A DNA stretch of 64,000 nucleotides from assembly GCF_902459525.1 (NCBI RefSeq), contig NZ_LR699166.1, forward strand, positions 2,368,501 to 2,432,500. Direction: 5' to 3'. Position 1 is the stretch's first letter, and every line of letters begins with the position of its first letter. The translations under genes were made by a program, and so were the position numbers. Under the pieces are notes generated by a model, which was given only the letters and a program-made list of their open reading frames with translations, was not told the DNA's origin and searched no databases. This document shows, one piece after another, positions 1 to 64,000 of the stretch. Source of the stretch: Sideroxydans sp. CL21 (GTDB taxonomy: Bacteria > Pseudomonadota > Gammaproteobacteria > Burkholderiales > Gallionellaceae).

Positions 1-861
1 ATCACCTCCGGCGGACAACTTCTCCTGTTGCTCGTCGGCATCAAACTGAAATCGCCTGCCGGATGGTTGTGGTGCCTGGGCATCATGGCTGTCGTCAGCC
101 TGTTCGCGTGGTACTCCACCCTGTACCGCCTGCGTGCGATCAGCGGCACACCCACATCGCGCATCGCTTCCGCCGCGCAAGGCTATGTGGAGTTGATCGG
201 ACAGGGCAGAGCGGACGGTGTCCCGATACTCTCCCGATATTCAAATCTGCCCTGCCTGTGGTGTCGCTATAAACTCGAGCGCAAACGCAGCGACAACAAG
301 GGATGGAATACCGAGGAACACGGCGAAAACAGCGCTCCGTTCATCATTGACGACGGCAGCGGCCGGTGCGTGGTCGATCCGCAAGGTGCGGAGGTGCTGA
401 CCAAACACAAGGACAGCTGGACCAAGGGCGACTATCGATACACTGAATGGCGACTGCTGGATATCGACTACATCTATGTCCTGGGCGAATTCAAGACAGT
501 GGGCGGCAGCAACACGACCCTCACGCAAGACGACTTGGTCAAGCAAGTGCTGTCCGAATGGAAAGCGGATAACGCCAACCTGCTCAAACGCTTTGACCTC
601 GACAATAACGGTGTACTCGACATGCAGGAATGGATGCTGGCGCGCTCGGCCGCCAAACGCGAAGCAGAAAAACGCATGAACGAAGTGCTCGCGGAACCGG
701 ATGTCAATTTCATGCTGCAGCCGCGTGACGGGCAGCTGTTCCTCATCAGCAATTTCGACCAAGACAAGCTCGCGCTTCGCTACAAACTGTGGGCATGGGC
801 GCACATCGTCATCCTCTTTGGCGCACTTCTCAGTATGGCCTGGATAGTGAGGCAGCCCTGA
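1..861 (+). CDS. GIDE-domain membrane protein with an EF-hand loop (5' end missing)
   Basis: The reading frame is open from the first base, so the gene starts upstream of the window; a TTG at 28 is only an internal candidate. The product has one hydrophobic segment near the start, a segment with the AAQGYVELIGQG pattern typical of the GIDE (MUL1-like) domain found in bacterial membrane proteins, and a second membrane helix at the C-terminus (about bases 780-850). The topology, a soluble domain between two helices, fits that family. Bases 595-630 encode DLDNNGVLDMQE, a textbook 12-residue EF-hand calcium loop with acidic or amide residues at positions 1, 3, 5, 9 and 12. Bacterial GIDE proteins lack a RING domain and their role is unknown; calcium binding is an inference. 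Confidence 0.75.
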   Translation: MTSGGQLLLLLVGIKLKSPAGWLWCLGIMAVVSLFAWYSTLYRLRAISGTPTSRIASAAQGYVELIGQGRADGVPILSRYSNLPCLWCRYKLERKRSDNKGWNTEEHGENSAPFIIDDGSGRCVVDPQGAEVLTKHKDSWTKGDYRYTEWRLLDIDYIYVLGEFKTVGGSNTTLTQDDLVKQVLSEWKADNANLLKRFDLDNNGVLDMQEWMLARSAAKREAEKRMNEVLAEPDVNFMLQPRDGQLFLISNFDQDKLALRYKLWAWAHIVILFGALLSMAWIVRQP

Positions 862-994
862 CTTTCGGAAATCTTTTTCTCTGAAATGGTCTAATATAAG
901 TTGATGGTGGGAATGCGGGAAATACAACCACCACCGGTATTGTTTTCCCCTGGACATCGGGTATCCGTTTGCAACAAACAGAGAGGAGCTTGCG

Positions 995-1537
995 ATGAAA
1001 AACTATCTTGCCATTGGGCTTTTCGCACTATCAGTTTCACTGCCTGCCTATGCAGCACTCAGCACCGGTGCAATAGCGCCGAATTTTGTTACCCAGGCAT
1101 CACTGGGCGGCAAAGTATTCACATACTCCCTCGGCGATGCACTGAAGAAGGGGCCTGTGGTGCTGTATTTCTATCCGGCCGCGTTCACAAAGGGCTGTAC
1201 GATCGAAGCACATGACTTTGCCGATGCCATCGAAAAATACAAGGCTCTCGGTGCGACAGTGATAGGTGTTTCGCATGACGATATCGAGAAGTTGAACAAG
1301 TTCTCAGTGAGCGAATGCCGGGAAAAATTCCCGGTGGCGGCCGATCCGGACCAGAGCATCATGAAATCCTACGATGCGATACTCGCGGCAAAACCGGAAT
1401 ATGCCAACCGGGTTTCCTACGTCATCTCCCCCGCCGGCAATGTCATATTTTCATACGCCGACATGAACCCGGACAAACATGTCGAATACACGCTTGAAGC
1501 CGTGCGGAAATGGAATGCGGAACACAAGCCGAATTGA
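995..1537 (+). CDS. exported peroxiredoxin (AhpC/TSA family)
   Basis: This 180-residue protein starts with a Sec signal peptide (residues 1-20, ending PAYA) and continues as a thioredoxin-fold peroxiredoxin. The peroxidatic cysteine lies in AAFTKGCTIEAHDF (Cys68), and Cys108 in SVSECREKF is a possible resolving residue. It should reduce hydrogen peroxide or organic peroxides outside the cytoplasm using a periplasmic thiol donor. A clear ribosome site (GAGAGGAG) precedes the ATG. It stands alone, convergent with uup. The spacing of the two cysteines (40 residues) differs from the 5-residue spacing of the other peroxiredoxin in this window at 3929-4468, so the two are not recent duplicates. Confidence 0.9.
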   Translation: MKNYLAIGLFALSVSLPAYAALSTGAIAPNFVTQASLGGKVFTYSLGDALKKGPVVLYFYPAAFTKGCTIEAHDFADAIEKYKALGATVIGVSHDDIEKLNKFSVSECREKFPVAADPDQSIMKSYDAILAAKPEYANRVSYVISPAGNVIFSYADMNPDKHVEYTLEAVRKWNAEHKPN

Positions 1538-1583
1538 CCCAGAGGGAACAAAAAGGCGTTATCAGGAATCTCTTCGGAACTCC

Positions 1584-3482
1584 CTATTTGTTCTCCAGCG
1601 CCTCCCAGCGCGCCATCAGCTGCAATAACTCGTTTTCGATCTCTGTTGCACGCTGCTGAAGTTGTTTGGCATGCGACGGATTGTCGCGAAAAAGCGCACC
1701 CGCCCCCAAGGCTGCAGTGATCTCCTCCTGCTCGCGTTCCAGCACTTCAATGCGCTGCGGCATCTCGTCCAGTTCCCGCTGCTCCTTGAAACTGAGCTTG
1801 GCCGAAGTCTTCGGCTTCTCCGCAACGGCCTTGGCCGCCGACTTCTGTGGCGACGCGGCTGATGACTTTTGAGCAGATTCGAATTTCTTCACGCGCACCC
1901 AGTCCTCGTAACCGCCGACGTATTCCATCAGCTTGCCGTCGCCCTCGAAGGCAATCACTTGCGTCACCACATTATCGAGGAAAGTACGGTCGTGACTGAC
2001 GATGAACAACGTACCGTCATATTGCATCAGTAATTCTTCCAGCAATTCCAGCGTTTCGATATCGAGGTCGTTGGTCGGTTCGTCCAGCACCAGCACGTTG
2101 GAAGGCCGCGTAAACAGGCGCGCCAGCAACAGGCGGTTGCGTTCGCCGCCGGAGCAGCTCTTTACCGGCGAACGCGCGCGTTCCGGTGCAAACAAAAAGT
2201 CGCCGAGATAGCTGATCACATGTTTCTTCGCACCGCCGATCTCGATGAAATCCGAGCCCTGGCTGATGGTGTCTGCCAGCGTGGCGTTGTCGTCGAGCTG
2301 CGCGCGCAACTGGTCGAAGTAGGCCACGCTTAGTTTGGTGCCCAGTTTCACCTCGCCGCTGTCCGGCTCCATCTCGCCCAGAATGATCTTGAGCAGCGTG
2401 CTCTTGCCCGCACCGTTGGGGCCGAGCAAACCGATCTTGTCGCCGCGCTGGATGCGGCAGGAGAAGTCGTCTATGACCTTGCGCGTGCCGAATGACTTGC
2501 TGACATGCGACAGTTCCGCCACCAGCTTGCCGGAGCGGTCGCCGACGTCCAGATTCATCTCCACCTTGCCGAGCTTTTCACGCCGCGCCGCACGCTCCAG
2601 CCGCAACGATTCCAGCCGCAGCACACGCCCCTCGTTGCGCGTACGCCGCGCCTTGACGCCCTGACGTATCCATACCTCTTCCTGCGCCAACACCTTGTCA
2701 AACTTGGCATTCACCACCGCCTCGTCCGCCAGCATGCGCTCCTTGATCTTCTGGTACGCCGCGAAGTTGCCGGGAAAACTCGACAGCTTGCCGCGATCGA
2801 GCTCGACGATGCGCGTGGCGACGTTATCCAGGAAACGCCTGTCGTGCGTGACCAGCAGCACGCTGCCGCGGAAGCCCGTCAGCAGCCCCTCCAGCCATTC
2901 GATGGAGGCAAAATCCAAATGGTTGGTCGGCTCGTCCAGGATCAACACTTCCGGTTCAGCCACCAGCGCCTGCGCCAAGGCCACGCGCTTGCGCACACCG
3001 CCGGATAAGGAACCCACCAGCGCTTCAGGATCGAGTTCGAGTCGCTGGATAGCGGTCTCGATGCGCGCCTGTACCGCCCACCCGTTCTGCGCTTCCAGTT
3101 TGGTCTGCAGCGGTTGCATCTCTTCCAGCAGTTTGTCGTAATCGGCATCGGGTTCGGCCAATTGGTGCGACAGATGGTGGTAATCCGTGATGAGCTGATG
3201 CAACTCGCCGAGGCCGCGCGCCACTTCGTCGAATACCGTGGCATTGGCATCCAGCACCGGCTCCTGGCTGACAAAACAGATACGCGCGGAGGGCTGGCGC
3301 CACAGTGTCCCGTCGTCGAGATGCGCCTGTCCGGCGAGCACCTTGAGCAGGCTGGATTTGCCCCCGCCGTTGCGCCCGATCAGCCCGACGCGTTCCCCTT
3401 CGTCGAGTTGAAATTCCACATGGTCCAACAGTGCTACGTGACCAAAGGCCAGCGAGGCTTTATCCAGCGTGATATACGGCAT
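1584..3482 (-). CDS. uup: ABC-F ATPase Uup
   Basis: This 632-residue protein has two ABC ATPase cassettes without membrane segments, the ABC-F layout. Walker A is GRNGGGKS in the first cassette and GPNGAGKS in the second; the signature motifs are LSGGVRKR and CSGGERNR, and the Walker B/DEPTNHLD and DEPTNDLD motifs follow. After the second cassette comes a charged linker rich in Ala/Lys/Ser and a C-terminal coiled coil (about residues 560-630), which distinguishes Uup from other ABC-F proteins. Family members act on ribosomes or on branched DNA intermediates. The start codon directly abuts the stop of the upstream small membrane protein gene, so the two are probably cotranscribed. Confidence 0.95.
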   Translation of the reverse strand: MPYITLDKASLAFGHVALLDHVEFQLDEGERVGLIGRNGGGKSSLLKVLAGQAHLDDGTLWRQPSARICFVSQEPVLDANATVFDEVARGLGELHQLITDYHHLSHQLAEPDADYDKLLEEMQPLQTKLEAQNGWAVQARIETAIQRLELDPEALVGSLSGGVRKRVALAQALVAEPEVLILDEPTNHLDFASIEWLEGLLTGFRGSVLLVTHDRRFLDNVATRIVELDRGKLSSFPGNFAAYQKIKERMLADEAVVNAKFDKVLAQEEVWIRQGVKARRTRNEGRVLRLESLRLERAARREKLGKVEMNLDVGDRSGKLVAELSHVSKSFGTRKVIDDFSCRIQRGDKIGLLGPNGAGKSTLLKIILGEMEPDSGEVKLGTKLSVAYFDQLRAQLDDNATLADTISQGSDFIEIGGAKKHVISYLGDFLFAPERARSPVKSCSGGERNRLLLARLFTRPSNVLVLDEPTNDLDIETLELLEELLMQYDGTLFIVSHDRTFLDNVVTQVIAFEGDGKLMEYVGGYEDWVRVKKFESAQKSSAASPQKSAAKAVAEKPKTSAKLSFKEQRELDEMPQRIEVLEREQEEITAALGAGALFRDNPSHAKQLQQRATEIENELLQLMARWEALENK

Positions 3483-3929
3483 TTAACTTTTCTTTTCTTG
3501 TGGCAGTGAGGATTGATAGAGCAGCGAAAACCCGATGGCAAAACAGCCCATCGCGAAGTAACCGAAAGCCGTGGTGAATGTATCCAGAACCAGATGCGTG
3601 TTGTGGCCCTCGATACCGGACTCGAATAACTGGAACACGAACAACAGACACGCCAGTACATTTCCCGCCAATAACACCCGTCGTCCAAGTTTGTAACCAT
3701 TGCCTTCCGGTTTTCCTTGCGGTGGCAAGCCACGCATGAAGTGCCATGCCACATAGATGATCAGCAGCAACAGCAGCGCGCCGACGATGCGCCCCGCCAC
3801 ACTGCCTTCCGGGGTAGGCGCGCCCAGCATCTCCAGCAGGGCATTCCCTGCTGCAGCCACCCATCCCATGGCCAGTGTCTGCAACATAAAGAACCACGCG
3901 GCAAATATGTTCAAATTTTGATGTTTCAT
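3483..3929 (-). CDS. small four-helix membrane protein of unknown function
   Basis: The 148-residue product has four hydrophobic stretches (about residues 8-30, 45-64, 84-103 and 115-137) with short loops, one carrying a basic patch before the third helix. I do not recognise the family. Its ATG shares one base with the stop codon of the peroxiredoxin gene upstream, and its stop is immediately followed by the start of uup, so it is the middle gene of a tightly packed three-gene operon. That placement supports it being real; it gives no firm clue to function. Confidence 0.8.
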   Translation of the reverse strand: MKHQNLNIFAAWFFMLQTLAMGWVAAAGNALLEMLGAPTPEGSVAGRIVGALLLLLIIYVAWHFMRGLPPQGKPEGNGYKLGRRVLLAGNVLACLLFVFQLFESGIEGHNTHLVLDTFTTAFGYFAMGCFAIGFSLLYQSSLPQEKKS

Positions 3930-4468
3930 TACTTTTCTTTCGCAGCCAGCTGCTGTAAATCTTCGATGATTTCGGTCGAGTGTCTGGAAGTCTCGACCTT
4001 TGTGTACACTTTGACGACTTTGCCTTTAGGGTCGATCAGAAAAGTGTAGCGTTTGGCGAACTTGAACAGCCACAGATTCATCAACGCACCGTAGCGCGCC
4101 GCCACCTCGGCGGACTTGTCCGCCAGCAAAGGGAACGGCAGGTGATATTTTTTGGCAAATTCGGCATGGCTGTCGCTGGCGTCCACACTGATACCCACCA
4201 CCTGCGCACCCAACGCCGCCAGCTTGTGCAAGTCATCGCGAAAAGCGCAAGCCTCCTGCGTGCAACCCGGCGTATCGTCCTTGGGGTAGAAATACAGCAC
4301 CAGCCATTTACCCGCGAATTCCTCGAGGTTATGCCGCACCCCGTTCTGGTCGGGCAAATCGAAGTCCGGCGCACCCTCGCCCACCTTGGGCAACTCACCC
4401 GCGCGCGCCATCTGGCTCACCAGTAAAGATAATGAAGCAAGCAAACCGAGCAGAATCAGCCATTTCAT
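3929..4468 (-). CDS. exported Bcp/PrxQ-type peroxiredoxin
   Basis: A peroxiredoxin of the Bcp/PrxQ class with an N-terminal hydrophobic signal or anchor. The motif DDTPGCTQEACAF holds the peroxidatic and resolving cysteines five residues apart (Cys69 and Cys74 from the chosen start), the arrangement of atypical two-cysteine Bcp enzymes. I chose the ATG at 4468 because GGGGAG lies four bases upstream; an ATG twelve bases earlier lacks that spacing. The membrane-proximal location implies peroxide reduction outside the cytoplasm. It is first in an operon with a small membrane protein and uup and is divergent from the tRNA gene. Confidence 0.9.
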   Translation of the reverse strand: MKWLILLGLLASLSLLVSQMARAGELPKVGEGAPDFDLPDQNGVRHNLEEFAGKWLVLYFYPKDDTPGCTQEACAFRDDLHKLAALGAQVVGISVDASDSHAEFAKKYHLPFPLLADKSAEVAARYGALMNLWLFKFAKRYTFLIDPKGKVVKVYTKVETSRHSTEIIEDLQQLAAKEK

Positions 4469-4545
4469 GAGGCTCCCCATGTCTTCGGATAATTGGGGGA
4501 CGGATTTTACGTTAGAATGCGCCCGATTCTGAATGATTCGCTCAG

Positions 4546-4620
4546 GTCCTCGTAGTTAAATGGATATAACCGGCCCCTCCTAAGGGTCAATTACAGGTTC
4601 GATTCCTGTCGGGGACACCA
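4546..4620 (+). tRNA. tRNA-Arg (anticodon CCT)
   Basis: A 75-base cloverleaf with acceptor stem GTCCTCG pairing CGGGGAC (one G-T pair), anticodon stem GGCCC/GGGTC around loop CTCCTAA giving anticodon CCT, T arm with GGTTCGATTCC, discriminator A and an encoded CCA end. It decodes AGG. The block to its right (4717-8457) is accessory in character, and tRNA 3' ends are common integration sites, but I see no integrase gene and no repeat of the tRNA end in this window. Confidence 0.97.
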
Positions 4621-4716
4621 AATATCCGATCACCCCATCCAGTTTGTGCCGGGAACCATAACATTGCCGCTCTGGCAGGCTTATGCTTCCAAATCAGCGA
4701 CGGCAAAGATATCCAT

Positions 4717-5487
4717 TCAACTTGAAGTTCTTACGAAGTCCGCCAAGTCGGTCAAGCTTTTCCCCACCAAATCAGGCACTGCGCCGAGCCTTTCTACGGG
4801 AAGATTAAGACGATTAACCCAGAAAGTTGTGTAACCGAATGACTTCGCCCCAGCCGCATCCCATCCGGCAAATGGGACAAAGAGAATTTCCTCTCGTTTC
4901 AGATTAAACGCATCGATCGCCATCTGGTAAGCGCGAGGGTCGGGTTTATACGTTTTTATTTTGTCGGTGCTAAGAACATGTTCAAAAACACCCTCAAGTC
5001 CGGAGTTCTTAATGCCTGCGTCGAGTATCTTGGATGTTGCGTTGGATAGAAACGCCAGTCGGATGCCATTACTTTTAAGTGACTGTAATGCTGGCGGCAC
5101 ATCGGGCCAAGCCCTGAGTTCAAGATACTTACCCATCAGTAGTTTGCGTTTGTCCGGAGTCAAATCAAGCTTCAGCATTTCGCATGAAAACACCAAAGCA
5201 TCTTCCGTTACCTGCCAGAAATCCGCATAGTGGCCGGATAAGGCGCGCAACCACTGATATTCAAACTGTCTGGTGCGCCATGCGTTGCTGAGTTCAGCGC
5301 CACTGCCAGGGAAGAGTTGCTCAGCAAGCGCAAAAACAGATCGTGGATCAAAGATCGGAAAAGCATCGAAGGCAATAGCTTTGATCTTTTGTTTTGCACT
5401 AGCATGAGCTAGCGGGATGGACGCCAGAAAGCCAGCTGCAGCGCCTGCGGCGGCGAGATTGAGAAACTCTCGGCGATCTAATTGCAT
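4717..5487 (-). CDS. Tat-exported HAD-superfamily (haloacid dehalogenase type II-like) protein
   Basis: The 256-residue product begins with a twin-arginine signal (DRREFLNLAAAGAAAGFLAS) and then a type II haloacid dehalogenase-like fold. Motif I is AFDAFPIFDPRS, keeping the nucleophile Asp but lacking the usual YGT after it; motif II is LSNAT; the lysine motif is KTYKPDPRAY; motif IV is FVPFAGWDAAGAKSFGY, with the WDxxGAK core. Compared with characterised L-2-haloacid dehalogenases the catalytic Thr after the nucleophile and the Ser/Asn of VSSNAWD are replaced, so the substrate may differ. Export by Tat is unusual for this superfamily. AGGAAGG precedes the ATG. Confidence 0.85.
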   Translation of the reverse strand: MQLDRREFLNLAAAGAAAGFLASIPLAHASAKQKIKAIAFDAFPIFDPRSVFALAEQLFPGSGAELSNAWRTRQFEYQWLRALSGHYADFWQVTEDALVFSCEMLKLDLTPDKRKLLMGKYLELRAWPDVPPALQSLKSNGIRLAFLSNATSKILDAGIKNSGLEGVFEHVLSTDKIKTYKPDPRAYQMAIDAFNLKREEILFVPFAGWDAAGAKSFGYTTFWVNRLNLPVERLGAVPDLVGKSLTDLADFVRTSS

Positions 5488-5529
5488 GATGAGCCCTTCC
5501 TAAAAGTACTTTGAAAGAAAATTTGTGTA

Positions 5530-6417
5530 TTAGCGACCAGGCCAAATGAACTCGACCCGGATTCCACTCGGTTCATAGCACATCAGATGTTTTGCAGGCC
5601 CTTGCCCTAATAGCTCTGGAGAAAATTCAATTTGGATGTCGTTGGTGATTAGCCTTTCATGTATATCGTTTAGATCATTTTCATTTCCAACCTGAAACGC
5701 CACATGATGCAGGCCGACATTCCTGTTCTTATTGAATTGATTAGACGGCTGCTCCTTGATCGTCCAAAGGGTCACCATCATGGTGCCATCGCTGACATAG
5801 ACGGCAGGATATTCCTCATTCCTGCGTACTTCTTTCCAGCCCAGTAGGGATACAAAGAAGTTTGCACTTTCTTCCAACTTGGAAACCGTTAAACCGATGT
5901 GATGCGCCCCTTGGGTAATCGGCCTGAAATAATCTCTGCGCAGTAATTCCATCTTCAGAAAATCGGTCAGCTTATGATTGACGACCAATTGGCATTCGCC
6001 GCAGGGGGAAAATCGCCGCTGCCTGTACAGCTCTATCGCTCTCGGGTTGTTTTTGCGAACAATGAGATGAATGCGTTGCAATCCAAGCTCATCGAAGCCT
6101 ATCTGCAAAGTTCTGTCACTGATGATCCGGCCAAAACCACGGCCAATTTTGTCCGCACGCAAGGCAATACGAAACTCGGCTTCGCCTTGCGCGTTCAGGC
6201 AAAGGATAGTGAAGGCGATCAGTTCACCTGACTGCTCCGCGACATAAATCCGTGCATTCGGCTGGCCACGGAATTGCGCAATCCAGCCAGTTTGTCTCAG
6301 GGCATGATCCAGAGCCGCGAATTCCGCCGGATAGGGCGGCCAGTTTTCGATGGTAATTTCATCTTGCGCCGCAAAAGCACGCAATTGAATCATGTCATCC
6401 GATTTGCAATGCTTCAT
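5530..6417 (-). CDS. GNAT acetyltransferase - VOC domain fusion protein
   Basis: Two domains are joined in 295 residues. The N-terminal half (about 10-160) is a GNAT acetyltransferase: RADKIGRGFGRI resembles the acetyl-CoA pyrophosphate loop, and RKNNPRAIELYRQRRF is the typical C-terminal GNAT strand-helix. The C-terminal half (about 168-293) is a vicinal-oxygen-chelate (glyoxalase/dioxygenase) domain, with metal-ligand candidates in HHIGLTV, HHVAFQV and IRVEFIW. The ATG overlaps the stop of the cysteine hydrolase gene (ATGA), so both are translated from one message. A detoxification or modification role is plausible, but no substrate can be named. Confidence 0.85.
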   Translation of the reverse strand: MKHCKSDDMIQLRAFAAQDEITIENWPPYPAEFAALDHALRQTGWIAQFRGQPNARIYVAEQSGELIAFTILCLNAQGEAEFRIALRADKIGRGFGRIISDRTLQIGFDELGLQRIHLIVRKNNPRAIELYRQRRFSPCGECQLVVNHKLTDFLKMELLRRDYFRPITQGAHHIGLTVSKLEESANFFVSLLGWKEVRRNEEYPAVYVSDGTMMVTLWTIKEQPSNQFNKNRNVGLHHVAFQVGNENDLNDIHERLITNDIQIEFSPELLGQGPAKHLMCYEPSGIRVEFIWPGR

Positions 6418-7040
6418 ACAGCGACTTCCAAACCGCGCGCTCTGCGGTTAGATCGGTAGATCGAATCGCGTTCCGCTGCGTTGCCCTGTCGCAACATCTC
6501 TACCCATTCGGCAGCCGACATCACCGCCGCAAAGCGCGATTGCAGCACCACGCTCATCACCCGATGTATTTCCTCCGCCGTCACCCGACCGGCGCGATTC
6601 TCATACGACACCGAGCCGGAGGCGTCGCTTATGAATTCCACCGAGAAGCCACTATGGAAGGCATGCAGCATGGTCGATAGGTTGCAGTTATGAGTCATAT
6701 AACCGACCACCGCAACGGTATCGATGTCGCGCTGGCGTAGCCATGCTTCCAAGTCAGTCCCCGCAAATGCGCTGGGTAATTTCTTGGCAACATAATGGTC
6801 GTAAGGACGCGAAGCAACGATCTCGTGCAACGCTACTCCTGCAGAGCCTTCGGCCATGAATGGAGCGTTGGGGGGCAGGATATTCTGCACGACCACCACC
6901 GGAATCGCAGCAGCGCGGGCGGCATCCATAACTGTCCCGATATTGCGCAATGAGTCTTGCACCTCGGGAAATTCAATCGGCAATTCTCCGCCAACGTAAT
7001 CATTCTGGACATCGACAACAATCAAAGCACGGCGTGTCAT
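6414..7040 (-). CDS. cysteine hydrolase, isochorismatase-like family
   Basis: A 208-residue isochorismatase-fold hydrolase. The catalytic triad is visible as Asp10 in VVDVQNDYV, a lysine in VAKKLPSAF (about residue 87) and Cys119 in VGYMTHNCN. Members hydrolyse amides, carbamoyl groups or isochorismate in the cytoplasm; the Cys and Lys favour an amidase or nicotinamidase-like reaction. It is first in an operon with the GNAT-VOC fusion and divergent from a GlxA-type regulator at 7147, an arrangement often seen when such a regulator controls its neighbouring hydrolase. Confidence 0.9.
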   Translation of the reverse strand: MTRRALIVVDVQNDYVGGELPIEFPEVQDSLRNIGTVMDAARAAAIPVVVVQNILPPNAPFMAEGSAGVALHEIVASRPYDHYVAKKLPSAFAGTDLEAWLRQRDIDTVAVVGYMTHNCNLSTMLHAFHSGFSVEFISDASGSVSYENRAGRVTAEEIHRVMSVVLQSRFAAVMSAAEWVEMLRQGNAAERDSIYRSNRRARGLEVAV

Positions 7041-7146
7041 AGCGGCCTCCTTACAAGTTGATCAAAACGAACAGGGCGAAGTATTTCCGGCTTTGGCTTT
7101 TGACATAAGTGGCCTGAATGCCATTTTCAGATACAATCGGGCCATT

Positions 7147-8118
7147 ATGAAAACTCCTGCAAAAAATTCGGATTTGTACGCTGTCATCGCTTTCAATGGC
7201 ATCAGTCCATTTCATTTGTCAGTGCCTTGCATCATTTTTCGCCCTGACGCCAATAACAGTAAGGTGCCCGATTTCAAGCTTAAGGTGTGCGCGGCTGACC
7301 CCTCTCCCATACAGACCAACGCCGGTTATGCGATCCATGCCACACACAGTTTCGCCGCGCTCAAAGATGCAGGAACGGTCATCGTACCGAGCTGGCACGA
7401 CACCGCTGAGTTACCGCCAAAAACGTTGATCGATGCGTTGCGCAAAGCTCATCAGCGCGGCGCCAAAATCGTCAGCTTTTGTCTCGGCTCATTTGTGTTG
7501 GCTGCGGCAGGACTGCTGGATGGTCGCAGGGCAACCACCCATTGGAAATGTGCGGCTGAATTGGCAGAGCGGTATCCGCTCATCGATGTAAAGCCTGATG
7601 TCTTGTATGTAGACGAGGGGGACATCGTTACTTCTGCCGGATGTGCCGCAGCCATAGACTGCTGCCTGCATTTGCTGCGTACGGAGCATGGAGCCGAAGT
7701 CGCAAATCACATTGCACGACGCATGGTCGTTTCCCCATTTCGGCAGGGAGGGCAGGCTCAATTCATCGAACAACCCGTATTCAGCTCGGTTACACCGGAC
7801 CGTCTTTCTCTACTGATGGATTGGATGTCCCAAAATCTGGATGCTGCGCATACTCTGGACGATCTGGCAGAACGGGCATTGATGAGCCGCCGAACGTTTA
7901 CGCGCCGGTTTCGCCAGATGGCAGGAACAACCGTTGGGGAATGGTTGCTGAACCAGCGTTTGGCCTTGTCGCAACGCATGCTTGAAACGACCGACAAGCC
8001 GATTGAGATCGTTGCAGAAACGGCCGGGTTTGCTTCGCCCGCGATATTCCGCCGCAGTTTCGGACAAGCATTCGGCATCAAACCTTCAGCCTATCGCAAA
8101 GAGTTTCGCGGCGAGTAG
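7147..8118 (+). CDS. GlxA-family AraC-type transcriptional regulator
   Basis: The 323-residue protein has an N-terminal DJ-1/PfpI-like domain (about 10-195; the nucleophile-elbow region reads GAKIVSFCLGSFVLAAAGLL) and a C-terminal AraC double helix-turn-helix (about 225-320; ALMSRRTFTRRFRQMAGTT and VAETAGFASPAIFRRSFGQAFG). I took the ATG at 7147 rather than upstream in-frame codons because the conserved domain begins right after it. It faces the cysteine hydrolase/GNAT-VOC operon across about 100 bp and probably regulates it. The N-terminal domain in such regulators senses a ligand and is usually not catalytic. Confidence 0.92.
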   Translation: MKTPAKNSDLYAVIAFNGISPFHLSVPCIIFRPDANNSKVPDFKLKVCAADPSPIQTNAGYAIHATHSFAALKDAGTVIVPSWHDTAELPPKTLIDALRKAHQRGAKIVSFCLGSFVLAAAGLLDGRRATTHWKCAAELAERYPLIDVKPDVLYVDEGDIVTSAGCAAAIDCCLHLLRTEHGAEVANHIARRMVVSPFRQGGQAQFIEQPVFSSVTPDRLSLLMDWMSQNLDAAHTLDDLAERALMSRRTFTRRFRQMAGTTVGEWLLNQRLALSQRMLETTDKPIEIVAETAGFASPAIFRRSFGQAFGIKPSAYRKEFRGE

Positions 8119-8130
8119 GGTTGCATGAGC

Positions 8131-8457
8131 TCAACCCTCAGGGAAATATACAAAGATTACACAGCCATGCTTTGACTGGGGGATATGCGCGGAGTCAACG
8201 GGATTGTGAATGAAAGTACCTGCCGAATAATCGTGGACACCGTCGCAAAACACGCCAGATACCACGAAGATTTCTTCAGGGCCGGGAGAGTGGGTATCAA
8301 GGGTTGTGAATTTGGCACCGGCGTCGATTTCGAGAATCTGGGCCTTGGCACCGTTCGCTCCCTGCCAGAGAATACGTTTTCGAATCCCCGGAAAGATTTC
8401 CTTCGCAGGAAGGTCTCGCCAATTCGCCGAAACTACGCCTTCAAGGTTAATCACCAT
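8131..8457 (-). CDS. ChrR-like cupin domain protein
   Basis: A 108-residue single-domain cupin. The motif SPGPEEIFVVSGVFCDG followed by GTFIHNPVDSAHIP matches the ChrR-like cupin (cupin_7) pattern, although the first metal-binding His-x-His is not obvious and only scattered His and Glu residues remain. The gene is convergent with the GlxA regulator, with only 12 bp between the stops. A role as a small-molecule or metal-binding accessory protein is possible; nothing specific can be inferred. Confidence 0.8.
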   Translation of the reverse strand: MVINLEGVVSANWRDLPAKEIFPGIRKRILWQGANGAKAQILEIDAGAKFTTLDTHSPGPEEIFVVSGVFCDGVHDYSAGTFIHNPVDSAHIPQSKHGCVIFVYFPEG

Positions 8458-8898
8458 CGCACTCCTTCGATTGATTCAACATAACAGTTATAAGTCAGGG
8501 TTGGACAACATCGTGGCAACTCCAGTTTGCACATTGATGCCGTTTTGGTGAGGCTGAGTCCATTCCATTGCTTTCAAAATTTTCGGGTGATCCAGTCTTC
8601 CTTCCTTACCTGCGAGCATCCACTCGCCAACCAGTGTGCAACTGTTCGTTTTTCTTATCGTCACCTGTCCCAGCGCAGGCAATTGCTCAATTGCGTCCGA
8701 GTAGCTCAGTAATTTAGTCTTGTTAAATCTTTGATAAATTTAGATATTTATTGCATTTTACGCAAACCGATGACACTATCAAATAACCACACTACTAACA
8801 CGCCCTCAGCCGTTTTTGACTAATGGATTGTTATCGAAGCCGAAACAAACTGGTGTGGCAAGCGCAAGTTTTCATAAACTTATTTTGGAGGTGCAATC
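8458..8898. other. gap with no convincing gene
   Basis: An AT-rich intergenic region. A minus-strand frame at 8488-8682 (64 codons) lacks a good ribosome site and matches no family I know. The last part (about 8700-8890) is very AT-rich and leads into the small gene at 8899, so its promoter probably lies here, but no clear -35/-10 pair stands out. Confidence 0.5.
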
Positions 8899-8985
8899 GT
8901 GTTAGGACTATCTCTTCCGGTTTTCTTCGTTATGGCTCCATTTATGCTGCTGTCCTTCATGATTTTGTTGTCCGGGAAATCTTAA
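8899..8985 (+). CDS. 28-residue single-helix membrane protein
   Basis: A GTG start is preceded by the strong ribosome site TTGGAGGT at a spacing of six bases, and the 28 codons encode an almost entirely hydrophobic peptide (LSLPVFFVMAPFMLLSFMIL, ending SGKS). A perfect rho-independent terminator follows 46 bp after the stop (9032-9060), so the gene has its own short transcript. Small single-helix proteins of this kind often act as subunits or regulators of membrane complexes, but no partner is adjacent and I do not recognise the sequence. Confidence 0.6.
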   Translation: MLGLSLPVFFVMAPFMLLSFMILLSGKS

Positions 8986-9031
8986 AGAAGAAACGTCAAT
9001 TTGCTTTACCCTAAACTGCAATATCAGGGTT

Positions 9032-9060
9032 GGCCTGGCTTTAGCCAGGCCTTTTTATTT
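9032..9060 (+). terminator. rho-independent terminator
   Basis: The eight-base stem GGCCTGGC / GCCAGGCC closes over a TTTA loop and is followed by TTTTTATTT. It ends the transcript of the 28-residue membrane protein gene. Confidence 0.9.
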
Positions 9061-9470
9061 CGAATATCTCCCGATACGGAAGCTAAGGTTCAATCATATC
9101 GTCCGCACAATATATAATTGAAATTATGGATATTTTTGCATATTGCTCATTGCGGGATAAAGCTGCACCTGGCGCGCACCCAATAAAAACTTACCGTCGA
9201 ATTCGCAAGCAAGCGCAATTCCTAAAATCCATTTAATGATTTTTTCGGCTGACGGTAGTTAGATTCCTTCACTTGCCTGTAACATGACCTAAATCGAGAA
9301 TAAGGCCGCCCAAGACCAAAAAGTATTCAGACATTCCATTACCCTGGCCAGTGAATTCGGCGCGCACAATTGGGGAAGTCCAGCTGGTTTAACAAGCAAA
9401 TTATTGCCCGTTTGATTTGTACTGCTTTATTCGTACTGTCGAAGCAAATTGAAGCTGATGGAGACACAGA
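9061..9470. other. long leader/promoter region of the PAS-GGDEF-EAL gene
   Basis: About 410 bp without a coding frame I can support. It is AT-rich in its first half (for example the ATATATAATTG run near 9110) and should contain the promoter of the gene starting at 9471. I see no riboswitch consensus here. Confidence 0.5.
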
Positions 9471-12400
9471 ATGGATGGCCCCCGACTTAACCGTTTGAGC
9501 AAACTTGATATCAAAAGGATCGTTCTGATCTATGCCGTCTTTGCCGGACTGTGGATTGTGCTTTCGGACGAGGCTTTGGAATGGTTTATCGGAGACTCGT
9601 CAACCCTCCAGATCGCACAAACTTTCAAGGGCTGGTTTTACGTAGCAGTCACATCCCTGTTGCTCTACTTCCTGCTTAAACGAACAGTCGAACGGAACGA
9701 CAGCACCTACGAACCGCAACAATACGTCGGCCTTGTCAACTGGAAGCCCTGGCAACAATATCTTTTCGCAGCAACAGTCACGCTCACCACATTGCTGTTG
9801 CGCGAAAGCATCTCCATATCTTTCGGGGAACGACCTCTGCTGATTCTGTTCATGTTCCCCGTCATTCTGAGCGCGGCGATCGGTGGATTCGGTCCCGGCA
9901 TGATCTCCACTTTCATTGCAGCTGTTTACGTCATCTTTATTGATTTTTCCACTGCCGCAAGCTTGCAGTTGGAGCATTCCTACGACTTGCTTCAACTGGG
10001 ATTCCTGATCGTAAACGGCTTGCTCGTCAGCATCCTGAGCCTGATGCTGCACGAAGCACGACACAAATCCGACCAGGAACGCAAAAAAGCGCTGGCCAGC
10101 CTGGATGAAAAATCCCGGGCATTGCAACTGCTCGATGCCATTACCGAAGGTTCCACCGATGCGATTTTCGTCAAGGATGTCGATGGACGCTACCTGCTGT
10201 TCAATCAGGCCGCGGCACGCTTCGTCGGGAAGTCCGTTCAGGAGGTCATTGGCAAGGATGACGCCGGTATCTTTCCGCCCGATCAGGCCGCTCTCATCCA
10301 GAGAAACGACCGCGAGGTGATGCAGGACAATCGCGTCACGACTTTTCAGGAGAATCTCGACACCAAAGACGGCAAATCGTTTTTCCTTGCCACCAAGGGC
10401 CCATTGCATGACGACGCAGGCAACGTGACCGGCGTGTTCGGCATATCACGCGACATCACCGGGATCAAGACGACCGAATTTGCGTTGCGCCGCGAACGCG
10501 ACCTCAGCCAGCGCTACCTCGATACGGCCCAGAGCATCATGGTCGCCTTGGATGATGCCGGTCGCATCACCATGATCTCCCGCTACGGCTGTGAGTTACT
10601 GGGTTACCGCGAAAACGAACTGCTGGATGAAAACTGGTTCAAGACGTGTCTGCCGCAGCCGGAAGGAATGGAGACCATCCTGCCGATATTCCGCCGGATC
10701 CTGGCGGGAGACCTTGAAGGTCATCAGCATATGGAAAATGCGGTGCTTTGCCGCGACGGCAGTCAGCGGATGATCTCCTGGCGTAATAATTATTTCAGGA
10801 ACGAAGCGGGCAACATCGTCGGCACGCTCAGCTCGGGCGAGGACGTTACCGATCGCAGAAAAGCGGAGGAAGCCCTGCGCGCGAGCGAGGAGACTTACCG
10901 CTCGCTGTTCGAGCACATGCTCAACGGCTTTGCCCATTGCCGCATGCTATATGTGAACGGCCGCCCCGATGATTTCATCTACCTGAACGTCAACGACGCG
11001 TTCACCTCCCAAACCGGACTGAAAGATGTCGCCGGACGCAAGGTCAGCGAAGTCATTCCCGGGATCCGCGAGGCCGATCCGGAATTGTTCGAGAAATACG
11101 GACGTGTCGCTTCGGGTGGCAAACCTGAACACTTTGAACTTTTCGTTCAAGCTTTGGATATGTGGTTCGCGGTTTCGGTATACAGCCCAAAGCCGGAACA
11201 TTTCGTCGCCGTGTTCGATGTCGTCACCGAACGGAAAAAGGCAGAACTGGCGCTGCGCGAAAGCGAGGAACAGTTCCGCGCGCTGGTGGAACAATCCCTG
11301 GCCGGAATATACATCCTTCAGGATGGTCAGCTCCGTTACGTCAATCCCGGTTTCGCCGCAATCTTTGGCTATAACTCGCCGGATGCGTTGATAGATATGG
11401 TGCCCGCCATCGAACTAGTCATCCCGCAGGATCGTGAAAAGGTATTGGAAATAACCAGCAAACGCGAACCGGGAGAATCTGATGCCATCCATTACACCAC
11501 CAAAGGCCTGCGCCGCGACGGTGCAAGTATCGATCTGGAGGTATATGGGCGCCGTTATCAATATGCAGGACATACGGCCATCATTGGCATGCTTCTGGAT
11601 ATTACCGCACGCAAACAGGCCCAAGCGCAGCGCGACCTGTTCAGCGACGCACTGCGCCAGTCGGCGCACCCGCTATTGCTGGCTGACGCCGAGTTCCAAA
11701 TCACCTATGTCAATCCAGCCTTCTCAAATCTATTCGGTTACCCGCTGGCAGATGTGGCAGGCAGGCATGTCTCGCTCATCATCCCCGCCACCGGCAAGTA
11801 CACATCCGAACGCGATGAAATTATCATACATCTCCAAGAGTCCGGAAATTGGTCGGGCGAGGTGGACAGATTAGCCAGCGATGGTTCGCTGATCCCCACC
11901 GCAGTGACCATCGCTTTGATCCGGGGCGAAGGCGGCAAGTGCGCCGGGTATGTGGCCAGCTACCTCGACCTGCGACCGCTGCGTGAAAAAGAGTTGACGT
12001 TGCGCAAACTCTCTCTGGCAGTAGAACAAAGTCCGGAGAGTATCTATATCACGGACCTCAATGGCAATATCGAATACGTCAATGAATCTTTTGTGCGCAA
12101 CACCGGCTATGGCCTCAACGAAATCATCGGCCGCAACCCGCGTATCCTGCATTCAGGCAAGACGCCGAGAAGCACGCATGAAGATCTCTGGCAAAACCTG
12201 CTGGCCGGCAATACCTGGCAGGGGGAGTTCTACAACAAACGCAAGGACGGCAGCGAATACACCGAACACGCCATCATCAGCCCGATCCGCCAGCCGGACG
12301 GGCGCATTACGCACTATGTGTCAGTTCAGGAAGATATCACCGAAAAAAAGCGCGCCGAAGCCGAGATCAACCGCCTGGCCTTCTATGACACACTCACGGG

Positions 12401-13673
12401 ACTTCCCAATCGCTCCCTGCTGCTGGAGCGTATGGCTCAGACCCTGGCCATGACCCGTCGATTCAGCCATCACAGCGCGATGATCTCGTTCAACATCGAT
12501 CGCTTCAAGACCATCAACGATGCGGGCGGCCAGACACTGGGAGATGCACTGCTCAGGGCGGTGAGCGAACGGCTGATTTACAGCATGCGTGAAGGAGATG
12601 TCGTTGCACGTATTTCCGGGGACGAGTTCGGCATCCTGCTGACCGACCTTTCACCGCAACATCAAACTGCTGCGCATCTTGCCCTGCATATCTCGGAGAA
12701 AATTCATTCCGGTCTGCGGGAACCACTGCATATCGGCAATGAACACCTCGCTCTCACTGCATGCCTTGGCATCGCGCTCTTCCCGGAAAGCGACGAAGAC
12801 CAGCCGCTGGACATCCTTCGCCGCGCCAATACCGCGCTCCATCACGCCAAAACGAGGGGAAGAGGACAGACTGCATTCTTTGAAGGCGCTTTGGATGAGA
12901 TTGCCAAGCAACGCTTCGATATCGAACGCGAATTGCACCAAGCCATCACGGCCGACGAGTTGAGGGTGTTCCTGCAGCCACAGGTGGATGCGGCAGGCAG
13001 CATCGTCGGGGCGGAAGCGCTGGTACGCTGGCAACATCCGCAACGCGGACTGGTAGCGCCGGGCGCATTCATCCCGATCGCGGAGGAATCGAATCTCATC
13101 GTCGAGATCGGCAACTGGGTATTCACCGAAGTTTGCCGTCTGCTGACGCGCGAGGATATGGTTGCCCTGCCGATCCGCATCGCGGTCAACATCAGTCCGC
13201 GTCATTTCCGCCAGCCCGATTTCATCGACCAGATCAAGAACGGGCTCGCCAGCACAGGCGCCGACCCGACGCACCTCACATTGGAAGTGACGGAAGGTCT
13301 GGTGATCGACAACATCAATGATGTGATCGCCAAAATGACCGAATTAAGCGCGATGGGCATTCACTTTTCGATGGACGACTTCGGTACCGGCTATTCTTCG
13401 CTGTCCTACCTGAAGCGCCTGCCCATCCATGAACTCAAGATAGACAAGAGTTTTATCCAGGATCTGACCATCGATCCCGAGGACGACGCCCTGGTTGAAG
13501 CCATTCTTGCCGTGGCAAAACTCATGCACGTGAAAGTTGTGGCAGAAGGCGTGGAGACAGTCGAACAGGCCGCGTTCCTGAATCTGCGCGGTCCGGTCAT
13601 CCATCAGGGCTATCTGTTCGGCAAGCCGGAACTGGCTGAAACCGTAATCGCGAACTTCGTCGGAAAAAATTAG
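9471..13673 (+). CDS. membrane-anchored six-PAS GGDEF-EAL protein
   Basis: At 1400 residues this is the largest protein in the window. It opens with several membrane helices (about 17-35, 52-68 and a four-helix DUF4118-like region around 93-200). Six PAS domains follow (starts near 213, 345, 470, 600, 720 and 845), then GGDEF (about 970-1130) and EAL (about 1140-1395). The cyclase signature is SGDEF rather than GGDEF, with a product-inhibition RxxD (REGD) five residues upstream. The EAL domain has EALVRWQHP and DDFGTGYSSLSYLKR, so phosphodiesterase activity is likely. The ATG follows GGAGACAC. It overlaps the convergent alr gene by four bases. Confidence 0.95.
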   Translation: MDGPRLNRLSKLDIKRIVLIYAVFAGLWIVLSDEALEWFIGDSSTLQIAQTFKGWFYVAVTSLLLYFLLKRTVERNDSTYEPQQYVGLVNWKPWQQYLFAATVTLTTLLLRESISISFGERPLLILFMFPVILSAAIGGFGPGMISTFIAAVYVIFIDFSTAASLQLEHSYDLLQLGFLIVNGLLVSILSLMLHEARHKSDQERKKALASLDEKSRALQLLDAITEGSTDAIFVKDVDGRYLLFNQAAARFVGKSVQEVIGKDDAGIFPPDQAALIQRNDREVMQDNRVTTFQENLDTKDGKSFFLATKGPLHDDAGNVTGVFGISRDITGIKTTEFALRRERDLSQRYLDTAQSIMVALDDAGRITMISRYGCELLGYRENELLDENWFKTCLPQPEGMETILPIFRRILAGDLEGHQHMENAVLCRDGSQRMISWRNNYFRNEAGNIVGTLSSGEDVTDRRKAEEALRASEETYRSLFEHMLNGFAHCRMLYVNGRPDDFIYLNVNDAFTSQTGLKDVAGRKVSEVIPGIREADPELFEKYGRVASGGKPEHFELFVQALDMWFAVSVYSPKPEHFVAVFDVVTERKKAELALRESEEQFRALVEQSLAGIYILQDGQLRYVNPGFAAIFGYNSPDALIDMVPAIELVIPQDREKVLEITSKREPGESDAIHYTTKGLRRDGASIDLEVYGRRYQYAGHTAIIGMLLDITARKQAQAQRDLFSDALRQSAHPLLLADAEFQITYVNPAFSNLFGYPLADVAGRHVSLIIPATGKYTSERDEIIIHLQESGNWSGEVDRLASDGSLIPTAVTIALIRGEGGKCAGYVASYLDLRPLREKELTLRKLSLAVEQSPESIYITDLNGNIEYVNESFVRNTGYGLNEIIGRNPRILHSGKTPRSTHEDLWQNLLAGNTWQGEFYNKRKDGSEYTEHAIISPIRQPDGRITHYVSVQEDITEKKRAEAEINRLAFYDTLTGLPNRSLLLERMAQTLAMTRRFSHHSAMISFNIDRFKTINDAGGQTLGDALLRAVSERLIYSMREGDVVARISGDEFGILLTDLSPQHQTAAHLALHISEKIHSGLREPLHIGNEHLALTACLGIALFPESDEDQPLDILRRANTALHHAKTRGRGQTAFFEGALDEIAKQRFDIERELHQAITADELRVFLQPQVDAAGSIVGAEALVRWQHPQRGLVAPGAFIPIAEESNLIVEIGNWVFTEVCRLLTREDMVALPIRIAVNISPRHFRQPDFIDQIKNGLASTGADPTHLTLEVTEGLVIDNINDVIAKMTELSAMGIHFSMDDFGTGYSSLSYLKRLPIHELKIDKSFIQDLTIDPEDDALVEAILAVAKLMHVKVVAEGVETVEQAAFLNLRGPVIHQGYLFGKPELAETVIANFVGKN

Positions 13674-14734
13674 TCAGCCACGATCGGCACCCGCGCCGTC
13701 AGCGCGCACATCAACTCGTAGCTGACCGTTCCGGCCGAACTTGCGACATCCTCCACCGGCAAGCCGGCTCCCCACAAGGTGACGCGGCTGCCGACGTCGG
13801 CATCTGCTATCCCGCTCAGGTCGACACCCAGCATGTCCATCGACACGCGCCCCAAGGTACGGGTGCGCTGTCCATTCACCAGGACCGGCGTGCCGGTCGG
13901 TGCGTGACGCGGATAGCCGTCGGCATAGCCGCAGGCCACCGTACCGATGCGCATGGTTGTACCGGCACGAAACAGTCCGGCATAGCCGATGCGGTCACCT
14001 GCTTTGACATCGCGCACCGAGATGACCCCGCTGCTCAATGTCATCACAGGTCGCAGGCCGAGTTGCTGTGCACTGGTATCGGCGAACGGCGACGCACCGT
14101 AGAGCATGATGCCGGGACGCACCCATTCGCTGTGCGAGGACGGATAACGCAGCAGCGCGGCGGAATTGGCAAGGGAGCGCGGCGCGCGGTAGGTCGCTGT
14201 CAGACTCCTGAAACGTTCGAGTTGGTCCGCAACGCCTTCCGCTTCATCAGCATGGGAGAAGTGCGTCATCAGGGTGATTTCTCGCACCGCCGGATGCGAT
14301 TTCAGCTTTTCCATGGCTGCCGGAACCTGCTCCGGTACAAAACCCAGACGGTTCATGCCGGTGTTGATCTTTAGCCACACCTGCAAGCTGCTGCGGCGCG
14401 GGTAGGCATCAAGCATGTCGAGTTGGTGCATGCTGTGGATGACCGTAGACAATTCGTATTCGGCGATCAACGGCAGCTCGTCTGCACTAAAAAAACCTTC
14501 CAGCAACAGGATGGTCTGGCGAAAACCGGCTTCGCGCAGGGCGATGGCGTCGCGCACATCAAGCATCGCAAAACCTTCCGCCTCGCCCAGCGCCTCGGCC
14601 ACGCGCAGCAGACCATGGCCGTAGGCATTGGCCTTGACGACAGCCATGATGCGGCTGGAAGCATGACGGCGCGCTACTCGCAGGTTGTTCTGAAGGGCGG
14701 AAAGATCGATATGGGCTTGTATCGGGCGGGACAT
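13670..14734 (-). CDS. alr: alanine racemase
   Basis: A 354-residue fold-type III PLP enzyme that interconverts L- and D-alanine for peptidoglycan synthesis. The PLP lysine is Lys34 in AVVKANAYGHG, and the catalytic tyrosine is in GDRIGYAGLF; SMDMLGVDLSG is the conserved C-terminal domain motif. The longer open frame extends 36 codons upstream, but the conserved N-terminus MSRPIQAHIDLSAL sets the start at 14734. The length matches the family. The gene is divergent from the lplT repeat region. Confidence 0.95.
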   Translation of the reverse strand: MSRPIQAHIDLSALQNNLRVARRHASSRIMAVVKANAYGHGLLRVAEALGEAEGFAMLDVRDAIALREAGFRQTILLLEGFFSADELPLIAEYELSTVIHSMHQLDMLDAYPRRSSLQVWLKINTGMNRLGFVPEQVPAAMEKLKSHPAVREITLMTHFSHADEAEGVADQLERFRSLTATYRAPRSLANSAALLRYPSSHSEWVRPGIMLYGASPFADTSAQQLGLRPVMTLSSGVISVRDVKAGDRIGYAGLFRAGTTMRIGTVACGYADGYPRHAPTGTPVLVNGQRTRTLGRVSMDMLGVDLSGIADADVGSRVTLWGAGLPVEDVASSAGTVSYELMCALTARVPIVAD

Positions 14735-14828
14735 GGATTCAAGGCTGAAGCAGTTAAACTGCCGCGAATGATAGCAGGCCATAAATTTTCGTGTTATAAA
14801 AGACTGTCCCACAAAAGATAAATCTATA

Positions 14829-14945
14829 GTGAATCGCGGCATTTATACCATCCTGGCGGCGCAGTTCTTTTGGCTCCGGCCAGACAAAGAAACCGTCTTT
14901 AACGCGCTACGCGCATTAGCCTCCGCCGAAAGAACTGGAACATGA
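14829..14945 (+). CDS. upstream micro-ORF 1 of the lplT leader
   Basis: A GTG-started 38-codon frame whose first twelve or so residues (NRGIYTILAAQFF) copy the LplT N-terminus, followed by a tail encoded by the palindromic segment (ending ASAERTGT). Its TGA overlaps the ATG of the second unit as ATGA. No clear ribosome site precedes the GTG. It may be a translated leader peptide or simply a by-product of the repeat. Confidence 0.35.
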   Translation: MNRGIYTILAAQFFWLRPDKETVFNALRALASAERTGT

Positions 14946-15058
14946 ACCGCGGTTTTTACACCATTCTGGCGGCGCAGCTCTTTTGGTTCCGGCCAGACGA
15001 AGAGACCGTCTTTAACGCGCTATGCGCGTTAGCCTTCGCCGAAAGAACTGGAACATGA
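14942..15058 (+). CDS. upstream micro-ORF 2 of the lplT leader
   Basis: A 38-codon frame starting with ATG and the same NRGFYTILAAQ residues as LplT, ending in FAERTGT, with its TGA overlapping the lplT ATG (ATGA at 15055-15058). The frame has stayed open in both copies despite several substitutions, which hints at translation, coupled re-initiation into lplT, or recent origin. Confidence 0.4.
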   Translation: MNRGFYTILAAQLFWFRPDEETVFNALCALAFAERTGT

Positions 15059-16293
15059 ACCGCGGTTTCTACACCATCCTGGCGGCGCAGTTCTTTTCAG
15101 CGCTTGCCGACAATGCGCTTCTGTTCGCCGCCATCGCCCTCCTCAAGCAGGAAAACTCCCCCGGCTGGCATACGCCTGTATTGCAACAATCGTTCATCAT
15201 CTCGTTTATCGTGCTGGCGCCGTTCGTCGGCGCGTTCGCCGATTCGCTACCCAAAGGGCGCGTGATGTTCATCAGCAACGCGATCAAGATGATGGGCTGC
15301 CTTGCCATGCTGTTCGGTGTCGATCCTCTTTTCGCCTACGGCCTTGTCGGTTTCGGCGCGGCGGCCTATTCGCCAGCAAAGTACGGCATCCTCACCGAGT
15401 ACCTGCCGCCGGAAAAACTCGTGCTGGCAAACAGCTGGATGGAAGGCCTCACGGTTGCTGCAATCATCCTCGGTGCGGTATTGAGCGGCATCCTCATCAG
15501 CCCTTCTATTGCCGATGCGATGCTGCACTGGTGGGATGTGCCGTTCATCGATACGGGTATCGATACCGCGCCCGAACTTGCCATCACTATTGTCCTCGGG
15601 CTGTATTTTGTTGCCGCAATATTCAACCTTTACATCCCGACTCTTCCCATCGACCACAAACCGTTCAGGCGCAACCCGGTATTCCTGATCAAAGAGTTTG
15701 CCCACTGTTTCAAATTATTGTGGAAAGACCCGCTGGGTCAGGTCTCGCTTGCCGTGACCACCTTGTTCTGGGGTGCGGGTGCGACATTGCGGTTGCTCGT
15801 ACTGACCTGGGCTGCGGTCGCGCTGCATTACGACATGAGCAGTGCCGCCAAACTCACCGCCTGGGTCGCCGTAGGCATCGCGATCGGCGCAATATTGGCG
15901 GCACGCATGGTCAAACTCGATCATGCCGTGAAAGTATTGCCGGTCGGTATCGGCATGGGCCTGCTGGTGCTGGTGATGACGCCCGTTACCAGCCCGCTGC
16001 TTGCCACCCTGCTGCTGATCGGTATCGGCGCAATGGGCGGTTTCTTCGTGGTACCGATGAATGCCCTGCTGCAACACAGGGGGCACTTGCTGATGGGAGC
16101 CGGCAGTTCCATCGCCGTGCAGAACTTCAACGAAAACATCAGCATCTTCCTCATGCTGGGAATCTACGCCCTGATGGCGAAACTCGATTTCTCGATTTAC
16201 ACCATCAACATCGTGTTCGGCCTGCTGATGGCCGGCATCATGAGTCTGCTTTACAAGAAACACGGCCACGACCAAGATACCGGCCTTACTTAG
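15055..16293 (+). CDS. lplT: lysophospholipid transporter LplT
   Basis: A 412-residue major-facilitator protein with about twelve membrane helices. The N-terminus NRGFYTILAAQFFSALADNALLFAA is characteristic of LplT, as are KYGILTEYLPPEKLVLANSWMEG and the C-terminal HRGHLLMGAGSSIAVQNFNEN. LplT flips lysophospholipids across the inner membrane for reacylation. I set the start at the ATG at 15055, because the region upstream is a duplicated copy of the same 5' end. No aas acyltransferase gene is next to it here; the next gene, 20 bp downstream, is a CNNM-type protein. Confidence 0.93.
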   Translation: MNRGFYTILAAQFFSALADNALLFAAIALLKQENSPGWHTPVLQQSFIISFIVLAPFVGAFADSLPKGRVMFISNAIKMMGCLAMLFGVDPLFAYGLVGFGAAAYSPAKYGILTEYLPPEKLVLANSWMEGLTVAAIILGAVLSGILISPSIADAMLHWWDVPFIDTGIDTAPELAITIVLGLYFVAAIFNLYIPTLPIDHKPFRRNPVFLIKEFAHCFKLLWKDPLGQVSLAVTTLFWGAGATLRLLVLTWAAVALHYDMSSAAKLTAWVAVGIAIGAILAARMVKLDHAVKVLPVGIGMGLLVLVMTPVTSPLLATLLLIGIGAMGGFFVVPMNALLQHRGHLLMGAGSSIAVQNFNENISIFLMLGIYALMAKLDFSIYTINIVFGLLMAGIMSLLYKKHGHDQDTGLT

Positions 16294-16313
16294 CCTCCAC
16301 CAAGGAGTTCAAC

Positions 16314-17615
16314 ATGGAAATCTGGATACTCCTGCTGCTGATTCTGCTCAGCGGTTTCTTTGCCATGTCGGAGATGAGCATAGGCGCGAGCCGCATGCCC
16401 ATCCTCACGCAGATGGCCGAAACCGGCAACGAAGGAGCCAGGATCGCTTGCGAGTTGCGCAACCAGCCGTCCCGCTTGCTGGCCGCTACGCAGATCGGCC
16501 TCACCGCATTGGCCACCCTGCTCGGCGTGTTCGGCGAATCAATGTGGGTGCCGCGCATCGAATCCGCTATCGAGACCGACATCGCCATGCTCGCCTTTGC
16601 GAAATATCCGCTGTCGCTGATGCTGGTGGTCGGCAGTATCACCTTTGTCACCATCGTGGTCGGCGAGATCATCCCCAAGCGCATCGCACTGGCCAAACCG
16701 GAGGCCATCGCCTCAACGCTTGCCCCCCTGATGGCGCTGTTCGCCCGGCTGAACCGCCCGTTCATCTGGGCACTGGCAGTCGCGAGCGAAAAGATACTCG
16801 CACTTTTCCCGTTCAAGGAAAGCGCGGAGTACCTCGCTTCCGACGAAATACGCGCCATGATCGCCGCCGGACGGCGCGACGGCGACCTGGACGAAACCTC
16901 AGGCGAATTGCTAGGCAACGTGTTCCGTCTGGACGACCGCAAGGTAGCGAGCGTGATGACGCCCGCCAACGACATCATCTACCTCGACCTGCAGGCGCCG
17001 AGCCAGATCAATCTGGAGAAGATCAAGACCCAGCGTGTCTCGCGCTTCCTCGTGTGCAAGGGCGGCCTCACCCAGCTGGTCGGCTACATCGAGAGCCGCG
17101 AACTGTTGCAGCACCTGCTGGAGAACGAGCCGCTCGATCTCGGAAAATTGCCAACGCACGCCATTCATTACATTCCCAACACGCAGTCGCTGATCGGGGT
17201 GCTCGATTTCTTCCGCGCACAAAAGACCCACATTGCAGTCGTCGTCAACGAATTCGGCCAGGCCGAAGGGCTGGTCACCATGAGCGACCTGCTCTCATCC
17301 GTCGTCGGGGACGTGCCGAGCTCGGTGGATGAAATGCCGCTCGCCGTGCAGCGCGAGGATGGCTCATGGCTACTGGATGGCTTGCTGCCGCTGGACGAGA
17401 TGAAGGACAAGCTCGGCCTCAATGCACTCCCGGAAGAAGAACTCGGCAACTACCACACCGTCGGCGGTTTCGTCATCACTGCCGTCGGCCACATCCCGAA
17501 AAAGGCCGAGACCTTCGACTGGAACGGCTGGCGCTTCGAAGTGGTCGACATGGACAAGAACCGCGTCGACGAGATATTCGCCCGCCCAATCGGCCCTGCG
17601 ATCCCAGACGAATGA
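16314..17615 (+). CDS. CNNM/CBS/CorC-domain membrane protein (hemolysin C-like)
   Basis: The 433-residue protein has an N-terminal CNNM (DUF21) membrane domain with helices near 1-22, 60-80, 100-122 and 125-145, a pair of CBS domains (about 205-335, including VVVNEFGQAEGLVTMSDLL), and a C-terminal CorC/HlyC transporter-associated domain (YHTVGGFVITAVGHIPKKAE). The family is linked to magnesium or cobalt export and to resistance functions, and the hemolysin name is historical. AAGGAG precedes the ATG at 16314; a longer open frame running back into lplT is an artefact. It is probably cotranscribed with lplT. Confidence 0.93.
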   Translation: MEIWILLLLILLSGFFAMSEMSIGASRMPILTQMAETGNEGARIACELRNQPSRLLAATQIGLTALATLLGVFGESMWVPRIESAIETDIAMLAFAKYPLSLMLVVGSITFVTIVVGEIIPKRIALAKPEAIASTLAPLMALFARLNRPFIWALAVASEKILALFPFKESAEYLASDEIRAMIAAGRRDGDLDETSGELLGNVFRLDDRKVASVMTPANDIIYLDLQAPSQINLEKIKTQRVSRFLVCKGGLTQLVGYIESRELLQHLLENEPLDLGKLPTHAIHYIPNTQSLIGVLDFFRAQKTHIAVVVNEFGQAEGLVTMSDLLSSVVGDVPSSVDEMPLAVQREDGSWLLDGLLPLDEMKDKLGLNALPEEELGNYHTVGGFVITAVGHIPKKAETFDWNGWRFEVVDMDKNRVDEIFARPIGPAIPDE

Positions 17616-17682
17616 TGAGCGGCGCAGTGCCGCATTCAGGCAACTGCCAGCAAGCGCTGTTCCGTCAACCGAGGAGTACACC

Positions 17683-17873
17683 ATGACCTTCCGTACCGTT
17701 GTTCTGCTGGCGCATCCCTTCTGCTCGGCGCATGCGGCCAAAGCGACAACCAGCCTGCACCAAAACTGTTCAAGGATCAGCGCGACGTGCTCGACAAGGC
17801 GAAGACCGTCGACCCGGCGATGCAGAAACAGGATGACGAACAAAGGAAGGCGATAGAACAGCAAACGAAGTGA
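17683..17873 (+). pseudogene. small lipoprotein gene with a -1 frameshift in the signal peptide
   Basis: The start MTFRTVVLLA (ATG at 17683, preceded by GAGGAG) is in one frame, while a lipobox LLLGACG and a charged C-terminal part (KLFKDQRDVLDKAK, ending EQQTK) run in another, to the TGA at 17871. Adding one base after CTGCTGGC (about 17711) joins the two into a typical 60-odd-residue lipoprotein of the kind seen in many betaproteobacteria. So the gene has lost one base, or the sequence has a one-base error. Confidence 0.7.
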
Positions 17874-18006
17874 ACTGCCGCGGTATTCGGATATCCGGAT
17901 AATTTCAGGAATTGCCGGAATATGGTTCCGGGATAAAATTTTACGTAGTCGGCGGTCGCATTCATGTGCCTGCATGAAGACTAACTATCCACCCACCCCC
18001 GCTTAG

Positions 18007-18771
18007 TCAGGCAACAATTTCACCTTGCCGTCTCAGAGCGCTTTGACGATTTTCTATTTCCTTGTTTGCGTTCGTCATGCTCTGGCGCACGAATTCGATG
18101 TGGTCGCGTGAGGCGCGGGCCGCGATATCGGGCTGGTGGTCACGGATTGCCTGCCAGATCGTGTAGTGCTGCGAGCGCAACTGATCCCATCGCTGCGGTC
18201 GCGCGTGCAGATGTTCCAGATTTGCCGAAATGTGCCCGTGGATCAGCCGCGTGAGGCTGGCATTCATATGTACGATCAGCACATTATGCGCTGCCTCCGC
18301 GATCGCCTGATGGAAGGCAACGTCTGCATCAATGCAGGCTGGTATGTCGTTACTTCCATAAACGGAGTCCAATGTGGCATACAGCGCATCCAGGCGCTCG
18401 ATATCGACATTGGTGGCTCGTTCCGCAGCCAGGTATGCGGCATGGCTTTCAAGCATCTGGCGAAATTCGAGCAGGTCGCTGTGAAGCATCGGGTGCCCGC
18501 TCAACATCTCCTGCCAGGGATCAACGAAGTGCGCTTCCAGACGGTTGGTAACAAATGTTCCCCCACCATGACGCGAGGCTAACAGACCCTTCGAAATCAA
18601 CTTCTGGATCGCTTCGCGCAATGTCGGGCGCGACACACCCAGTTCAACGGCGAAATCGCGCTCCGAAGGCAATCTATCTCCGGCTTTCAGCGAACCCTCA
18701 AGTATGCGTTTTTCGAGTTCCCCTGCGACGCTATCGGAAATGCGAATAACAGTGGGACGGCTTGGTATCAT
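18007..18771 (-). CDS. lldR: FadR-family (GntR) lactate-operon regulator LldR
   Basis: A 254-residue regulator with an N-terminal winged helix-turn-helix (LPSERDFAVELGVSRPTLREAIQKLISKGLLASRHGGGTFV at about 35-75, shown here only as a landmark of its LPSER and SRPTLREA motifs) and a C-terminal FCD domain containing metal-ligand-type histidines. AAGGAGG lies seven bases before the ATG at 18771, so the longer frame is not used. It is divergent from a lut/lld operon, and matching operators lie downstream of both promoters. The likely effector is lactate. Confidence 0.9.
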   Translation of the reverse strand: MIPSRPTVIRISDSVAGELEKRILEGSLKAGDRLPSERDFAVELGVSRPTLREAIQKLISKGLLASRHGGGTFVTNRLEAHFVDPWQEMLSGHPMLHSDLLEFRQMLESHAAYLAAERATNVDIERLDALYATLDSVYGSNDIPACIDADVAFHQAIAEAAHNVLIVHMNASLTRLIHGHISANLEHLHARPQRWDQLRSQHYTIWQAIRDHQPDIAARASRDHIEFVRQSMTNANKEIENRQSALRRQGEIVA

Positions 18772-18783
18772 CAACTTCCTCCT

Positions 18784-18794
18784 TGGTAAGACCA
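18784..18794. promoter_or_regulatory. LldR operator (lldR side)
   Basis: TGGTAAGACCA is a perfect TGGT-N3-ACCA palindrome of the FadR/PdhR/LldR type, located just after the lldR -10 element and before its ribosome site. The same eleven bases plus CTT recur at 18880. Confidence 0.85.
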
Positions 18795-18799
18795 CTTGA

Positions 18800-18828
18800 A
18801 TAATATTTCCCGTTTTGAAATTAGTCAA
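18800..18828 (-). promoter_or_regulatory. lldR promoter
   Basis: On the minus strand, TTGACT and TATTAT are separated by exactly 17 bases. The operator at 18784-18794 would cover the transcription start. Confidence 0.75.
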
Positions 18829-18838
18829 TAATAAGTCG

Positions 18839-18867
18839 TTGACAAATGCTTATTTATCAATTTATAG
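18839..18867 (+). promoter_or_regulatory. lut/lld operon promoter
   Basis: TTGACA, 17 bases, TTATAG. It is back-to-back with the lldR promoter, with ten bases between the two -35 elements. Confidence 0.75.
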
Positions 18868-18879
18868 TTCGCACATCAA

Positions 18880-18890
18880 TGGTAAGACCA
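18880..18890. promoter_or_regulatory. LldR operator (lut side)
   Basis: A second perfect TGGTAAGACCA palindrome, a few bases downstream of the expected start of the operon transcript and 35 bp before the lutA ATG. It mirrors the position of the operator on the lldR side. Confidence 0.85.
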
Positions 18891-18924
18891 CTTTACCAAA
18901 TGTCATAAACGGGGAGAGGCAATC

Positions 18925-19728
18925 ATGGCAACTGATACACCCAAAGACCGGCTTTACCCGCCGAAACCATCCAATGCCTACCTATTTGCCACTTGCCTTG
19001 TGGATCAGTTTGCACCTGAAGCTGGACTCGACACAGTCAATTTGCTGGAACGCGAAGGCATAAAGGTCCACTTTCCCGAGCAGCAGACTTGCTGCGGCCA
19101 ACCGGCCTATAACAGCGGCTATCCCGACGAGGCCCGCGCCGTAGCACGCCAGCAACTCGATTTGTTTCCCCAGCCCTGGCCGGTGGTCGTGCCTTCCGGT
19201 TCCTGTGCGGCGATGATGCGCCATCATTACCCCAAGTTGTTTGCAGACGATCCGGTCTTGTTGGCCAAGGCACAGGAACTGGCCGGACGCATTTTCGAAC
19301 TGACCGAATTTCTTGTGCATGTCGTCGATTTCCGGCAGCAGGATCTTGGAACGCACTGCACGGTTGCGCTGCATACTTCCTGCCATGCCCGTCGCGAAAT
19401 GGGGTCGCACGAAACGAGTGCTGCGCTGCTGGGCAGCCTGGCGAACCTGAATGTAGTACAGCAGGCGCGCGCGGAGGAGTGCTGCGGATTTGGAGGGACC
19501 TTTGCCATCCGTTATCCGGAGATCTCCGAAGCGATCGTCAGCGACAAGGTCGACAGCCTGCGCGCGACCGGCGCCGAACGCGTCGTCAGCGCGGACTGTG
19601 GTTGCCTGTTCAATATCCTCGGGCGTGCCGCAAAGCTGGATGAGATGGCCGGGCGCGATACGGCTTCGTTGCCGGGAGAGCACATTGCCAGCTTCCTCTG
19701 GCACCGCACGTCGAAAGGCCAGTCATGA
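18925..19728 (+). CDS. lutA: lactate utilization protein LutA (Fe-S, CCG domains)
   Basis: A 267-residue protein with two CCG domains, containing QQTCCGQPAYNSGYPDEA and EECCGFGGTFAIRYPEIS, each expected to hold iron-sulfur or heterodisulfide-type chemistry. LutA (LldE) is one of three subunits of the iron-sulfur L-lactate dehydrogenase that oxidises L-lactate to pyruvate. GGGGAGAGG precedes the ATG. Its stop overlaps the next start (ATGA). It is first in the LldR-controlled operon. Confidence 0.95.
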   Translation: MATDTPKDRLYPPKPSNAYLFATCLVDQFAPEAGLDTVNLLEREGIKVHFPEQQTCCGQPAYNSGYPDEARAVARQQLDLFPQPWPVVVPSGSCAAMMRHHYPKLFADDPVLLAKAQELAGRIFELTEFLVHVVDFRQQDLGTHCTVALHTSCHARREMGSHETSAALLGSLANLNVVQQARAEECCGFGGTFAIRYPEISEAIVSDKVDSLRATGAERVVSADCGCLFNILGRAAKLDEMAGRDTASLPGEHIASFLWHRTSKGQS

Positions 19729-20396
19729 GCGCCCGCGACAAGATTCTCGGTCGTTTGCGCGGCGCAAGCGCTGCGGCTCAATCATTGCCGGATGTCGGCA
19801 ACTGGTACGCCACCCACCGTCGCAACGAAGACATATCCCAACGTATCGCGCGCATGCGCACCGCCCTCGAAGCCGTCCACACTGAAGTACATGTCACTAC
19901 TGCCGCCGACTGGCCGGAACTGTTGCTGCGGATTGCAGCTAGCAAGGGACTGCGCAACCTGCTCATTGGCGATAACACTCCGCACGGTGCGGAGCTTGAA
20001 TCGCGCAATCTGCAAAACTTGCAGCTGGTTCGCTATGCCAACCCGATCGAATCCTGGCGTGACCAGTTGTTCGACGGTATAGATGCGTCACTGACATCAG
20101 CCAGAAGCGCCATCGCGGAAACCGGTACATTGATCCTGTGGCCCACCCCTGCCGAACCGCGCCTGATGTCGCTGGTGCCGCCGCTGCATTTCGTCCTGGT
20201 CGATGCAACGAACATACATGCCGATTTCCATTCTGCGATGAGCGCCGAAGGTTGGCAGGGCTCGATGCCCACCAACGCACTACTGATCTCGGGTCCCTCC
20301 AAAACGGCTGATATCCAGCAAACACTGGCCTACGGTGCACACGGCCCGCGTGAACTGGTCGTATTGCTGTGCCACCCGAAAGGAGGCATGGCATGA
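19725..20396 (+). CDS. lutC: lactate utilization protein LutC
   Basis: A 223-residue LUD-domain protein (LldG). The stretch ARSAIAETGTLILWPTPAEPRLMSLVPPLHF is the conserved core of the family (ETGT followed by the PPLH motif). It is the non-cluster subunit of the L-lactate oxidase complex. The ATG overlaps the lutA stop and its own stop overlaps the lutB start, so the genes are translationally coupled. The order here is A-C-B rather than the familiar A-B-C. Confidence 0.93.
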   Translation: MSARDKILGRLRGASAAAQSLPDVGNWYATHRRNEDISQRIARMRTALEAVHTEVHVTTAADWPELLLRIAASKGLRNLLIGDNTPHGAELESRNLQNLQLVRYANPIESWRDQLFDGIDASLTSARSAIAETGTLILWPTPAEPRLMSLVPPLHFVLVDATNIHADFHSAMSAEGWQGSMPTNALLISGPSKTADIQQTLAYGAHGPRELVVLLCHPKGGMA

Positions 20397-21826
20397 ACCA
20401 GGTCATTCATTTCCAGCCGGACGACGATTTCAAGGAACGCAGCAGCGCTGCCGTGCACAATCCCGCCCAACGCAAAAACTTCCGCGGCGCGATGGATTTC
20501 CTGCAGGAGAAGCGGCGCGTCCAGTTCCCCGATCAGGATGAATTGGCCGGCCTGCGCGAACTCGGTGCCGCGATTCGTCGCTACAGCCTTGCCAAACTGC
20601 CGCAATTGCTGGAGCAACTGGAGAAGAATCTCACTGCCAACGGCATTCAGGTGCACTGGGCGGAAACGGCCGACGAAGCCAACAGCATCGCACTCGGCAT
20701 TGCCCGCAGGCACAACGCGCGCACCATCGCCAAAGGCAAATCCATGGTCAGTGAAGAGATCGGTTTCAGCCACGCGATGGCGGATGCCGGCATCGATGCG
20801 TTCGAAACCGATATGGGCGAATACATCGTCGAACTGGCCGGCGAAAAGCCTTCCCACATCATCATGCCGGCCATCCACAAGACCAAGCAGGAGATTGCCG
20901 CGCTGTTCGCCGAGAAGATTGCCGGTGTCGACTATACCGAGGACGTCGACGCGCTGATCAGGATCGGCCGCCAGGTGCTGCGCCGCAAGTTCGCCGAGGC
21001 TGACATCGGCCTCTCCGGCGTCAATTTCGCGGTGGCCGAGACCGGCACGCTCTGTCTCGTCGAGAACGAGGGCAACGGACGCATGTGTACCACGGTTCCC
21101 AAAGTGCATATTGCCGTCACCGGCATTGAGAAGGTCGTCGAAAAACTCGAGCACGTGCCGCCGCTCTACAGCCTGCTTACACGTTCGGCGACCGGCCAGC
21201 CGATCACGACCTACTTCAACATGATCAGTCACCCGCGCCAGGCTGGAGAAAAGGATGGCCCCGAAGAAGTGCACCTGATCCTCATCGATAACGGCCGCAG
21301 CCAGGCTTACGCCGACGAGCAATTGCGTGCCACCCTGCAGTGCATCCGCTGCGGAGCCTGCATGAACCACTGCCCGGTGTATGCGCGGATAGGCGGCCAT
21401 GCCTACGGTACGACTTATCCCGGCCCCATCGGCGCCATCGTCTCTCCGCACATGCTGGGCCTTGATGCCACCTATCCGCTGGCCTTTGCTTCGACGTTGT
21501 GCGGAGCCTGTGTCGAAGTCTGCCCGGTGAAAATACCCATCACCGACATCCTGATCCGTTTACGCAACGAAGCACAGGCACGACCGGGCAGCGTGGACGC
21601 CTCTTTGCGCGGCAGTGGTGCCGGTCGAAAATCTTTCACAAGCGCGATATGGAAAGGCTGGTCGCTCGTCTACAGCCGGCTCGGACTCTATCGCCTGACA
21701 TCGTGGTTCATCAGCCGCGGCCGCGCGCTTTCTCCCACCGATCAGGGCGCCTGGACACGCAGCCGCACCCCGCTCACCCCCGCTCCGAAGCGCTTGCGTG
21801 ATCTTTTGCGTGAACGCAAACCATGA
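20393..21826 (+). CDS. lutB: lactate utilization protein LutB (ferredoxin-type Fe-S subunit)
   Basis: A 477-residue LldF/LutB subunit: LUD domain in the first two thirds (GVNFAVAETGTLCLVENEGNGR) and two 4Fe-4S motifs, CIRCGACMNHCPVY and CGACVEVCPVKIP, near 310-385. AGGAGG lies six bases upstream of the ATG at 20393, so I did not use the longer frame. It passes electrons from lactate toward the quinone pool with LutA and LutC. Its stop overlaps the following dehydrogenase start. Confidence 0.95.
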   Translation: MNQVIHFQPDDDFKERSSAAVHNPAQRKNFRGAMDFLQEKRRVQFPDQDELAGLRELGAAIRRYSLAKLPQLLEQLEKNLTANGIQVHWAETADEANSIALGIARRHNARTIAKGKSMVSEEIGFSHAMADAGIDAFETDMGEYIVELAGEKPSHIIMPAIHKTKQEIAALFAEKIAGVDYTEDVDALIRIGRQVLRRKFAEADIGLSGVNFAVAETGTLCLVENEGNGRMCTTVPKVHIAVTGIEKVVEKLEHVPPLYSLLTRSATGQPITTYFNMISHPRQAGEKDGPEEVHLILIDNGRSQAYADEQLRATLQCIRCGACMNHCPVYARIGGHAYGTTYPGPIGAIVSPHMLGLDATYPLAFASTLCGACVEVCPVKIPITDILIRLRNEAQARPGSVDASLRGSGAGRKSFTSAIWKGWSLVYSRLGLYRLTSWFISRGRALSPTDQGAWTRSRTPLTPAPKRLRDLLRERKP

Positions 21827-24597
21827 GTCCGGTCATCCAGGCGCTTTCACTCATATTGCCAGGAAACCGGATCATCACAGACGACTTGCGTCGCCTGGCT
21901 TACGGAACGGATGCGAGTTTCTACCGCATGGTTCCCGAGGTCGTCGCCATCGTCGAGTCCGAAGAGGAAGTGCAGGCACTGCTGCAATCCGCTCGGGCTC
22001 ACGGACGGCCGGTAACCTTTCGCGCAGCCGGTACCAGCCTGTCGGGTCAGGGTGTCACCGACAGCATACTGGCACTCGTTGGCGAAGGTTTCGCCACCTG
22101 CGAAATCTCGGCCGATGCCGCAACGGTTCGCGTTGGACCTGGCATCATTGGCGGCGAGGTCAATTCCCGGCTCGCTCCGCACGGGCGCAAGATCGGTCCC
22201 GACCCCGCTTCTATCAATGCCTGCAAGATCGGCGGCATTGCCGCCAACAATGCGTCCGGCATGTGTTGCGGTACGGCGCAGAACAGCTACCGCACCTTGT
22301 CCGGCATGCGCGTGGTCCTGGCTGACGGTGCCGTGCTCGATACCGAGGATAGCGTCAGCGTCGCACAATTCCGTCAGAGTCATGCCGCATTGGTCGATGA
22401 ACTCGACCGACTGGGCAAAGCCACCCGCGCCGATGCGGAACTCGCTGCGCGCATCCGCCACAAATTCAAGATCAAGAACACGACCGGCTACAGCTTGAAC
22501 GCACTGGTGGATTATGCAGACCCGATAGATATCCTGTCCCATCTGATGATCGGCTCTGAGGGCACGTTAGGCTTCATCTCGAGCATTACCTATCGCACCG
22601 TCGTTGAAGATCCCGACAAGGCGAGCGCTCTGGTGTTCTTTCCCAGCATCGAAGCCGCCTGTCAGGCCGTGATACGACTTAAACAGGAACCTGTGTCTGC
22701 GGTAGAACTACTTGACCGCCCCGCATTACGCTCGGTTGAAAACAAACCCGGCCTGCCCCGGCAGATGCGTTCTTTAGGCGACGATGCCGCCGCATTGCTG
22801 ATCGAGGTACGCGCCGAATCGGCACTCATATTGCAGCAGCGTATCGACGGCACACTCGGCGCGCTGGCTGGTATTGAAACGATTGAACCCCCCGCTTTTT
22901 CAACCGATTCCGCCACCTGCGAAATGTACTGGAAAGTGCGCAAGGGGACTTTCCCTTCTGTCGGCGCCGTGCGCCGCGCCGGGACAACCGTGATCATCGA
23001 GGATGTCGCGTTCCCGGTCGAATCGCTGGCTGCTGCCACTCTCGACTTGCAGCGGCTATTGCGGCAACACGGTTATCACGAGGCGATCATTTTCGGGCAT
23101 GCGCTTGAAGGCAACTTGCACTTTGTATTCACACAGGACTTCGGCGATGCCGCAGAAATAGAACGCTATGCCAGATTCATGGACGACGTCTGCCACCTGG
23201 TTGTCGGCAAGTACGATGGTTCGCTCAAGGCCGAGCACGGTACCGGGCGCAACATGGCACCGTACGTCGAATTGGAATGGGGCCGCCAAGCAACCGAACT
23301 GATGCGCAAAATCAAGCAATTGTTCGACCCTGGCAATCTGCTTAATCCGGGCGTGATCCTGAACGACGACTCCAAAGCTCATTTGAAAAATCTCAAGCCG
23401 ATGCCGGCTGCCGACGAAATAGTCGACCGCTGCATAGAATGCGGTTTTTGCGAACCGCTATGTCCATCGCACCTGCTTACTTTCTCTCCGCGCCAGCGCA
23501 TCGTCGCCTTGCGTGAACTTTCGCGCCGTACTGCCGCGGGCGAGGACACTGCGGATGTCGAGGCGGCTTTTTCCTACAACAGTCTCGACACCTGCGCCGG
23601 ATGCGGCTTGTGCTCCAGCGCCTGCCCTGTCGCCATCGATACCGGCGCAATGACGCGTCGATTGCGCGGACACAAAGCAGGAAAGTTTTCGCGCAAACTC
23701 GGGCAATGGACAGTCGGCAATTTCGGCAAGGTGAGCGCCATATCGCGTATCGGACTGAGCCTTGGCCACGCTGCTTCCAGCGTGATTGGCGACAGCCTAG
23801 TCGCAAAAATCTCGGGAGGAGCGTGGAAACAAGGCATGCCGCGTGCCGGTAAATTACCGGCTCTACACAAAATTGCAGGCGATCCGGTGGTGTATTTCCC
23901 CGCTTGTGGCGGTCGCATCTTCGGTGCCAATAATGCAGGCGAACCCGTTCTGTCGGAAGTCATTATTGAAATCTTAGTCCGTGCTGGCTACGCACCGCGC
24001 CTGCCGGAAGGCTTGGACAAGCTTTGCTGCGGCCAGATGCTCGCCAGCAAAGGAATGGCGGATGAAGCCGGTCAAATGGCCGATACCCTTGCCGAAGCAC
24101 TCCTGCGTGCGGCGGACGACGGCAAGGGCGGACGCTATCCCATCATTATGGATGCCAGTACTTGTTCCGTACGTATGCAGAAGCATCTTGCGGGCCGATT
24201 TACTCTGATGGACTTTCACGAGTTTGCCCATGATGCGCTGCTACCGCGCCTGATGATCACCCGCAAGTCGGGGCCGATTGCACTGCATATCAATTGCAGC
24301 GTGAGACTCTCGGCTTCGGACGCGAAACTTCGTCGCCTGGTCGCGGCATGCGCCGAACAGGTAATCGAGCCTGCGGGAGTTAACTGCTGTGGATTCGGCG
24401 GTGATCGCGGTTTTTTGGTTCCGGAACTCAATGTCCACGCACTGCGCAAAATCCATGATGCCCTGCCGGCGAATTGCAGCGAGGGCGTTTCCACAAATCG
24501 CACTTGCGAAATCGGCCTGACTTCTGAAACTGGGCGTCCTTACCGCTCCGTCGCATACCTGCTCGAAGAATGCAGCCGGGCCGAAGCCATGCCCTGA
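21823..24597 (+). CDS. FAD- and Fe-S-binding D-lactate dehydrogenase
   Basis: The 924-residue protein joins a GlcD-like part to a GlpC-like part. An FAD_binding_4 domain (VTFRAAGTSLSGQG; KIGGIAANNASGMCCG) and FAD-oxidase C-terminal domain fill the first 530 residues. Two 4Fe-4S motifs (CIECGFCEPLCP, CAGCGLCSSACP) and two CCG domains (LCCGQMLASKG, NCCGFGGDRGF) follow. This architecture is shared by the Dld-II/YdiJ group, which oxidises D-lactate or D-2-hydroxyglutarate; the operon context favours D-lactate. So the operon should oxidise both lactate enantiomers. Confidence 0.88.
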   Translation: MSPVIQALSLILPGNRIITDDLRRLAYGTDASFYRMVPEVVAIVESEEEVQALLQSARAHGRPVTFRAAGTSLSGQGVTDSILALVGEGFATCEISADAATVRVGPGIIGGEVNSRLAPHGRKIGPDPASINACKIGGIAANNASGMCCGTAQNSYRTLSGMRVVLADGAVLDTEDSVSVAQFRQSHAALVDELDRLGKATRADAELAARIRHKFKIKNTTGYSLNALVDYADPIDILSHLMIGSEGTLGFISSITYRTVVEDPDKASALVFFPSIEAACQAVIRLKQEPVSAVELLDRPALRSVENKPGLPRQMRSLGDDAAALLIEVRAESALILQQRIDGTLGALAGIETIEPPAFSTDSATCEMYWKVRKGTFPSVGAVRRAGTTVIIEDVAFPVESLAAATLDLQRLLRQHGYHEAIIFGHALEGNLHFVFTQDFGDAAEIERYARFMDDVCHLVVGKYDGSLKAEHGTGRNMAPYVELEWGRQATELMRKIKQLFDPGNLLNPGVILNDDSKAHLKNLKPMPAADEIVDRCIECGFCEPLCPSHLLTFSPRQRIVALRELSRRTAAGEDTADVEAAFSYNSLDTCAGCGLCSSACPVAIDTGAMTRRLRGHKAGKFSRKLGQWTVGNFGKVSAISRIGLSLGHAASSVIGDSLVAKISGGAWKQGMPRAGKLPALHKIAGDPVVYFPACGGRIFGANNAGEPVLSEVIIEILVRAGYAPRLPEGLDKLCCGQMLASKGMADEAGQMADTLAEALLRAADDGKGGRYPIIMDASTCSVRMQKHLAGRFTLMDFHEFAHDALLPRLMITRKSGPIALHINCSVRLSASDAKLRRLVAACAEQVIEPAGVNCCGFGGDRGFLVPELNVHALRKIHDALPANCSEGVSTNRTCEIGLTSETGRPYRSVAYLLEECSRAEAMP

Positions 24598-24662
24598 AAA
24601 TAAACCCCCAAATATTTCATGCCCTGCACCACCCCAACCAACCATAACGGAGGAGATACACC

Positions 24663-26303
24663 ATGCAGCCCTGGCAACAAATATACGATCCCGCAGCCAA
24701 CCTTTGGCTCTCATCGCTGATCGCCGCAATACCGATCATTTTTTTCTTTGTTGCCCTGGCTGTGTTTCGAATGAAGGGATATATCGCCAGCACCATCACT
24801 GTTGTTCTGGCGCTGCTGGTTTCAATTCTGTTTTATAACATGCCGGTGGCAATGGCCTTGGCTTCAGCCGGATACGGATTCTTCTTCGGCTTGTGGCCGA
24901 TCGCCTGGATCATCGTCACCGCCGTGTTTTTGTACAAGGTCACCGTCAAGACCGGGCAGTTCGATATCATCCGTTCTTCGGTCGTATCCGTGACCGAAGA
25001 TCAGCGTTTGCAAATGCTGCTGGTCGGTTTCTCCTTTGGCGCTTTTCTTGAGGGCGCAGCCGGGTTCGGCGCTCCCGTGGCAATCACTGCCGCACTACTG
25101 GTCGGACTGGGGTTCAACCCGCTCTATGCTGCCGGTCTGTGCCTGATCACCAACACTGCCCCGGTCGCTTTCGGCGCAATGGGCATTCCCATCCTCGTCG
25201 CAGGACAGGTCACCGGCATCGATGCCTTCAAGATAGGCGCGATGGCCGGACGCCAACTGCCTTTGCTGTCGCTCATCATCCCCTTTTGGGTGATCATGGT
25301 CATGGACGGCTGGCGCGGAGTCCGCGAAACATGGCCGGCGATTCTGGTTTGCGGCGCAACCTTTGCAGTCACCCAGTTTTTGACCTCCAACTTCATTGGC
25401 CCCGAGTTGCCTGACATCACTTCCGCCCTGGTGAGTCTGATATCGCTTACGGTGTTCCTGAAATTCTGGAAGCCCAAAAACATATTCCGCTTCCCCGGGC
25501 AGGAAGTGACATTGAAAGCTGAAAGCCACTCGTTCAGTCAGGTGTTGAAAGCATGGTCGCCCTTTGTCATTCTGACGATCTTCGTGACTATTTGGTCGCT
25601 CAAACCCTTCAAGGCGCTATTCGCCAAAGGAGGCGATCTGGTCTGGACGGTCATCAACACACCGGTGCCGATGCTCGACAAGCTGGTCATAAAAATGCCG
25701 CCTATCGTCAACGCACCCACTCCCTATCCGGCCGTTTACTCTTTCAACTGGCTGGCTGCCACCGGTACGGCGATCCTGCTTGCCGCCATTGTGACGGTGG
25801 TAGTGCTGCGCATGAAGCCGCTGGATGCCATCAAAACCTTCGGCAGCACTTTGTATGACTTGAAGTGGCCGATTTTTTCGATCGGCATGGTGCTGGCCTT
25901 CGCGTTTATCGCCAACTACTCCGGCTTGTCCGCAACGCTGGCATTGCTGCTGGCGGGTACGGGTGCCGCCTTTCCGTTCTTTTCGCCTTTCCTGGGATGG
26001 ATAGGTGTGTTCCTCACCGGGTCGGATACCTCATCGAACGCGCTGTTCTGCAACCTGCAGGCCAACACCGCCCATCAGATCGGCGTCAGCGATACCTTGA
26101 TGGTCACGGCAAATTCGACCGGCGGCGTTACAGGAAAAATGATCTCGCCGCAGTCCATCGCAGTCGCCACCGCGGCTGTAGGCCTGGTGGGACATGAAGG
26201 CGACCTGTTCCGGTTCACGCTCAAACACAGCCTGATGCTTGCCGGACTCGTCGGTGTCATCACGACGGTGCAGGCCTATGTGCTGCCGTGGATGATTCCG
26301 TAA
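24663..26303 (+). CDS. lldP: lactate permease LldP
   Basis: A 546-residue L-lactate permease-family protein with roughly twelve or more membrane helices. Conserved stretches include [24 protein letters not shown]-type sequence near 120-145, ALMASGVG-like transport segments, and [16 protein letters not shown] with [13 protein letters not shown] near the C-terminus. It brings lactate (and probably glycolate) into the cell by proton symport. GGAGGAG precedes the ATG. It is the last gene of the LldR-controlled operon. Confidence 0.95.
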
Positions 26304-26319
26304 CGGACGTAGCAGAAAC

Positions 26320-26378
26320 AACGGTGCCAACCGAAGAGTTGGCACCGGCCCAGGAGGGCATCATGAATACTTTCCAAT
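26320..26378 (+). repeat. leader repeat copy 1: hairpin, ribosome site and start
   Basis: A perfect nine-base-pair hairpin, GGTGCCAAC-CGAAGA-GTTGGCACC (26323-26346), is followed by CCAGGAGGGCATCATGAATACTTT. The same arrangement recurs at 26610-26668 with seven mismatches in about 58 bases. There is no T run, so it is not a typical terminator for lldP. Confidence 0.85.
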
Positions 26379-26605
26379 TTATGACAACTGTTGCAAAAAG
26401 GATCAATTGTTCCAGCCGATTACAGAGTACTCTGTCCAATGCAGATACCGGCAAATACTGTTATGCAACCTGCCACCTCTGGACATGCCCCAACCGGGAT
26501 GATTTTGCGTTGCGACTGCAGCTGGGTATGTTTCTTGCGCTATTGTTTGAAAGTCGCTTGCGACGTCCGGGCACAGCATTGAATCCTGAAATGAAAGCAA
26601 TGTAG
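26363..26605 (+). CDS. 80-codon ORF behind leader copy 1 (possibly a remnant)
   Basis: The frame begins with MNTFQ, the same five residues as the chemoreceptor downstream, and has the identical AGGAGGGCATC ribosome site. The rest ([16 protein letters not shown] and on) resembles no family I know and contains four cysteines within its middle part. It may be a real small protein sharing regulation with the chemoreceptor gene, or debris from a duplication of that gene's 5' end. Confidence 0.35.
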
Positions 26606-26609
26606 ATAT

Positions 26610-26668
26610 AACGGTGCTATCCAAAGAGTTGGTACCGAACCAGGAGGGCATCATGAATACTTTTCAAG
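26610..26668 (+). repeat. leader repeat copy 2, in front of the chemoreceptor gene
   Basis: GGTGCTATC-CAAAGA-GTTGGTACC forms a slightly weaker hairpin immediately before ACCAGGAGGGCATC and the chemoreceptor ATG. It lies 290 bp after copy 1. Confidence 0.85.
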
Positions 26669-28452
26669 AAGTCTACGAATGGTCCGAAAGAGAAATCTGG
26701 AACACGCTGACGAAGAAGCTGATGAGCTTCCTCTTCTTGTTCATGATCGATCTCTTCTATCTCTTCACCTATTTCAAGGTACGTCACGATATACAGGACA
26801 CACTGTCGAGTAACGGTGTCTCCGATCTGGCCACGACCTCGGTCATGGCGGATTTGAATTTCGGCTTGAAAATACTGCTCGTCCTCACGGTGATCGCCCT
26901 AGTCTGGAATATCCTCCAGATTCTCTACATGCGGCATTTGATCGTACATCCGGTAAAAACCATCACGGGAATTTTCGAAGAAATCAGCAAGGGTGAAGGT
27001 AATTTCTCGCGCGACCTGCCGCTCACCACCCACGACGAATTCAGGCAATTGGCTGAAAGCTACAATCTGTTTGCCAACAAAATGCGCCAGATCATCGGCG
27101 AGGTACGCAATGTGAGCGTTTCCATCGCCCGCGATGCTGTCCTGGTCAATGTAAACCTGGACGAAACGGCGACCAATGTTCATCAGCAGGCAAAGTTGAC
27201 GGATAGCGTATTTGTTGCCAGCAACGAGGCGACCAAGGCGATCGATGAAGTATCGCGAAGCACCCAGATCATTGCCAACTCGACCAATGTCAATCTGGAG
27301 CAAGCGCGAGTCTCGCTGCAGGAAATGCAGGACATTACCGAAAGAATCAACTCTGTCGGCGAAAAAGTGCTGCACTTCAACCACACCGTCGATGATTTGT
27401 GGCATCGCTCCGAAAGCGTCAATCAGTTCGCCACGGTTATCCGCAAGGTGGCCGACCAGACCAATCTTTTGGCCCTCAATGCTGCCATTGAGGCAGCTCG
27501 AGCCGGCGAGGCCGGACGCGGTTTCGCCGTCGTCGCCGACGAGGTCAGGAAACTCGCCGACAGCGTCAATAAAGCAGCCACTGAAATCACGGGCAACGTC
27601 GCTGCCATGCTGTCTCAGGTCAAGAGCACGCGCACCGAGAACGACGAGATCAACATCGACGTACAGCATACGCGTGATGTTGTTGGCAGGTCTTCCGCGC
27701 AGTTCCGGAAAATGGTGGGAGACTTCGAGCTTACAGGCGAACAGTTACTCCAAATCGCTGCCGCGATGGAGCAGTTATCGGCAACGAATGCTCAGGTTCA
27801 CGAAAATGTGGGTTCCATTCATGATTTATCTGCTCGTGTATCCGGTCACATGACGGATTCAAGCAAACGTACTGCAGTTCTGTCCCAATCGACCGAGGGC
27901 ATACAGGAACTGGTTTCCCGTTTCAATATCGGTGTTGGAATATTTGAAGAAGTAGTCGGGAAGACACGTATATTCCGCGACAAACTTAAAGCGGAACTGG
28001 AAGCGATGGCCCATTCCGGTCAAGACATCTTCGACAAGAACTACGCGCCAATTGGCAAAAGAAAACCGCAAAAATACCGTGTGTCCTGGGGCGAAGAATA
28101 CACGCGGCGCTGTCAGTCGCTACTGGAAGATGCATTACGCCTTATTCCGGGATGCATATACGCGGTGGGTGTCAATACGGATGGTTACTTGTCGTCACAC
28201 AATTTGAAGTTTTCCAAGCCGCTGACTGGGGACGATGCGGTGGATATAGTTGGCAACCGCTGCAACCGGAAATTCGATGCCCCTGGTGAGCTGCGGGCGG
28301 CAAAGAACACCAACCCGGTGTTATTGCGCACCTATCGGCGCGACACCGGAGAGGTGCTGTGTGATATCGCCATGCCCATCGAGATAGATGGCCGCCTGTG
28401 GGGCAATGTCCGGGTCGGGATCACGGCTGAAAATCTCGTTAGCGTAAATTGA
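26653..28452 (+). CDS. methyl-accepting chemotaxis protein
   Basis: A 599-residue chemoreceptor. Two membrane helices (about 18-37 and 76-97) enclose only about 40 periplasmic residues, so ligand sensing is probably not in the periplasm. A HAMP domain (about 95-150) and the signalling domain follow, with the hairpin tip sequence [19 protein letters not shown]. The C-terminal 120 residues (about 475-595) form an additional globular domain, Cache/PAS-like, with two cysteines ([16 protein letters not shown]), where a cytoplasmic signal might be sensed. GGAGGGCATC precedes the ATG at 26653. The next gene starts ten bases after its stop. Confidence 0.93.
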
Positions 28453-28462
28453 GGTCTGCGGT

Positions 28463-31400
28463 ATGAATCGAGAATCAGAAGACGTCATAGAATCGATAGA
28501 TATATTCACGTGGGACGATAACTTCAACACGGGAATTCCCAAGATCGATGAACAGCACAAGAAACTAGTCAAATTAATCAATATTCTCGCAAGTCATATC
28601 GCATTTCAGTCCAACAGTCCTGAACTGAATCTTGTTTTCAATGAGCTTCTGGACTATGCCACGCATCATTTCCAAACCGAAGAAGAAATCTGGCATAGGT
28701 ATCTCCCTGACGACGATTTAGAATCCATACATATCGCTGTTCATCACGGTTTTCTCGCCAATATACTCAAGTTAAAAGCAGAACAAAGCACCAATCTATC
28801 GGAAAGATTGACAGAAGAAGTGCTCGGATATTTGATACGTTGGCTGGCCTCGCATATCCTGGACGAGGACCGGCACATAGCGATGGTTATATTGGCAATG
28901 CAGTCAGGCATGCCATTGGAGTCTGCCAAGGCGCATGCGCAGGAAAAAATGAACGGGGCATCGAGGGTATATAGAGACATCATCCATTCCCTCTTCGGCA
29001 ACCTATCAACCAACACATCGCATTTGAATCGGGAACTGGCCAAACATAAACTTATCGAAGCTGAACTCGTGCAATCTCGCAATGGGATTGCGGAACGTGA
29101 AATTGCTTTCCGTACGTTGGTAGAAAACACCCCGGATACTATTGTCCGCTATGATGGTAATTGTCGTCGCATATACGCAAACCCGGTCCTGGTGAGCCAA
29201 ATTGGCAAGCCATTCGATGAGATTATTGGTACAACACCTGCAGAATCTGCTCAACCAGAAATGTTGGCGTATGAGGAAACAATCAAGGAAGTAATCAGGA
29301 ATGGCCAGCCAGGTACTTTTTTGCTGAAATGGAAGAATATAAGTGGGGAAGATATTTATTCCGACCTTCGATTAATTCCTGAACACGATCCTGCGGGGAA
29401 CATAATCAGTGTGTTGGGCATTGGTACGGATATAACCAAGCGCGTAAAAGTCGAGCAAGATTTGAGAAGTGAAAGCGAGAAGAACCTCATACTCTTGCGA
29501 AATGCCAGCGACGGCATTCACATTCTTGATGCTCAAGGTAACATTATCGAGGCAAGCGACTCATTTTGTGCCTTGCTGGGCTACAACCATAGTGAAGTAA
29601 TTGGCATGAATGTTTCACATTGGGACGCCAAATTCAGCGATTTCGAGCTAAATGAACGTGCAAAATTAATATACCTGGAAAATAAACGTTCCCAGTTTGA
29701 GACCAGTCACCTGCGCAAAGATGGAACGATTATTGAGGTGGAAGTCAGCATCTTCCCTCTTGAGTTGAATGGTGAACCAGTAATGTTTTGCTCATCGCGA
29801 GACATAACAGAGCGCAAGCAAGCCGAAATAGCACTGCTACAGCAAAATCAATTCTCTGAAGATATCATCAACAGCCTGCCCGGTATATTCTACATGGTGG
29901 ACCTGCAAGGAAATTTCGTTCGTGTGAACTCTCAATTTATGGAAGTGACCGGTTATTCTAAAGCCGAACTTGATGGCATGAACGCATTAGGTCTGTTTGA
30001 AGAGCAAGACAGTTTCCTGCTCATACAGAAGGCGCAAGAAGTCTTTGAAAATGGCAACGCTGAAGCAGAAATTGAATTAATAACCAAGTCCAGGCAAAAA
30101 ATCCCATACTACTTTACCGGGAGACGCACCAGCATCAACAATCGTTTATACGTTGTGGGTATCGGAACGGACATCACCGAACAAAGAAAGGCTAAAGAAC
30201 GAATTATCAGGTTGGCAAACTTCGACCAACTCACCGGCTTGCCAAATCGAACTCTGCTTAATGACCACTTCAGATACGCCATCAATCTGGCGCAACGGAG
30301 TGGTAAGTTTTTGGCGGTGTTGTTCCTCGATCTCGATCATTTCAAGGACATCAATGACACACTGGGGCACAGTATTGGTGACCAGGTTTTGATGGAGGTG
30401 TCCAGGCGACTCAAGTCAGCATTGCGCGAAGAAGACACTCTGTCACGTCAAGGCGGAGATGAATTCATATTGATTCTGCCAGGATCTGATGCGGATGGTG
30501 CGGCATTGGTAGCCACGAAACTGATCGAAATCATTTCACAGCCTTGTGTTGTCGGGACGAGTGAATTGATAGTCACGCCTTCTATTGGCATCGCAATCTA
30601 TCCACATGATGGTGATACACAAGAATTGCTGTCCAAAAATGCCGACGCTGCCATGTATCGTGTCAAACATGAAGGGCGCAATAACTATCATTTTTATTCG
30701 GCTGAAATGCAAGCGCAGTCTGAGCGCAATCTGAAGCTGGCGAATGCCCTGCGGCACGCATTGGTGCGAAACGAATTTCAAGTGCATTACCAACCCCAAT
30801 TGTCTTTGCAAGATAGCCGCATTGTTGGCGTGGAAGCCTTGCTTCGTTGGCAGCATCCGGAATTAGGAATGATTTCACCAGCGGAATTTATCCCGATAGC
30901 CGAAAATAATGGACAGATCATTCCTATAGGAGAATGGGTGTTGCGTACCGCAACAGAGCAATTGAAAGATTGGATGGATGAAGGACTATCGCCGATGATG
31001 ATGGCAGTGAATCTATCCGCTGTGCAGTTCCGCCAAAAAGATTTGTCTGAATTGATTACCCGCATTCTGGATGATGTGAAGCTGCCATATCAATATCTTG
31101 AGCTTGAATTAACCGAAGCAGCGACGATGGATAACCCCCTTGCAGCTATTGAGACGATGGACAAACTGCGTGAACACGGCATACGCCTGTCCATTGACGA
31201 CTTTGGAACGGGTTACTCCAGCTTGAGTTATCTAAAACAATTCAACGTGTACAAGTTAAAGATTGATCAGTCCTTCGTCAGTGACATCACCAACGATCAG
31301 GATGATAAAGCAATCGTGACCGCCATCATCAACATGGCAAGCAGTCTCGGCATGCAAACCATCGCGGAAGGTGTGGAAACCGCCAGTCAGTTGGCATTTC

Positions 31401-31492
31401 TACGTTTGCAGGGTTGCAATGAAGTTCAGGGCTACTATTTCAGCAAGCCCCTAACGAAAAATGAATTCGAAACGTTCGCCAGGGAGCATTAA
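28463..31492 (+). CDS. hemerythrin-PAS-GGDEF-EAL signalling protein
   Basis: A 1009-residue soluble protein. The N-terminal bacteriohemerythrin domain (about 10-150) has diiron ligand motifs: DEQHKKL, HHFQTEEEIW, HHGFL and HILDEDRH. Three PAS domains follow (about 200-325, 335-455, 460-575). GGDEF (about 580-740) is intact (RQGGDEF) with an inhibitory RxxD (REED) five residues before it. EAL (about 755-1000) has VEALLRWQHP and DDFGTGYSSLSYLK, so both catalytic activities are plausible. It probably couples oxygen or redox state to c-di-GMP turnover. It forms an operon with the chemoreceptor upstream. Confidence 0.95.
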   Translation: MNRESEDVIESIDIFTWDDNFNTGIPKIDEQHKKLVKLINILASHIAFQSNSPELNLVFNELLDYATHHFQTEEEIWHRYLPDDDLESIHIAVHHGFLANILKLKAEQSTNLSERLTEEVLGYLIRWLASHILDEDRHIAMVILAMQSGMPLESAKAHAQEKMNGASRVYRDIIHSLFGNLSTNTSHLNRELAKHKLIEAELVQSRNGIAEREIAFRTLVENTPDTIVRYDGNCRRIYANPVLVSQIGKPFDEIIGTTPAESAQPEMLAYEETIKEVIRNGQPGTFLLKWKNISGEDIYSDLRLIPEHDPAGNIISVLGIGTDITKRVKVEQDLRSESEKNLILLRNASDGIHILDAQGNIIEASDSFCALLGYNHSEVIGMNVSHWDAKFSDFELNERAKLIYLENKRSQFETSHLRKDGTIIEVEVSIFPLELNGEPVMFCSSRDITERKQAEIALLQQNQFSEDIINSLPGIFYMVDLQGNFVRVNSQFMEVTGYSKAELDGMNALGLFEEQDSFLLIQKAQEVFENGNAEAEIELITKSRQKIPYYFTGRRTSINNRLYVVGIGTDITEQRKAKERIIRLANFDQLTGLPNRTLLNDHFRYAINLAQRSGKFLAVLFLDLDHFKDINDTLGHSIGDQVLMEVSRRLKSALREEDTLSRQGGDEFILILPGSDADGAALVATKLIEIISQPCVVGTSELIVTPSIGIAIYPHDGDTQELLSKNADAAMYRVKHEGRNNYHFYSAEMQAQSERNLKLANALRHALVRNEFQVHYQPQLSLQDSRIVGVEALLRWQHPELGMISPAEFIPIAENNGQIIPIGEWVLRTATEQLKDWMDEGLSPMMMAVNLSAVQFRQKDLSELITRILDDVKLPYQYLELELTEAATMDNPLAAIETMDKLREHGIRLSIDDFGTGYSSLSYLKQFNVYKLKIDQSFVSDITNDQDDKAIVTAIINMASSLGMQTIAEGVETASQLAFLRLQGCNEVQGYYFSKPLTKNEFETFAREH

Positions 31493-31564
31493 GTCACCAA
31501 CTTTTCTTATTCGATGATTGGCAGATAATTTATAGATACAAGCGCAACTTCAACAGGAGGTCGA

Positions 31565-31984
31565 GTGCCTGAACAAGATATTGACGCAGATTTGTTTGCC
31601 GGACTGCGGGAGTTGGCTGAATCGTCTTTTCCAAAACACTGCAAAAATTGCGGCCGGGAATATCGGGACTCCGCTGAGTTCCTCACTGCCACGCAGCCCT
31701 TGCGTGCCGATTCCAGCGGGTTGAAGCAAAGCCGTGATGATGATGACCATGTCATCGTGGATCTCTTCCGAAACTGCGTCTGCGGTTCGACCTTGCTTGA
31801 AAGTTTTTGGAATCGGCGTGATCTTAGCGAAGACGGTATCAAGCGTCGCATGCGATTTCAGGATATGGTAGACAAACTGGGCGGAATGGGATGTCCTGCT
31901 GAAACTGCGCGGGGTGAACTACTTAAACTCATGCGCGGACAGACGAACGACTTGCTGAACCTCGCCAAACGCAAAAAGCCTTGA
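31565..31984 (+). CDS. cysteine-pair (zinc-ribbon-like) protein of unknown function
   Basis: A 139-residue soluble protein starting at GTG behind the strong site AGGAGG. Two cysteine pairs, Cys26-x2-Cys29 (KHCKNCGREY) and Cys71-x-Cys73 (NCVCGST), could bind one zinc ion or an iron-sulfur cluster. The helical C-terminus ends in LLKLMRGQTNDLLNLAKRKKP. It sits between the hemerythrin-GGDEF-EAL gene and a PAS-GGDEF gene, both in the same direction with short gaps, so it is probably part of the same signalling operon. A decayed copy of its 3' end lies at about 33815-34024. Confidence 0.75.
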   Translation: MPEQDIDADLFAGLRELAESSFPKHCKNCGREYRDSAEFLTATQPLRADSSGLKQSRDDDDHVIVDLFRNCVCGSTLLESFWNRRDLSEDGIKRRMRFQDMVDKLGGMGCPAETARGELLKLMRGQTNDLLNLAKRKKP

Positions 31985-32019
31985 ATCGGTAAGCGGGTAC
32001 AAGCAAGAAGGGGCATATA

Positions 32020-33783
32020 TTGAACAATAAAAACTCAAACCAGAATAATTCAGGTCAGGCATTTGCGATCAGCATGATGCAGGATATGGTTGTTCCAACC
32101 TATGTTCTTGACGCCGACTGCCGCGTGTTGATTTGGAATCGCGCCTGTGAGCGCCTGACGGGTGTTCCTGCGACCGAAGTGGTTGGCACGCGCAACCACT
32201 GGCAGGCTTTTTACTCCGAAGAACGATTGTGTCTTGCGGACATTGTTGTTAAGGGTTGCGTGGAAGACCTGCCCTCACTTTACAATTCCCACGCCGAACC
32301 CTCCGAGCACGGATTTGGACTCAAAGCGGAGAACTGGTGCGTCATGCCCCGGCTAGGGACGCGTCTTTACCTGGCTATTGACGCCGGTCCGATTTATGCC
32401 GAAGACGGTCATTTGATTGCCGTGGTCGAAACTCTGCGCGACATGACTGAACGCAAGTTGGCCGAGCTGGGATTAATGGATGCAAAGGCGGCTGCGGAAA
32501 ATGCGCTTCAAAAACTGGATGAATCTACCCAGAATTTAAGAGTGTTATCAAGAGCAATCGAGCAGAGTCCTGTGATGAATATCATCACCGATGTCGATGG
32601 GGTGATCCAGTATGTCAATCCCAAGTTCCACGAGATTACCGGTTACACCTCCGATGAGGCCATCGGAAAAACCACCAGCATTCTTAACGCAGATGTACAT
32701 ACCAGGGAATTCTTTGCCGAACTTTGGGCGACGATCTCATCCGGGCGCGAATGGCATGGCGAGATGTGCAACAGAAAGAAGAATGGAGAGATTTACTGGG
32801 AAAATGTAAGCATATCCCCCATGCGCAACAGCAAAGGTGAAATCACCCAGTTTATTTCTTCCAAGGAGGACATTACCGAACGCAAACGTAACGAAGAAAA
32901 CCTGAAAATTACCGCCAGCGTATTTGCCAACAGCAATGACGGGATATTGATCACTGATTCGAACAACAACATTTTGGACGTCAATCCGGCTTTTACCCAG
33001 ATTACAGGCTATACCCGGGACGAGGTAATTGGCAAAAACCCCAAAATGCTGAGTTCAGGCCGGCAAGACAAAGAATTTTATGGCGCGATTTGGCAAACTC
33101 TGCAACAGAAGAAGGCGTGGCGCGGCGAGATATGGAATCGCCGCAAGTCCGGCGAGATTTATGCAGAGCTACTCTCAATTTCAGCCATTTGTGACGATGT
33201 CGGCAGCGTTCAGCGTTATGTGGGGGTATTTTCTGACATCAGCTATGTCAAAACACATGAGGCGGAACTGAGTCAAGTTGCCAATTACGATGCACTCACC
33301 GGCATTCCCAACCGGCGATTGCTGGCCGACCGTCTTGAACAGTCCATCGTGCGGGCACAACGGAGTGGAAAGATTTTGTCCGTCTGCTATTTGGACCTTG
33401 ATGGCTTCAAGCAAGTCAACGATCAGTATGGGCATGCTGCTGGTGACCAATTGCTTGTGGAAGTTACCCGTCGTTTGCAGAAGGTATTGCGCGCAGAGGA
33501 TACTTTGGCCCGTCTGGGCGGGGATGAGTTCGTAGTGCTACTCAATGATCTTGTGAGTGAGGATGAGTGCCTCCAAATACTGGATCGCATTCTGGCTATA
33601 GTCGCCACGCCGGTTCTTATTGGCAAGCATGAAACCGTTGTATCGGCGAGCATCGGCGTGACGTTCTATTCTTCCGGTAATGAAGACGGTGACACCCTGT
33701 TGCGCCATGCCGATCAGGCCATGTATATTGCCAAGCAGGCTGGAAAGAGTCGCTATTATTTATATGACGCGGAACTTAACTAG
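32020..33783 (+). CDS. PAS-PAS-PAS-GGDEF diguanylate cyclase
   Basis: A 587-residue soluble protein starting at TTG (32020) behind AAGAAGGGG. Three PAS domains (about 20-145, 175-290, 300-415) precede a GGDEF domain (about 420-580) with an intact RLGGDEF signature and an inhibitory RxxD (RAED) five residues upstream. There is no EAL domain, so it should only make c-di-GMP. The first PAS has the DADCRVLIWNRACERLTG pattern and several cysteines. It is the last clear gene of the signalling operon that begins with the chemoreceptor. Confidence 0.93.
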   Translation: MNNKNSNQNNSGQAFAISMMQDMVVPTYVLDADCRVLIWNRACERLTGVPATEVVGTRNHWQAFYSEERLCLADIVVKGCVEDLPSLYNSHAEPSEHGFGLKAENWCVMPRLGTRLYLAIDAGPIYAEDGHLIAVVETLRDMTERKLAELGLMDAKAAAENALQKLDESTQNLRVLSRAIEQSPVMNIITDVDGVIQYVNPKFHEITGYTSDEAIGKTTSILNADVHTREFFAELWATISSGREWHGEMCNRKKNGEIYWENVSISPMRNSKGEITQFISSKEDITERKRNEENLKITASVFANSNDGILITDSNNNILDVNPAFTQITGYTRDEVIGKNPKMLSSGRQDKEFYGAIWQTLQQKKAWRGEIWNRRKSGEIYAELLSISAICDDVGSVQRYVGVFSDISYVKTHEAELSQVANYDALTGIPNRRLLADRLEQSIVRAQRSGKILSVCYLDLDGFKQVNDQYGHAAGDQLLVEVTRRLQKVLRAEDTLARLGGDEFVVLLNDLVSEDECLQILDRILAIVATPVLIGKHETVVSASIGVTFYSSGNEDGDTLLRHADQAMYIAKQAGKSRYYLYDAELN

Positions 33784-33814
33784 CCATGCTTTTCATGCCA
33801 GATTCGATCCATTT

Positions 33815-34024
33815 ATGAGAAATCTGACAATACGGTTCGAGACATTAAACGACATTGGAAAGCTGCCTCATTTGCCCGGTAGGCTGACAAACCGTACAGC
33901 AAAATCAGCGCGGGGTGAACCGTTGAAACTCATGCGCGAACAATTGAATGACTTGCTGAATCTTTGGGTGCTAAATAACCGGGAATCTATAGGGATGCAC
34001 AACGCACTATTTTCTTATTTTTGA
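33815..34024 (+). pseudogene. degenerate copy of the 3' end of the cysteine-pair gene
   Basis: The encoded ARGEPLKLMREQLNDLLNL matches ARGELLKLMRGQTNDLLNL near the end of the 31565-31984 product, and about 57 bases around 33914-33970 are closely similar at the DNA level. Neither cysteine pair is present, and the open frame continues past the original stop. It is best read as a duplication remnant, though a short protein of 69 residues from the ATG at 33815 cannot be excluded. Confidence 0.65.
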
Positions 34025-34262
34025 TTTGCAGGCTTCGTTGATAACTAGCGCTTTTGTTGCGGGAAGGGCTACAATTATAAAACCGTGCGGATTCTCGCTG
34101 GCAGGTTTATCCGGTAAACTGAAACGAGCAACCATGCATCTGAACACCATGTTTGTGCCGATCGATCATTACCTAGTCTGCCTGACCCGAATATCAGCCA
34201 TGCCCATTCATTTGCAAGACCCCACCTTCTTAATAACCCAACCTGTCTGAAGGAAATTAAAA

Positions 34263-34700
34263 TTGACAAACATCGGAACCGTATTAAAACAGGAAATTTC
34301 CAGGCTGACACGCAAGGAGTTACGTAGCGAGACTCAAAGTCTGAAAAAATCTTCGGCGCATTATCGGGCCGAAATTGCAGCATTGAAACGCCGCACAGCC
34401 TCCCTCGAACAACAGTTGTCCCGTATCGCAAAGTCAATTTCAAATAATGCCGAAGTAAAGGCCAATCCCGAAGCGGCCAACAAGGCACGGTTTACTGCCA
34501 AGGGATTTAAATCGCTACGGCAGCGCCTTGGATTGTCTGCCATGGAAATTGGAACTTTGCTTGATGTGTCGGCACCAACGGTTTATAACTGGGAGGCGGG
34601 CAATTCCACTCCCCGTGCCAAGCAATTGGAACGGATAGTTGTATTGAGAGGTATGGGCAAACGGGAAATCCGTGCCATACTGCAAAATCTTTCCAAGTAA
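34263..34700 (+). CDS. helix-turn-helix DNA-binding protein (XRE-like)
   Basis: A 145-residue protein starting at TTG behind GAAGGAAATT. The first half (about 5-60) is a charged coiled coil, and the second half holds an XRE-type helix-turn-helix (LGLSAMEIGTLLDVSAPTVYNWE at about 94-116). The coiled coil probably mediates oligomerisation. Similar proteins occur as orphan genes in betaproteobacteria. The region between 34025 and its start has no supported gene. Confidence 0.8.
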   Translation: MTNIGTVLKQEISRLTRKELRSETQSLKKSSAHYRAEIAALKRRTASLEQQLSRIAKSISNNAEVKANPEAANKARFTAKGFKSLRQRLGLSAMEIGTLLDVSAPTVYNWEAGNSTPRAKQLERIVVLRGMGKREIRAILQNLSK

Positions 34701-34826
34701 ACTCATTAGAGTTTCGTACCAAGCGAGGAAGCTGCCTCTCGGGATATCGCATGTAGCAGCCGCAGTATGCATTGGCAAATCCGCCCATGCCGCTTTGCGT
34801 TAATTGATATATTTTAGGAGTTAATT

Positions 34827-34955
34827 TTGCCTGACAAACTGGACGAAGAACGATACATTCAGCACAAAGAACGAACCGAAAAAACTTTGAAAAAAGTGGT
34901 CATATTTGCTGCAGCCATTTTTGTGTTTATTATTATCGGTGCATTTTTCGTTTGA
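34827..34955 (+). CDS. 42-residue single-helix membrane protein
   Basis: TTTTAGGAG lies at proper distance from a TTG start. The product has a charged N-terminal half (LPDKLDEERYIQHKERTEK) and a C-terminal hydrophobic helix (VVIFAAAIFVFIIIGAFFV), a convincing tail-anchored layout. No relatives are recognised. It stands alone between the helix-turn-helix gene and a convergent coiled-coil gene. Confidence 0.65.
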   Translation: MPDKLDEERYIQHKERTEKTLKKVVIFAAAIFVFIIIGAFFV

Positions 34956-35079
34956 ACCTGACGGAATTCGCGTCGATCTTTCCCGTCTAGAAAACCAGAT
35001 GCGAACGCCGTTATCTATCCATACCACGGCACACCCGGATTTTTCGACTTGAGCTTGATGCCGCACTTCACAAATATGG

Positions 35080-35310
35080 TTAGAGGCTGGATGCTATTGT
35101 GGCTATCGTCACAGACAATGCGGCCAGCCAACCGAGTTCGCTGATATATTTGGTGTCATCCGTTGAAAGCTTCTCATTGTTGACAATTTTTGAATTCAGC
35201 TTTTCAAGTTCCGCATGCAACTCTTTCAGCTTGCCTTCCTGAAGCTGCAATTCTTCCCGTTTTAATTGTTGCGCTTCTTGCAGCTTGGTTACTTCCGATT
35301 TTTGTGTCAT
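35080..35310 (-). CDS. small coiled-coil protein with hydrophobic C-terminus
   Basis: A 76-residue protein: residues 1-50 form a Glu/Lys/Gln/Leu-rich coiled coil, and residues 57-76 (SELGWLAALSVTIATIASSL) a hydrophobic tail that may anchor it in the membrane. AAAGGAAA precedes the ATG. No family is recognised. The 289 bp upstream (35311-35599) hold its promoter region and nothing else I can support. Confidence 0.7.
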   Translation of the reverse strand: MTQKSEVTKLQEAQQLKREELQLQEGKLKELHAELEKLNSKIVNNEKLSTDDTKYISELGWLAALSVTIATIASSL

Positions 35311-35599
35311 GACGGTTTCCTTTCGCCTGGATTAGTTTGCTCTCTTCTGCATTGGGGGTAAATGAGATTTCCCCAGCTTCCGATACGGATGAAAACTCGG
35401 AGAGTTATAAACCTCTCATGACGTGAAGCTCGCCATTTGCATCGAATCCGATACCAACGCCACAAGAGTATACGTAAACAATATCGAAAACTCAGTGCGG
35501 AACCCAACACAGGAAACTCGACATGCATGCAAACACACTTGCCACTATTCATTCAAAATTCATTGCCAAGGCTGATTGCATGGCAACATGCATTTAGCC

Positions 35600-35989
35600 T
35601 CATGCAAATCGCTGCTGCAGATACTTGATGATATCGTCGGATTCATACATCCACTGAACATTGCCCCGGGCGTCCGCAATCCGCAGGCAAGGTGTCTGAA
35701 TCTTTCCGCCACCCTGCAGCAAATCGGCGCGTATGGAGGAATCAAGTTGCGCATCACGCAATTCTATCGGCAACGACAACCTTGACATTTCCTTGCGCAC
35801 TTTGATGCAGAACGGGCAGGTCTTGAAATGGTAAAGCGCCAGGCTGGCGCACTCCTTGTCTATTTTTTGTTGCGCTTCGTCGGCACGCACCATTCCTTCA
35901 GGCATGGACAGTTTCGCCCATAACAACATGAAAGGAGTCAACATCAGCCGCAATGCCCTGAAAAACTTTCTTATCATCCATCTGATCAT
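35600..35989 (-). CDS. membrane-anchored glutaredoxin-like protein
   Basis: A 129-residue protein with an N-terminal membrane helix (about 8-26) and a glutaredoxin fold carrying the dithiol motif CPFC (Cys58, Cys61) in ALYHFKTCPFCIKVRKEM and the cis-proline region KIQTPCLRI. I chose the ATG at 35989, with AGGGAT upstream, over a TTG thirty bases earlier. It should exchange thiols with glutathione or protein disulfides at the inner membrane face. Confidence 0.88.
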   Translation of the reverse strand: MIRWMIRKFFRALRLMLTPFMLLWAKLSMPEGMVRADEAQQKIDKECASLALYHFKTCPFCIKVRKEMSRLSLPIELRDAQLDSSIRADLLQGGGKIQTPCLRIADARGNVQWMYESDDIIKYLQQRFA

Positions 35990-36119
35990 ATCTATCCCTA
36001 AAACATATTGATGTTCCAAATGCAGGGTTACTGCTGCAAATGAACGGGGTGAATTTTACTGAATTCATGGTTGAATGCAGGACGAATATGTCCTTGTTTT
36101 GCAAATGGGCTATGGGACG

Positions 36120-37145
36120 CTAGGATGCGACTACCAGTTGCGGCTCTTCATACAGCGACTTGATCACGACCTTGCGAATCTCCGGGCGGTCGGGGATCTG
36201 GAACAGCACCGGCGTCAGCATCTCCTCGAAGATCCCCCTCAGACTGCGGGCACCCACTTTGTACTCGAACGCCATTTCGGCGATCTGCAGGAAAGCCGCG
36301 TGCTCGATTTCCAGTTCGACACCCTCTTCCCTGAGCGTTTCGCAAAACTGGTTATAGATCGAATTGCGCGGCTCGATCATGATCTTCACCAGTAGTTCCT
36401 TGGACAGGTTCTGGAGGTTGGCGACGACAGGCAGACGCCCGGCAAACTCCGGTATCAGCCCGAACTTGAACAGATCGTTCGGCTTCACGCGCGAATTCAA
36501 TCGATCGAGGACTTTTTGATTCTCGCCGCCGTCGACGGAAATGAAACCGAATGCGTGGCTCGTTGCGGTGATGCTCTCCAGACCGACGAAAGCGCCCGCG
36601 CAAATGAAAAGAATATTCATCGTGTCGAGCGTCTGCGCGCTGCCCAGTCTGACCGAGGCTCCTTCCATGATCTTCAAGAGTGCGTGCTGCACCCGCTCTC
36701 CCGACGTGCCGCGTTGCTCGCCTTCGGAAGTTTTCAGCTTGTCGATCTCGTCGATAAAGACAATGCCGCGCTCGGCCATGGCGATATCCCCGTCCGCCTT
36801 TTCCAGCAGGCGCTGCAGCAGCGCCTCGATCTCTTCGTTGACATATTTGGATTGCGCCAGCGAAGTGGCATTGGCCGTGACGAAAGGTACCCGTGCGATG
36901 CGGGACAGGGTTTCGCAAAGCAGCGTCTTGCCGGTTCCCGTCGGCCCGATCAACAGGATATTGCTCTTGGCGATCTCAACGCTCCCCGGTTGCCGTTTTC
37001 CGAACCTGCGGTTATGCGAATACAAGGCCACGGACAGCACCTTCTTCGCATCTTCCTGCCCGACAACATACTGATTCAGATAATCGGCAATTGCACTGGG
37101 GGTCAGTTTCCTTGCTGTCGCTTGCTGCCCGTTTGAATCATCCAT
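36120..37145 (-). CDS. ClpX-like AAA+ unfoldase lacking the zinc-binding domain
   Basis: A 341-residue AAA+ protein related to ClpX from its AAA core onward (ClpX is about 420 residues). Walker A is GPTGTGKT (67-74), Walker B IVFIDEID (128-135); LIPEFAGRLPV and GARSLRGIFEE (sensor 2) are ClpX signatures. The N-terminal four-cysteine zinc domain is absent. The pore loop reads SKYVNEE instead of GYVGEDV, and the ClpP-docking IGF tripeptide region reads AFGF. So it is a ClpX paralogue with a modified pore and possibly altered protease binding. GAGGAAG precedes the ATG at 37145. No clpP is nearby. Confidence 0.85.
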   Translation of the reverse strand: MDDSNGQQATARKLTPSAIADYLNQYVVGQEDAKKVLSVALYSHNRRFGKRQPGSVEIAKSNILLIGPTGTGKTLLCETLSRIARVPFVTANATSLAQSKYVNEEIEALLQRLLEKADGDIAMAERGIVFIDEIDKLKTSEGEQRGTSGERVQHALLKIMEGASVRLGSAQTLDTMNILFICAGAFVGLESITATSHAFGFISVDGGENQKVLDRLNSRVKPNDLFKFGLIPEFAGRLPVVANLQNLSKELLVKIMIEPRNSIYNQFCETLREEGVELEIEHAAFLQIAEMAFEYKVGARSLRGIFEEMLTPVLFQIPDRPEIRKVVIKSLYEEPQLVVAS

Positions 37146-37197
37146 ACCATTCTTCCTCTTCGATCTGGCGCAAACTTCATCGCGATGTCCTGGCACT

Positions 37198-38796
37198 CTA
37201 CCCTGATGCCCGACTTGTCAGCAAATCCTGAAGCCTGCCCCAGGCTTCCGTATTCGCTGTGCTGCCGGGAAGCTCTTCGGTGGTAAAACTCGCAGCATAT
37301 GCGAATTCAAGCCCGGACAACGGTTCTTGCGCTGTTCCCAGTTTTTCCAGCACGGTCACATCTGCTTCCGAAGCATCATTGCGCCGCTGCCGGATACGTT
37401 CACGCAAGGTGTGATCTTTGGCCTGCAACGTGGCAATGGCGAATGGCACCGACAAACTTTGTGCGAGCCGGCGGAACATTTTGCGTTCCTCCTGTTTGAG
37501 GAAAGCCGCATCCACGATCACGGGGAATCCTGCTGCCAATAGTTCGTTTGCCAGTTCGTGCAGGCGCGCATACGTTGCGATGGTCGCCTCCGGATCGTAG
37601 ATGTCTCCGACACGCGGGCCGCTGCTTTCGAGCGCATTCAGACCAAAAAGACGCTTGCGTTCGACATCCGAACGAATGCGTATGGCCCCCATCTGCTGCA
37701 GTGCAAACTGGGAGAACGTCGTCTTGCCAGAACCGGGCAGGCCGTGCGTAATGATCAACACGGGACGGTGTCTGCCCAGGAATTGCCGCCCCAGCGCCAG
37801 ATAACCGCGACACATCGCCAACTCATTCGATCTTGCGCGTCCGGATATTCCGCTTTGGCCGGCCCGAATGGCACAAACCTTGGCGCGCACGGTCGAGCGA
37901 TAGGCAAGATAGAAGTGCAGCACGCCGGCGCCCGCGTAATCGCCGCTAGCCTCCAGACACGCATTCAGCAGACGCCATGCATATTCGGGATGGCCTCGGT
38001 GCAGAAGATCCATCACCGTGAACGAGACCTCATCCATCACGTCTATCCAGCGCAAAGAGGGATTGAACTCGATACAGTCAAATAGAAAGGGAATATCTCC
38101 GTCAAGTACGATGTTACCCAGATGCAGATCGCCATGGCATTCGCGCACAAAACCCAGTGTGCGGCGTTGCTCAAACCTTTCTTTGCATGCGGCGAACTCG
38201 GCATCGGTGGCGGCATCCAGCTCGGCGATAACCGCCCTGTCTGTCTCTTCTGTCAGGTACTCGCGCAGCTGCTCAAAGTTTTGCCTCGCTGCCGCACCGA
38301 TCGATGCGGCGGTCCCGAACCCCGAACCCGCATCCGCTGCGGGCAGGCCGGCATGAAAACGGGCGATGACGGCGGCAAGATTGTCGATGTGCTGCGGCGT
38401 CACCTTGCCATGCACCAGCAAGCCGTCCATCAGGTTTTCAGGGGCAAAGCGGCGCATCCTGACAGCATATTCGATCGCGGGTTGCGTACCTAGCTCCGGG
38501 TTGTCCGGGCTACCCCCGACAGGAATGGTGTCTAGATAAATACCGGGAGCAGTGCGCCGGTTGAGCCTGATCTCTTCGTCGCAGCAAAACCGCCGCGATT
38601 CCAGTGTCGAGTAATCCAGAAATCCGAGATCGAGCGCCTTCTTGATCTTGTATGCAAAACTCCCAACCAGCAGCACCCATGAGATATGCGTCTCGATCAG
38701 TTGAACGGATGACTGGGTCGTTGGATAGCGGCTCGGATCGCGCAATGCTGCGATGAGTTTTTGCTGGATCGTGTAACTGCTTTGGGGAGCGCTCAT
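37198..38796 (-). CDS. aminoglycoside-phosphotransferase-like / P-loop kinase fusion protein
   Basis: A 532-residue two-domain protein. The N-terminal part (about 1-335) is an APH-like kinase fold, with ECHGDLHLGNIVLDG (HGDLHxxN catalytic loop) and FLFDCIEF (metal-binding DxxE). The C-terminal part (about 340-510) is a P-loop kinase with Walker A HGLPGSGKTTFSQFAL. This combined architecture is widespread in proteobacteria, usually annotated as a bifunctional aminoglycoside phosphotransferase/ATP-binding protein; an actual antibiotic-resistance role is not supported. I chose the start before MSAPQSSYTIQQKL. Confidence 0.88.
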   Translation of the reverse strand: MSAPQSSYTIQQKLIAALRDPSRYPTTQSSVQLIETHISWVLLVGSFAYKIKKALDLGFLDYSTLESRRFCCDEEIRLNRRTAPGIYLDTIPVGGSPDNPELGTQPAIEYAVRMRRFAPENLMDGLLVHGKVTPQHIDNLAAVIARFHAGLPAADAGSGFGTAASIGAAARQNFEQLREYLTEETDRAVIAELDAATDAEFAACKERFEQRRTLGFVRECHGDLHLGNIVLDGDIPFLFDCIEFNPSLRWIDVMDEVSFTVMDLLHRGHPEYAWRLLNACLEASGDYAGAGVLHFYLAYRSTVRAKVCAIRAGQSGISGRARSNELAMCRGYLALGRQFLGRHRPVLIITHGLPGSGKTTFSQFALQQMGAIRIRSDVERKRLFGLNALESSGPRVGDIYDPEATIATYARLHELANELLAAGFPVIVDAAFLKQEERKMFRRLAQSLSVPFAIATLQAKDHTLRERIRQRRNDASEADVTVLEKLGTAQEPLSGLEFAYAASFTTEELPGSTANTEAWGRLQDLLTSRASG

Positions 38797-38904
38797 GGGC
38801 TTTGCATTCCGTCGAAACTGCCGGGACCGATACGCCCATCTTACCAAAGGCAATCTCCCCCCAAGCAGATAACGTTGCCTGTCCCGTTGCTGCAGGAACA
38901 GGCT

Positions 38905-40209
38905 CTATCTGTTCAGTTCAAACAGCGCGATGGACTCCACGTGCGAAGTCTGCGGGAACATGTTCATCACGCCGGCCGCTTTCAGCGTGTAGCCCTTTGC
39001 ATGCACCAGCACCTCGGCATCGCGCGCCAGCGTAGAGGGACTGCAGGAGACATACACAATACGTTGAGGCGCGATCTCCGGCGTGATGGACCTCATGAGC
39101 TCGATGGCTCCGTCGCGCGGCGGATCAACCAGCCATTTATCAAAGCCGCCCAACTGGGCCAGCAGGGCTTCATTCATCTCGAACAGGTTCATAGCGCGGT
39201 ATTCGGTATTGCCCGTCAAACCGTTGTATTCGGCATTCTGTCTGGCGCGTTTCACCAGTGCGTCGCTGCCTTCGATACCCAGCACCCGCGCCCCGCTTCT
39301 GGCGATGGGCAATGTAAAGTTGCCCAAACCACAGAAGAAATCGGCGATGCGTTCACCCGCTTGCGGCTTCAACAAACGCATGGCACGGCTGACCATCAAA
39401 CGATTCATGTCGCTATTCACCTGGGTGAATTCGGTCGGTGCGAACGGCATGGTGACTGCGAATTCAGGCAGGCTATAGCTTAGCTGGGGTGCATCCAGCG
39501 GGTAGAACGGAACGACGGTTTCCGGTCCTTTGGTCTGCGTCCAGAACTGCACATGATGCGTATCGGCGAATTCCCTGATCAGGGCTTCATCCGACGGCGT
39601 GAGCGCGGCGAGGATGCGCAGCACCAGCACGTCCACATGCTCCCCTACCGCCACTTCGATCTGTGGAAGAATGTCGCGCGCAGTGAATTTCTCGTTCAGC
39701 TCACCCAGTAGCGGCAGCAGGCCGGCGATCTTGGGCGTCAGTATCTCGCAATGTTGCATGTCCGCCACGTATTTGCCGTTCTGCTCGCGGAAGCCCACCA
39801 GCGTCTTGTTCTTTTTCAACACATGGCGCACCGACAATCGCGCACGCTGGCGATAGGCCCAGGAAAAACCGTAAATCGGCGCCAATACGACTTCGGGTTT
39901 GACCTTGCCGATGCGTTGCAAATTGTCTTCCAGCACGCGCTGTTTGACGGCGACTTGTGCACGCGGATCCAGATGCTGCATGGAACACCCGCCGCAGACA
40001 CCAAACACAGGGCACTTCGGCTGCACGCGCATGAACGACTGTTTCAGGATCTGCTCGACCTTGGCCTGTTCATAGTTGTTCTTTTTGCGGTACGAGGAAT
40101 AGGTCACGCGCTCGCCGGTCAGCGCACCCTCGATGAAGATGACCTTGCCGTCGGCATGCGCGATGCCGCGACCTTCGTGGTCGAGGGATTCAATGATGAC
40201 TGGGTTCAT
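38905..40209 (-). CDS. rlmD: 23S rRNA (uracil-1939-C5)-methyltransferase RlmD
   Basis: A 434-residue TrmA/RlmD-family enzyme. A TRAM domain occupies residues 1-60; [15 protein letters not shown] together with a later cysteine forms the 4Fe-4S site; [15 protein letters not shown] is the SAM-binding motif; and [11 protein letters not shown] carries the catalytic cysteine. The enzyme methylates U1939 of 23S rRNA. It is followed, in the reading direction, by the APH/P-loop fusion gene about 110 bp away. The palindromic element at 40226-40440 lies immediately upstream of its ATG, so its promoter is either inside or overlapping that element. Confidence 0.95.
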
Positions 40210-40225
40210 GCGGATGGGCGCCTTC

Positions 40226-40440
40226 TAATAATTCAAAGTTCTAAGTAAGACAAGGCGCGAGCAAAAAATTGCGACGCGGCATATGCGGTCATGACACGGT
40301 GCGGCGGAGCCGTCGGTGCGGGAATGATCGCAAGCGCCATCTCCCGCAAACGGCTGCTTCGCAGTAACGTGTCGATGGCGCATATGTAAGGAGTAATTTT
40401 TTGTAAGCAACGCAGTATTGCGACGAAATTTGGATTATTA
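40226..40440. mobile_element. 215-bp palindromic MITE-like element
   Basis: The ends are inverted repeats: TAATAATTCAAAGTTC on the left (40226-40241) and, read inverted, TAATAATCCAAATTTC on the right (40425-40440), 14 of 16 identical. The arms continue to match inward at CAAAAAATT (40262 and 40395), CATATGCG (40280 and 40379), GACACG (40293 and 40368) and further toward the centre, at nearly constant spacing. There is no open frame, so it is a non-autonomous element or a large regulatory palindrome. The right end supplies the stop codon of the exonuclease gene. Confidence 0.75.
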
Positions 40441-41232
40441 GAGGTGCCCGGATTTCTTTTCAGGCCATTGCGCGAGAAATTCTTTCCAGTGCGGTTCATC
40501 GGATTTGCCCAGAGTGGCGCGGATCAATTCGCATTCCTTTTCGTAGCGCGCCTTGGTGAATTGCCCGCGCATCAACTGGAAGCGAGCGAATACCAAATAC
40601 GTGTTCACCACATCAGTCTCGCAGTAGTTGCGTATCTCGGCCAGCTTGCCTTGCTGATACGCCTCCCATACCTTGCTGCCGTCCATCCCCAGCTTGCCCG
40701 GAAAACCGATCAGCTTCGCCAGTTCATCCAGCGGCGCGTTGGCGCGCCCGGTGTACATCGCCAGCAAGTCCATCAGATCGAGATGACGCGAGTGGTAGCG
40801 GCTGATGTAGTTGTTCCACTTGAAATCCTTGTCGTCCTCGCCCTGATCCCAGTAGCGCGGAGACTGGATGCCATGGATCAGCCCGCGATAGTGAAGCACC
40901 GGCAGATCGAAACCGCTGCCGTTCCACGAAATGATCTGCGGGGTGTATTTTTCGATGCCGTCGAAGAAACGCTGGATGATGCTGCCTTCGTCTTCGTCCA
41001 TCTCGCCCAGTGTCCACACCTTGAAGTTGTCGCCTTCGCGCAGGGCACAGGAGATAGCCGCGACGCGCTGCAGGTGATGCGGCAAAAAATCGCTGCCCGT
41101 CTTCTGGCGGCGCATCTGGAAGGCCATCTCCGCCACCTCGGCGTCGTTCACCGCACTGTCGAGCTCATACAGGGCACGCAGACCGGCGATGTCGGGAATG
41201 GTTTCGATGTCAAAAACTAAAGTCGGATTCAT
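40438..41232 (-). CDS. PolB-like 3'-5' exonuclease
   Basis: A 264-residue DEDD-type exonuclease. LVFDIETIPD is the ExoI motif with Asp and Glu ligands, IISWNGSGFDLPVLHYR is ExoII, and a Tyr/His-containing ExoIII region lies toward the C-terminus. The family (predicted 3'-5' exonuclease related to PolB proofreading domains) occurs as a stand-alone protein in many proteobacteria. The terminal sequence ends GHL, and the TAA stop lies within the end of the palindromic element at 40226-40440, so the original C-terminus may have been changed by insertion. Confidence 0.88.
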   Translation of the reverse strand: MNPTLVFDIETIPDIAGLRALYELDSAVNDAEVAEMAFQMRRQKTGSDFLPHHLQRVAAISCALREGDNFKVWTLGEMDEDEGSIIQRFFDGIEKYTPQIISWNGSGFDLPVLHYRGLIHGIQSPRYWDQGEDDKDFKWNNYISRYHSRHLDLMDLLAMYTGRANAPLDELAKLIGFPGKLGMDGSKVWEAYQQGKLAEIRNYCETDVVNTYLVFARFQLMRGQFTKARYEKECELIRATLGKSDEPHWKEFLAQWPEKKSGHL

Positions 41233-41306
41233 GGTGGGAGTGCGAATTGCGAACGGGGTGCGATTTTAGCAAACCCTGCCCCTTATCCGCCCGTGAATTA
41301 GCCGGA

Positions 41307-41903
41307 CTACTTGTATTTGCGGATCAACCCCACCAGCACGCCGAATATCTCCAGTGTCCCCTGCGGGCGTATCACCGGATACGCCGGGTTGGCCGGACGT
41401 AGGATATATTGGCCGCGTTCCTTGTCCAGTGTCTTCAGCGTGAATTCGTTGTCCACGATGGCCACCACGATATCGCCGATATTGGCGAGGTTGCGCTTTT
41501 CCACCACGGCGATGTCGCCCTCGCGGATGCCTGCGTCGATCATGGAATCACCTTTAACCGGGATCATTGTGGTCGTGGAAGGCTTATCGATCAACATCTC
41601 GTCGATGACAAAATAGTCGCCCTGCGTCTCGCTCACCGCGACAGGCATGCCGGCCTGCACGGCGGATTCGGCAAAAGGCCGGGCAAAGAACTGGCGACTG
41701 GGTATCCACATCCCGTCCGGCGTACGCTCGACGAATCCGGCCTTCTCCAGCCTGTCCAGGATGGCCTTCACCCAGGACTTGGAGGCGATGCCGAACACAT
41801 CGCATAGCGCCGCATAGGAAGGTATGCTCTTCCAGTCAGCATAGTAATCCTGCAACTTGCCCAGATACTCCGCATCTCTGGCGCTGGGGTCGGAATCAGT
41901 CAT
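41307..41903 (-). CDS. LexA-like SOS-type repressor
   Basis: A 198-residue protein with an N-terminal winged helix DNA-binding domain (about 10-66, PSYAALCDVFGIASKSWVKAIL) and a C-terminal S24 peptidase domain. The self-cleavage site is Ala84-Gly85 (AVQAGMPVAV), the catalytic Ser is 120 in KGDSMIDAGI and the Lys is 157 in NEFTLKTLD. So RecA-stimulated autocleavage is likely. The recognition helix differs from that of E. coli LexA. Two GAAC-N4-GTTC palindromes overlap its promoter, consistent with autoregulation. AGGAG precedes the ATG at 41903. Confidence 0.88.
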   Translation of the reverse strand: MTDSDPSARDAEYLGKLQDYYADWKSIPSYAALCDVFGIASKSWVKAILDRLEKAGFVERTPDGMWIPSRQFFARPFAESAVQAGMPVAVSETQGDYFVIDEMLIDKPSTTTMIPVKGDSMIDAGIREGDIAVVEKRNLANIGDIVVAIVDNEFTLKTLDKERGQYILRPANPAYPVIRPQGTLEIFGVLVGLIRKYK

Positions 41904-41917
41904 GATGTCTCCTATAC

Positions 41918-41931
41918 AGAACGAACGTTCT
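41918..41931. promoter_or_regulatory. LexA-like operator, proximal
   Basis: AGAACGAACGTTCT is a perfect 14-base palindrome located between the -10 element and the ribosome site of the repressor gene. Confidence 0.85.
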
Positions 41932-41934
41932 TGT

Positions 41935-41963
41935 ATCCTAAAGAACGAGCGTTCTGCTGTCAA
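41935..41963 (-). promoter_or_regulatory. promoter of the LexA-like gene
   Basis: On the minus strand TTGACA and TAGGAT are separated by 17 bases. The distal operator occupies the spacer and the proximal one lies just downstream. Confidence 0.8.
41942..41955. promoter_or_regulatory. LexA-like operator, distal
   Basis: AGAACGAGCGTTCT, a 14-base palindrome with one centre mismatch, between the -35 and -10 elements. Its form GAAC-N4-GTTC differs from the proteobacterial CTGT-N8-ACAG box and resembles the Gram-positive type. Confidence 0.85.
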
Positions 41964-42053
41964 TACACAAGGCACAAAAGAGTGCAGCGGAGAGTCGGGG
42001 TAGCCTTTGCCGCCCCCTTGCTAGAATGCCGCCACTATCCACGGAGACACATT

Positions 42054-42554
42054 TTGAAAAAGATCAGTCGACTGCTGCTCGCACCGCTCACATGGCTGAC
42101 CGCGATCATTTTTCTGATCGAGGAAGCGATCTGGGACTGGACGGCGGCATTCATGGCCAGACTGGGCGCGATGCTTCTGGTTCGGGCCATCGAAAAGCGC
42201 GTCGCCACGCTGCACCCGGGCTGGGCGCTGGTCACGTTCCTGCTGCCCAGCCTGATCCTGATACCCGCAAAACTCATCGGCCTGCATGCCATCGCCGCCG
42301 GACACTGGCTCATCGGCAGCACCGTGTTCGTGCTGGCGAAGCTGATGGGCATGGCGCTGTTCTCGCGCATTTTCAACCTCACCCGCCCGGCGCTGATGCA
42401 ACTCGGCTGGTTCGCGCGCTTGTATGCTTTCGTGATGCATTACCGCAACCGCATCCACGCCTATCTGGATAACTGGGCCGCGTATCAGCATATCAAGCAT
42501 CGCATTCTCGATGTGGTTGGTGCCTTCAAAGCGCGCTTCAAACGTAAACCCTGA
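42054..42554 (+). CDS. membrane protein of unknown function
   Basis: A 166-residue protein starting at TTG (42054) behind CGGAGAC. It has two or three hydrophobic segments (about 7-24, 60-78 and 88-108) and a long, basic, amphipathic C-terminal region (about 120-166, rich in Arg, Lys and His). No family is recognised. It faces away from the LexA-like gene across about 150 bp, but carries no copy of the operator adjacent to its own start other than the two at 41918-41955. Confidence 0.7.
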   Translation: MKKISRLLLAPLTWLTAIIFLIEEAIWDWTAAFMARLGAMLLVRAIEKRVATLHPGWALVTFLLPSLILIPAKLIGLHAIAAGHWLIGSTVFVLAKLMGMALFSRIFNLTRPALMQLGWFARLYAFVMHYRNRIHAYLDNWAAYQHIKHRILDVVGAFKARFKRKP

Positions 42555-42670
42555 AGAAACGCCAGAGGCACTTGAACCTTGAAATTTCTTCGCAACAGAT
42601 TCTGCCTAGCGTTCCCGAGATCAGCCGATCCGAGGCTTTGACGCTGTATTGCCTGAATACCTGGTGATCA

Positions 42671-43078
42671 TTATTTCCTGGCGACTTCTTTGCACTGGTA
42701 CTCACCATGCAGTCCTTGTGCGCCGATAAGCTCCAAAAAACCGGAAGCTGTATTTAAAGACCCTTTTGAAGATCTTGATGCGATCGGGTTAGCCGGTCCC
42801 GTATGACATATTTCCTGTTGCGTGGCAAAAGTCAAAAGTGGGCCACTTGCTTCGCAAATCTCGTAGCTGTAAGTCGAAAAAATATCGGATCCGGTAATTT
42901 TCAGTCGGCGCCCCTCAAAATGAAGAGTTGGGAACTCCCGATAAGGCACCATCCCATTATCGCTTTTGCCCGCACACTCATAATTCTTGTCGTGCGGAAT
43001 GGCATCGAACCCGGAAAGCAGGAAGATGGCAGCAAGAATTGCAACAAATAATATTCCCGGCGAGCGTAAGGGTTTCAT
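42671..43078 (-). CDS. small exported protein of unknown function
   Basis: A 135-residue protein with an N-terminal hydrophobic signal or anchor (about 8-25) and a mature part with four or more cysteines (YECAGKSD, YEICEAS, EICHTG, YQCKE), consistent with periplasmic disulfides. No family is recognised. It is divergent from the PepSY-like gene at 43310; the 231 bp between the two carry no gene I can support. Confidence 0.65.
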   Translation of the reverse strand: MKPLRSPGILFVAILAAIFLLSGFDAIPHDKNYECAGKSDNGMVPYREFPTLHFEGRRLKITGSDIFSTYSYEICEASGPLLTFATQQEICHTGPANPIASRSSKGSLNTASGFLELIGAQGLHGEYQCKEVARK

Positions 43079-43309
43079 ATTCAGGACAGAAGACTCATGA
43101 AGGATTTTGGCAGCTTACTCTAAAGCCGTCATCCAAATTTTACATTCGGGAACTATTCTGGGTGCCCGTTTGCAGACGCGGATAACGTGCGATCGAGTTC
43201 ATGCTCCACGGAACTATTTTTCAGGATGACACTCGTATCAACCCGAATGGCTTATACGTTGTGGTTCTCCAGGTCTGGCAGGTATGGGATTTTTTATGGA
43301 AGGAAGACG

Positions 43310-43615
43310 ATGGGATTTCTCAAGATATTTCCTGCAGCAGCAGGCATCATTGCCTTGACTGCTACAGTCAGTTTTGCACGCGATCTGAGGGAATGTGAAG
43401 AGGGCGATTTTTGCAGAACGATGATTGCAAATCGAGATTCAAGCAATGATGCCGAAGGCGCATCCAATGAACAATTTCCCGTTTCGACCGATAAAGAAAG
43501 CGGAAGTGTTTACCATGTCGAAATTACCCGCGGCTTGAATACATGGCGGGTCTGCGTCGATGCCTACACTGGAAAAATTCTGGACAAGCGCGACGGCTAC
43601 TCATTACCTGCTTGA
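43310..43615 (+). CDS. periplasmic PepSY-like protein
   Basis: A 101-residue protein with a signal peptide (1-22, ending VSFA) and a C-terminal PepSY-like half: YHVEITRGLNTWRVCVDAYTGKILDKRD. Single PepSY proteins of this size are common in the proteobacterial periplasm and are thought to bind or inhibit proteases. Three cysteines are present (ECEEGDFC and RVCVD). GGAAGGAAG precedes the ATG at 43310; upstream in-frame codons are not needed. Confidence 0.75.
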   Translation: MGFLKIFPAAAGIIALTATVSFARDLRECEEGDFCRTMIANRDSSNDAEGASNEQFPVSTDKESGSVYHVEITRGLNTWRVCVDAYTGKILDKRDGYSLPA

Positions 43616-43769
43616 GAAATATTTTTGAATGTTCCTGTCATCTGAAATGGATGAAAAATAAGCCAGAGTGGATAAATTCAACAATAGCTGGTCTTGACTG
43701 GCAAACGGTCTTTACCCGTGACCCTAAGCTATAAATTACGGTACGATTTACTAATCCGTTACTTTTGCA

Positions 43770-44597
43770 TTGAAAATTATGCCAGCCTTCCAAGCCCTCG
43801 CAACCATTCTGATCGGTTTGTCATTGGGGGTACTGAACGGCTGTACGACCACCACCGCCAGTGGCGCGGTAGGTGCCGACCGTCCGCAGCTGATGCTTAT
43901 TTCTTCTGACAAACTCGATCAGATGGCTGCACAAAGTTATGCCAAACTGACCTCAGATGCTGTCAGCAAAGGCAAGCTGAATGAAGACCATGCAATGCTC
44001 CAACGCGTTCGTGCTGTGGCCGCGCGCATCGAGCCACAGACAGCAGTGTTTCGCCAGGACGCGCCAGGCTGGAAATGGGAGGTGAATGTCATCACCAGCA
44101 GCGAGCTCAATGCGTTCTGCATGCCGGGCGGCAAGATCATGTTCTATTCCGGGTTGATCAACACGCTCCACCTCAGCGACGACGAGATCGCCATCGTGAT
44201 GGGACATGAGATTTCGCATGCCTTGCGTGAACACTCGCGTGAACAGGTATCGCAGGCGATCGCTGCCCAAACCGCGATTGGAATCGGCACGGCTTTGCTT
44301 GGCTTCGGCGGAGGATCTGCGGATCTGGCATCTGCCGGATACGATAAATTCATCGCAACCAAGTTCAGCCGCACCGACGAGAGCGAGGCCGACAGAATCG
44401 GCCTCGAGCTGGCCGCACGCGCCGGGTATGATCCACGCGCCGGGGTCAGCCTGTGGCAGAAGATGATACAGGCCAGCAAAGGTGGCGGGCGGCCTCCGGA
44501 ATTTCTCAGCACACACCCGGCTGAAGAGAACCGCATCCAGCAAATCCAGGCTTTGCTGCCGACCGTCATGCCGCTATATGAAGACGCGCATCACTGA
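43770..44597 (+). CDS. M48-family metalloprotease lipoprotein
   Basis: A 275-residue zinc metalloprotease with a lipoprotein signal (VLNGCTT, Cys25 from the TTG start) and the zinc motif HEISH in IVMGHEISHALREHSREQ; the third ligand is probably the glutamate in DESEADRIGLELAARAGYD. It resembles the outer-membrane M48 lipoproteins (LoiP/YcaL type) that act in envelope quality control. The TTG at 43770 or the ATG at 43779 could be the start; either keeps the lipobox. Confidence 0.9.
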   Translation: MKIMPAFQALATILIGLSLGVLNGCTTTTASGAVGADRPQLMLISSDKLDQMAAQSYAKLTSDAVSKGKLNEDHAMLQRVRAVAARIEPQTAVFRQDAPGWKWEVNVITSSELNAFCMPGGKIMFYSGLINTLHLSDDEIAIVMGHEISHALREHSREQVSQAIAAQTAIGIGTALLGFGGGSADLASAGYDKFIATKFSRTDESEADRIGLELAARAGYDPRAGVSLWQKMIQASKGGGRPPEFLSTHPAEENRIQQIQALLPTVMPLYEDAHH

Positions 44598-44677
44598 TCG
44601 AGGAAAATTCACATCAAGTCTGCATTGAATTGCCAAGAAGGGCACTGAATACTATCTTCGTCGCAATTCTTGATACG

Positions 44678-45226
44678 TCAGAACCAGATTTCCGGATAGC
44701 GCCTTGACTCGGGAACGTTGTTAACCAGCACTGCCACCAGCAACATAATCAGGGGGCCCAAGGTGGCGGGTATCAATACATACCAGTATCCCAATTTGTG
44801 AATCGCCGGGGATCCCATTACCGCGATCAGGCTTGTGGCCGCTCCTGGCGGATGCAGCGTTTTGGTGGCATGCATAATCGCGATGGCAGTAGCTACCCCC
44901 ATCGCTTCCGCGAGCCAGGGATAATGTTGAAACAGCTTCCAGCAAGTCACGCCAACGATGGCAGAGAGCACATGTCCTCCCACCAGATTGCGCGGCTGCG
45001 CCAGGGGACTGCGTATGGCGCCGTAAATAAGTACGGCGGAGGCACCGAAAGAACCTATCATTAAAGTCAGATCGGTTCCTTCAAAAAAGAAGTGATCCAC
45101 CCAAGCCACAGCCGACATACCCAGAAATGCACCGATCCAGGACCAGACGATTTCGGAGTTGCTGACGCGAGGCGGACTGCCCCGTGTAGAACCACTCATC
45201 TTTCGAAAGTATTCAGGGATATTCAA
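44678..45226 (-). CDS. HPP-family membrane protein
   Basis: A 182-residue protein with four to five membrane helices and the family motif HPPGAATSLIAVMGS, along with VGGHVLSAIVGV. Plant and cyanobacterial HPP relatives carry nitrite across membranes; the proteobacterial function is not established. Its start overlaps the stop of the CBS-domain gene by four bases. In many bacteria HPP and CBS domains are fused into one protein, so the split pair probably works as a complex. Confidence 0.9.
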   Translation of the reverse strand: MNIPEYFRKMSGSTRGSPPRVSNSEIVWSWIGAFLGMSAVAWVDHFFFEGTDLTLMIGSFGASAVLIYGAIRSPLAQPRNLVGGHVLSAIVGVTCWKLFQHYPWLAEAMGVATAIAIMHATKTLHPPGAATSLIAVMGSPAIHKLGYWYVLIPATLGPLIMLLVAVLVNNVPESRRYPEIWF

Positions 45227-45852
45227 CGGGGACTTACCTGATGAAATGCGGCAATAAAATCCTTGCGCAACAGCATACCAAGCAGCCGACCTTCACTATC
45301 CACGATGGGAGTGCTGCGGCCATCATGCTGGTGGAATGCACTTGCCACATCAACGAATTTCGCATCCCGGGTCAGGGTGATCGCAGGAGATGTCATGGCT
45401 ACGCTCACATGCGTCTCATGACAACGATGCTTCAACTCGAAGGACTCATCCAGCATTGCCAGCAACAACTCCAGGAATGTATCTACGTTCAAGCGCCGCA
45501 AAAAATCGGTTTCAGTAAGCATTCCTATCACGCAGCCTTTTTCATCCACGACAGGCAGGCTTTTGAGACCGGATCGAACAAGAGCTTTGGCTGCTTCGTC
45601 GAGGAACATTTCAGGCCGCAAAGGTTCAACACCTGTGCGCATGAGGCTTTCAGCCCTGAAACCATCAAATAGGCGTTCTATCGCGTGACGGTGAGCCAAG
45701 TGATAGATCGTCCTGAAATCTTCAGTGCTGATATCCAGATAGCCCGGAATGTGCCGCATTGCATCCAGAATGTCTTCATCGGCCAATTCGACTTCCGTCA
45801 CTTCATCAGCAGCTGAATTTGTTTTGGGATGTTCGCTCGAAGTACTTTTCAT
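45223..45852 (-). CDS. CBS-domain protein paired with HPP
   Basis: A 209-residue soluble protein: a helical N-terminal region (about 1-75) and two CBS domains (about 80-145 and 150-207; VRSGLKSLPVVDEKGCVIGMLTETDFLRR and HDGRSTPIVDSEGRLLGMLLRKDF are each the second half of a CBS unit). CBS pairs bind adenine nucleotides and regulate attached or partner proteins. The overlap with the HPP gene indicates coupled translation. Confidence 0.9.
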   Translation of the reverse strand: MKSTSSEHPKTNSAADEVTEVELADEDILDAMRHIPGYLDISTEDFRTIYHLAHRHAIERLFDGFRAESLMRTGVEPLRPEMFLDEAAKALVRSGLKSLPVVDEKGCVIGMLTETDFLRRLNVDTFLELLLAMLDESFELKHRCHETHVSVAMTSPAITLTRDAKFVDVASAFHQHDGRSTPIVDSEGRLLGMLLRKDFIAAFHQVSPR

Positions 45853-45935
45853 TCCGGAAAATCAACCAAGTAAATTACAAGGGTTTATTCTATCAGTTCA
45901 GCTGTCCAACCTGACATTCAATTCGGCACATAAAC

Positions 45936-46337
45936 CTACTTTATTCCACAAGCGTATTTCAAGAGATGTCCGGCCATCGAGTCTGGCGGTGCAGGATCCC
46001 AGTCGTTGCTGGGCGCAGAAGACTTTGAAACAACATTGCCGTGTCCAAGATTCTGGGAATACAACAGTACAGCCAAATTTCTCGACTGCGCCGCTTCACA
46101 GTCATATTCATCTTGCCCCATGGAAGAAAGATAGGTTGAATTCTCGAATTTTCTGGGTGTCTTGGCATCATACAAAATCCACATTGTCACTTTCTTGCCA
46201 TTCTTATGAATGGTAGATTGATTTACATAAGCCAGAACGACACTCTCCCGAACAACGGCAGTGCCAAAATAGACCCACTCGGCATTCGCGCCGCTGCTCA
46301 CACTTGCCAAGAGAAGCGCCAGAATAATTTTTCGCAT
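45936..46337 (-). CDS. surface-adhesin E-like exported protein
   Basis: A 133-residue protein with a signal peptide (MRKIILALLLASVSSGANA) followed by a compact domain with EWVYFGTAVVRESVVLAYVNQSTI and VTMWILYDAKTPRK, the pattern of the surface-adhesin protein E family. Such proteins are widespread and rarely characterised. I took the second ATG (46337) because the signal peptide begins there. Two cysteines (EYDCEA and YACGI) may form a disulfide. Confidence 0.75.
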   Translation of the reverse strand: MRKIILALLLASVSSGANAEWVYFGTAVVRESVVLAYVNQSTIHKNGKKVTMWILYDAKTPRKFENSTYLSSMGQDEYDCEAAQSRNLAVLLYSQNLGHGNVVSKSSAPSNDWDPAPPDSMAGHLLKYACGIK

Positions 46338-46590
46338 TGTAGTACCCAATAACTTTGCAATTACTCTACCCGTATGGAAGACACTGCCAAAATACGGCCC
46401 CGGTCAAATTCTGCCAGCTCGTCGTCAAATAAGCGATTGCCATCGGGCCAGAGATCAAGTCCAACTTATTGCAGTGTTCCTTGTATCCCTAATGCAGCGG
46501 TTCCAAGCTACCCATGGCTCCTGTTGTAACCGTATCGAACCAGGAGTACGATGATCCGGCGACAGGTTCTTTCGTCAGCAAGGAGGCATC

Positions 46591-46977
46591 ATGGCTATCA
46601 GCGCTATTAGCTCCAGTACGGACTCACTGCAAGCATTCCTGCAAGCCCAACAGGCCCAACAAGCACTGCAAGATGCACAAACTCAGCAGGGATTACAGGT
46701 TCAACAAGCAGTACTGGATCAGCAAGTTCAACAGACACAGCAAACTCAACAAGCTCAGCAAACACTACTGGATCAACAGAGTCAGCAGGCACTTCAGGCT
46801 CAACAGGCACTGCTTAATCAGCAAGCCCAGCAGTCCCTGCAGGCCCAGGCATTGCTGGATCAGCAATCTCAACAAGCCAATCAGACACAGCAAATCCAGC
46901 AAGCTTTGCAGGCTTTCCTTGCTCAACAGGCTTTGCAAGGCCAGGCACCCGGTTCAAATATCAACGTTACGGCCTAA
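46591..46977 (+). CDS. glutamine-rich low-complexity repeat protein
   Basis: A 128-residue protein, almost 40 per cent glutamine, built from degenerate repeats of the type (A/L)LLDQQxQQ and LQAQQA. The first eleven residues (AISAISSSTDS) and the last ten (GQAPGSNINVTA) are not repetitive. AAGGAGGCATC precedes the ATG. It probably forms an extended helix or coiled coil, and Gln-rich tracts can also assemble into fibres. No signal peptide is apparent. I know of no family assignment. Confidence 0.8.
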   Translation: MAISAISSSTDSLQAFLQAQQAQQALQDAQTQQGLQVQQAVLDQQVQQTQQTQQAQQTLLDQQSQQALQAQQALLNQQAQQSLQAQALLDQQSQQANQTQQIQQALQAFLAQQALQGQAPGSNINVTA

Positions 46978-47102
46978 GTTGAGTGCACCCGATTAGCGCC
47001 ATTTCGCTTTGGTTTGTTTTTACTGATCGAACAGCACAGCATCCGTTTATTGCCAGCACATCCTGCCTGAATTATTACCTGTCATTGCCCGATGCTGTTT
47101 TG

Positions 47103-48140
47103 TTATAGCGCCTTTGGATCGGCATATACAGTCGTCCTGTTTCTGCCTTGCTTTTTGGAAGCGTAGAGAGCTTTATCGGCATGACCCAGCAAATCAACGA
47201 GGCTGTTCCCGCTGGTGTATTCAGCCACTCCGATAGAGATGGTAATTCCACCTATGTTCTCCTGGGCGTCGATGCGGTGAATTGTGCAATCCTCTATCGT
47301 CTGCCTCATATATTCGGCAACGGTACGGGCACCGGATATGTCCGTTTCCGCCAGCAATAATGCGAATTCTTCCCCGCCCACACGGGCTACCGAATCCTGT
47401 CCGCGAATTTTGGACTTGAGCGTTTTGGCGACGGCACGAATAACCTTGTCACCAAAAAGGTGCCCATAGGTGTCGTTGATTGTTTTGAAATGATCGATAT
47501 CCACCATCAACAGGCACAAACCTTTGCCCAGAGCCGCCTGATCGGCGAATATAATTTTTGCGCTGTTTTCAAATCCACGCCGGTTGAGAATTCCGGTTAA
47601 AGGATCAATCAATGCTTCACCACGGGCAGACTGAAGCTCTTGATGCAGCTTTTCCACTTTCTGCTTACTGACGGCCAATTCGGATTGCAGATCCTGCATG
47701 GAATCGATCATCTTGTTTGTATCGTCGGCCATGTTCTTGATCAAGAAGACCAGACTGGCCGGATCGGGATTTTGCTTCAGCGTGTCGCCGTATACATGCA
47801 AACTGGTATCAAATCGGTGTGCCTGATTGTCTGTCTCTTTGGTAGATTCCGCCAGTTTTTTTAGCAACTGCTGGATATCCTCCCGCAATGCCCACTCCAC
47901 GTCCATGTTGCACTCGGACACGAATTTCAGGTACAGCCTTTCAATGGAAGCGTCATCGAGTTTTTCGCCACTATCGAGCAGCTTGCTTATTGTCTCGCTC
48001 AAGGCCGGGTTGATACCAGTCACATACTCGTACCACACTGCATAGCTTTGCGGTGTGAACGCTGCCGGATGTTCTGCCATTTTTTGAATCAGCAAGCGCA
48101 GGATTTCCTCGCTTGCCTGACGATCATGTTCGTATTTCAC
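47103..48140 (-). CDS. diguanylate cyclase with helical N-terminal sensor region
   Basis: A 345-residue soluble protein. The N-terminal 165 residues are helical, resembling cyclases that carry a DUF-type helical sensor, with a coiled coil before the catalytic part. The GGDEF domain (about 180-340) has RVGGEEF and an inhibitory RxxD (RGQD) five residues upstream, so it should be active and feedback-inhibited. It stands alone, convergent with the glutamine-rich protein gene. Confidence 0.93.
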   Translation of the reverse strand: MKYEHDRQASEEILRLLIQKMAEHPAAFTPQSYAVWYEYVTGINPALSETISKLLDSGEKLDDASIERLYLKFVSECNMDVEWALREDIQQLLKKLAESTKETDNQAHRFDTSLHVYGDTLKQNPDPASLVFLIKNMADDTNKMIDSMQDLQSELAVSKQKVEKLHQELQSARGEALIDPLTGILNRRGFENSAKIIFADQAALGKGLCLLMVDIDHFKTINDTYGHLFGDKVIRAVAKTLKSKIRGQDSVARVGGEEFALLLAETDISGARTVAEYMRQTIEDCTIHRIDAQENIGGITISIGVAEYTSGNSLVDLLGHADKALYASKKQGRNRTTVYADPKAL

Positions 48141-48367
48141 TCTTTTTCTTTCCGGAACGCGACCTGATGATTTGAACTTGCATGCAGTCTACCCGCAGTC
48201 GTTACCTTGTCCAATGATATCGGCTCAATTCCGGTCTCGCCAGTAATCTGGCTACAGCCGTTTCCCATTTAAAATCAAATACAAGACTTTAGAATCTGAC
48301 TACTTCTCACTCCTTTTGAGACTCCAAGACCAATTTACCCTACCCTGATCAGATTGTAGATACCCCC

Positions 48368-48640
48368 TTACGAGTGTCTAAAATCTATGTTTAGGGGAGA
48401 TAAACCGTTAAACCCGCGCAAGATAAAGGTCTGCCCCTTCTGAATCCACATTCCCTTACCACCCTCAATGGGCAAGGTAGCCAGTATGCTGCTATTTTTT
48501 ATGAAGCCAATGAATTTCACCCAGTGGTGAGATTGCAAATCATCGTCAACGGCTTGGATTTGCATTGTCGCGCCGGGGAATAAACCGAGCGCTTCGAAAT
48601 CCATATGAAGTTCATTATTGCCGGAGGGCGAATCAGTCAT
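48368..48640 (-). CDS. PilZN-like domain only (YcgR N-terminal-like), 90 residues
   Basis: The protein resembles the N-terminal (PilZN/YcgR) domain of flagellar-brake proteins: GATMQIQAVDDDLQSHHWVKFIGFIKNSSILATLP followed by ILRGFNG. In full-length relatives a c-di-GMP-binding PilZ domain follows at this point, but here the frame stops about ten residues later, and I find no PilZ RxxxR motif in any frame downstream. It is either a natural half protein or a truncated gene. Confidence 0.6.
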   Translation of the reverse strand: MTDSPSGNNELHMDFEALGLFPGATMQIQAVDDDLQSHHWVKFIGFIKNSSILATLPIEGGKGMWIQKGQTFILRGFNGLSPLNIDFRHS

Positions 48641-48716
48641 GATTTGAGCTTGATTTCCAATATTTTCTTACCCTTGACTTATTACGTAACGAGCGTCGTT
48701 TGTACTCTCTTCATTG

Positions 48717-49139
48717 TCATTTCGCTTTTATCGATTTGAAATAGTTCGCGTATTGCATATCTTCATCAAGAATATGATTGATCAGTATCTGTTTAATCAT
48801 CAGTGCCGCATCTAGCCATTCCGCTTCTAACCCATATGGCATGAATGAATCCTGAATCTTTTTGAGCGTGTTCCTGACATTGTTGTGTGAACGTGCATGA
48901 CCTTCCGCATTGGGATATTGCCGCTCCCGAAAGAAGTGTTCTTCCCGCTCGAAATGTTGATTTGTATCCTCAATGACATGCAGCAATCGCCTGTTAATTT
49001 CAGCTGCACGCATTCTTTCAGTAATAGCAAGATTAAGCTCGTCGATCAGCGAGATAAATCTTTTATGATCCTCGTCTATTTCGGGGATGCCAACACTCAT
49101 GCCATCGTCCCACTCAAGGTTCCACTTTGGCTTCTTCAT
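48717..49139 (-). CDS. bacteriohemerythrin
   Basis: A 140-residue single-domain hemerythrin. Ligand motifs for the diiron site are IDEDHKRF, HFEREEHFF, ARSHNN and INHILDEDMQY. It reversibly binds oxygen in the cytoplasm and may store it or deliver it to oxidases. It closely resembles the protein at 60571-60999 (roughly three quarters of positions identical, including the N-terminal MKKPxW and C-terminal SIKAK/TIKAK), so the two are paralogues. Confidence 0.93.
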   Translation of the reverse strand: MKKPKWNLEWDDGMSVGIPEIDEDHKRFISLIDELNLAITERMRAAEINRRLLHVIEDTNQHFEREEHFFRERQYPNAEGHARSHNNVRNTLKKIQDSFMPYGLEAEWLDAALMIKQILINHILDEDMQYANYFKSIKAK

Positions 49140-49548
49140 TAGGAATATCCATGCGTAGCAATCTAACCAGCAGACGTACGATTAGATACGATTACAGTAT
49201 TCAAGTCATGAGGCCTAAGTATTAAAAAATATAAGACCTTGGTCTAAAGGCATGTTGCTCTGTGAAAAGAGTGAAAATAATTCAAATACGATTGCTGAGC
49301 CGCTGCGCTCGAAGCCATGTAGTCGTGATTATCCAGCCTAAAAAAGGATATGGATGAAAATCGGGATTGGCAAAGTGTATGGACAGTTGGTCCATACGCT
49401 TGTTACTTGAAAATATCGGCCTGCTTGGGCCATACGCCTATGCGATACATTGCAGTTGCAACATCACATAAGTGATTGCACTATCAAAATCAGTGATTAA
49501 AAGTAATGCAAACGGCCGGACCTGAATCATCAAGCTTGTTTGCGCACG
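49140..49548. other. gap with one clear hairpin
   Basis: No gene is supported in these 409 bp. A perfect inverted repeat, GTATGGAC-AGTTG-GTCCATAC, lies at 49377-49397, and GGGCCATACGCC follows 40 bp later. It is downstream of the OmpA-like gene and upstream of the hemerythrin gene (both minus strand), so it could be a terminator without a T tract, an operator, or a processing site. Confidence 0.5.
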
Positions 49549-50070
49549 TCAATCAAGCTTATGTACAAAATCGACCCTGCGATTCTCTTTCCAGCACTTT
49601 TCTTCGTGGCACAAAAGGCGTGGCTTTCCCTTTCCAAAACTCACGGTCTTGATTTGAGAAGCCGAAACACCCAATTGCTTCAGCGCTTCCAGAACAGCTT
49701 TGGCGCGTCTGTTACCCAGGGCAAGATTGTACTTTTCACTTCCACGCTCGTCAGCATTACCTTCCAGAGTGACGATGTCATTTTTGTGTTCGTTAATAAA
49801 ATTGGCCTGCTTCTGAATGGCTTCCTGATACTCTGGATTCACAGCATACTTATCAAAATCAAAATAGACGCTCTTCTTTTGAAGGACTTGCTGTTCATCT
49901 GCCAATTTGTTAGCTGCAGTCTCGCCTGCCGGCACTGATGCGGTGACAGGACTTGCTGCCGTTTGTGTATTTGTTTGCGGTGCCGCTGCAGTATCTGCCT
50001 TATGGGCAGAGGAACAGGCCACAACCAATATTGAAGCCAAAATTACGGTTAATTTTTTCAAGATTCGCAT
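49549..50070 (-). CDS. OmpA/Pal-like lipoprotein
   Basis: A 173-residue lipoprotein (lipobox LVVACSS, Cys19) with an Ala/Thr-rich linker and a C-terminal OmpA-type peptidoglycan-binding domain (VYFDFDKYAVNP, then LEGNADERGSEKYNLALGNRRAKAV). It anchors the outer membrane to the cell wall. The AT-rich 250 bp upstream hold its promoter. The C-terminal sequence RLLCHEEKCWKENRRVDF contains two extra cysteines typical of some Pal variants. There are no tol genes nearby, so it is probably not the main Pal of the Tol system. Confidence 0.9.
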   Translation of the reverse strand: MRILKKLTVILASILVVACSSAHKADTAAAPQTNTQTAASPVTASVPAGETAANKLADEQQVLQKKSVYFDFDKYAVNPEYQEAIQKQANFINEHKNDIVTLEGNADERGSEKYNLALGNRRAKAVLEALKQLGVSASQIKTVSFGKGKPRLLCHEEKCWKENRRVDFVHKLD

Positions 50071-50320
50071 CCTTGTGGAAATAGTTGAGCAATTGAAACA
50101 TAAAGAAACACTAATCTAATCCTGTGACAGCAACTTATCCTAGCGGGAATATCTTAGATAAAGTCAGCCATATGATTAATTAAATTTAATTTAATCTCTA
50201 ACCACCTGAAGCCCTCATTCTCTCAAAATACTCAATCCCGAACTTGGCAAAAGTTGGCATCCGTGCTAAACGGAAGACAAAGATACAAAAGAACAGTATC
50301 ACTTCAAATTGGGGAAATTT

Positions 50321-51406
50321 GTGATTCGCTTTTACTTGTTTGTGATCTTGACAACATGCCTTTGTGCGCAAGCGCCTGCGGGAGAGTCGCCTTACTATTC
50401 CAAAGCGGGAGGGCAGGCAAGTCAGGGCCTGCAACCGGAGAATGTGGCCGTCGTAATCAACGACGACGATGCTCACAGCATCGAGGTCGGAGAATACTAC
50501 CGGAACGCAAGAAATATCCCCTCCAAAAACGTAGTGCATGTGCGCATTCCAAATAGCCCGCACAATATTCCGGTTGCCGAATTCAACTCGCTCAAGCAGC
50601 AGATAGAAGCGCACTTGGACAAGAATGTTCAAGCGATCGTCATGGTGTGGACCGCACCCTATGCCGTCGAATGCAATTCGATCACTTCAGCCATGACCCT
50701 GGGATTTGACGCAGCGCAGTGCAGAAAAACCTGCGCGCCGGGCAAGCCCAGCCCCTATTTCAATTCAAACTCAGCGCATCCCTACACCGATTTCGGCATT
50801 CGCATCTCCATGCTGTTACCTACCGATTCGGTCATGCAGGCAAAATCTCTCATTAACCGGGGGAAGCTCAGCGGATTCAGCGTGCCGCCTGCCAGCGCAT
50901 ATTTCCTGGTGACTTCGGACGCGAGCCGCAATTCACGCGCGCCGTTTTTTCCAAAGTCCGCCAGCCTCCCGCAGTTCAAACTCGACATCAAGACCATAAA
51001 GGCCAACAGCATTGAAGGCGAAAGCGACATCATGTTTTACCTGACAGGCTTGTCCGTTGTGCCGGGGCTGGATACGCTGCATTTCCTTCCGGGAGCATTG
51101 GCTGACCATTTGACCTCATCTGGCGGCGATTTACTCGGACAGGGGCAGATGAGCAGCTTGCGCTGGTTGGAAGCAGGCGCCACAGCGAGCTACGGTACGG
51201 TCTCCGAACCGTGCAACTACCCGCAAAAATTCCCCAATGCCATGGTCTTGCTCAAACACTACCTGTCCGGCGAAAGCGCCATCGAAGCCTACTGGAAAAG
51301 CGTTGCATGGCCATCTCAGGGTGTGTTCATCGGCGAGCCGCTAGCTTCGCCTTACCACTCCTCTCAACGGACAGGTTTCGACGGAATGGAGCTGCGACAA
51401 AAATAA
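50321..51406 (+). CDS. TIGR03790-family exported protein
   Basis: A 361-residue protein with a signal peptide (VILTTCLCAQAPA region) and the hallmarks of the TIGR03790 family: NVAVVINDDDAHSIEVGEYY, RNIPSKNVVHVRIP and the ending WPSQGVFIGEPLASPY. GGGGA lies five bases before a GTG at 50321, so I prefer this to the TTG at 50309. Its function is unknown. A TPR protein gene follows in the opposite orientation. Confidence 0.85.
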   Translation: MIRFYLFVILTTCLCAQAPAGESPYYSKAGGQASQGLQPENVAVVINDDDAHSIEVGEYYRNARNIPSKNVVHVRIPNSPHNIPVAEFNSLKQQIEAHLDKNVQAIVMVWTAPYAVECNSITSAMTLGFDAAQCRKTCAPGKPSPYFNSNSAHPYTDFGIRISMLLPTDSVMQAKSLINRGKLSGFSVPPASAYFLVTSDASRNSRAPFFPKSASLPQFKLDIKTIKANSIEGESDIMFYLTGLSVVPGLDTLHFLPGALADHLTSSGGDLLGQGQMSSLRWLEAGATASYGTVSEPCNYPQKFPNAMVLLKHYLSGESAIEAYWKSVAWPSQGVFIGEPLASPYHSSQRTGFDGMELRQK

Positions 51407-51526
51407 GCGACTGCCATTAAATGCCAACTAACAGCCAACTTTTATAGCCGGCAGCGCAATTGTTCCATCAGTCCAGCCAGCATTCTTCCGATGGCTGAGG
51501 CGGTTGCCTCCGAACCATGTATTTTC

Positions 51527-53011
51527 TCAATTCTGCATTTTCTTATCTATCGCCGCGATGCGTTTCTGCGCCTCTTTCGCGAGTGCGTTAGCGGGATAAC
51601 CATCGATCACCACCGAATATAGCTTCCTGGCCTGCTCCGTATCCTTCAAGTTCAATTCGGCAATTTCGCCGTTGGCAAAAGCGGCTTTGGCTGCAGTATC
51701 CGTGTTGGGAACCAATGCAATAATGCGGTCATTGATATTCATGGCCACATTCCAATCGTGGGTGGAAGATGTCGCGATGCTCTCGGCCTTGTTGAGTGCG
51801 TCAAGTGCATCGGCACCTTTGAAGATTTCCGATACCTTGACGTACGTCTCGATGGCCTTGGCTGGCTGGCTGGTCTTGTTCTGGTAGATCAAGGCCATGT
51901 TGCGAAGGCTTTGCAGTACGACTGGATCGTCCTTGTATTTTGCCACGATCGCATCATAGGTCTTGAGCGCATTGGGATAGTCACTCATGTCCTCGTCATA
52001 CATGCCGGCCAGCGCCAGATAGCCGTTTTTTGTTTCTGGTGCCTCCGGATATTGTTCGATCAGTTTCGAATAGCTCTTAACCGCCTGAGCGTATAGCTTC
52101 AATCCTTTGCGCTGCACATTACCCATCGACAGCAGGCTGTCCGGAAGCATCGGGCTGGATGGATATAGCGCAAGCAATGTATTGAAGTGATACAGGGCGA
52201 TCCGGTTATCGATCAGCATCGATTGACGGGCAAGCGCGTGCTCAATGATATCTTCGTCCAGAAACGAGCGATTGCTTTGCAGGAACAGCGCGCATTCGGA
52301 CGCGATCGGCCGCGCAAAGTCTGCGTCATTCATCGTGGTACCTATGTCCGCAAGATAAGCGGCTACACGATGATCGTGATCGCCAGTCAAGGCTTTCGTC
52401 TTTTGCGTGAGCAAACCGATCACGGAGGCCTGCTTCTTCAACTGATCCCCGCCCAGCTCGCTCAACCGTTTTGAAGCCTCAGCAAGCGATTTGGAGTCAG
52501 GGTAACCAGCCATCACCATCAGCAGATCCACTGCGGCTGCGTTATAGGACTCCATGCGGGTATGCACCTGCGACTTGAGCAAATACACGTCGGCTGCTTC
52601 GGGCATATCAGGGTGAAGCGCAATGAACCTGTCCATGTCTCCCAGCAACTCTGTGTCGATCGGCTGTTTCGATGAAGTGAAAAGAGTGGTGAAAAAATTG
52701 CCGTTGCGTGCAGTGTCTTTTATCGTGCTGCGGAATGATTCAATCCACTTTGCTGCGATCTGGGACCGCTGCTTGCGCAGCTTGTCAGCATCGCTCGCGG
52801 GAGCGGGCTGCGGTGGCGGGCAATCGATCTTGGCCGGAACCGGATTGTCCGGTATGACGATGGTAGGCAGCGTTTCCGCATTAGGCGCAGGATTACCCGA
52901 CTGAATGACAGTGGCGCCACTTTCCAAAGGCAGCGGAAGGACAACAGTCTCTTCCGCATATGCAACTCCAGTCAGAAGTGAAAAACACCCGAGAAATATC
53001 AGTTGCCACAT
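51527..53011 (-). CDS. exported tetratricopeptide-repeat protein
   Basis: A 494-residue protein with a signal peptide (1-20, ending VAYA), a Pro-rich linker, and about eight helical repeats of TPR or Sel1-like character (for example AVKSYSKLIEQYPEAPETKNGYLALAGMYDE as a landmark of the ALAGMY type). It resembles the periplasmic TolA-binding/YbgF and outer-membrane assembly scaffolds, but is not assigned to either. AAGGAGC precedes the ATG at 53011. Confidence 0.85.
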   Translation of the reverse strand: MWQLIFLGCFSLLTGVAYAEETVVLPLPLESGATVIQSGNPAPNAETLPTIVIPDNPVPAKIDCPPPQPAPASDADKLRKQRSQIAAKWIESFRSTIKDTARNGNFFTTLFTSSKQPIDTELLGDMDRFIALHPDMPEAADVYLLKSQVHTRMESYNAAAVDLLMVMAGYPDSKSLAEASKRLSELGGDQLKKQASVIGLLTQKTKALTGDHDHRVAAYLADIGTTMNDADFARPIASECALFLQSNRSFLDEDIIEHALARQSMLIDNRIALYHFNTLLALYPSSPMLPDSLLSMGNVQRKGLKLYAQAVKSYSKLIEQYPEAPETKNGYLALAGMYDEDMSDYPNALKTYDAIVAKYKDDPVVLQSLRNMALIYQNKTSQPAKAIETYVKVSEIFKGADALDALNKAESIATSSTHDWNVAMNINDRIIALVPNTDTAAKAAFANGEIAELNLKDTEQARKLYSVVIDGYPANALAKEAQKRIAAIDKKMQN

Positions 53012-53461
53012 ATATCCGCTCCTTGTTCGTGTGGGCATGAAATGCAGTGTTCACGCCCGAGCTGCCATAATAATTTAAATATGTTCAATCCCCAACGCCC
53101 TCATGATTATAGATATTCGCCTTATCCATTGAGCAACGGATTTACTGTAGCTTTATACATCAATGCACTTTTCTACTCTCAGGCTACTTACTCGATCGCG
53201 GCGAAAATAATTCAGCAATTGCATAACGTTGCCAGCACAACACTCCCACAGCCAGGAAGGACTTCCGACTATTACAAAAATAAATATCCAGAATTATGAT
53301 GGTTCTGCTTTGTGGCAATGAAATTTGCCAATTACCGGACTCTTTCAACAAGGAGGGCTTAAGTTGCTTCGCTGCAATCGTCATCTGCATGCCACATCGT
53401 ATGCAAAGAAGCATAGAATGATTGGCAGTCTGTGTGCCGATTTGAAAATGGGGAGGTCATC
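53012..53461. other. divergent intergenic region
   Basis: About 450 bp between the TPR gene (minus) and the universal stress gene (plus). It contains one possible small gene (53081-53299) and a stray AAGGAGGG at 53349-53356 followed by a TTG, whose frame runs out of step into the stress-protein gene. Confidence 0.45.
53081..53299 (+). CDS. possible 72-residue protein
   Basis: An ATG-started frame (MFNPQRPHDYRYSPYPLSNG and on), ending KNKYPEL, rich in Tyr and Ser. No ribosome site is visible in front of the ATG, and no family is recognised. Evidence is only that the frame is open and its composition is protein-like. Confidence 0.25.
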   Translation: MFNPQRPHDYRYSPYPLSNGFTVALYINALFYSQATYSIAAKIIQQLHNVASTTLPQPGRTSDYYKNKYPEL

Positions 53462-53905
53462 ATGTATCAACGCATTCTGGTTCCAATTGACGGCAGCAAA
53501 ACATCCGAACGCGCCTTGCAGGAGACAATCAAGGTAGCAAACCAGGAGGCTCGGCTACGCTTGATTTATGTGCTGGAGGAAATTCAATTCGTCGATGCCG
53601 AAGGCTATGCTTATATTGATTTTGCCGAGCTTCAAAAAACAATGAGGCTGTCCGGAGAACGCGCTCTGGCCCTCGCTGATGAACAAGCACGCAAGACGGG
53701 AATGGCTGTTGAAACCGCGCTGATCGAAGCCGCCGGAGAACGCGTAGCCAGCGTGATCGGGAAAGATGCACAGCAATGGCACGCTGACCTGATCGTGATC
53801 GGAACACATGGGCGTTCCGGCTTGAACCGTTTTCTCTTGGGAAGTGTTGCCGAAGGCGTAGTGCGCCTGGCATCGATTCCCGTGCTGCTGATTCGTGCTG
53901 AATGA
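53462..53905 (+). CDS. universal stress protein
   Basis: A 147-residue UspA-family protein, ATP-binding type: the C-terminal motif [24 protein letters not shown] carries the G-2x-G-9x-G(S) nucleotide signature. GGGGAGG precedes the ATG at 53462. It heads a run of small plus-strand genes with strong ribosome sites (to 55167), suggesting shared expression under stress. Role: adaptive response to starvation, redox or membrane stress. Confidence 0.93.
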
Positions 53906-53988
53906 GCCGAGTTAGGCGGCCATCAGGCCCGATGCAATACAGTATCTACCCGCTATTCCACTTCGCCATATGGTAAATGGAGGCAACG

Positions 53989-54276
53989 ATGACCACGAAT
54001 ATATCCATCCCTGAGACGTCACCCGATTTCGACCGTACACGAGTATTCGAAAGGCCGGATGGTTTCTACTGGCAAGACAAACTGACTGGCGAACTTTCCG
54101 GATCCTTTGCTACCCTGCTCGAAGCAGTGCAGGACTTGCAGGGCCACGAAGGCGACGGCTTCGAAGAAGGTGAATCGCTGGAAGAAGCGGAATCCGAAAT
54201 CGGCATCGCCGACTGGATAGATCCGGAAACCGGTGAACCCGCCGAAGATATGTCTCCACACCGCAGTAGCGAGTAG
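53989..54276 (+). CDS. small acidic protein of unknown function
   Basis: A 95-residue soluble, strongly acidic protein. A short aromatic motif (RPDGFYWQDKLTGE) in the first half is followed by a Glu-rich helix (EEGESLEEAESEIG) and IADWIDPETGEPAED. GGAGG lies nine bases before the ATG. No family is recognised, but similar short acidic proteins are often found near universal stress genes in betaproteobacteria. Confidence 0.65.
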   Translation: MTTNISIPETSPDFDRTRVFERPDGFYWQDKLTGELSGSFATLLEAVQDLQGHEGDGFEEGESLEEAESEIGIADWIDPETGEPAEDMSPHRSSE

Positions 54277-54415
54277 CCTCTTGGCTGCACTGCCTGCCTG
54301 GTATTACTCATCCCAGTCTAGGTACTTCTGCGTATATATTTGACCATCGGTCTGCTGTAGCTTCGTACCTCCCGTATTTTCTGCTGTTTCTTCTTTTCGA
54401 TTGGAAAGAAATGTC

Positions 54416-54667
54416 ATGGATACAAATCCGGCAACGCACAAAAAATTCGATGGTTTTCCAATCGCATTCGAGCAAATCGCCGCAACGGCTGATGCACAGA
54501 TCACCGACAAACCCATTTCCGCAGAAGTTGCTCAGCAAGGCTGGAATACTGGCGATATTTCTGCATACCGTGCTGCATACAGGAAGGCCCACAGCCCGGA
54601 TTCATTGCGACCATCTGGCATATTGGGTATCGAGGAAATGCAGAGTGCCCGCTGTATATTTAAATGA
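54416..54667 (+). CDS. small protein of unknown function
   Basis: An 83-residue soluble protein with GGAAAGAAA upstream. It has no membrane segment or signal peptide. The sequence NPATHKKFDGFPIAFEQIAATAD is followed by AYRAAYRKAHSPDSL. No family is recognised. It lies in the run of small genes behind the universal stress gene. Confidence 0.5.
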   Translation: MDTNPATHKKFDGFPIAFEQIAATADAQITDKPISAEVAQQGWNTGDISAYRAAYRKAHSPDSLRPSGILGIEEMQSARCIFK

Positions 54668-54741
54668 CCCGGTGGTCGGCTTGCTTTCTGGGTGCTGATA
54701 TTGATTAAGGAATTAGTCCTGAAATCGAAAAGGAAGTAAAC

Positions 54742-54855
54742 ATGTCACACAAATTGGCCAACATTACCCGCTCCATCGGAAACTACCGCTACTACCGCAG
54801 GAACGGATTCAATTCCAGAACATCATGGCGCTTGGCCAGCATGACACTTCCGTAG
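54742..54855 (+). CDS. 37-residue basic protein
   Basis: AAAAGGAAG lies a few bases before the ATG. The product is short, basic and Tyr/Arg-rich (SIGNYRYYRRNGFNSRTSWRL at its centre is landmark only). The high proportion of Arg, Tyr and Ser suggests nucleic-acid or ribosome binding. It is probably a real small gene, because the ribosome site is strong and the frame is bounded between similar genes. Confidence 0.5.
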   Translation: MSHKLANITRSIGNYRYYRRNGFNSRTSWRLASMTLP

Positions 54856-54960
54856 TCTAACCCGTCACAAATTTAGGGAGGAACAAAATCGGGTTCTGAG
54901 GGTGATGGTAGATGTCCAGATCGGCTTCCGTACAACATGGAAATTCGAAGGAGAATCGTC

Positions 54961-55167
54961 GTGACTCTGAAAGAAATACAACGCATGGCCAAGTTGCAAA
55001 GTATCGATCCCGGCATACTTTCTAAAAGCGAATTGATCAGGGCAATTCAGAAGATCGAGGGCAACTTCGACTGCTTTGCATCCGCCCACGATGGAATATG
55101 CGATCAAACAGGATGCATCTGGCGTGAGGACTGTTTTGAAGCATCAAAACGAGGATCACCATCATGA
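54961..55167 (+). CDS. SAP-motif protein with a four-cysteine tail
   Basis: A 68-residue protein starting at GTG (54961) behind AAGGAGAA. Residues 1-32 form a SAP-type helix-extended loop-helix (TLKEIQRMAKLQSIDPGILSK and ELIRAIQK), a putative nucleic-acid-binding motif. The rest contains four cysteines (Cys38, 47, 52, 58) in NFDCFASAHDGICD and GCIWREDC, likely a zinc site. Similar SAP/cysteine proteins occur across proteobacteria. The gap to cfa (55168-55385) shows nothing else on the plus strand. Confidence 0.75.
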   Translation: MTLKEIQRMAKLQSIDPGILSKSELIRAIQKIEGNFDCFASAHDGICDQTGCIWREDCFEASKRGSPS

Positions 55168-55385
55168 TCATGCGCTTGTAATATGAACTCGTGTCCTCAA
55201 CCCACAGCGATGGCTTCAAATCGTTCAAGGATTGCCAGAGCACACGCTTAGAATTATCCCAAGCTTCCATAACCCTGATATGCCACGGGTTGACCGGATC
55301 CGCTTTTTTGCATATTTTTATCATTACCTTAGCGGGAGCAATTGGAGCTTGATCACGCAGAACTAGTGCGCGCAAGGAGGCCGGC

Positions 55386-56708
55386 ATGGAACGAGAGCGA
55401 TCCGAACCTACGAGTGATCCGATAAACGGTGGCTTCAGTTATCTGGCGACCGCTCAGGAACAGCGCCCATCTCTCGGGAAAATGCTTTCCGCTGCAGAAA
55501 AATTCCTACTAGAGAAGATCATGCAGGCTTTCGGGAATCCTCCCGTGCATGTCGTGCTATGGAATGGCCTTGAAATCCAGAACCATAATGGCGATACGGT
55601 GGCGCGAATATTCATCCGCGACCGGGATGCGTTATTTAAATTGTTTCTGAACCATGAACTCAATTTCGGGGAGTTGTACTCGGCCAAACGCATAGAGGTA
55701 CAGGGCGATCTATTGGATTTCCTGGAAGCCGTGTTTCGGGTCTGGCCGTTACCTACTCAGGACAAGACGATCGACAGACTATTGGCTCCGTTCATTGATA
55801 TACGGAACAACACGATCATAGGATCGCGCCGCAACATCCGGCACCACTACGATATTGGCAACGACTTCTACAAGCTTTGGCTCGACGAACGCATGCTCTA
55901 CACTTGCGCATATTTCCCGCACCCGGACGCGAGTCTGGAGGATGCGCAAATTGCCAAGATGGATCACGTCTGCCGCAAGCTGGGCTTAAGGCCCGGAGAT
56001 AAGGTTGTTGAAGCCGGTTGCGGCTGGGGCGCCCTGGCAATGCACATGGCGAAACACTACGACGTCACGGTGCAAGCCTACAATATTTCCCGTGAGCAGA
56101 TATCCCACGCACGGGACCGTGCGCACGCTGAAGGACTGGACGGAAAGGTCGAGTTCATTGAAGACGACTACCGCAACGTGAAAGGCAAGTTCGATGCCTT
56201 TGTTTCGGTCGGCATGCTCGAACATGTCGGGACGGATCACTACCGGGAACTGGGGAAAGTGATAGATCGCAGCCTGAAGGATAGCGGCCGCGGCCTGATC
56301 CACACGATAGGCCTGAATTATCCGCGGCCCATGGATGCATGGGCGGAGCGACACATCTTCCCAGGCGCCAACCCTCCCAGCCTTGCCCAGATGATGCAGA
56401 TCTTCGAGCCCTATGACTTTTCGGTTCTGGATGTGGAAAATTTGCGGCTGCACTATGCCAAGACGCTTGAACATTGGTTGCAACGGTATGAAGAGAACGT
56501 CGAGCAAGTAAGCAGAATGTTTGACGAGCAATTCGTGCTGGCATGGCGCCTTTACCTTGCAGGTTCTCTTACATCCTTCAAGACCGGAAACATGCAACTT
56601 TTCCAGGTGACCTTCTCCCGCGCGGGCAACAACCAGATACCCTGGACCAGACGATACCTGTATGAACCGGAATACCAACCCACCGGAGAAGCTGATGGAA
56701 ACCTGTGA
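55386..56708 (+). CDS. cfa: cyclopropane-fatty-acyl-phospholipid synthase
   Basis: A 440-residue SAM-dependent enzyme that adds a methylene bridge to unsaturated acyl chains of membrane phospholipids. The SAM site is VVEAGCGWGALAMHMA, and VGMLEHVG and the LHYAKTLEHWLQRYEEN region are characteristic of Cfa. GCAAGGAGG precedes the ATG at 55386. It overlaps the following FAD oxidoreductase by 14 bases. Cyclopropane formation is usually induced on entry to stationary phase or under acid stress. Confidence 0.95.
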   Translation: MERERSEPTSDPINGGFSYLATAQEQRPSLGKMLSAAEKFLLEKIMQAFGNPPVHVVLWNGLEIQNHNGDTVARIFIRDRDALFKLFLNHELNFGELYSAKRIEVQGDLLDFLEAVFRVWPLPTQDKTIDRLLAPFIDIRNNTIIGSRRNIRHHYDIGNDFYKLWLDERMLYTCAYFPHPDASLEDAQIAKMDHVCRKLGLRPGDKVVEAGCGWGALAMHMAKHYDVTVQAYNISREQISHARDRAHAEGLDGKVEFIEDDYRNVKGKFDAFVSVGMLEHVGTDHYRELGKVIDRSLKDSGRGLIHTIGLNYPRPMDAWAERHIFPGANPPSLAQMMQIFEPYDFSVLDVENLRLHYAKTLEHWLQRYEENVEQVSRMFDEQFVLAWRLYLAGSLTSFKTGNMQLFQVTFSRAGNNQIPWTRRYLYEPEYQPTGEADGNL

Positions 56709-57801
56709 TGCGCTTATCGTAGGCGGCGGCCCCGCAGGATCAAGTTGTGCACGGCAACTGCGCCAGTATGGCATGGACGTCCTGGTAATGGACAAGGCAT
56801 TGTTCCCTCGCGAAAAGGTTTGTGCCGGCTGGATCACGCCCGCTGTAGTGGAAGCGCTGCAACTGGATACTCAGGATTATGCCCTGCAACATGTGTTCCA
56901 GCCGATCACTGCCTTCCGGACCGGCCTGATTGAGGGCGGAAATGTGGAGACAAGATATCCAACCACGGTCAGCTATGGCATACGCCGTTACGAGTTTGAC
57001 GACTATCTGCTGCGCCGCTCTGGTGCACGTCTGCAACTTGGTCAGGCATTGAAATCGATACAAAGGAACGGCAATCAATTCATCGTCAACGATGCGGTCT
57101 CGACTCCTCTGATAATCGGCGCAGGCGGACATTTTTGCCCGGTTGCGCGCTTCATGGGTGCTCAGCTAGGAGGGAGCGAACCTGCAATCACTGCCAAGGA
57201 AATCGAATTCAAAATGAGCCTGGAGCAGAGCAGTGTTTGCGGAGTTCAAGGTGACACTCCTGAACTCTACTTTTGCCGTGATATGAAGGGATACGGCTGG
57301 TGCTTCCGCAAAGGCGACTATCTCAATATCGGGCTCGGACGCGAAGACAACCACCTGCTTTCTGAGCAACTTGAACGTTTTTGCGAATATCTCAAAGAGC
57401 GCGGCAGAATTCCGATGGGTATTCCGGACAGATTCCATGGACATGCGTACCTGCTTTATGGGCATTCCGTTCGCAACCAGATCGATGACGGCATGCTGCT
57501 CGTAGGCGATGCGGCCGGGCTGGCGTATCCGCAAAGCGGCGAAGGAATCAGGCCGGCTGTTGAGTCCGGTCTCATGGCCGCGGCCACTATCCTGGAAGCA
57601 CAGGGAGACTACCGCCGCCAGCAGTTAATGCCATACAGTTCTCGCTTGCTTGCGCGCTTTGGCGCTGCGCCCGCGCCAGGCAACGCAGGGCAATCGTTCG
57701 CCGGTAAACTGCTCGCCGGGTTATTGCTGAAAAACAAATGGTTCACCCGCCATGTGGTTCTGGATCGCTGGTTTCTGCACACACATCAACTGGCCATATG
57801 A
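56695..57801 (+). CDS. FAD-dependent oxidoreductase, geranylgeranyl-reductase family
   Basis: A 368-residue flavoprotein. The dinucleotide motif is ALIVGGGPAGSSCARQLR and the second FAD motif GMLLVGDAAGLAYPQSGEGIRPAVESG. This group reduces isoprenoid or fatty-acyl double bonds. Translational coupling to cfa (the start overlaps its end) suggests joint lipid modification. I chose the ATG at 56695 behind GGAGAAG; the 33-base longer frame adds residues absent from the conserved N-terminus. Confidence 0.88.
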   Translation: METCDALIVGGGPAGSSCARQLRQYGMDVLVMDKALFPREKVCAGWITPAVVEALQLDTQDYALQHVFQPITAFRTGLIEGGNVETRYPTTVSYGIRRYEFDDYLLRRSGARLQLGQALKSIQRNGNQFIVNDAVSTPLIIGAGGHFCPVARFMGAQLGGSEPAITAKEIEFKMSLEQSSVCGVQGDTPELYFCRDMKGYGWCFRKGDYLNIGLGREDNHLLSEQLERFCEYLKERGRIPMGIPDRFHGHAYLLYGHSVRNQIDDGMLLVGDAAGLAYPQSGEGIRPAVESGLMAAATILEAQGDYRRQQLMPYSSRLLARFGAAPAPGNAGQSFAGKLLAGLLLKNKWFTRHVVLDRWFLHTHQLAI

Positions 57802-57810
57802 ACATCAAGC

Positions 57811-58389
57811 TCAGCGGTCCCGTGTGCGCCAGAGACGGATAACAATATAACCACCCACCATGCCGCCCAAATGAGCAAAATGCGCAACCCCGGCCTGGCT
57901 TCCTGTCGCACCAAGAATCAGCTCGATGCCTGCATACAAGGTCACAAACAACCATGCCGGGAGAGCAATGGGCGGAAAAATGAGCATGAGCATCCTGTTC
58001 GGAAAGAACATACCGTAGGCAAGCAACAAACCAAACACGCCGCCTGATGCTCCTATCGTCGGGTAAACACTGCCGGTCACACTCGTGACGAACAACTGCA
58101 TAAGCCCCGCCGACAGGATGCTGGCAAAATACAGGAGGAGAAATGACCGATGCCCCATCAGGTACTCCAGTTCACGGCCAAACATCCAGAAACCGTACAT
58201 GTTGAAGGCGAGATGGGTGATGCTGGCGTGCAAAAAAGCATACGTTAGCAACTGCCAGGGCATGAAACCCGCCCCGAAAGGCCACAGGGCGAATCCGCTG
58301 ACGGCAGGCTCACCCGCGCCGATCTCCAGCAGAAACCCGGCAACGGTCAAAAATATAATGGTCCAAATAGTGGACAAAGGGCTGCGCAC
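57811..58389 (-). CDS. rhomboid intramembrane serine protease
   Basis: A 192-residue six-helix rhomboid. The catalytic Ser115 lies in TIGASGGVFGLLLAYG and His173 in VAHFAHLGGMVGGY; the HASITHLAFNMYGFW segment is the conserved loop-helix 2. The start is GTG at 58389 behind GGAGG, ten bases after the stop of the convergent FAD gene at its other end. Bacterial rhomboids cleave membrane proteins within or near the bilayer; no substrate is suggested by context. Confidence 0.93.
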   Translation of the reverse strand: MRSPLSTIWTIIFLTVAGFLLEIGAGEPAVSGFALWPFGAGFMPWQLLTYAFLHASITHLAFNMYGFWMFGRELEYLMGHRSFLLLYFASILSAGLMQLFVTSVTGSVYPTIGASGGVFGLLLAYGMFFPNRMLMLIFPPIALPAWLFVTLYAGIELILGATGSQAGVAHFAHLGGMVGGYIVIRLWRTRDR

Positions 58390-58574
58390 CGCTTACCTCC
58401 TATGCACTCAGCCGAGTCTCGATTGAGTTTCACCGGCCGTGCCGTCGCATGTCTGATCGATACCACGCACTGTTTATATGGGGTCATACATCGACCGGCA
58501 ATTCCCGGCTGCAATGTGCAAGTTCGATATGAATTCATCGACCAACCGTTCTTGCACAGCAAGCGTCGCTTAAC

Positions 58575-59090
58575 TTACCAGATTTTCCTCCACCAACGAC
58601 CGGTCTTTTCAACCATTTCCATGAAGACTGCCGTCGCTTCGCGTTCCCACGCGGCAATCGAGAATCCGCTGTTGCGCAGTGCGGAGCTATATTTTTTATC
58701 GCTATCCTGAATGTGTTCCTTGAGCCACAACTTGAGAAAACTCAGCAGTTCAAAATGAATCGGTTTTTCATCGATCAAGAATTTTTTGCTTAGTTGATCG
58801 AGTCGCTCTATTAACTTCCTGTGTTCAAGTTTATGCGCTTCGAAACCCTCGTAGTTGGCCTGTTGCATCAGCTTCTCTTCAAGCGCGAAATGCGTTTTTG
58901 TGTAGGCCACAAGGTCATCGAGTATGACGGCGATTTCCTTATCGGCTTGCCGCCTTGAGACAGCGATGAATAAGTGATTAAGAATGCAGATCAACTCCTG
59001 ATGTTGATTGTCGATTGTATTGATATCGACGCTGTAGTCTGGCGACCACTTGAAGAAAATCTCTTCGTCTGACATGGCAAACTCGGACAT
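58575..59090 (-). CDS. bacteriohemerythrin under a c-di-GMP-I riboswitch
   Basis: A 171-residue hemerythrin: DNQHQEL, THFALEEKL, EHRKL and WLKEHIQDSDKK give the expected His and acidic diiron ligands. A longer C-terminal helix (ALRNSGFSIAAWEREATAVF, ending RWWRKIW) is unusual. GGGGAGG lies five bases before the ATG at 59090. Its 5' leader carries a GEMM-I (c-di-GMP) aptamer at 59215-59304, 125 bases upstream, so expression probably responds to c-di-GMP. It is less like the paralogues at 48717 and 60571. Confidence 0.92.
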   Translation of the reverse strand: MSEFAMSDEEIFFKWSPDYSVDINTIDNQHQELICILNHLFIAVSRRQADKEIAVILDDLVAYTKTHFALEEKLMQQANYEGFEAHKLEHRKLIERLDQLSKKFLIDEKPIHFELLSFLKLWLKEHIQDSDKKYSSALRNSGFSIAAWEREATAVFMEMVEKTGRWWRKIW

Positions 59091-59609
59091 TATTACCTCC
59101 CCTCGTTATGGATTAGTGCTCGCTTGATATTGAAACGAGTTCAATTAAGTCAGATAAATATCTCCTCCCAATTGATTTCAACGACCGACGGAGCTGGAGA
59201 GAGGCACAGGAATGGAAACCCATGTCGCAGTCCCGCTACCATAGTTACCCTTAGGCCGGAGACTTTGCGCCCATACTTTTCAGTACGTTTGCCAAGCAAG
59301 GTTCAGAATATTCCCTATTCAATTTATGGTCAATATGACCAGCAGCCCGGCATGTATTCCCAGGCAGGCCCCATTTCGCAAGTTTCCAAGTGGAACTCAG
59401 AATTTATCCTATTTCACGCGCAAGGATATTGAATGTGCATGGTAGTAACCATGATCCATGAAATTTAATTCATCCAGTTCTTCGCAGTGATTTCTTATAA
59501 TTATCCAAGCCTGTGCGTAAATTTTTTGAGAACTCCTAATTTTGGCTGCGGTGTCTGAATGCGGCACGCAAATCAACAATTTTATTTGCATGGAATGACA
59601 GGAGGTTTT
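59091..59609. other. divergent control region of the riboswitch-linked hemerythrin and the SPFH lipoprotein
   Basis: About 520 bp: the leader of the minus-strand hemerythrin (with the riboswitch) and the promoter region of the plus-strand lipoprotein. A small hairpin ATGGT-AGTA-ACCAT sits near 59439-59452. No other gene is supported. Confidence 0.6.
59215..59304 (-). ncRNA. cyclic-di-GMP-I (GEMM-I) riboswitch aptamer
   Basis: Read on the minus strand, the sequence contains the GEMM-I core in order: GGCAAAC, a stem GTACT closed by a GAAA tetraloop and AGTAT, then GGGCGCAAAGTCTCCGGCCTAAGG, with TATGGTAGCGGG on the far side. CCTAAG and TATGG form the 11-nucleotide receptor that the GAAA loop docks into, and CTCCGGCCTAA and GGTAGCGGG match the Vibrio cholerae Vc2 aptamer base for base. 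The outer stem pairs GAACC (59300-59304) with GGGTTTC. It precedes the hemerythrin gene on the same strand. I see no clear terminator, so control may act on translation. Confidence 0.9.
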
Positions 59610-60443
59610 ATGAAAAACTCATTGCTTATTGCTGTCATGGGTTGCGTAGTGATTTCATTGTCGGCCTGCACAACTGTCCAGTCCGGAATGGGAGCCGTCG
59701 AATGGACTCCCAGCAGCGGGACATTAAAAGAGCCCATCGGAGAAGGCTTCCATATAGTCTCGCCTTTCAGCGAAATCTATCAATACGATTTAAGGGAGCA
59801 GGAACATCAGGAAAGCCTTGATGTACTGGCTAACAACGGTCTTTCCATCATTCTCGATACCTCGATCCTATTTAAGCCTGTCAACTCCGAGCTTTTTCTT
59901 CTCCAGACAGAAATCGGACCGGACTATTATCGGATTCTCCTTGGCCCGCTTCTCCGTAGCGGGGCGCGGAAAGTTGTAGGACGTTACAGCCCGGAAGAAA
60001 TTTACTCTACCAAACGTGAAGAAGTCGAAAAAGAAATATTCGCGGAGGTCAACCGGAAACTTCAATCCAAACACATTCAGGTCGATGGAATCTTGATCCG
60101 GGATGTTCACCTTCCCAAAGTCGTCCAGGAAGCAATCGAACTGAAACTCCAGCAAGAGCAAAGGGCTCTCGCCATGCAGTTTGTCCTCGATAAGGAAAGA
60201 AAAGAAGCCGAGCGTAAAAAAATTGAAGCCGCAGGGATAGCCGATTATCAACTACTGATTGGAAAAGGCTTGACTGATGCCCTTCTTCAATGGAAACAGA
60301 TTGAAGCCATTGAGAAACTGGTTCAATCTCCCAACAGCAAGACAATTATTCTGGATGCAGGGAAAGGAAATCTTCCATTGATTCTGGACACCAGAACTTT
60401 TGAGCCGGAGTCCAAGCCCAATGGCGCGGGGAAGGCGCACTAA
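59610..60443 (+). CDS. prohibitin-like SPFH-domain lipoprotein
   Basis: A 277-residue protein with a lipoprotein signal (ISLSACTT, Cys20) and a Band-7/SPFH (prohibitin-type) domain (DYYRILLGPLLRSGARKVVGRYSPEEIY). A charged coiled coil follows (about 175-225, LDKERKEAERKKIEAAG). Most SPFH proteins are anchored by a hydrophobic segment; a lipidated form is less common, suggesting an outer-membrane or periplasmic scaffold. GGAGG precedes the ATG at 59610. Confidence 0.88.
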   Translation: MKNSLLIAVMGCVVISLSACTTVQSGMGAVEWTPSSGTLKEPIGEGFHIVSPFSEIYQYDLREQEHQESLDVLANNGLSIILDTSILFKPVNSELFLLQTEIGPDYYRILLGPLLRSGARKVVGRYSPEEIYSTKREEVEKEIFAEVNRKLQSKHIQVDGILIRDVHLPKVVQEAIELKLQQEQRALAMQFVLDKERKEAERKKIEAAGIADYQLLIGKGLTDALLQWKQIEAIEKLVQSPNSKTIILDAGKGNLPLILDTRTFEPESKPNGAGKAH

Positions 60444-60570
60444 ATTCCGTTCCAGCAGCGGCCATTCACATTTTCAGGGGAACCGATGTCAAAAATGGGT
60501 TGTTCATAATGGTCATGTCGCACCAATTTGATCGCCTTAATGTGATAAAGAATATTTGGACCGGTAGCCT

Positions 60571-60999
60571 TCATTGACGCTTCGCTTTGATTGTTGCGAA
60601 AAAGTCAGCGTATTGCATATCTTCAGTCAGAATATGATTGATCAGAATTTGTTTAATGACCAGCGCAGCGTCCACCCATTCCGCGTCTAATCCATAGGGC
60701 ACAAACGAGTCCTGAATTCTTTTAAGTGTATTCTTCACAATATTGTGTGAAATTGCATGCCCTTCAGCATTAGGATATTGCCGCTCTCGAAAGAGTTTTT
60801 CTTCTTGCTCAAAATGTTGATTTGCATCCTCAATGACATCCTGCAATCGCTTCTTGATCTCTGTTGCCTTCATTCTTTCTGTGATGGAAAGATTAAGCTC
60901 GTTGATCAGCAAAATGAAGCGTTTGTGATCCTCATCGATTTCGGGAATGCCCACACTCATTCCATCATTCCATTCAATCTTCCACTGCGGTTTTTTCAT
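60571..60999 (-). CDS. bacteriohemerythrin (paralogue of 48717-49139)
   Basis: A 142-residue hemerythrin with IDEDHKRF, HFEQEEKLF, ISHNIVK and INHILTEDMQY. It matches the protein at 48717-49139 along its whole length with mostly conservative changes, so a duplication that also carried flanking sequence is possible. Presumed role: oxygen binding. It is convergent with the SPFH lipoprotein gene, 127 bp away. Confidence 0.92.
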   Translation of the reverse strand: MKKPQWKIEWNDGMSVGIPEIDEDHKRFILLINELNLSITERMKATEIKKRLQDVIEDANQHFEQEEKLFRERQYPNAEGHAISHNIVKNTLKRIQDSFVPYGLDAEWVDAALVIKQILINHILTEDMQYADFFATIKAKRQ

Positions 61000-61103
61000 C
61001 GAAAATGTCTAATGACTATCTATCAAGCCTGCCGACTCAAAAACTACAATGCACTGCATAAAGCGTTTTGCCGTATGCGCTGATCGAGTCGAGGTATTTG
61101 TGA

Positions 61104-61334
61104 CTACCCGGAAATACTTTCTTGTGTGGCGAGCAAAGAGGCAATGTCCTTGATGAAGGTATTCTGCCCCTTCTTCATTATTACTTCATGATGCGCAGCA
61201 CAGTTGACTATTTCGCAGTGGCGGTACATCTGCTTTAGTTTGCGCTCAGCTTCCTCTTGATCCCTGGCTGAGATCATAAGGCGCTCGATTGGTAGGCCAT
61301 CACGCGTCCTTATGGAAAATTTGAATTTTTGCAT
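61104..61334 (-). CDS. small soluble protein of unknown function
   Basis: A 76-residue protein (FKFSIRTRDGLPIERLMISA and on) behind the strong site GGAGGGG. The first half, with RDQEEAERKLKQMY, has the appearance of a helical domain seen in many short proteobacterial proteins that follow the pattern 'xFxIxTRxGxxVxxxxIxAxDxxxAExKLxxMYxxCEI'. Two cysteines are present. It is unassigned and lies between two hemerythrin/Hsp70 loci. Confidence 0.65.
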   Translation of the reverse strand: MQKFKFSIRTRDGLPIERLMISARDQEEAERKLKQMYRHCEIVNCAAHHEVIMKKGQNTFIKDIASLLATQESISG

Positions 61335-61617
61335 GAACTCCCCTCCAAAGGGTTCTTCATTAAAACGGCAATTTTTTATGTTGCCTTTAGTCGTTTTGCA
61401 CTCTATGCAACCAGCTACCTTATAACCATATCATAGGAATGGTTAATTGTCTGCTTTCTTTAATAGGGGCGCGCTCAAAAACCAAGTGCAAATAATGCAG
61501 CGTGAGTCAACGGTCGGCCAAGCGGCCACGGCAAGCGCATCCATTCGACTTTTGCCCGCGATGGCGGTAGCATCGCCGCCCATTTTTATCGGCCCGGTTT
61601 TAGGCCATCTCCCGCCC

Positions 61618-62883
61618 ATGCCTGTTGAAACTCCCGCCCGCGCCTGCGGCATCGATTTCGGTACATCCAACTCGACGGCTGGCTGGCTGCGCCCTGGTCA
61701 GCCGCCCTTGCTGGCACTGGAAGACGGCAAGTTCACCTTGCCCTCCGTGATATTTTTCAATGCCGACGAAAACACCGTCAGCGTCGGTCGGGCCGGCCTC
61801 AACGAATATCTGGAAGGCTACGAAGGCCGTCTGATGCGCGCCTTGAAGAGCCTCTTGGGCAGCAGCCAGATGGAAGGCAGAACCGAAGTTCAAGGGCGCT
61901 CGCGGACGTACGTCGAATTGCTAACCCAGTTCATCGCCGAACTCAAGCAGCGAGCCGAAGCGGCAGCGGATAGATCTTTCGACCAGACCGTGTTCGGCCG
62001 CCCTGTGTTTTTCGTGGATGATGATACGGAAGCCGACCGCAAAGCCGAGGCGACCCTTGAAGCCATCGCCCGCGCCACCGGCTTCCGCGAGGTGAGTTTT
62101 CAGTATGAACCCATTGCCGCGGCCTATCACTACGAACGCCAGATCGACCGCGAGGAACTGGTGCTGATCGCCGACATCGGCGGCGGAACCTCGGACTTTT
62201 CACTGATCCGGCTCTCGCCGCAACGGGCTCGCGTCGCGGATCGGCGCGACGATCTGCTGGCCAACGGAGGCGTGCACATAGGCGGCACCAACTTCGACCA
62301 GCAACTGAGTCTGGCCGGGGTGATGCCCCTGCTTGGCTATCGCAGCAAGCTCAAGCGGGGCCTGGAAATGCCCTCCAGCTACTACATGAACCTGGCCACC
62401 TGGCACACCATCAATCAAACCTATACACGCCGGACGTGGGCCGACCTGCAGGAACTATATCTGGACACCCAGGCACCTGAAGCCCTGGACCGGCTGTTCA
62501 AGCTGATCCGCGAACGCGCCGGCCATTGGCTGGCAATGCAAGTGGAGGAAGCCAAGATCGCCTTGTCCGCTGGCGATAGCGCCATCCTGCATCTGGATCG
62601 GCTGGCACCGGATCTGCGCCACACGCTAACCCGTATCGAGTTCGAACAGGCTTCGACGCACTTGGTGGAGCGGATCGGGAGCACCCTGAGCGCTTTGCTG
62701 GCAAAGGCCGATGTGCATTGCGAGAGAGTAGATACGGTGTTTTTCACGGGCGGCGCCAGCGGAGTGCCATTGCTGCGCGAACATATCGCCTCCCTGCTGC
62801 CCCAAGCACGTCGCATAGAAGGAGACTTGTTCGGCAGTATCGGCACAGGCCTCGCGGTAGAGGCGCAACGCCGCTTCGGCTGA
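61618..62883 (+). CDS. Hsp70-family protein (YegD-like)
   Basis: A 421-residue ATPase with actin/Hsp70 nucleotide-binding motifs: CGIDFGTSNSTAGW (phosphate 1), LIADIGGGTSDFSL (phosphate 2) and FFTGGASGVPLL (adenosine). The substrate-binding domain of DnaK is absent, as in YegD-like proteins. The frame is open further up (to a TTG at 61447), and the true start is uncertain; I used the ATG just before the conserved domain, although it has no good ribosome site. Function: possible chaperone-like or regulatory ATPase. Confidence 0.8.
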   Translation: MPVETPARACGIDFGTSNSTAGWLRPGQPPLLALEDGKFTLPSVIFFNADENTVSVGRAGLNEYLEGYEGRLMRALKSLLGSSQMEGRTEVQGRSRTYVELLTQFIAELKQRAEAAADRSFDQTVFGRPVFFVDDDTEADRKAEATLEAIARATGFREVSFQYEPIAAAYHYERQIDREELVLIADIGGGTSDFSLIRLSPQRARVADRRDDLLANGGVHIGGTNFDQQLSLAGVMPLLGYRSKLKRGLEMPSSYYMNLATWHTINQTYTRRTWADLQELYLDTQAPEALDRLFKLIRERAGHWLAMQVEEAKIALSAGDSAILHLDRLAPDLRHTLTRIEFEQASTHLVERIGSTLSALLAKADVHCERVDTVFFTGGASGVPLLREHIASLLPQARRIEGDLFGSIGTGLAVEAQRRFG

Positions 62884-63063
62884 CGACACCAACCGGCGAC
62901 TGCCTCTCGGCCGAAGTGACCCTGGTGGTTTTCTGAAATGCTCCTCGGCTGCGCCTGCCAGAAGGTCTGCTTCAATATTTGAACTCACAATTGCAAACCG
63001 TTTAGCTCCCTGGCGATCGTCAGTTTTGTGCCCCTATTTTGAATAACCCTGCAAACAACTGGC

Positions 63064-63092
63064 TTGACAATAGATAGTTAGCTACCTATTAT
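63064..63092 (+). promoter_or_regulatory. marR promoter with an internal palindrome
   Basis: TTGACA and TATTAT are separated by 17 bases, and the spacer holds the palindrome-like ATAGTTAGCTACCTAT, a MarR-type operator shape. Binding there would block RNA polymerase, giving autoregulation of marR and the FUSC gene. Confidence 0.8.
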
Positions 63093-63124
63093 TGAATTAA
63101 CTCATTCATCTGTGGCCGCGTCCA

Positions 63125-63595
63125 ATGACAACAAATCGAAGGAAAAACGAACTCCAACTGACCAGCGACATCATCCGAGTAGCTCGTATTTATCGCAAAA
63201 AAGTCAGTCGCGCCCTCACTGCCTACGGCATATCAGATGCTCAGGCATTTCCTGTCCTGCATATCGCCCGATTTGGTGGTGGCATGCGCCAAAACATCCT
63301 TGCCGAAGAAATCGGCATGGAAGGCCCGTCCTTGGTGCGGCTACTCGATCAATTATGCGCAAATGGCTTGGTGGAGCGACGCGACGACAGCGGTGACCGG
63401 CGTGCCAAAACACTGCACCTGACCACAGCAGGCGAGGAACTGGCTGTATTGGTTGAGGATGCCCTGGGGAAAATTCGAAAACGCCTGCTGACATCGATCA
63501 GCGATGCCGACTTGAAAGCCACCCTGCGCGTTCTTGCGACATTGCACGCTGAACTGGAAAAGGAAAATATCCTGGTAATTGAGGATAAGAAATAA
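63125..63595 (+). CDS. MarR-family transcriptional regulator
   Basis: A 156-residue winged-helix regulator: QNILAEEIGMEGPSLVRLLDQLCANGLVERRDDSGDRRAKTLHLT holds the recognition helix and the wing. MarR proteins bind short palindromes and release on ligand binding. The palindrome in its own promoter and the efflux-type gene starting five bases after its stop suggest that it controls export of an aromatic acid or similar compound. Confidence 0.92.
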   Translation: MTTNRRKNELQLTSDIIRVARIYRKKVSRALTAYGISDAQAFPVLHIARFGGGMRQNILAEEIGMEGPSLVRLLDQLCANGLVERRDDSGDRRAKTLHLTTAGEELAVLVEDALGKIRKRLLTSISDADLKATLRVLATLHAELEKENILVIEDKK

Positions 63596-63599
63596 GTCC

Positions 63600-64000
63600 G
63601 TGTTTCAGATTAATTGGAAAAACCTGAATTTTTCGGCCGCCACTTTTGGCGCTGCCATGCTCGCGCTCTACTTGAGCATGTGCATCGATCTGCAGCAGCC
63701 CTATTGGGCAATGATGACGGTGTACATCGTCAGCCAGCCGCTCGCTGCCGCTGTGCGCTCAAAAGCCCTGCAGCGGCTGCTCGGTACGCTGCTCGGCGCA
63801 TGCGCGGCGGTGGTCATGGTGCAGAATTTGGTCAATACACCTGTTTTACTTAGCCTGGCGATGGCATTTTGGGTAGGCGGCTGTCTCGCAATTTCGTTGC
63901 TGGATCGTTCTCCGCGCAGCTACATCATGATGCTGGCGGGATATACGGCAGCCATTATCGGATTCTCCAGCGTCAACCAACCAGGCGAAATATTCACCCT
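63600..64000 (+). CDS. FUSC-family efflux protein (3' end cut by window)
   Basis: A frame from a GTG at 63600 stays open to the window edge (133 codons). The product starts with a soluble leader and then has several hydrophobic segments (LYLSMCIDLQQPYWAMMTVYI, LLGTLLGACAAVVMV, LLSLAMAFWVGGCLAI, SYIMMLAGYTAAIIGF), the pattern of the FUSC/AaeB aromatic-acid exporter family, including the PYWAMMTVYIVSQP motif. The start follows the marR stop closely, so the two form an operon. Confidence 0.85.
   Translation, partial: MFQINWKNLNFSAATFGAAMLALYLSMCIDLQQPYWAMMTVYIVSQPLAAAVRSKALQRLLGTLLGACAAVVMVQNLVNTPVLLSLAMAFWVGGCLAISLLDRSPRSYIMMLAGYTAAIIGFSSVNQPGEIFT

Follow-up and report, generated by a model that had tools for sequence, protein, structure and literature searches.

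A compact, apparently P1-less c-di-GMP-I aptamer ahead of a bacteriohemerythrin gene in Sideroxydans sp. CL21: a predicted riboswitch that recurs in Gallionellaceae

Does the leader of a stand-alone bacteriohemerythrin gene in Sideroxydans sp. CL21 carry a genuine c-di-GMP riboswitch, and how might such a leader act on the gene? The locus lies in a 64,000-nucleotide stretch, here called the window, of a single-contig genome of 3,772,857 bases that holds seven c-di-GMP-I aptamers. A preliminary description, made from the sequence, had read a GEMM-I core in the minus-strand leader and named the Rfam covariance model as the check. In this work RF01051 (Rfam c-di-GMP-I) matched the window at 59303-59223 (minus strand) over its full length (model 1-87), scoring 63.9 bits where the gathering threshold is 35 (E 3.6e-10 for the 64-kb window), so the core is present. 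A permissive Rfam rescan of 701 bases of the locus retained no family besides RF01051, which was the top family of its clan there; two overlapping, lower-scoring matches of the same clan were omitted. The aptamer match ends 132 nt before the hemerythrin ATG, on the same strand. The elements of the aptamer and its gene are:

59223 to 59303, minus strand: c-di-GMP-I (GEMM-I) aptamer, compact 81-nt form (RF01051, 63.9 bits)
59281 to 59278, minus strand: GAAA tetraloop capping P2 (from the sequence)
59255 to 59250 (CCTAAG) and 59243 to 59239 (TATGG), minus strand: tetraloop receptor (from the sequence and the leader alignment)
58575 to 59090, minus strand: single-domain bacteriohemerythrin, 171 aa (PF01814 and NF033749)

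The GAAA tetraloop and its CCTAAG/TATGG receptor were both found in the sequence, as the preliminary description had said. The aptamer also contains CTCCGGCCTAA and GGTAGCGGG, which we take to be identical to stretches of the Vc2 aptamer. The ligand contacts, presumably G20, A47, and C92 in Vc2 numbering, fall at 59293, 59266, and 59227, respectively. For comparison we aligned 22 related leaders of the compact type (13 ahead of hemerythrin genes, eight ahead of genes for a small cysteine protein, and one whose gene runs off the contig), and the positions mapped as G20, A47, and C92 were invariant among them. In P2, five of the six pairs showed changes on both sides across the 22 leaders, which is covariation. 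The P3 pairs were intact in all 22 leaders, yet hardly vary, and P3 pairing therefore says little. The P3 tip at the window locus is six positions shorter than the RF01051 consensus.

The downstream ORF (59090-58575) proved to be a single-domain bacteriohemerythrin, as had been claimed, scoring above the cut-off with PF01814 (47.1 bits; cut-off 25.3) and NF033749 (135.3 bits; cut-off 84). Residues H30, H67, E71, H86, H90, H126, and D131, which we take to be the seven diiron ligands (H,H,E,H,H,H,D), were invariant in 23 homologs, and the product is a predicted oxygen-binding protein with all seven iron ligands kept. Among proteins of solved structure, its sequence best matches the DcrH hemerythrin domain and bacteriohemerythrin entry 4xpx (2avk, 80.9 bits; 4xpx, 73.9 bits). 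The subfamily has a C-terminal tail (58575-58700, minus strand) in which W148, W166, W167, and W171 are invariant in 23 homologs. A second bacteriohemerythrin is encoded nearby (60999-60571, minus strand; NF033749, 90.7 bits), and the RF01051 scan of the window gave no aptamer match for it.

Next, 61 relatives were searched for both the aptamer and the protein, with a close homolog defined by at least 59% identity. Among the 24 close homologs, found in 18 genomes, 11 had a GEMM-I aptamer directly upstream on the same strand (in 11 genomes); the remaining 13 loci were rescanned with Rfam and gave no GEMM-I aptamer. The aptamer-free homologs include G028a, which at 80% identity is the nearest outside the window's own lineage. 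In the named collection, the aptamer was likewise found at 11 of 24 homolog loci, nine of them already in the set of 61 relatives; the two extra pairs were L106 and L087, the latter a MAG that encodes a protein with 99% identity to that of the window. The homologs in this collection belong to Sideroxydans, Sideroxyarcus, Gallionella, Gallionellaceae, Nitrosomonadales, and Proteobacteria/Gammaproteobacteria, with one from Sulfuricellaceae and one from Thiobacillus. Altogether, distinct aptamer-hemerythrin pairs occur in 13 genomes of the window's family (Sideroxydans, Sideroxyarcus, Gallionella, and other kin), and the spacing from G20 to the ATG is 172-211 nt in all 13 hemerythrin leaders. An order-wide scan found the aptamer in 149 of 399 genomes. 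We surveyed 95 c-di-GMP-I loci outside the window's genus (29 new from the 399-genome scan, six from the 61 relatives, and 60 further), a non-random set of mostly top-scoring rows with nine loci in the window's family and two that are tandem aptamers of one leader; one of the 95 stands ahead of a hemerythrin, in G284 (the contig of L106), which is of the same family. Within the loci examined in the order, the aptamer-hemerythrin pairing is a trait of the window's family.

How the aptamer relates to the gene was weighed against this recurrence. The frequency of GEMM-free close homologs (13 of 24, G028a at 80% identity included) would fit an aptamer that is degenerate or out of place and does nothing for the hemerythrin gene, but the pair recurs 13 times on the same strand and at a similar distance, the contact residues are invariant, and the stems covary, which makes such an accident highly improbable. 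Because the pairing recurs in 13 genomes, predicted c-di-GMP control of the hemerythrin is well supported comparatively, and we hold the leader to be, with high confidence for a prediction of this kind, a real c-di-GMP-I riboswitch acting on the hemerythrin gene. The recurrence in relatives suggests that these low-oxygen bacteria tie oxygen handling to the c-di-GMP signal.

For seven linked loci, gene neighborhoods were compared across 3.4 to 13 kb of sequence each. L114 and L116 have adjacent genes in common, and L112 and L114 have one common gene, on opposite sides; the other linked loci have nothing specific in common beyond GGDEF-type matches and a weak pair, L112/L115. Synteny was set aside as a sign of common descent, the window neighbors matching those of the near-identical MAG L087 alone among 24 loci compared.

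Position 20 points to the probable ligand. Variants with A20 prefer cGAMP; the base at this position is G in 22 of 22 leaders. G20 has been described as the determinative base for preferring c-di-GMP (PMC10333796), and the G20-equivalent position also as a selectivity factor, not a hard filter (PMC9262584). The second description would allow the aptamer to sense another cyclic dinucleotide, such as 3',3'-cGAMP, in place of c-di-GMP, but with the determinative G20 in every leader, RF01051 the best family of its clan, and 58 GGDEF matches in the genome, we regard this as very unlikely. The preliminary description had further proposed that the hemerythrin is switched by the second messenger made by cyclases of the same window. 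Four GGDEF proteins are indeed encoded in the window, and the part of the proposal that concerns c-di-GMP control is backed by the 13-genome recurrence and by G20, whereas the argument from nearness is weak: with 58 GGDEF matches across the genome, the nearness of the window cyclases means little. One protein of the window combines both domain types:

28463 to 31492, plus strand: hemerythrin-PAS-GGDEF-EAL protein (Pfam domains)

Judged by these domains, it is a possible oxygen-linked c-di-GMP enzyme. An 822-residue frame elsewhere in the genome has a hemerythrin match (908368-908778) next to a GGDEF match (907867-908340). A Vibrio cholerae cyclase is said, in work by Schaller from 2012 (cited in PMC8576532), to be regulated by its own hemerythrin domain. 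For this genome we infer a possible loop, in which oxygen could act on c-di-GMP and c-di-GMP in turn on the hemerythrin.

Transcription of the leader was considered next. The region scan and the same place in related leaders give the following predicted promoter:

59328 to 59333, minus strand: sigma70-like -35 hexamer TTGACC (region scan; same place in related leaders)
59305 to 59310, minus strand: -10 hexamer TATTCT, 17-nt spacer, 11 nt before G20 (region scan; related leaders)

From this spacing, a transcription start is predicted near 59299-59296. In a search of the 100 nt upstream of G20, every one of the 22 leaders had its best or joint-best sigma70-like promoter ending 10-11 nt before that base, an equal score being found elsewhere in three. 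In the same scan of cyclase-type GEMM-I leaders of the same genus, the best or joint-best promoter lay at 10-13 nt in 3 of 14 and the others scatter. Over a 45-nt stretch the 22 leaders had a mean promoter score of 8.7 vs 6.6 in shuffles (the stretch length itself limits the distance), with each leader's own shuffle test above 0.08 in four rows (G000cys, G018, G006, and G029cys). Scanning the region 58500-59700 by itself yielded one site where shuffles average 1.8, so the case for the promoter rests on its conserved place. A promoter at 32-34 nt in six cyclase-type leaders, found with a stricter filter, was dropped, as 14 such leaders scatter over 100 nt.

A promoter that ends 10-11 nt before G20, with a start a few nt before G20, would leave no room for a P1 helix; with the start placed by promoter spacing, no 5' strand for P1 would be left. 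We considered a P1 formed by GAACC before and GGTTT after the window aptamer and rejected it: the two can pair, but GAACC falls between the -10 hexamer and the expected start and is probably untranscribed. Cd1 is described as lacking P1 yet binding c-di-GMP, and Vc2 as losing binding without P1 (PMC9262584); given the behavior of Vc2, affinity may be low here.

The region between the aptamer and the start codon contains three elements that may form the expression platform:

59205 to 59224, minus strand: hairpin P4, 3' of the aptamer, arms 59224-59219 and 59210-59205 (covariation)
59196 to 59204, minus strand: pyrimidine tract CCTCTCTCC, proposed anti-P3/anti-Shine-Dalgarno strand (ligand-free folds and complementarity)
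59096 to 59104, minus strand: Shine-Dalgarno (SD) GAGGGGAGG, 5 nt before the ATG (from the sequence)

P4 starts at the third base past C92; in the 22 leaders four of its seven pairs changed on both sides and 79.9% of the cells are paired, the helix having been drawn after the alignment was inspected. The fit is poor in the five rows of one hemerythrin subgroup (with G033). RNAalifold draws another alternative, in which GGCA (G20-A23) pairs with UGCC in and after the 3' arm of P4 and P4 itself is absent. Folded without ligand at 25 C, the leaders formed P3 with a mean probability of 0.70 when cut down to the aptamer, of 0.45 when extended to +100, and of 0.07 when extended to +120, and the pairing of the P3 3' strand with downstream sequence climbed from 0.20 to 0.68 between +100 and +120. 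Anti-P3 pairing averaged 0.64 for native tracts vs 0.41 for shuffled ones (Wilcoxon p 0.0003 over 22 related rows, a value that is optimistic because the leaders are related). It exceeded the shuffled mean in every one of the 13 hemerythrin rows and in 18 of the 22 rows overall; the four leaders in which it was not favored over shuffles (G000, G001, G007, and G011) are cysteine-protein leaders. Taken singly, just 4 of 22 rows reached the 0.05 level, and the window row stood at 0.13. The complementarity of the tract to the SD gave a Stouffer z of -3.2 over 21 related leaders, with seven of the 21 no better than shuffled (z >= 0) and the window row at -0.33. No intrinsic terminator was found in 58500-59700 as an expression platform (terminator scan; sites no more than in shuffles).

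Based on these results, we propose that the leader would be a cis-acting c-di-GMP-I riboswitch setting the amount of bacteriohemerythrin. Transcription would begin a few nt before G20, giving an aptamer without the canonical P1 helix. In the ligand-free RNA, P4 would grow as the pyrimidine tract pairs with the 3' strand of P3 (anti-P3), dismantling the aptamer. Early binding of c-di-GMP would lock P3 and free the tract, which would then cover the Shine-Dalgarno and lower translation (an OFF switch), so that low c-di-GMP would mean more oxygen-binding protein. The competition between P3 and anti-P3, which comes from modeled folds, we consider somewhat probable, and it is about as credible, a shade more so, that the riboswitch acts on the hemerythrin through this competition in one direction or the other. 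The read-out is probably translational rather than transcriptional, and OFF is preferred to ON with c-di-GMP by a small degree of confidence. An OFF switch of the kind reported for Vc2 is favored because of the anti-P3 pairing, the complementarity of tract and SD, and the lack of a terminator-like site at the locus.

Folding of whole leaders did not separate the two directions: over 11 leaders there was no consistent change. Forcing the aptamer cut SD accessibility by >=0.05 in three of the 11 (G000, G011, and G028b) and raised it by >=0.05 in two (G027 and G030), with a smaller change in the other six; start-codon accessibility in these 11 full-leader folds, aptamer forced vs free, changed in mixed ways. 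The opposite sign, in which c-di-GMP turns the hemerythrin ON because the ribosome site is buried in the ligand-free RNA, by the extended anti-P3 hairpin or by a longer fold, and is released on binding, has the following in its favor: in 10 of 11 leaders the SD is mostly paired even when no constraint is set, the forced aptamer slightly opens the SD in G027 and G030, and it raises start-codon accessibility from 0.02 to 0.47 in G027 and from 0.41 to 0.58 in G011. In G000, G011, and G028b, on the other hand, the forced aptamer closes the SD, and the tract freed by loss of anti-P3 tends to complement the SD (Stouffer z -3.2, 21 related rows). We rate the ON switch as a serious but less probable reading. 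A transcriptional read-out through Rho was also considered, with the tract that follows P4, in which C outnumbers G, serving as a Rho loading site that the aptamer exposes or hides. The tracts are 53-76% pyrimidine with C > G in 21 of 21 leaders, and the locus has no intrinsic terminator-like site; but the tracts are short and SD complementarity is a more direct route, and we find Rho-dependent control unlikely.

Other c-di-GMP-I loci came to light in the course of the survey. In eight genomes, a related promoter-abutting aptamer stands ahead of a protein of about 60 residues with at least four cysteines. These loci are:

L003 (G000:C1:3499908-3499988, minus strand), L073, L074, L078, L079, L081, L082, and L084: cysteine-protein aptamers

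The cysteine proteins gave no Pfam match over the cut-off (two tested) and no NCBIfam match (one tested); they are possibly an unnamed conserved target of c-di-GMP control. Aptamer L001 (G000:C1:306994-307083, plus strand) stands ahead of a gene whose product combines ankyrin repeats with an adenylate/guanylate cyclase domain (domain-tested for L001), and N-termini similar to that of the L001 product were found in 15 aptamer loci (L001 and 14 others); a link from c-di-GMP to cAMP/cGMP conserved in the genus is a possible reading of these loci. Judging from translations, L002 and L146 precede PstS-like (phosphate-binding) genes, L005 and L154 MotB-like (flagellar motor) genes, and L007 a PEP-CTERM-like gene.

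Has the aptamer-hemerythrin pair arisen once? In a protein tree of 33 homologs, the 13 linked proteins need at least two changes when strongly supported branches are counted, and the best tree needs three; forcing them into one clade was rejected (p-AU 2.5e-6). This pattern fits two gains, or one early gain plus losses. The window gene and its L087 twin cluster with the aptamer-free G028a (97/100), apart from the other eleven linked proteins, and on the strength of the protein tree the window's pair is probably a second origin. As for the leader, the region 3' of the window aptamer is nearest to the small cysteine-protein leaders (0.80 for G029, 0.76 for that of its own genome, and 0.73 for G011), with a maximum of 0.59 for other hemerythrin leaders except L087 (0.98). 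The 45 nt upstream of the window G20 are nearest to hemerythrin leaders (after L087, the best is G022 at 0.59). In the leader tree, the window leader groups with the cysteine leaders of G000 and G029 (90/85). A single clade of hemerythrin leaders was rejected (p-AU 0.0117) in a leader tree without G033, which was left out of the AU test as its gene runs off the contig and the downstream gene is unassigned; this tree has just two strongly supported branches, which alone are compatible with one origin. Copying from a cysteine-protein leader is likely for the aptamer plus hairpin, by these sequence comparisons, and is not extended to the promoter because, over the 45 nt upstream of G20, no cysteine-protein leader is the closest match. 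Tentatively, and as a reading that we hold somewhat less likely than not, a promoter-abutting, P1-less c-di-GMP-I module may circulate in Gallionellaceae, where it would serve a small cysteine-rich protein, and may have been placed at least two times ahead of different bacteriohemerythrin paralogs; the window lineage would have copied the aptamer and hairpin of a cysteine-protein leader, and hemerythrin-GGDEF-EAL proteins would close an oxygen/c-di-GMP loop.

In Sideroxydans ES-1 there are 14 hemerythrin genes, and the reason for so many 'remains unknown' (PMC3770913). A riboswitch on one hemerythrin subfamily would offer a regulatory handle on the many hemerythrins of Sideroxydans: one pool of hemerythrin is predicted to track c-di-GMP, and with it perhaps the change from motile to attached life, at the boundary of oxygen and iron that these bacteria inhabit. 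If true, the module would complete a circuit in microaerophilic iron oxidizers, with oxygen setting c-di-GMP, which in turn sets the hemerythrin pool. The probable second origin, together with the leader match to another family, makes this a testable case of riboswitch re-use on a new gene. A form that abuts its promoter and apparently lacks P1 would also be a natural test of which parts of the c-di-GMP-I fold are dispensable. Literature searches on hemerythrin with riboswitch, GEMM, or c-di-GMP, and on Gallionella or Sideroxydans with riboswitch, did not find the pairing, which the tables of the original GEMM papers may mention.

Among known systems, the DcrH hemerythrin domain and 4xpx are of the same family by sequence, and the ligand residues are kept in the window protein; the window group differs by its C-terminal tail with conserved tryptophans and by predicted riboswitch control. 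The Geobacter GEMM RNA belongs to the same superfamily and also comes from a bacterium with many hemerythrins, but the GEMM-regulated gene named in the accessible part of that source encodes a fibronectin-type III protein, not a hemerythrin (PMC2996986). Cd1 of Clostridioides difficile resembles the apparently P1-less window form in binding c-di-GMP without P1; it is a transcriptional OFF switch on flagellar proteins (PMC9262584), whereas no terminator-like site was found at the window locus. Vc2 of Vibrio cholerae, described as a translational OFF switch (PMC9262584), shares with the window locus the aptamer core, the G20/A47/C92 contacts, and translational control as proposed here (PMC9262584, PMC9049102). 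Vc2 needs P1 (PMC9262584), whereas the predicted promoter leaves no room for P1 at the window locus, which also differs from Vc2 in its P3 tip, six positions short of the RF01051 consensus, in the conserved hairpin after the aptamer, and in its hemerythrin target. We concluded that the aptamer class is a known one, that hemerythrin is apparently a new target class for it, and that its form here is unusual and apparently P1-less.
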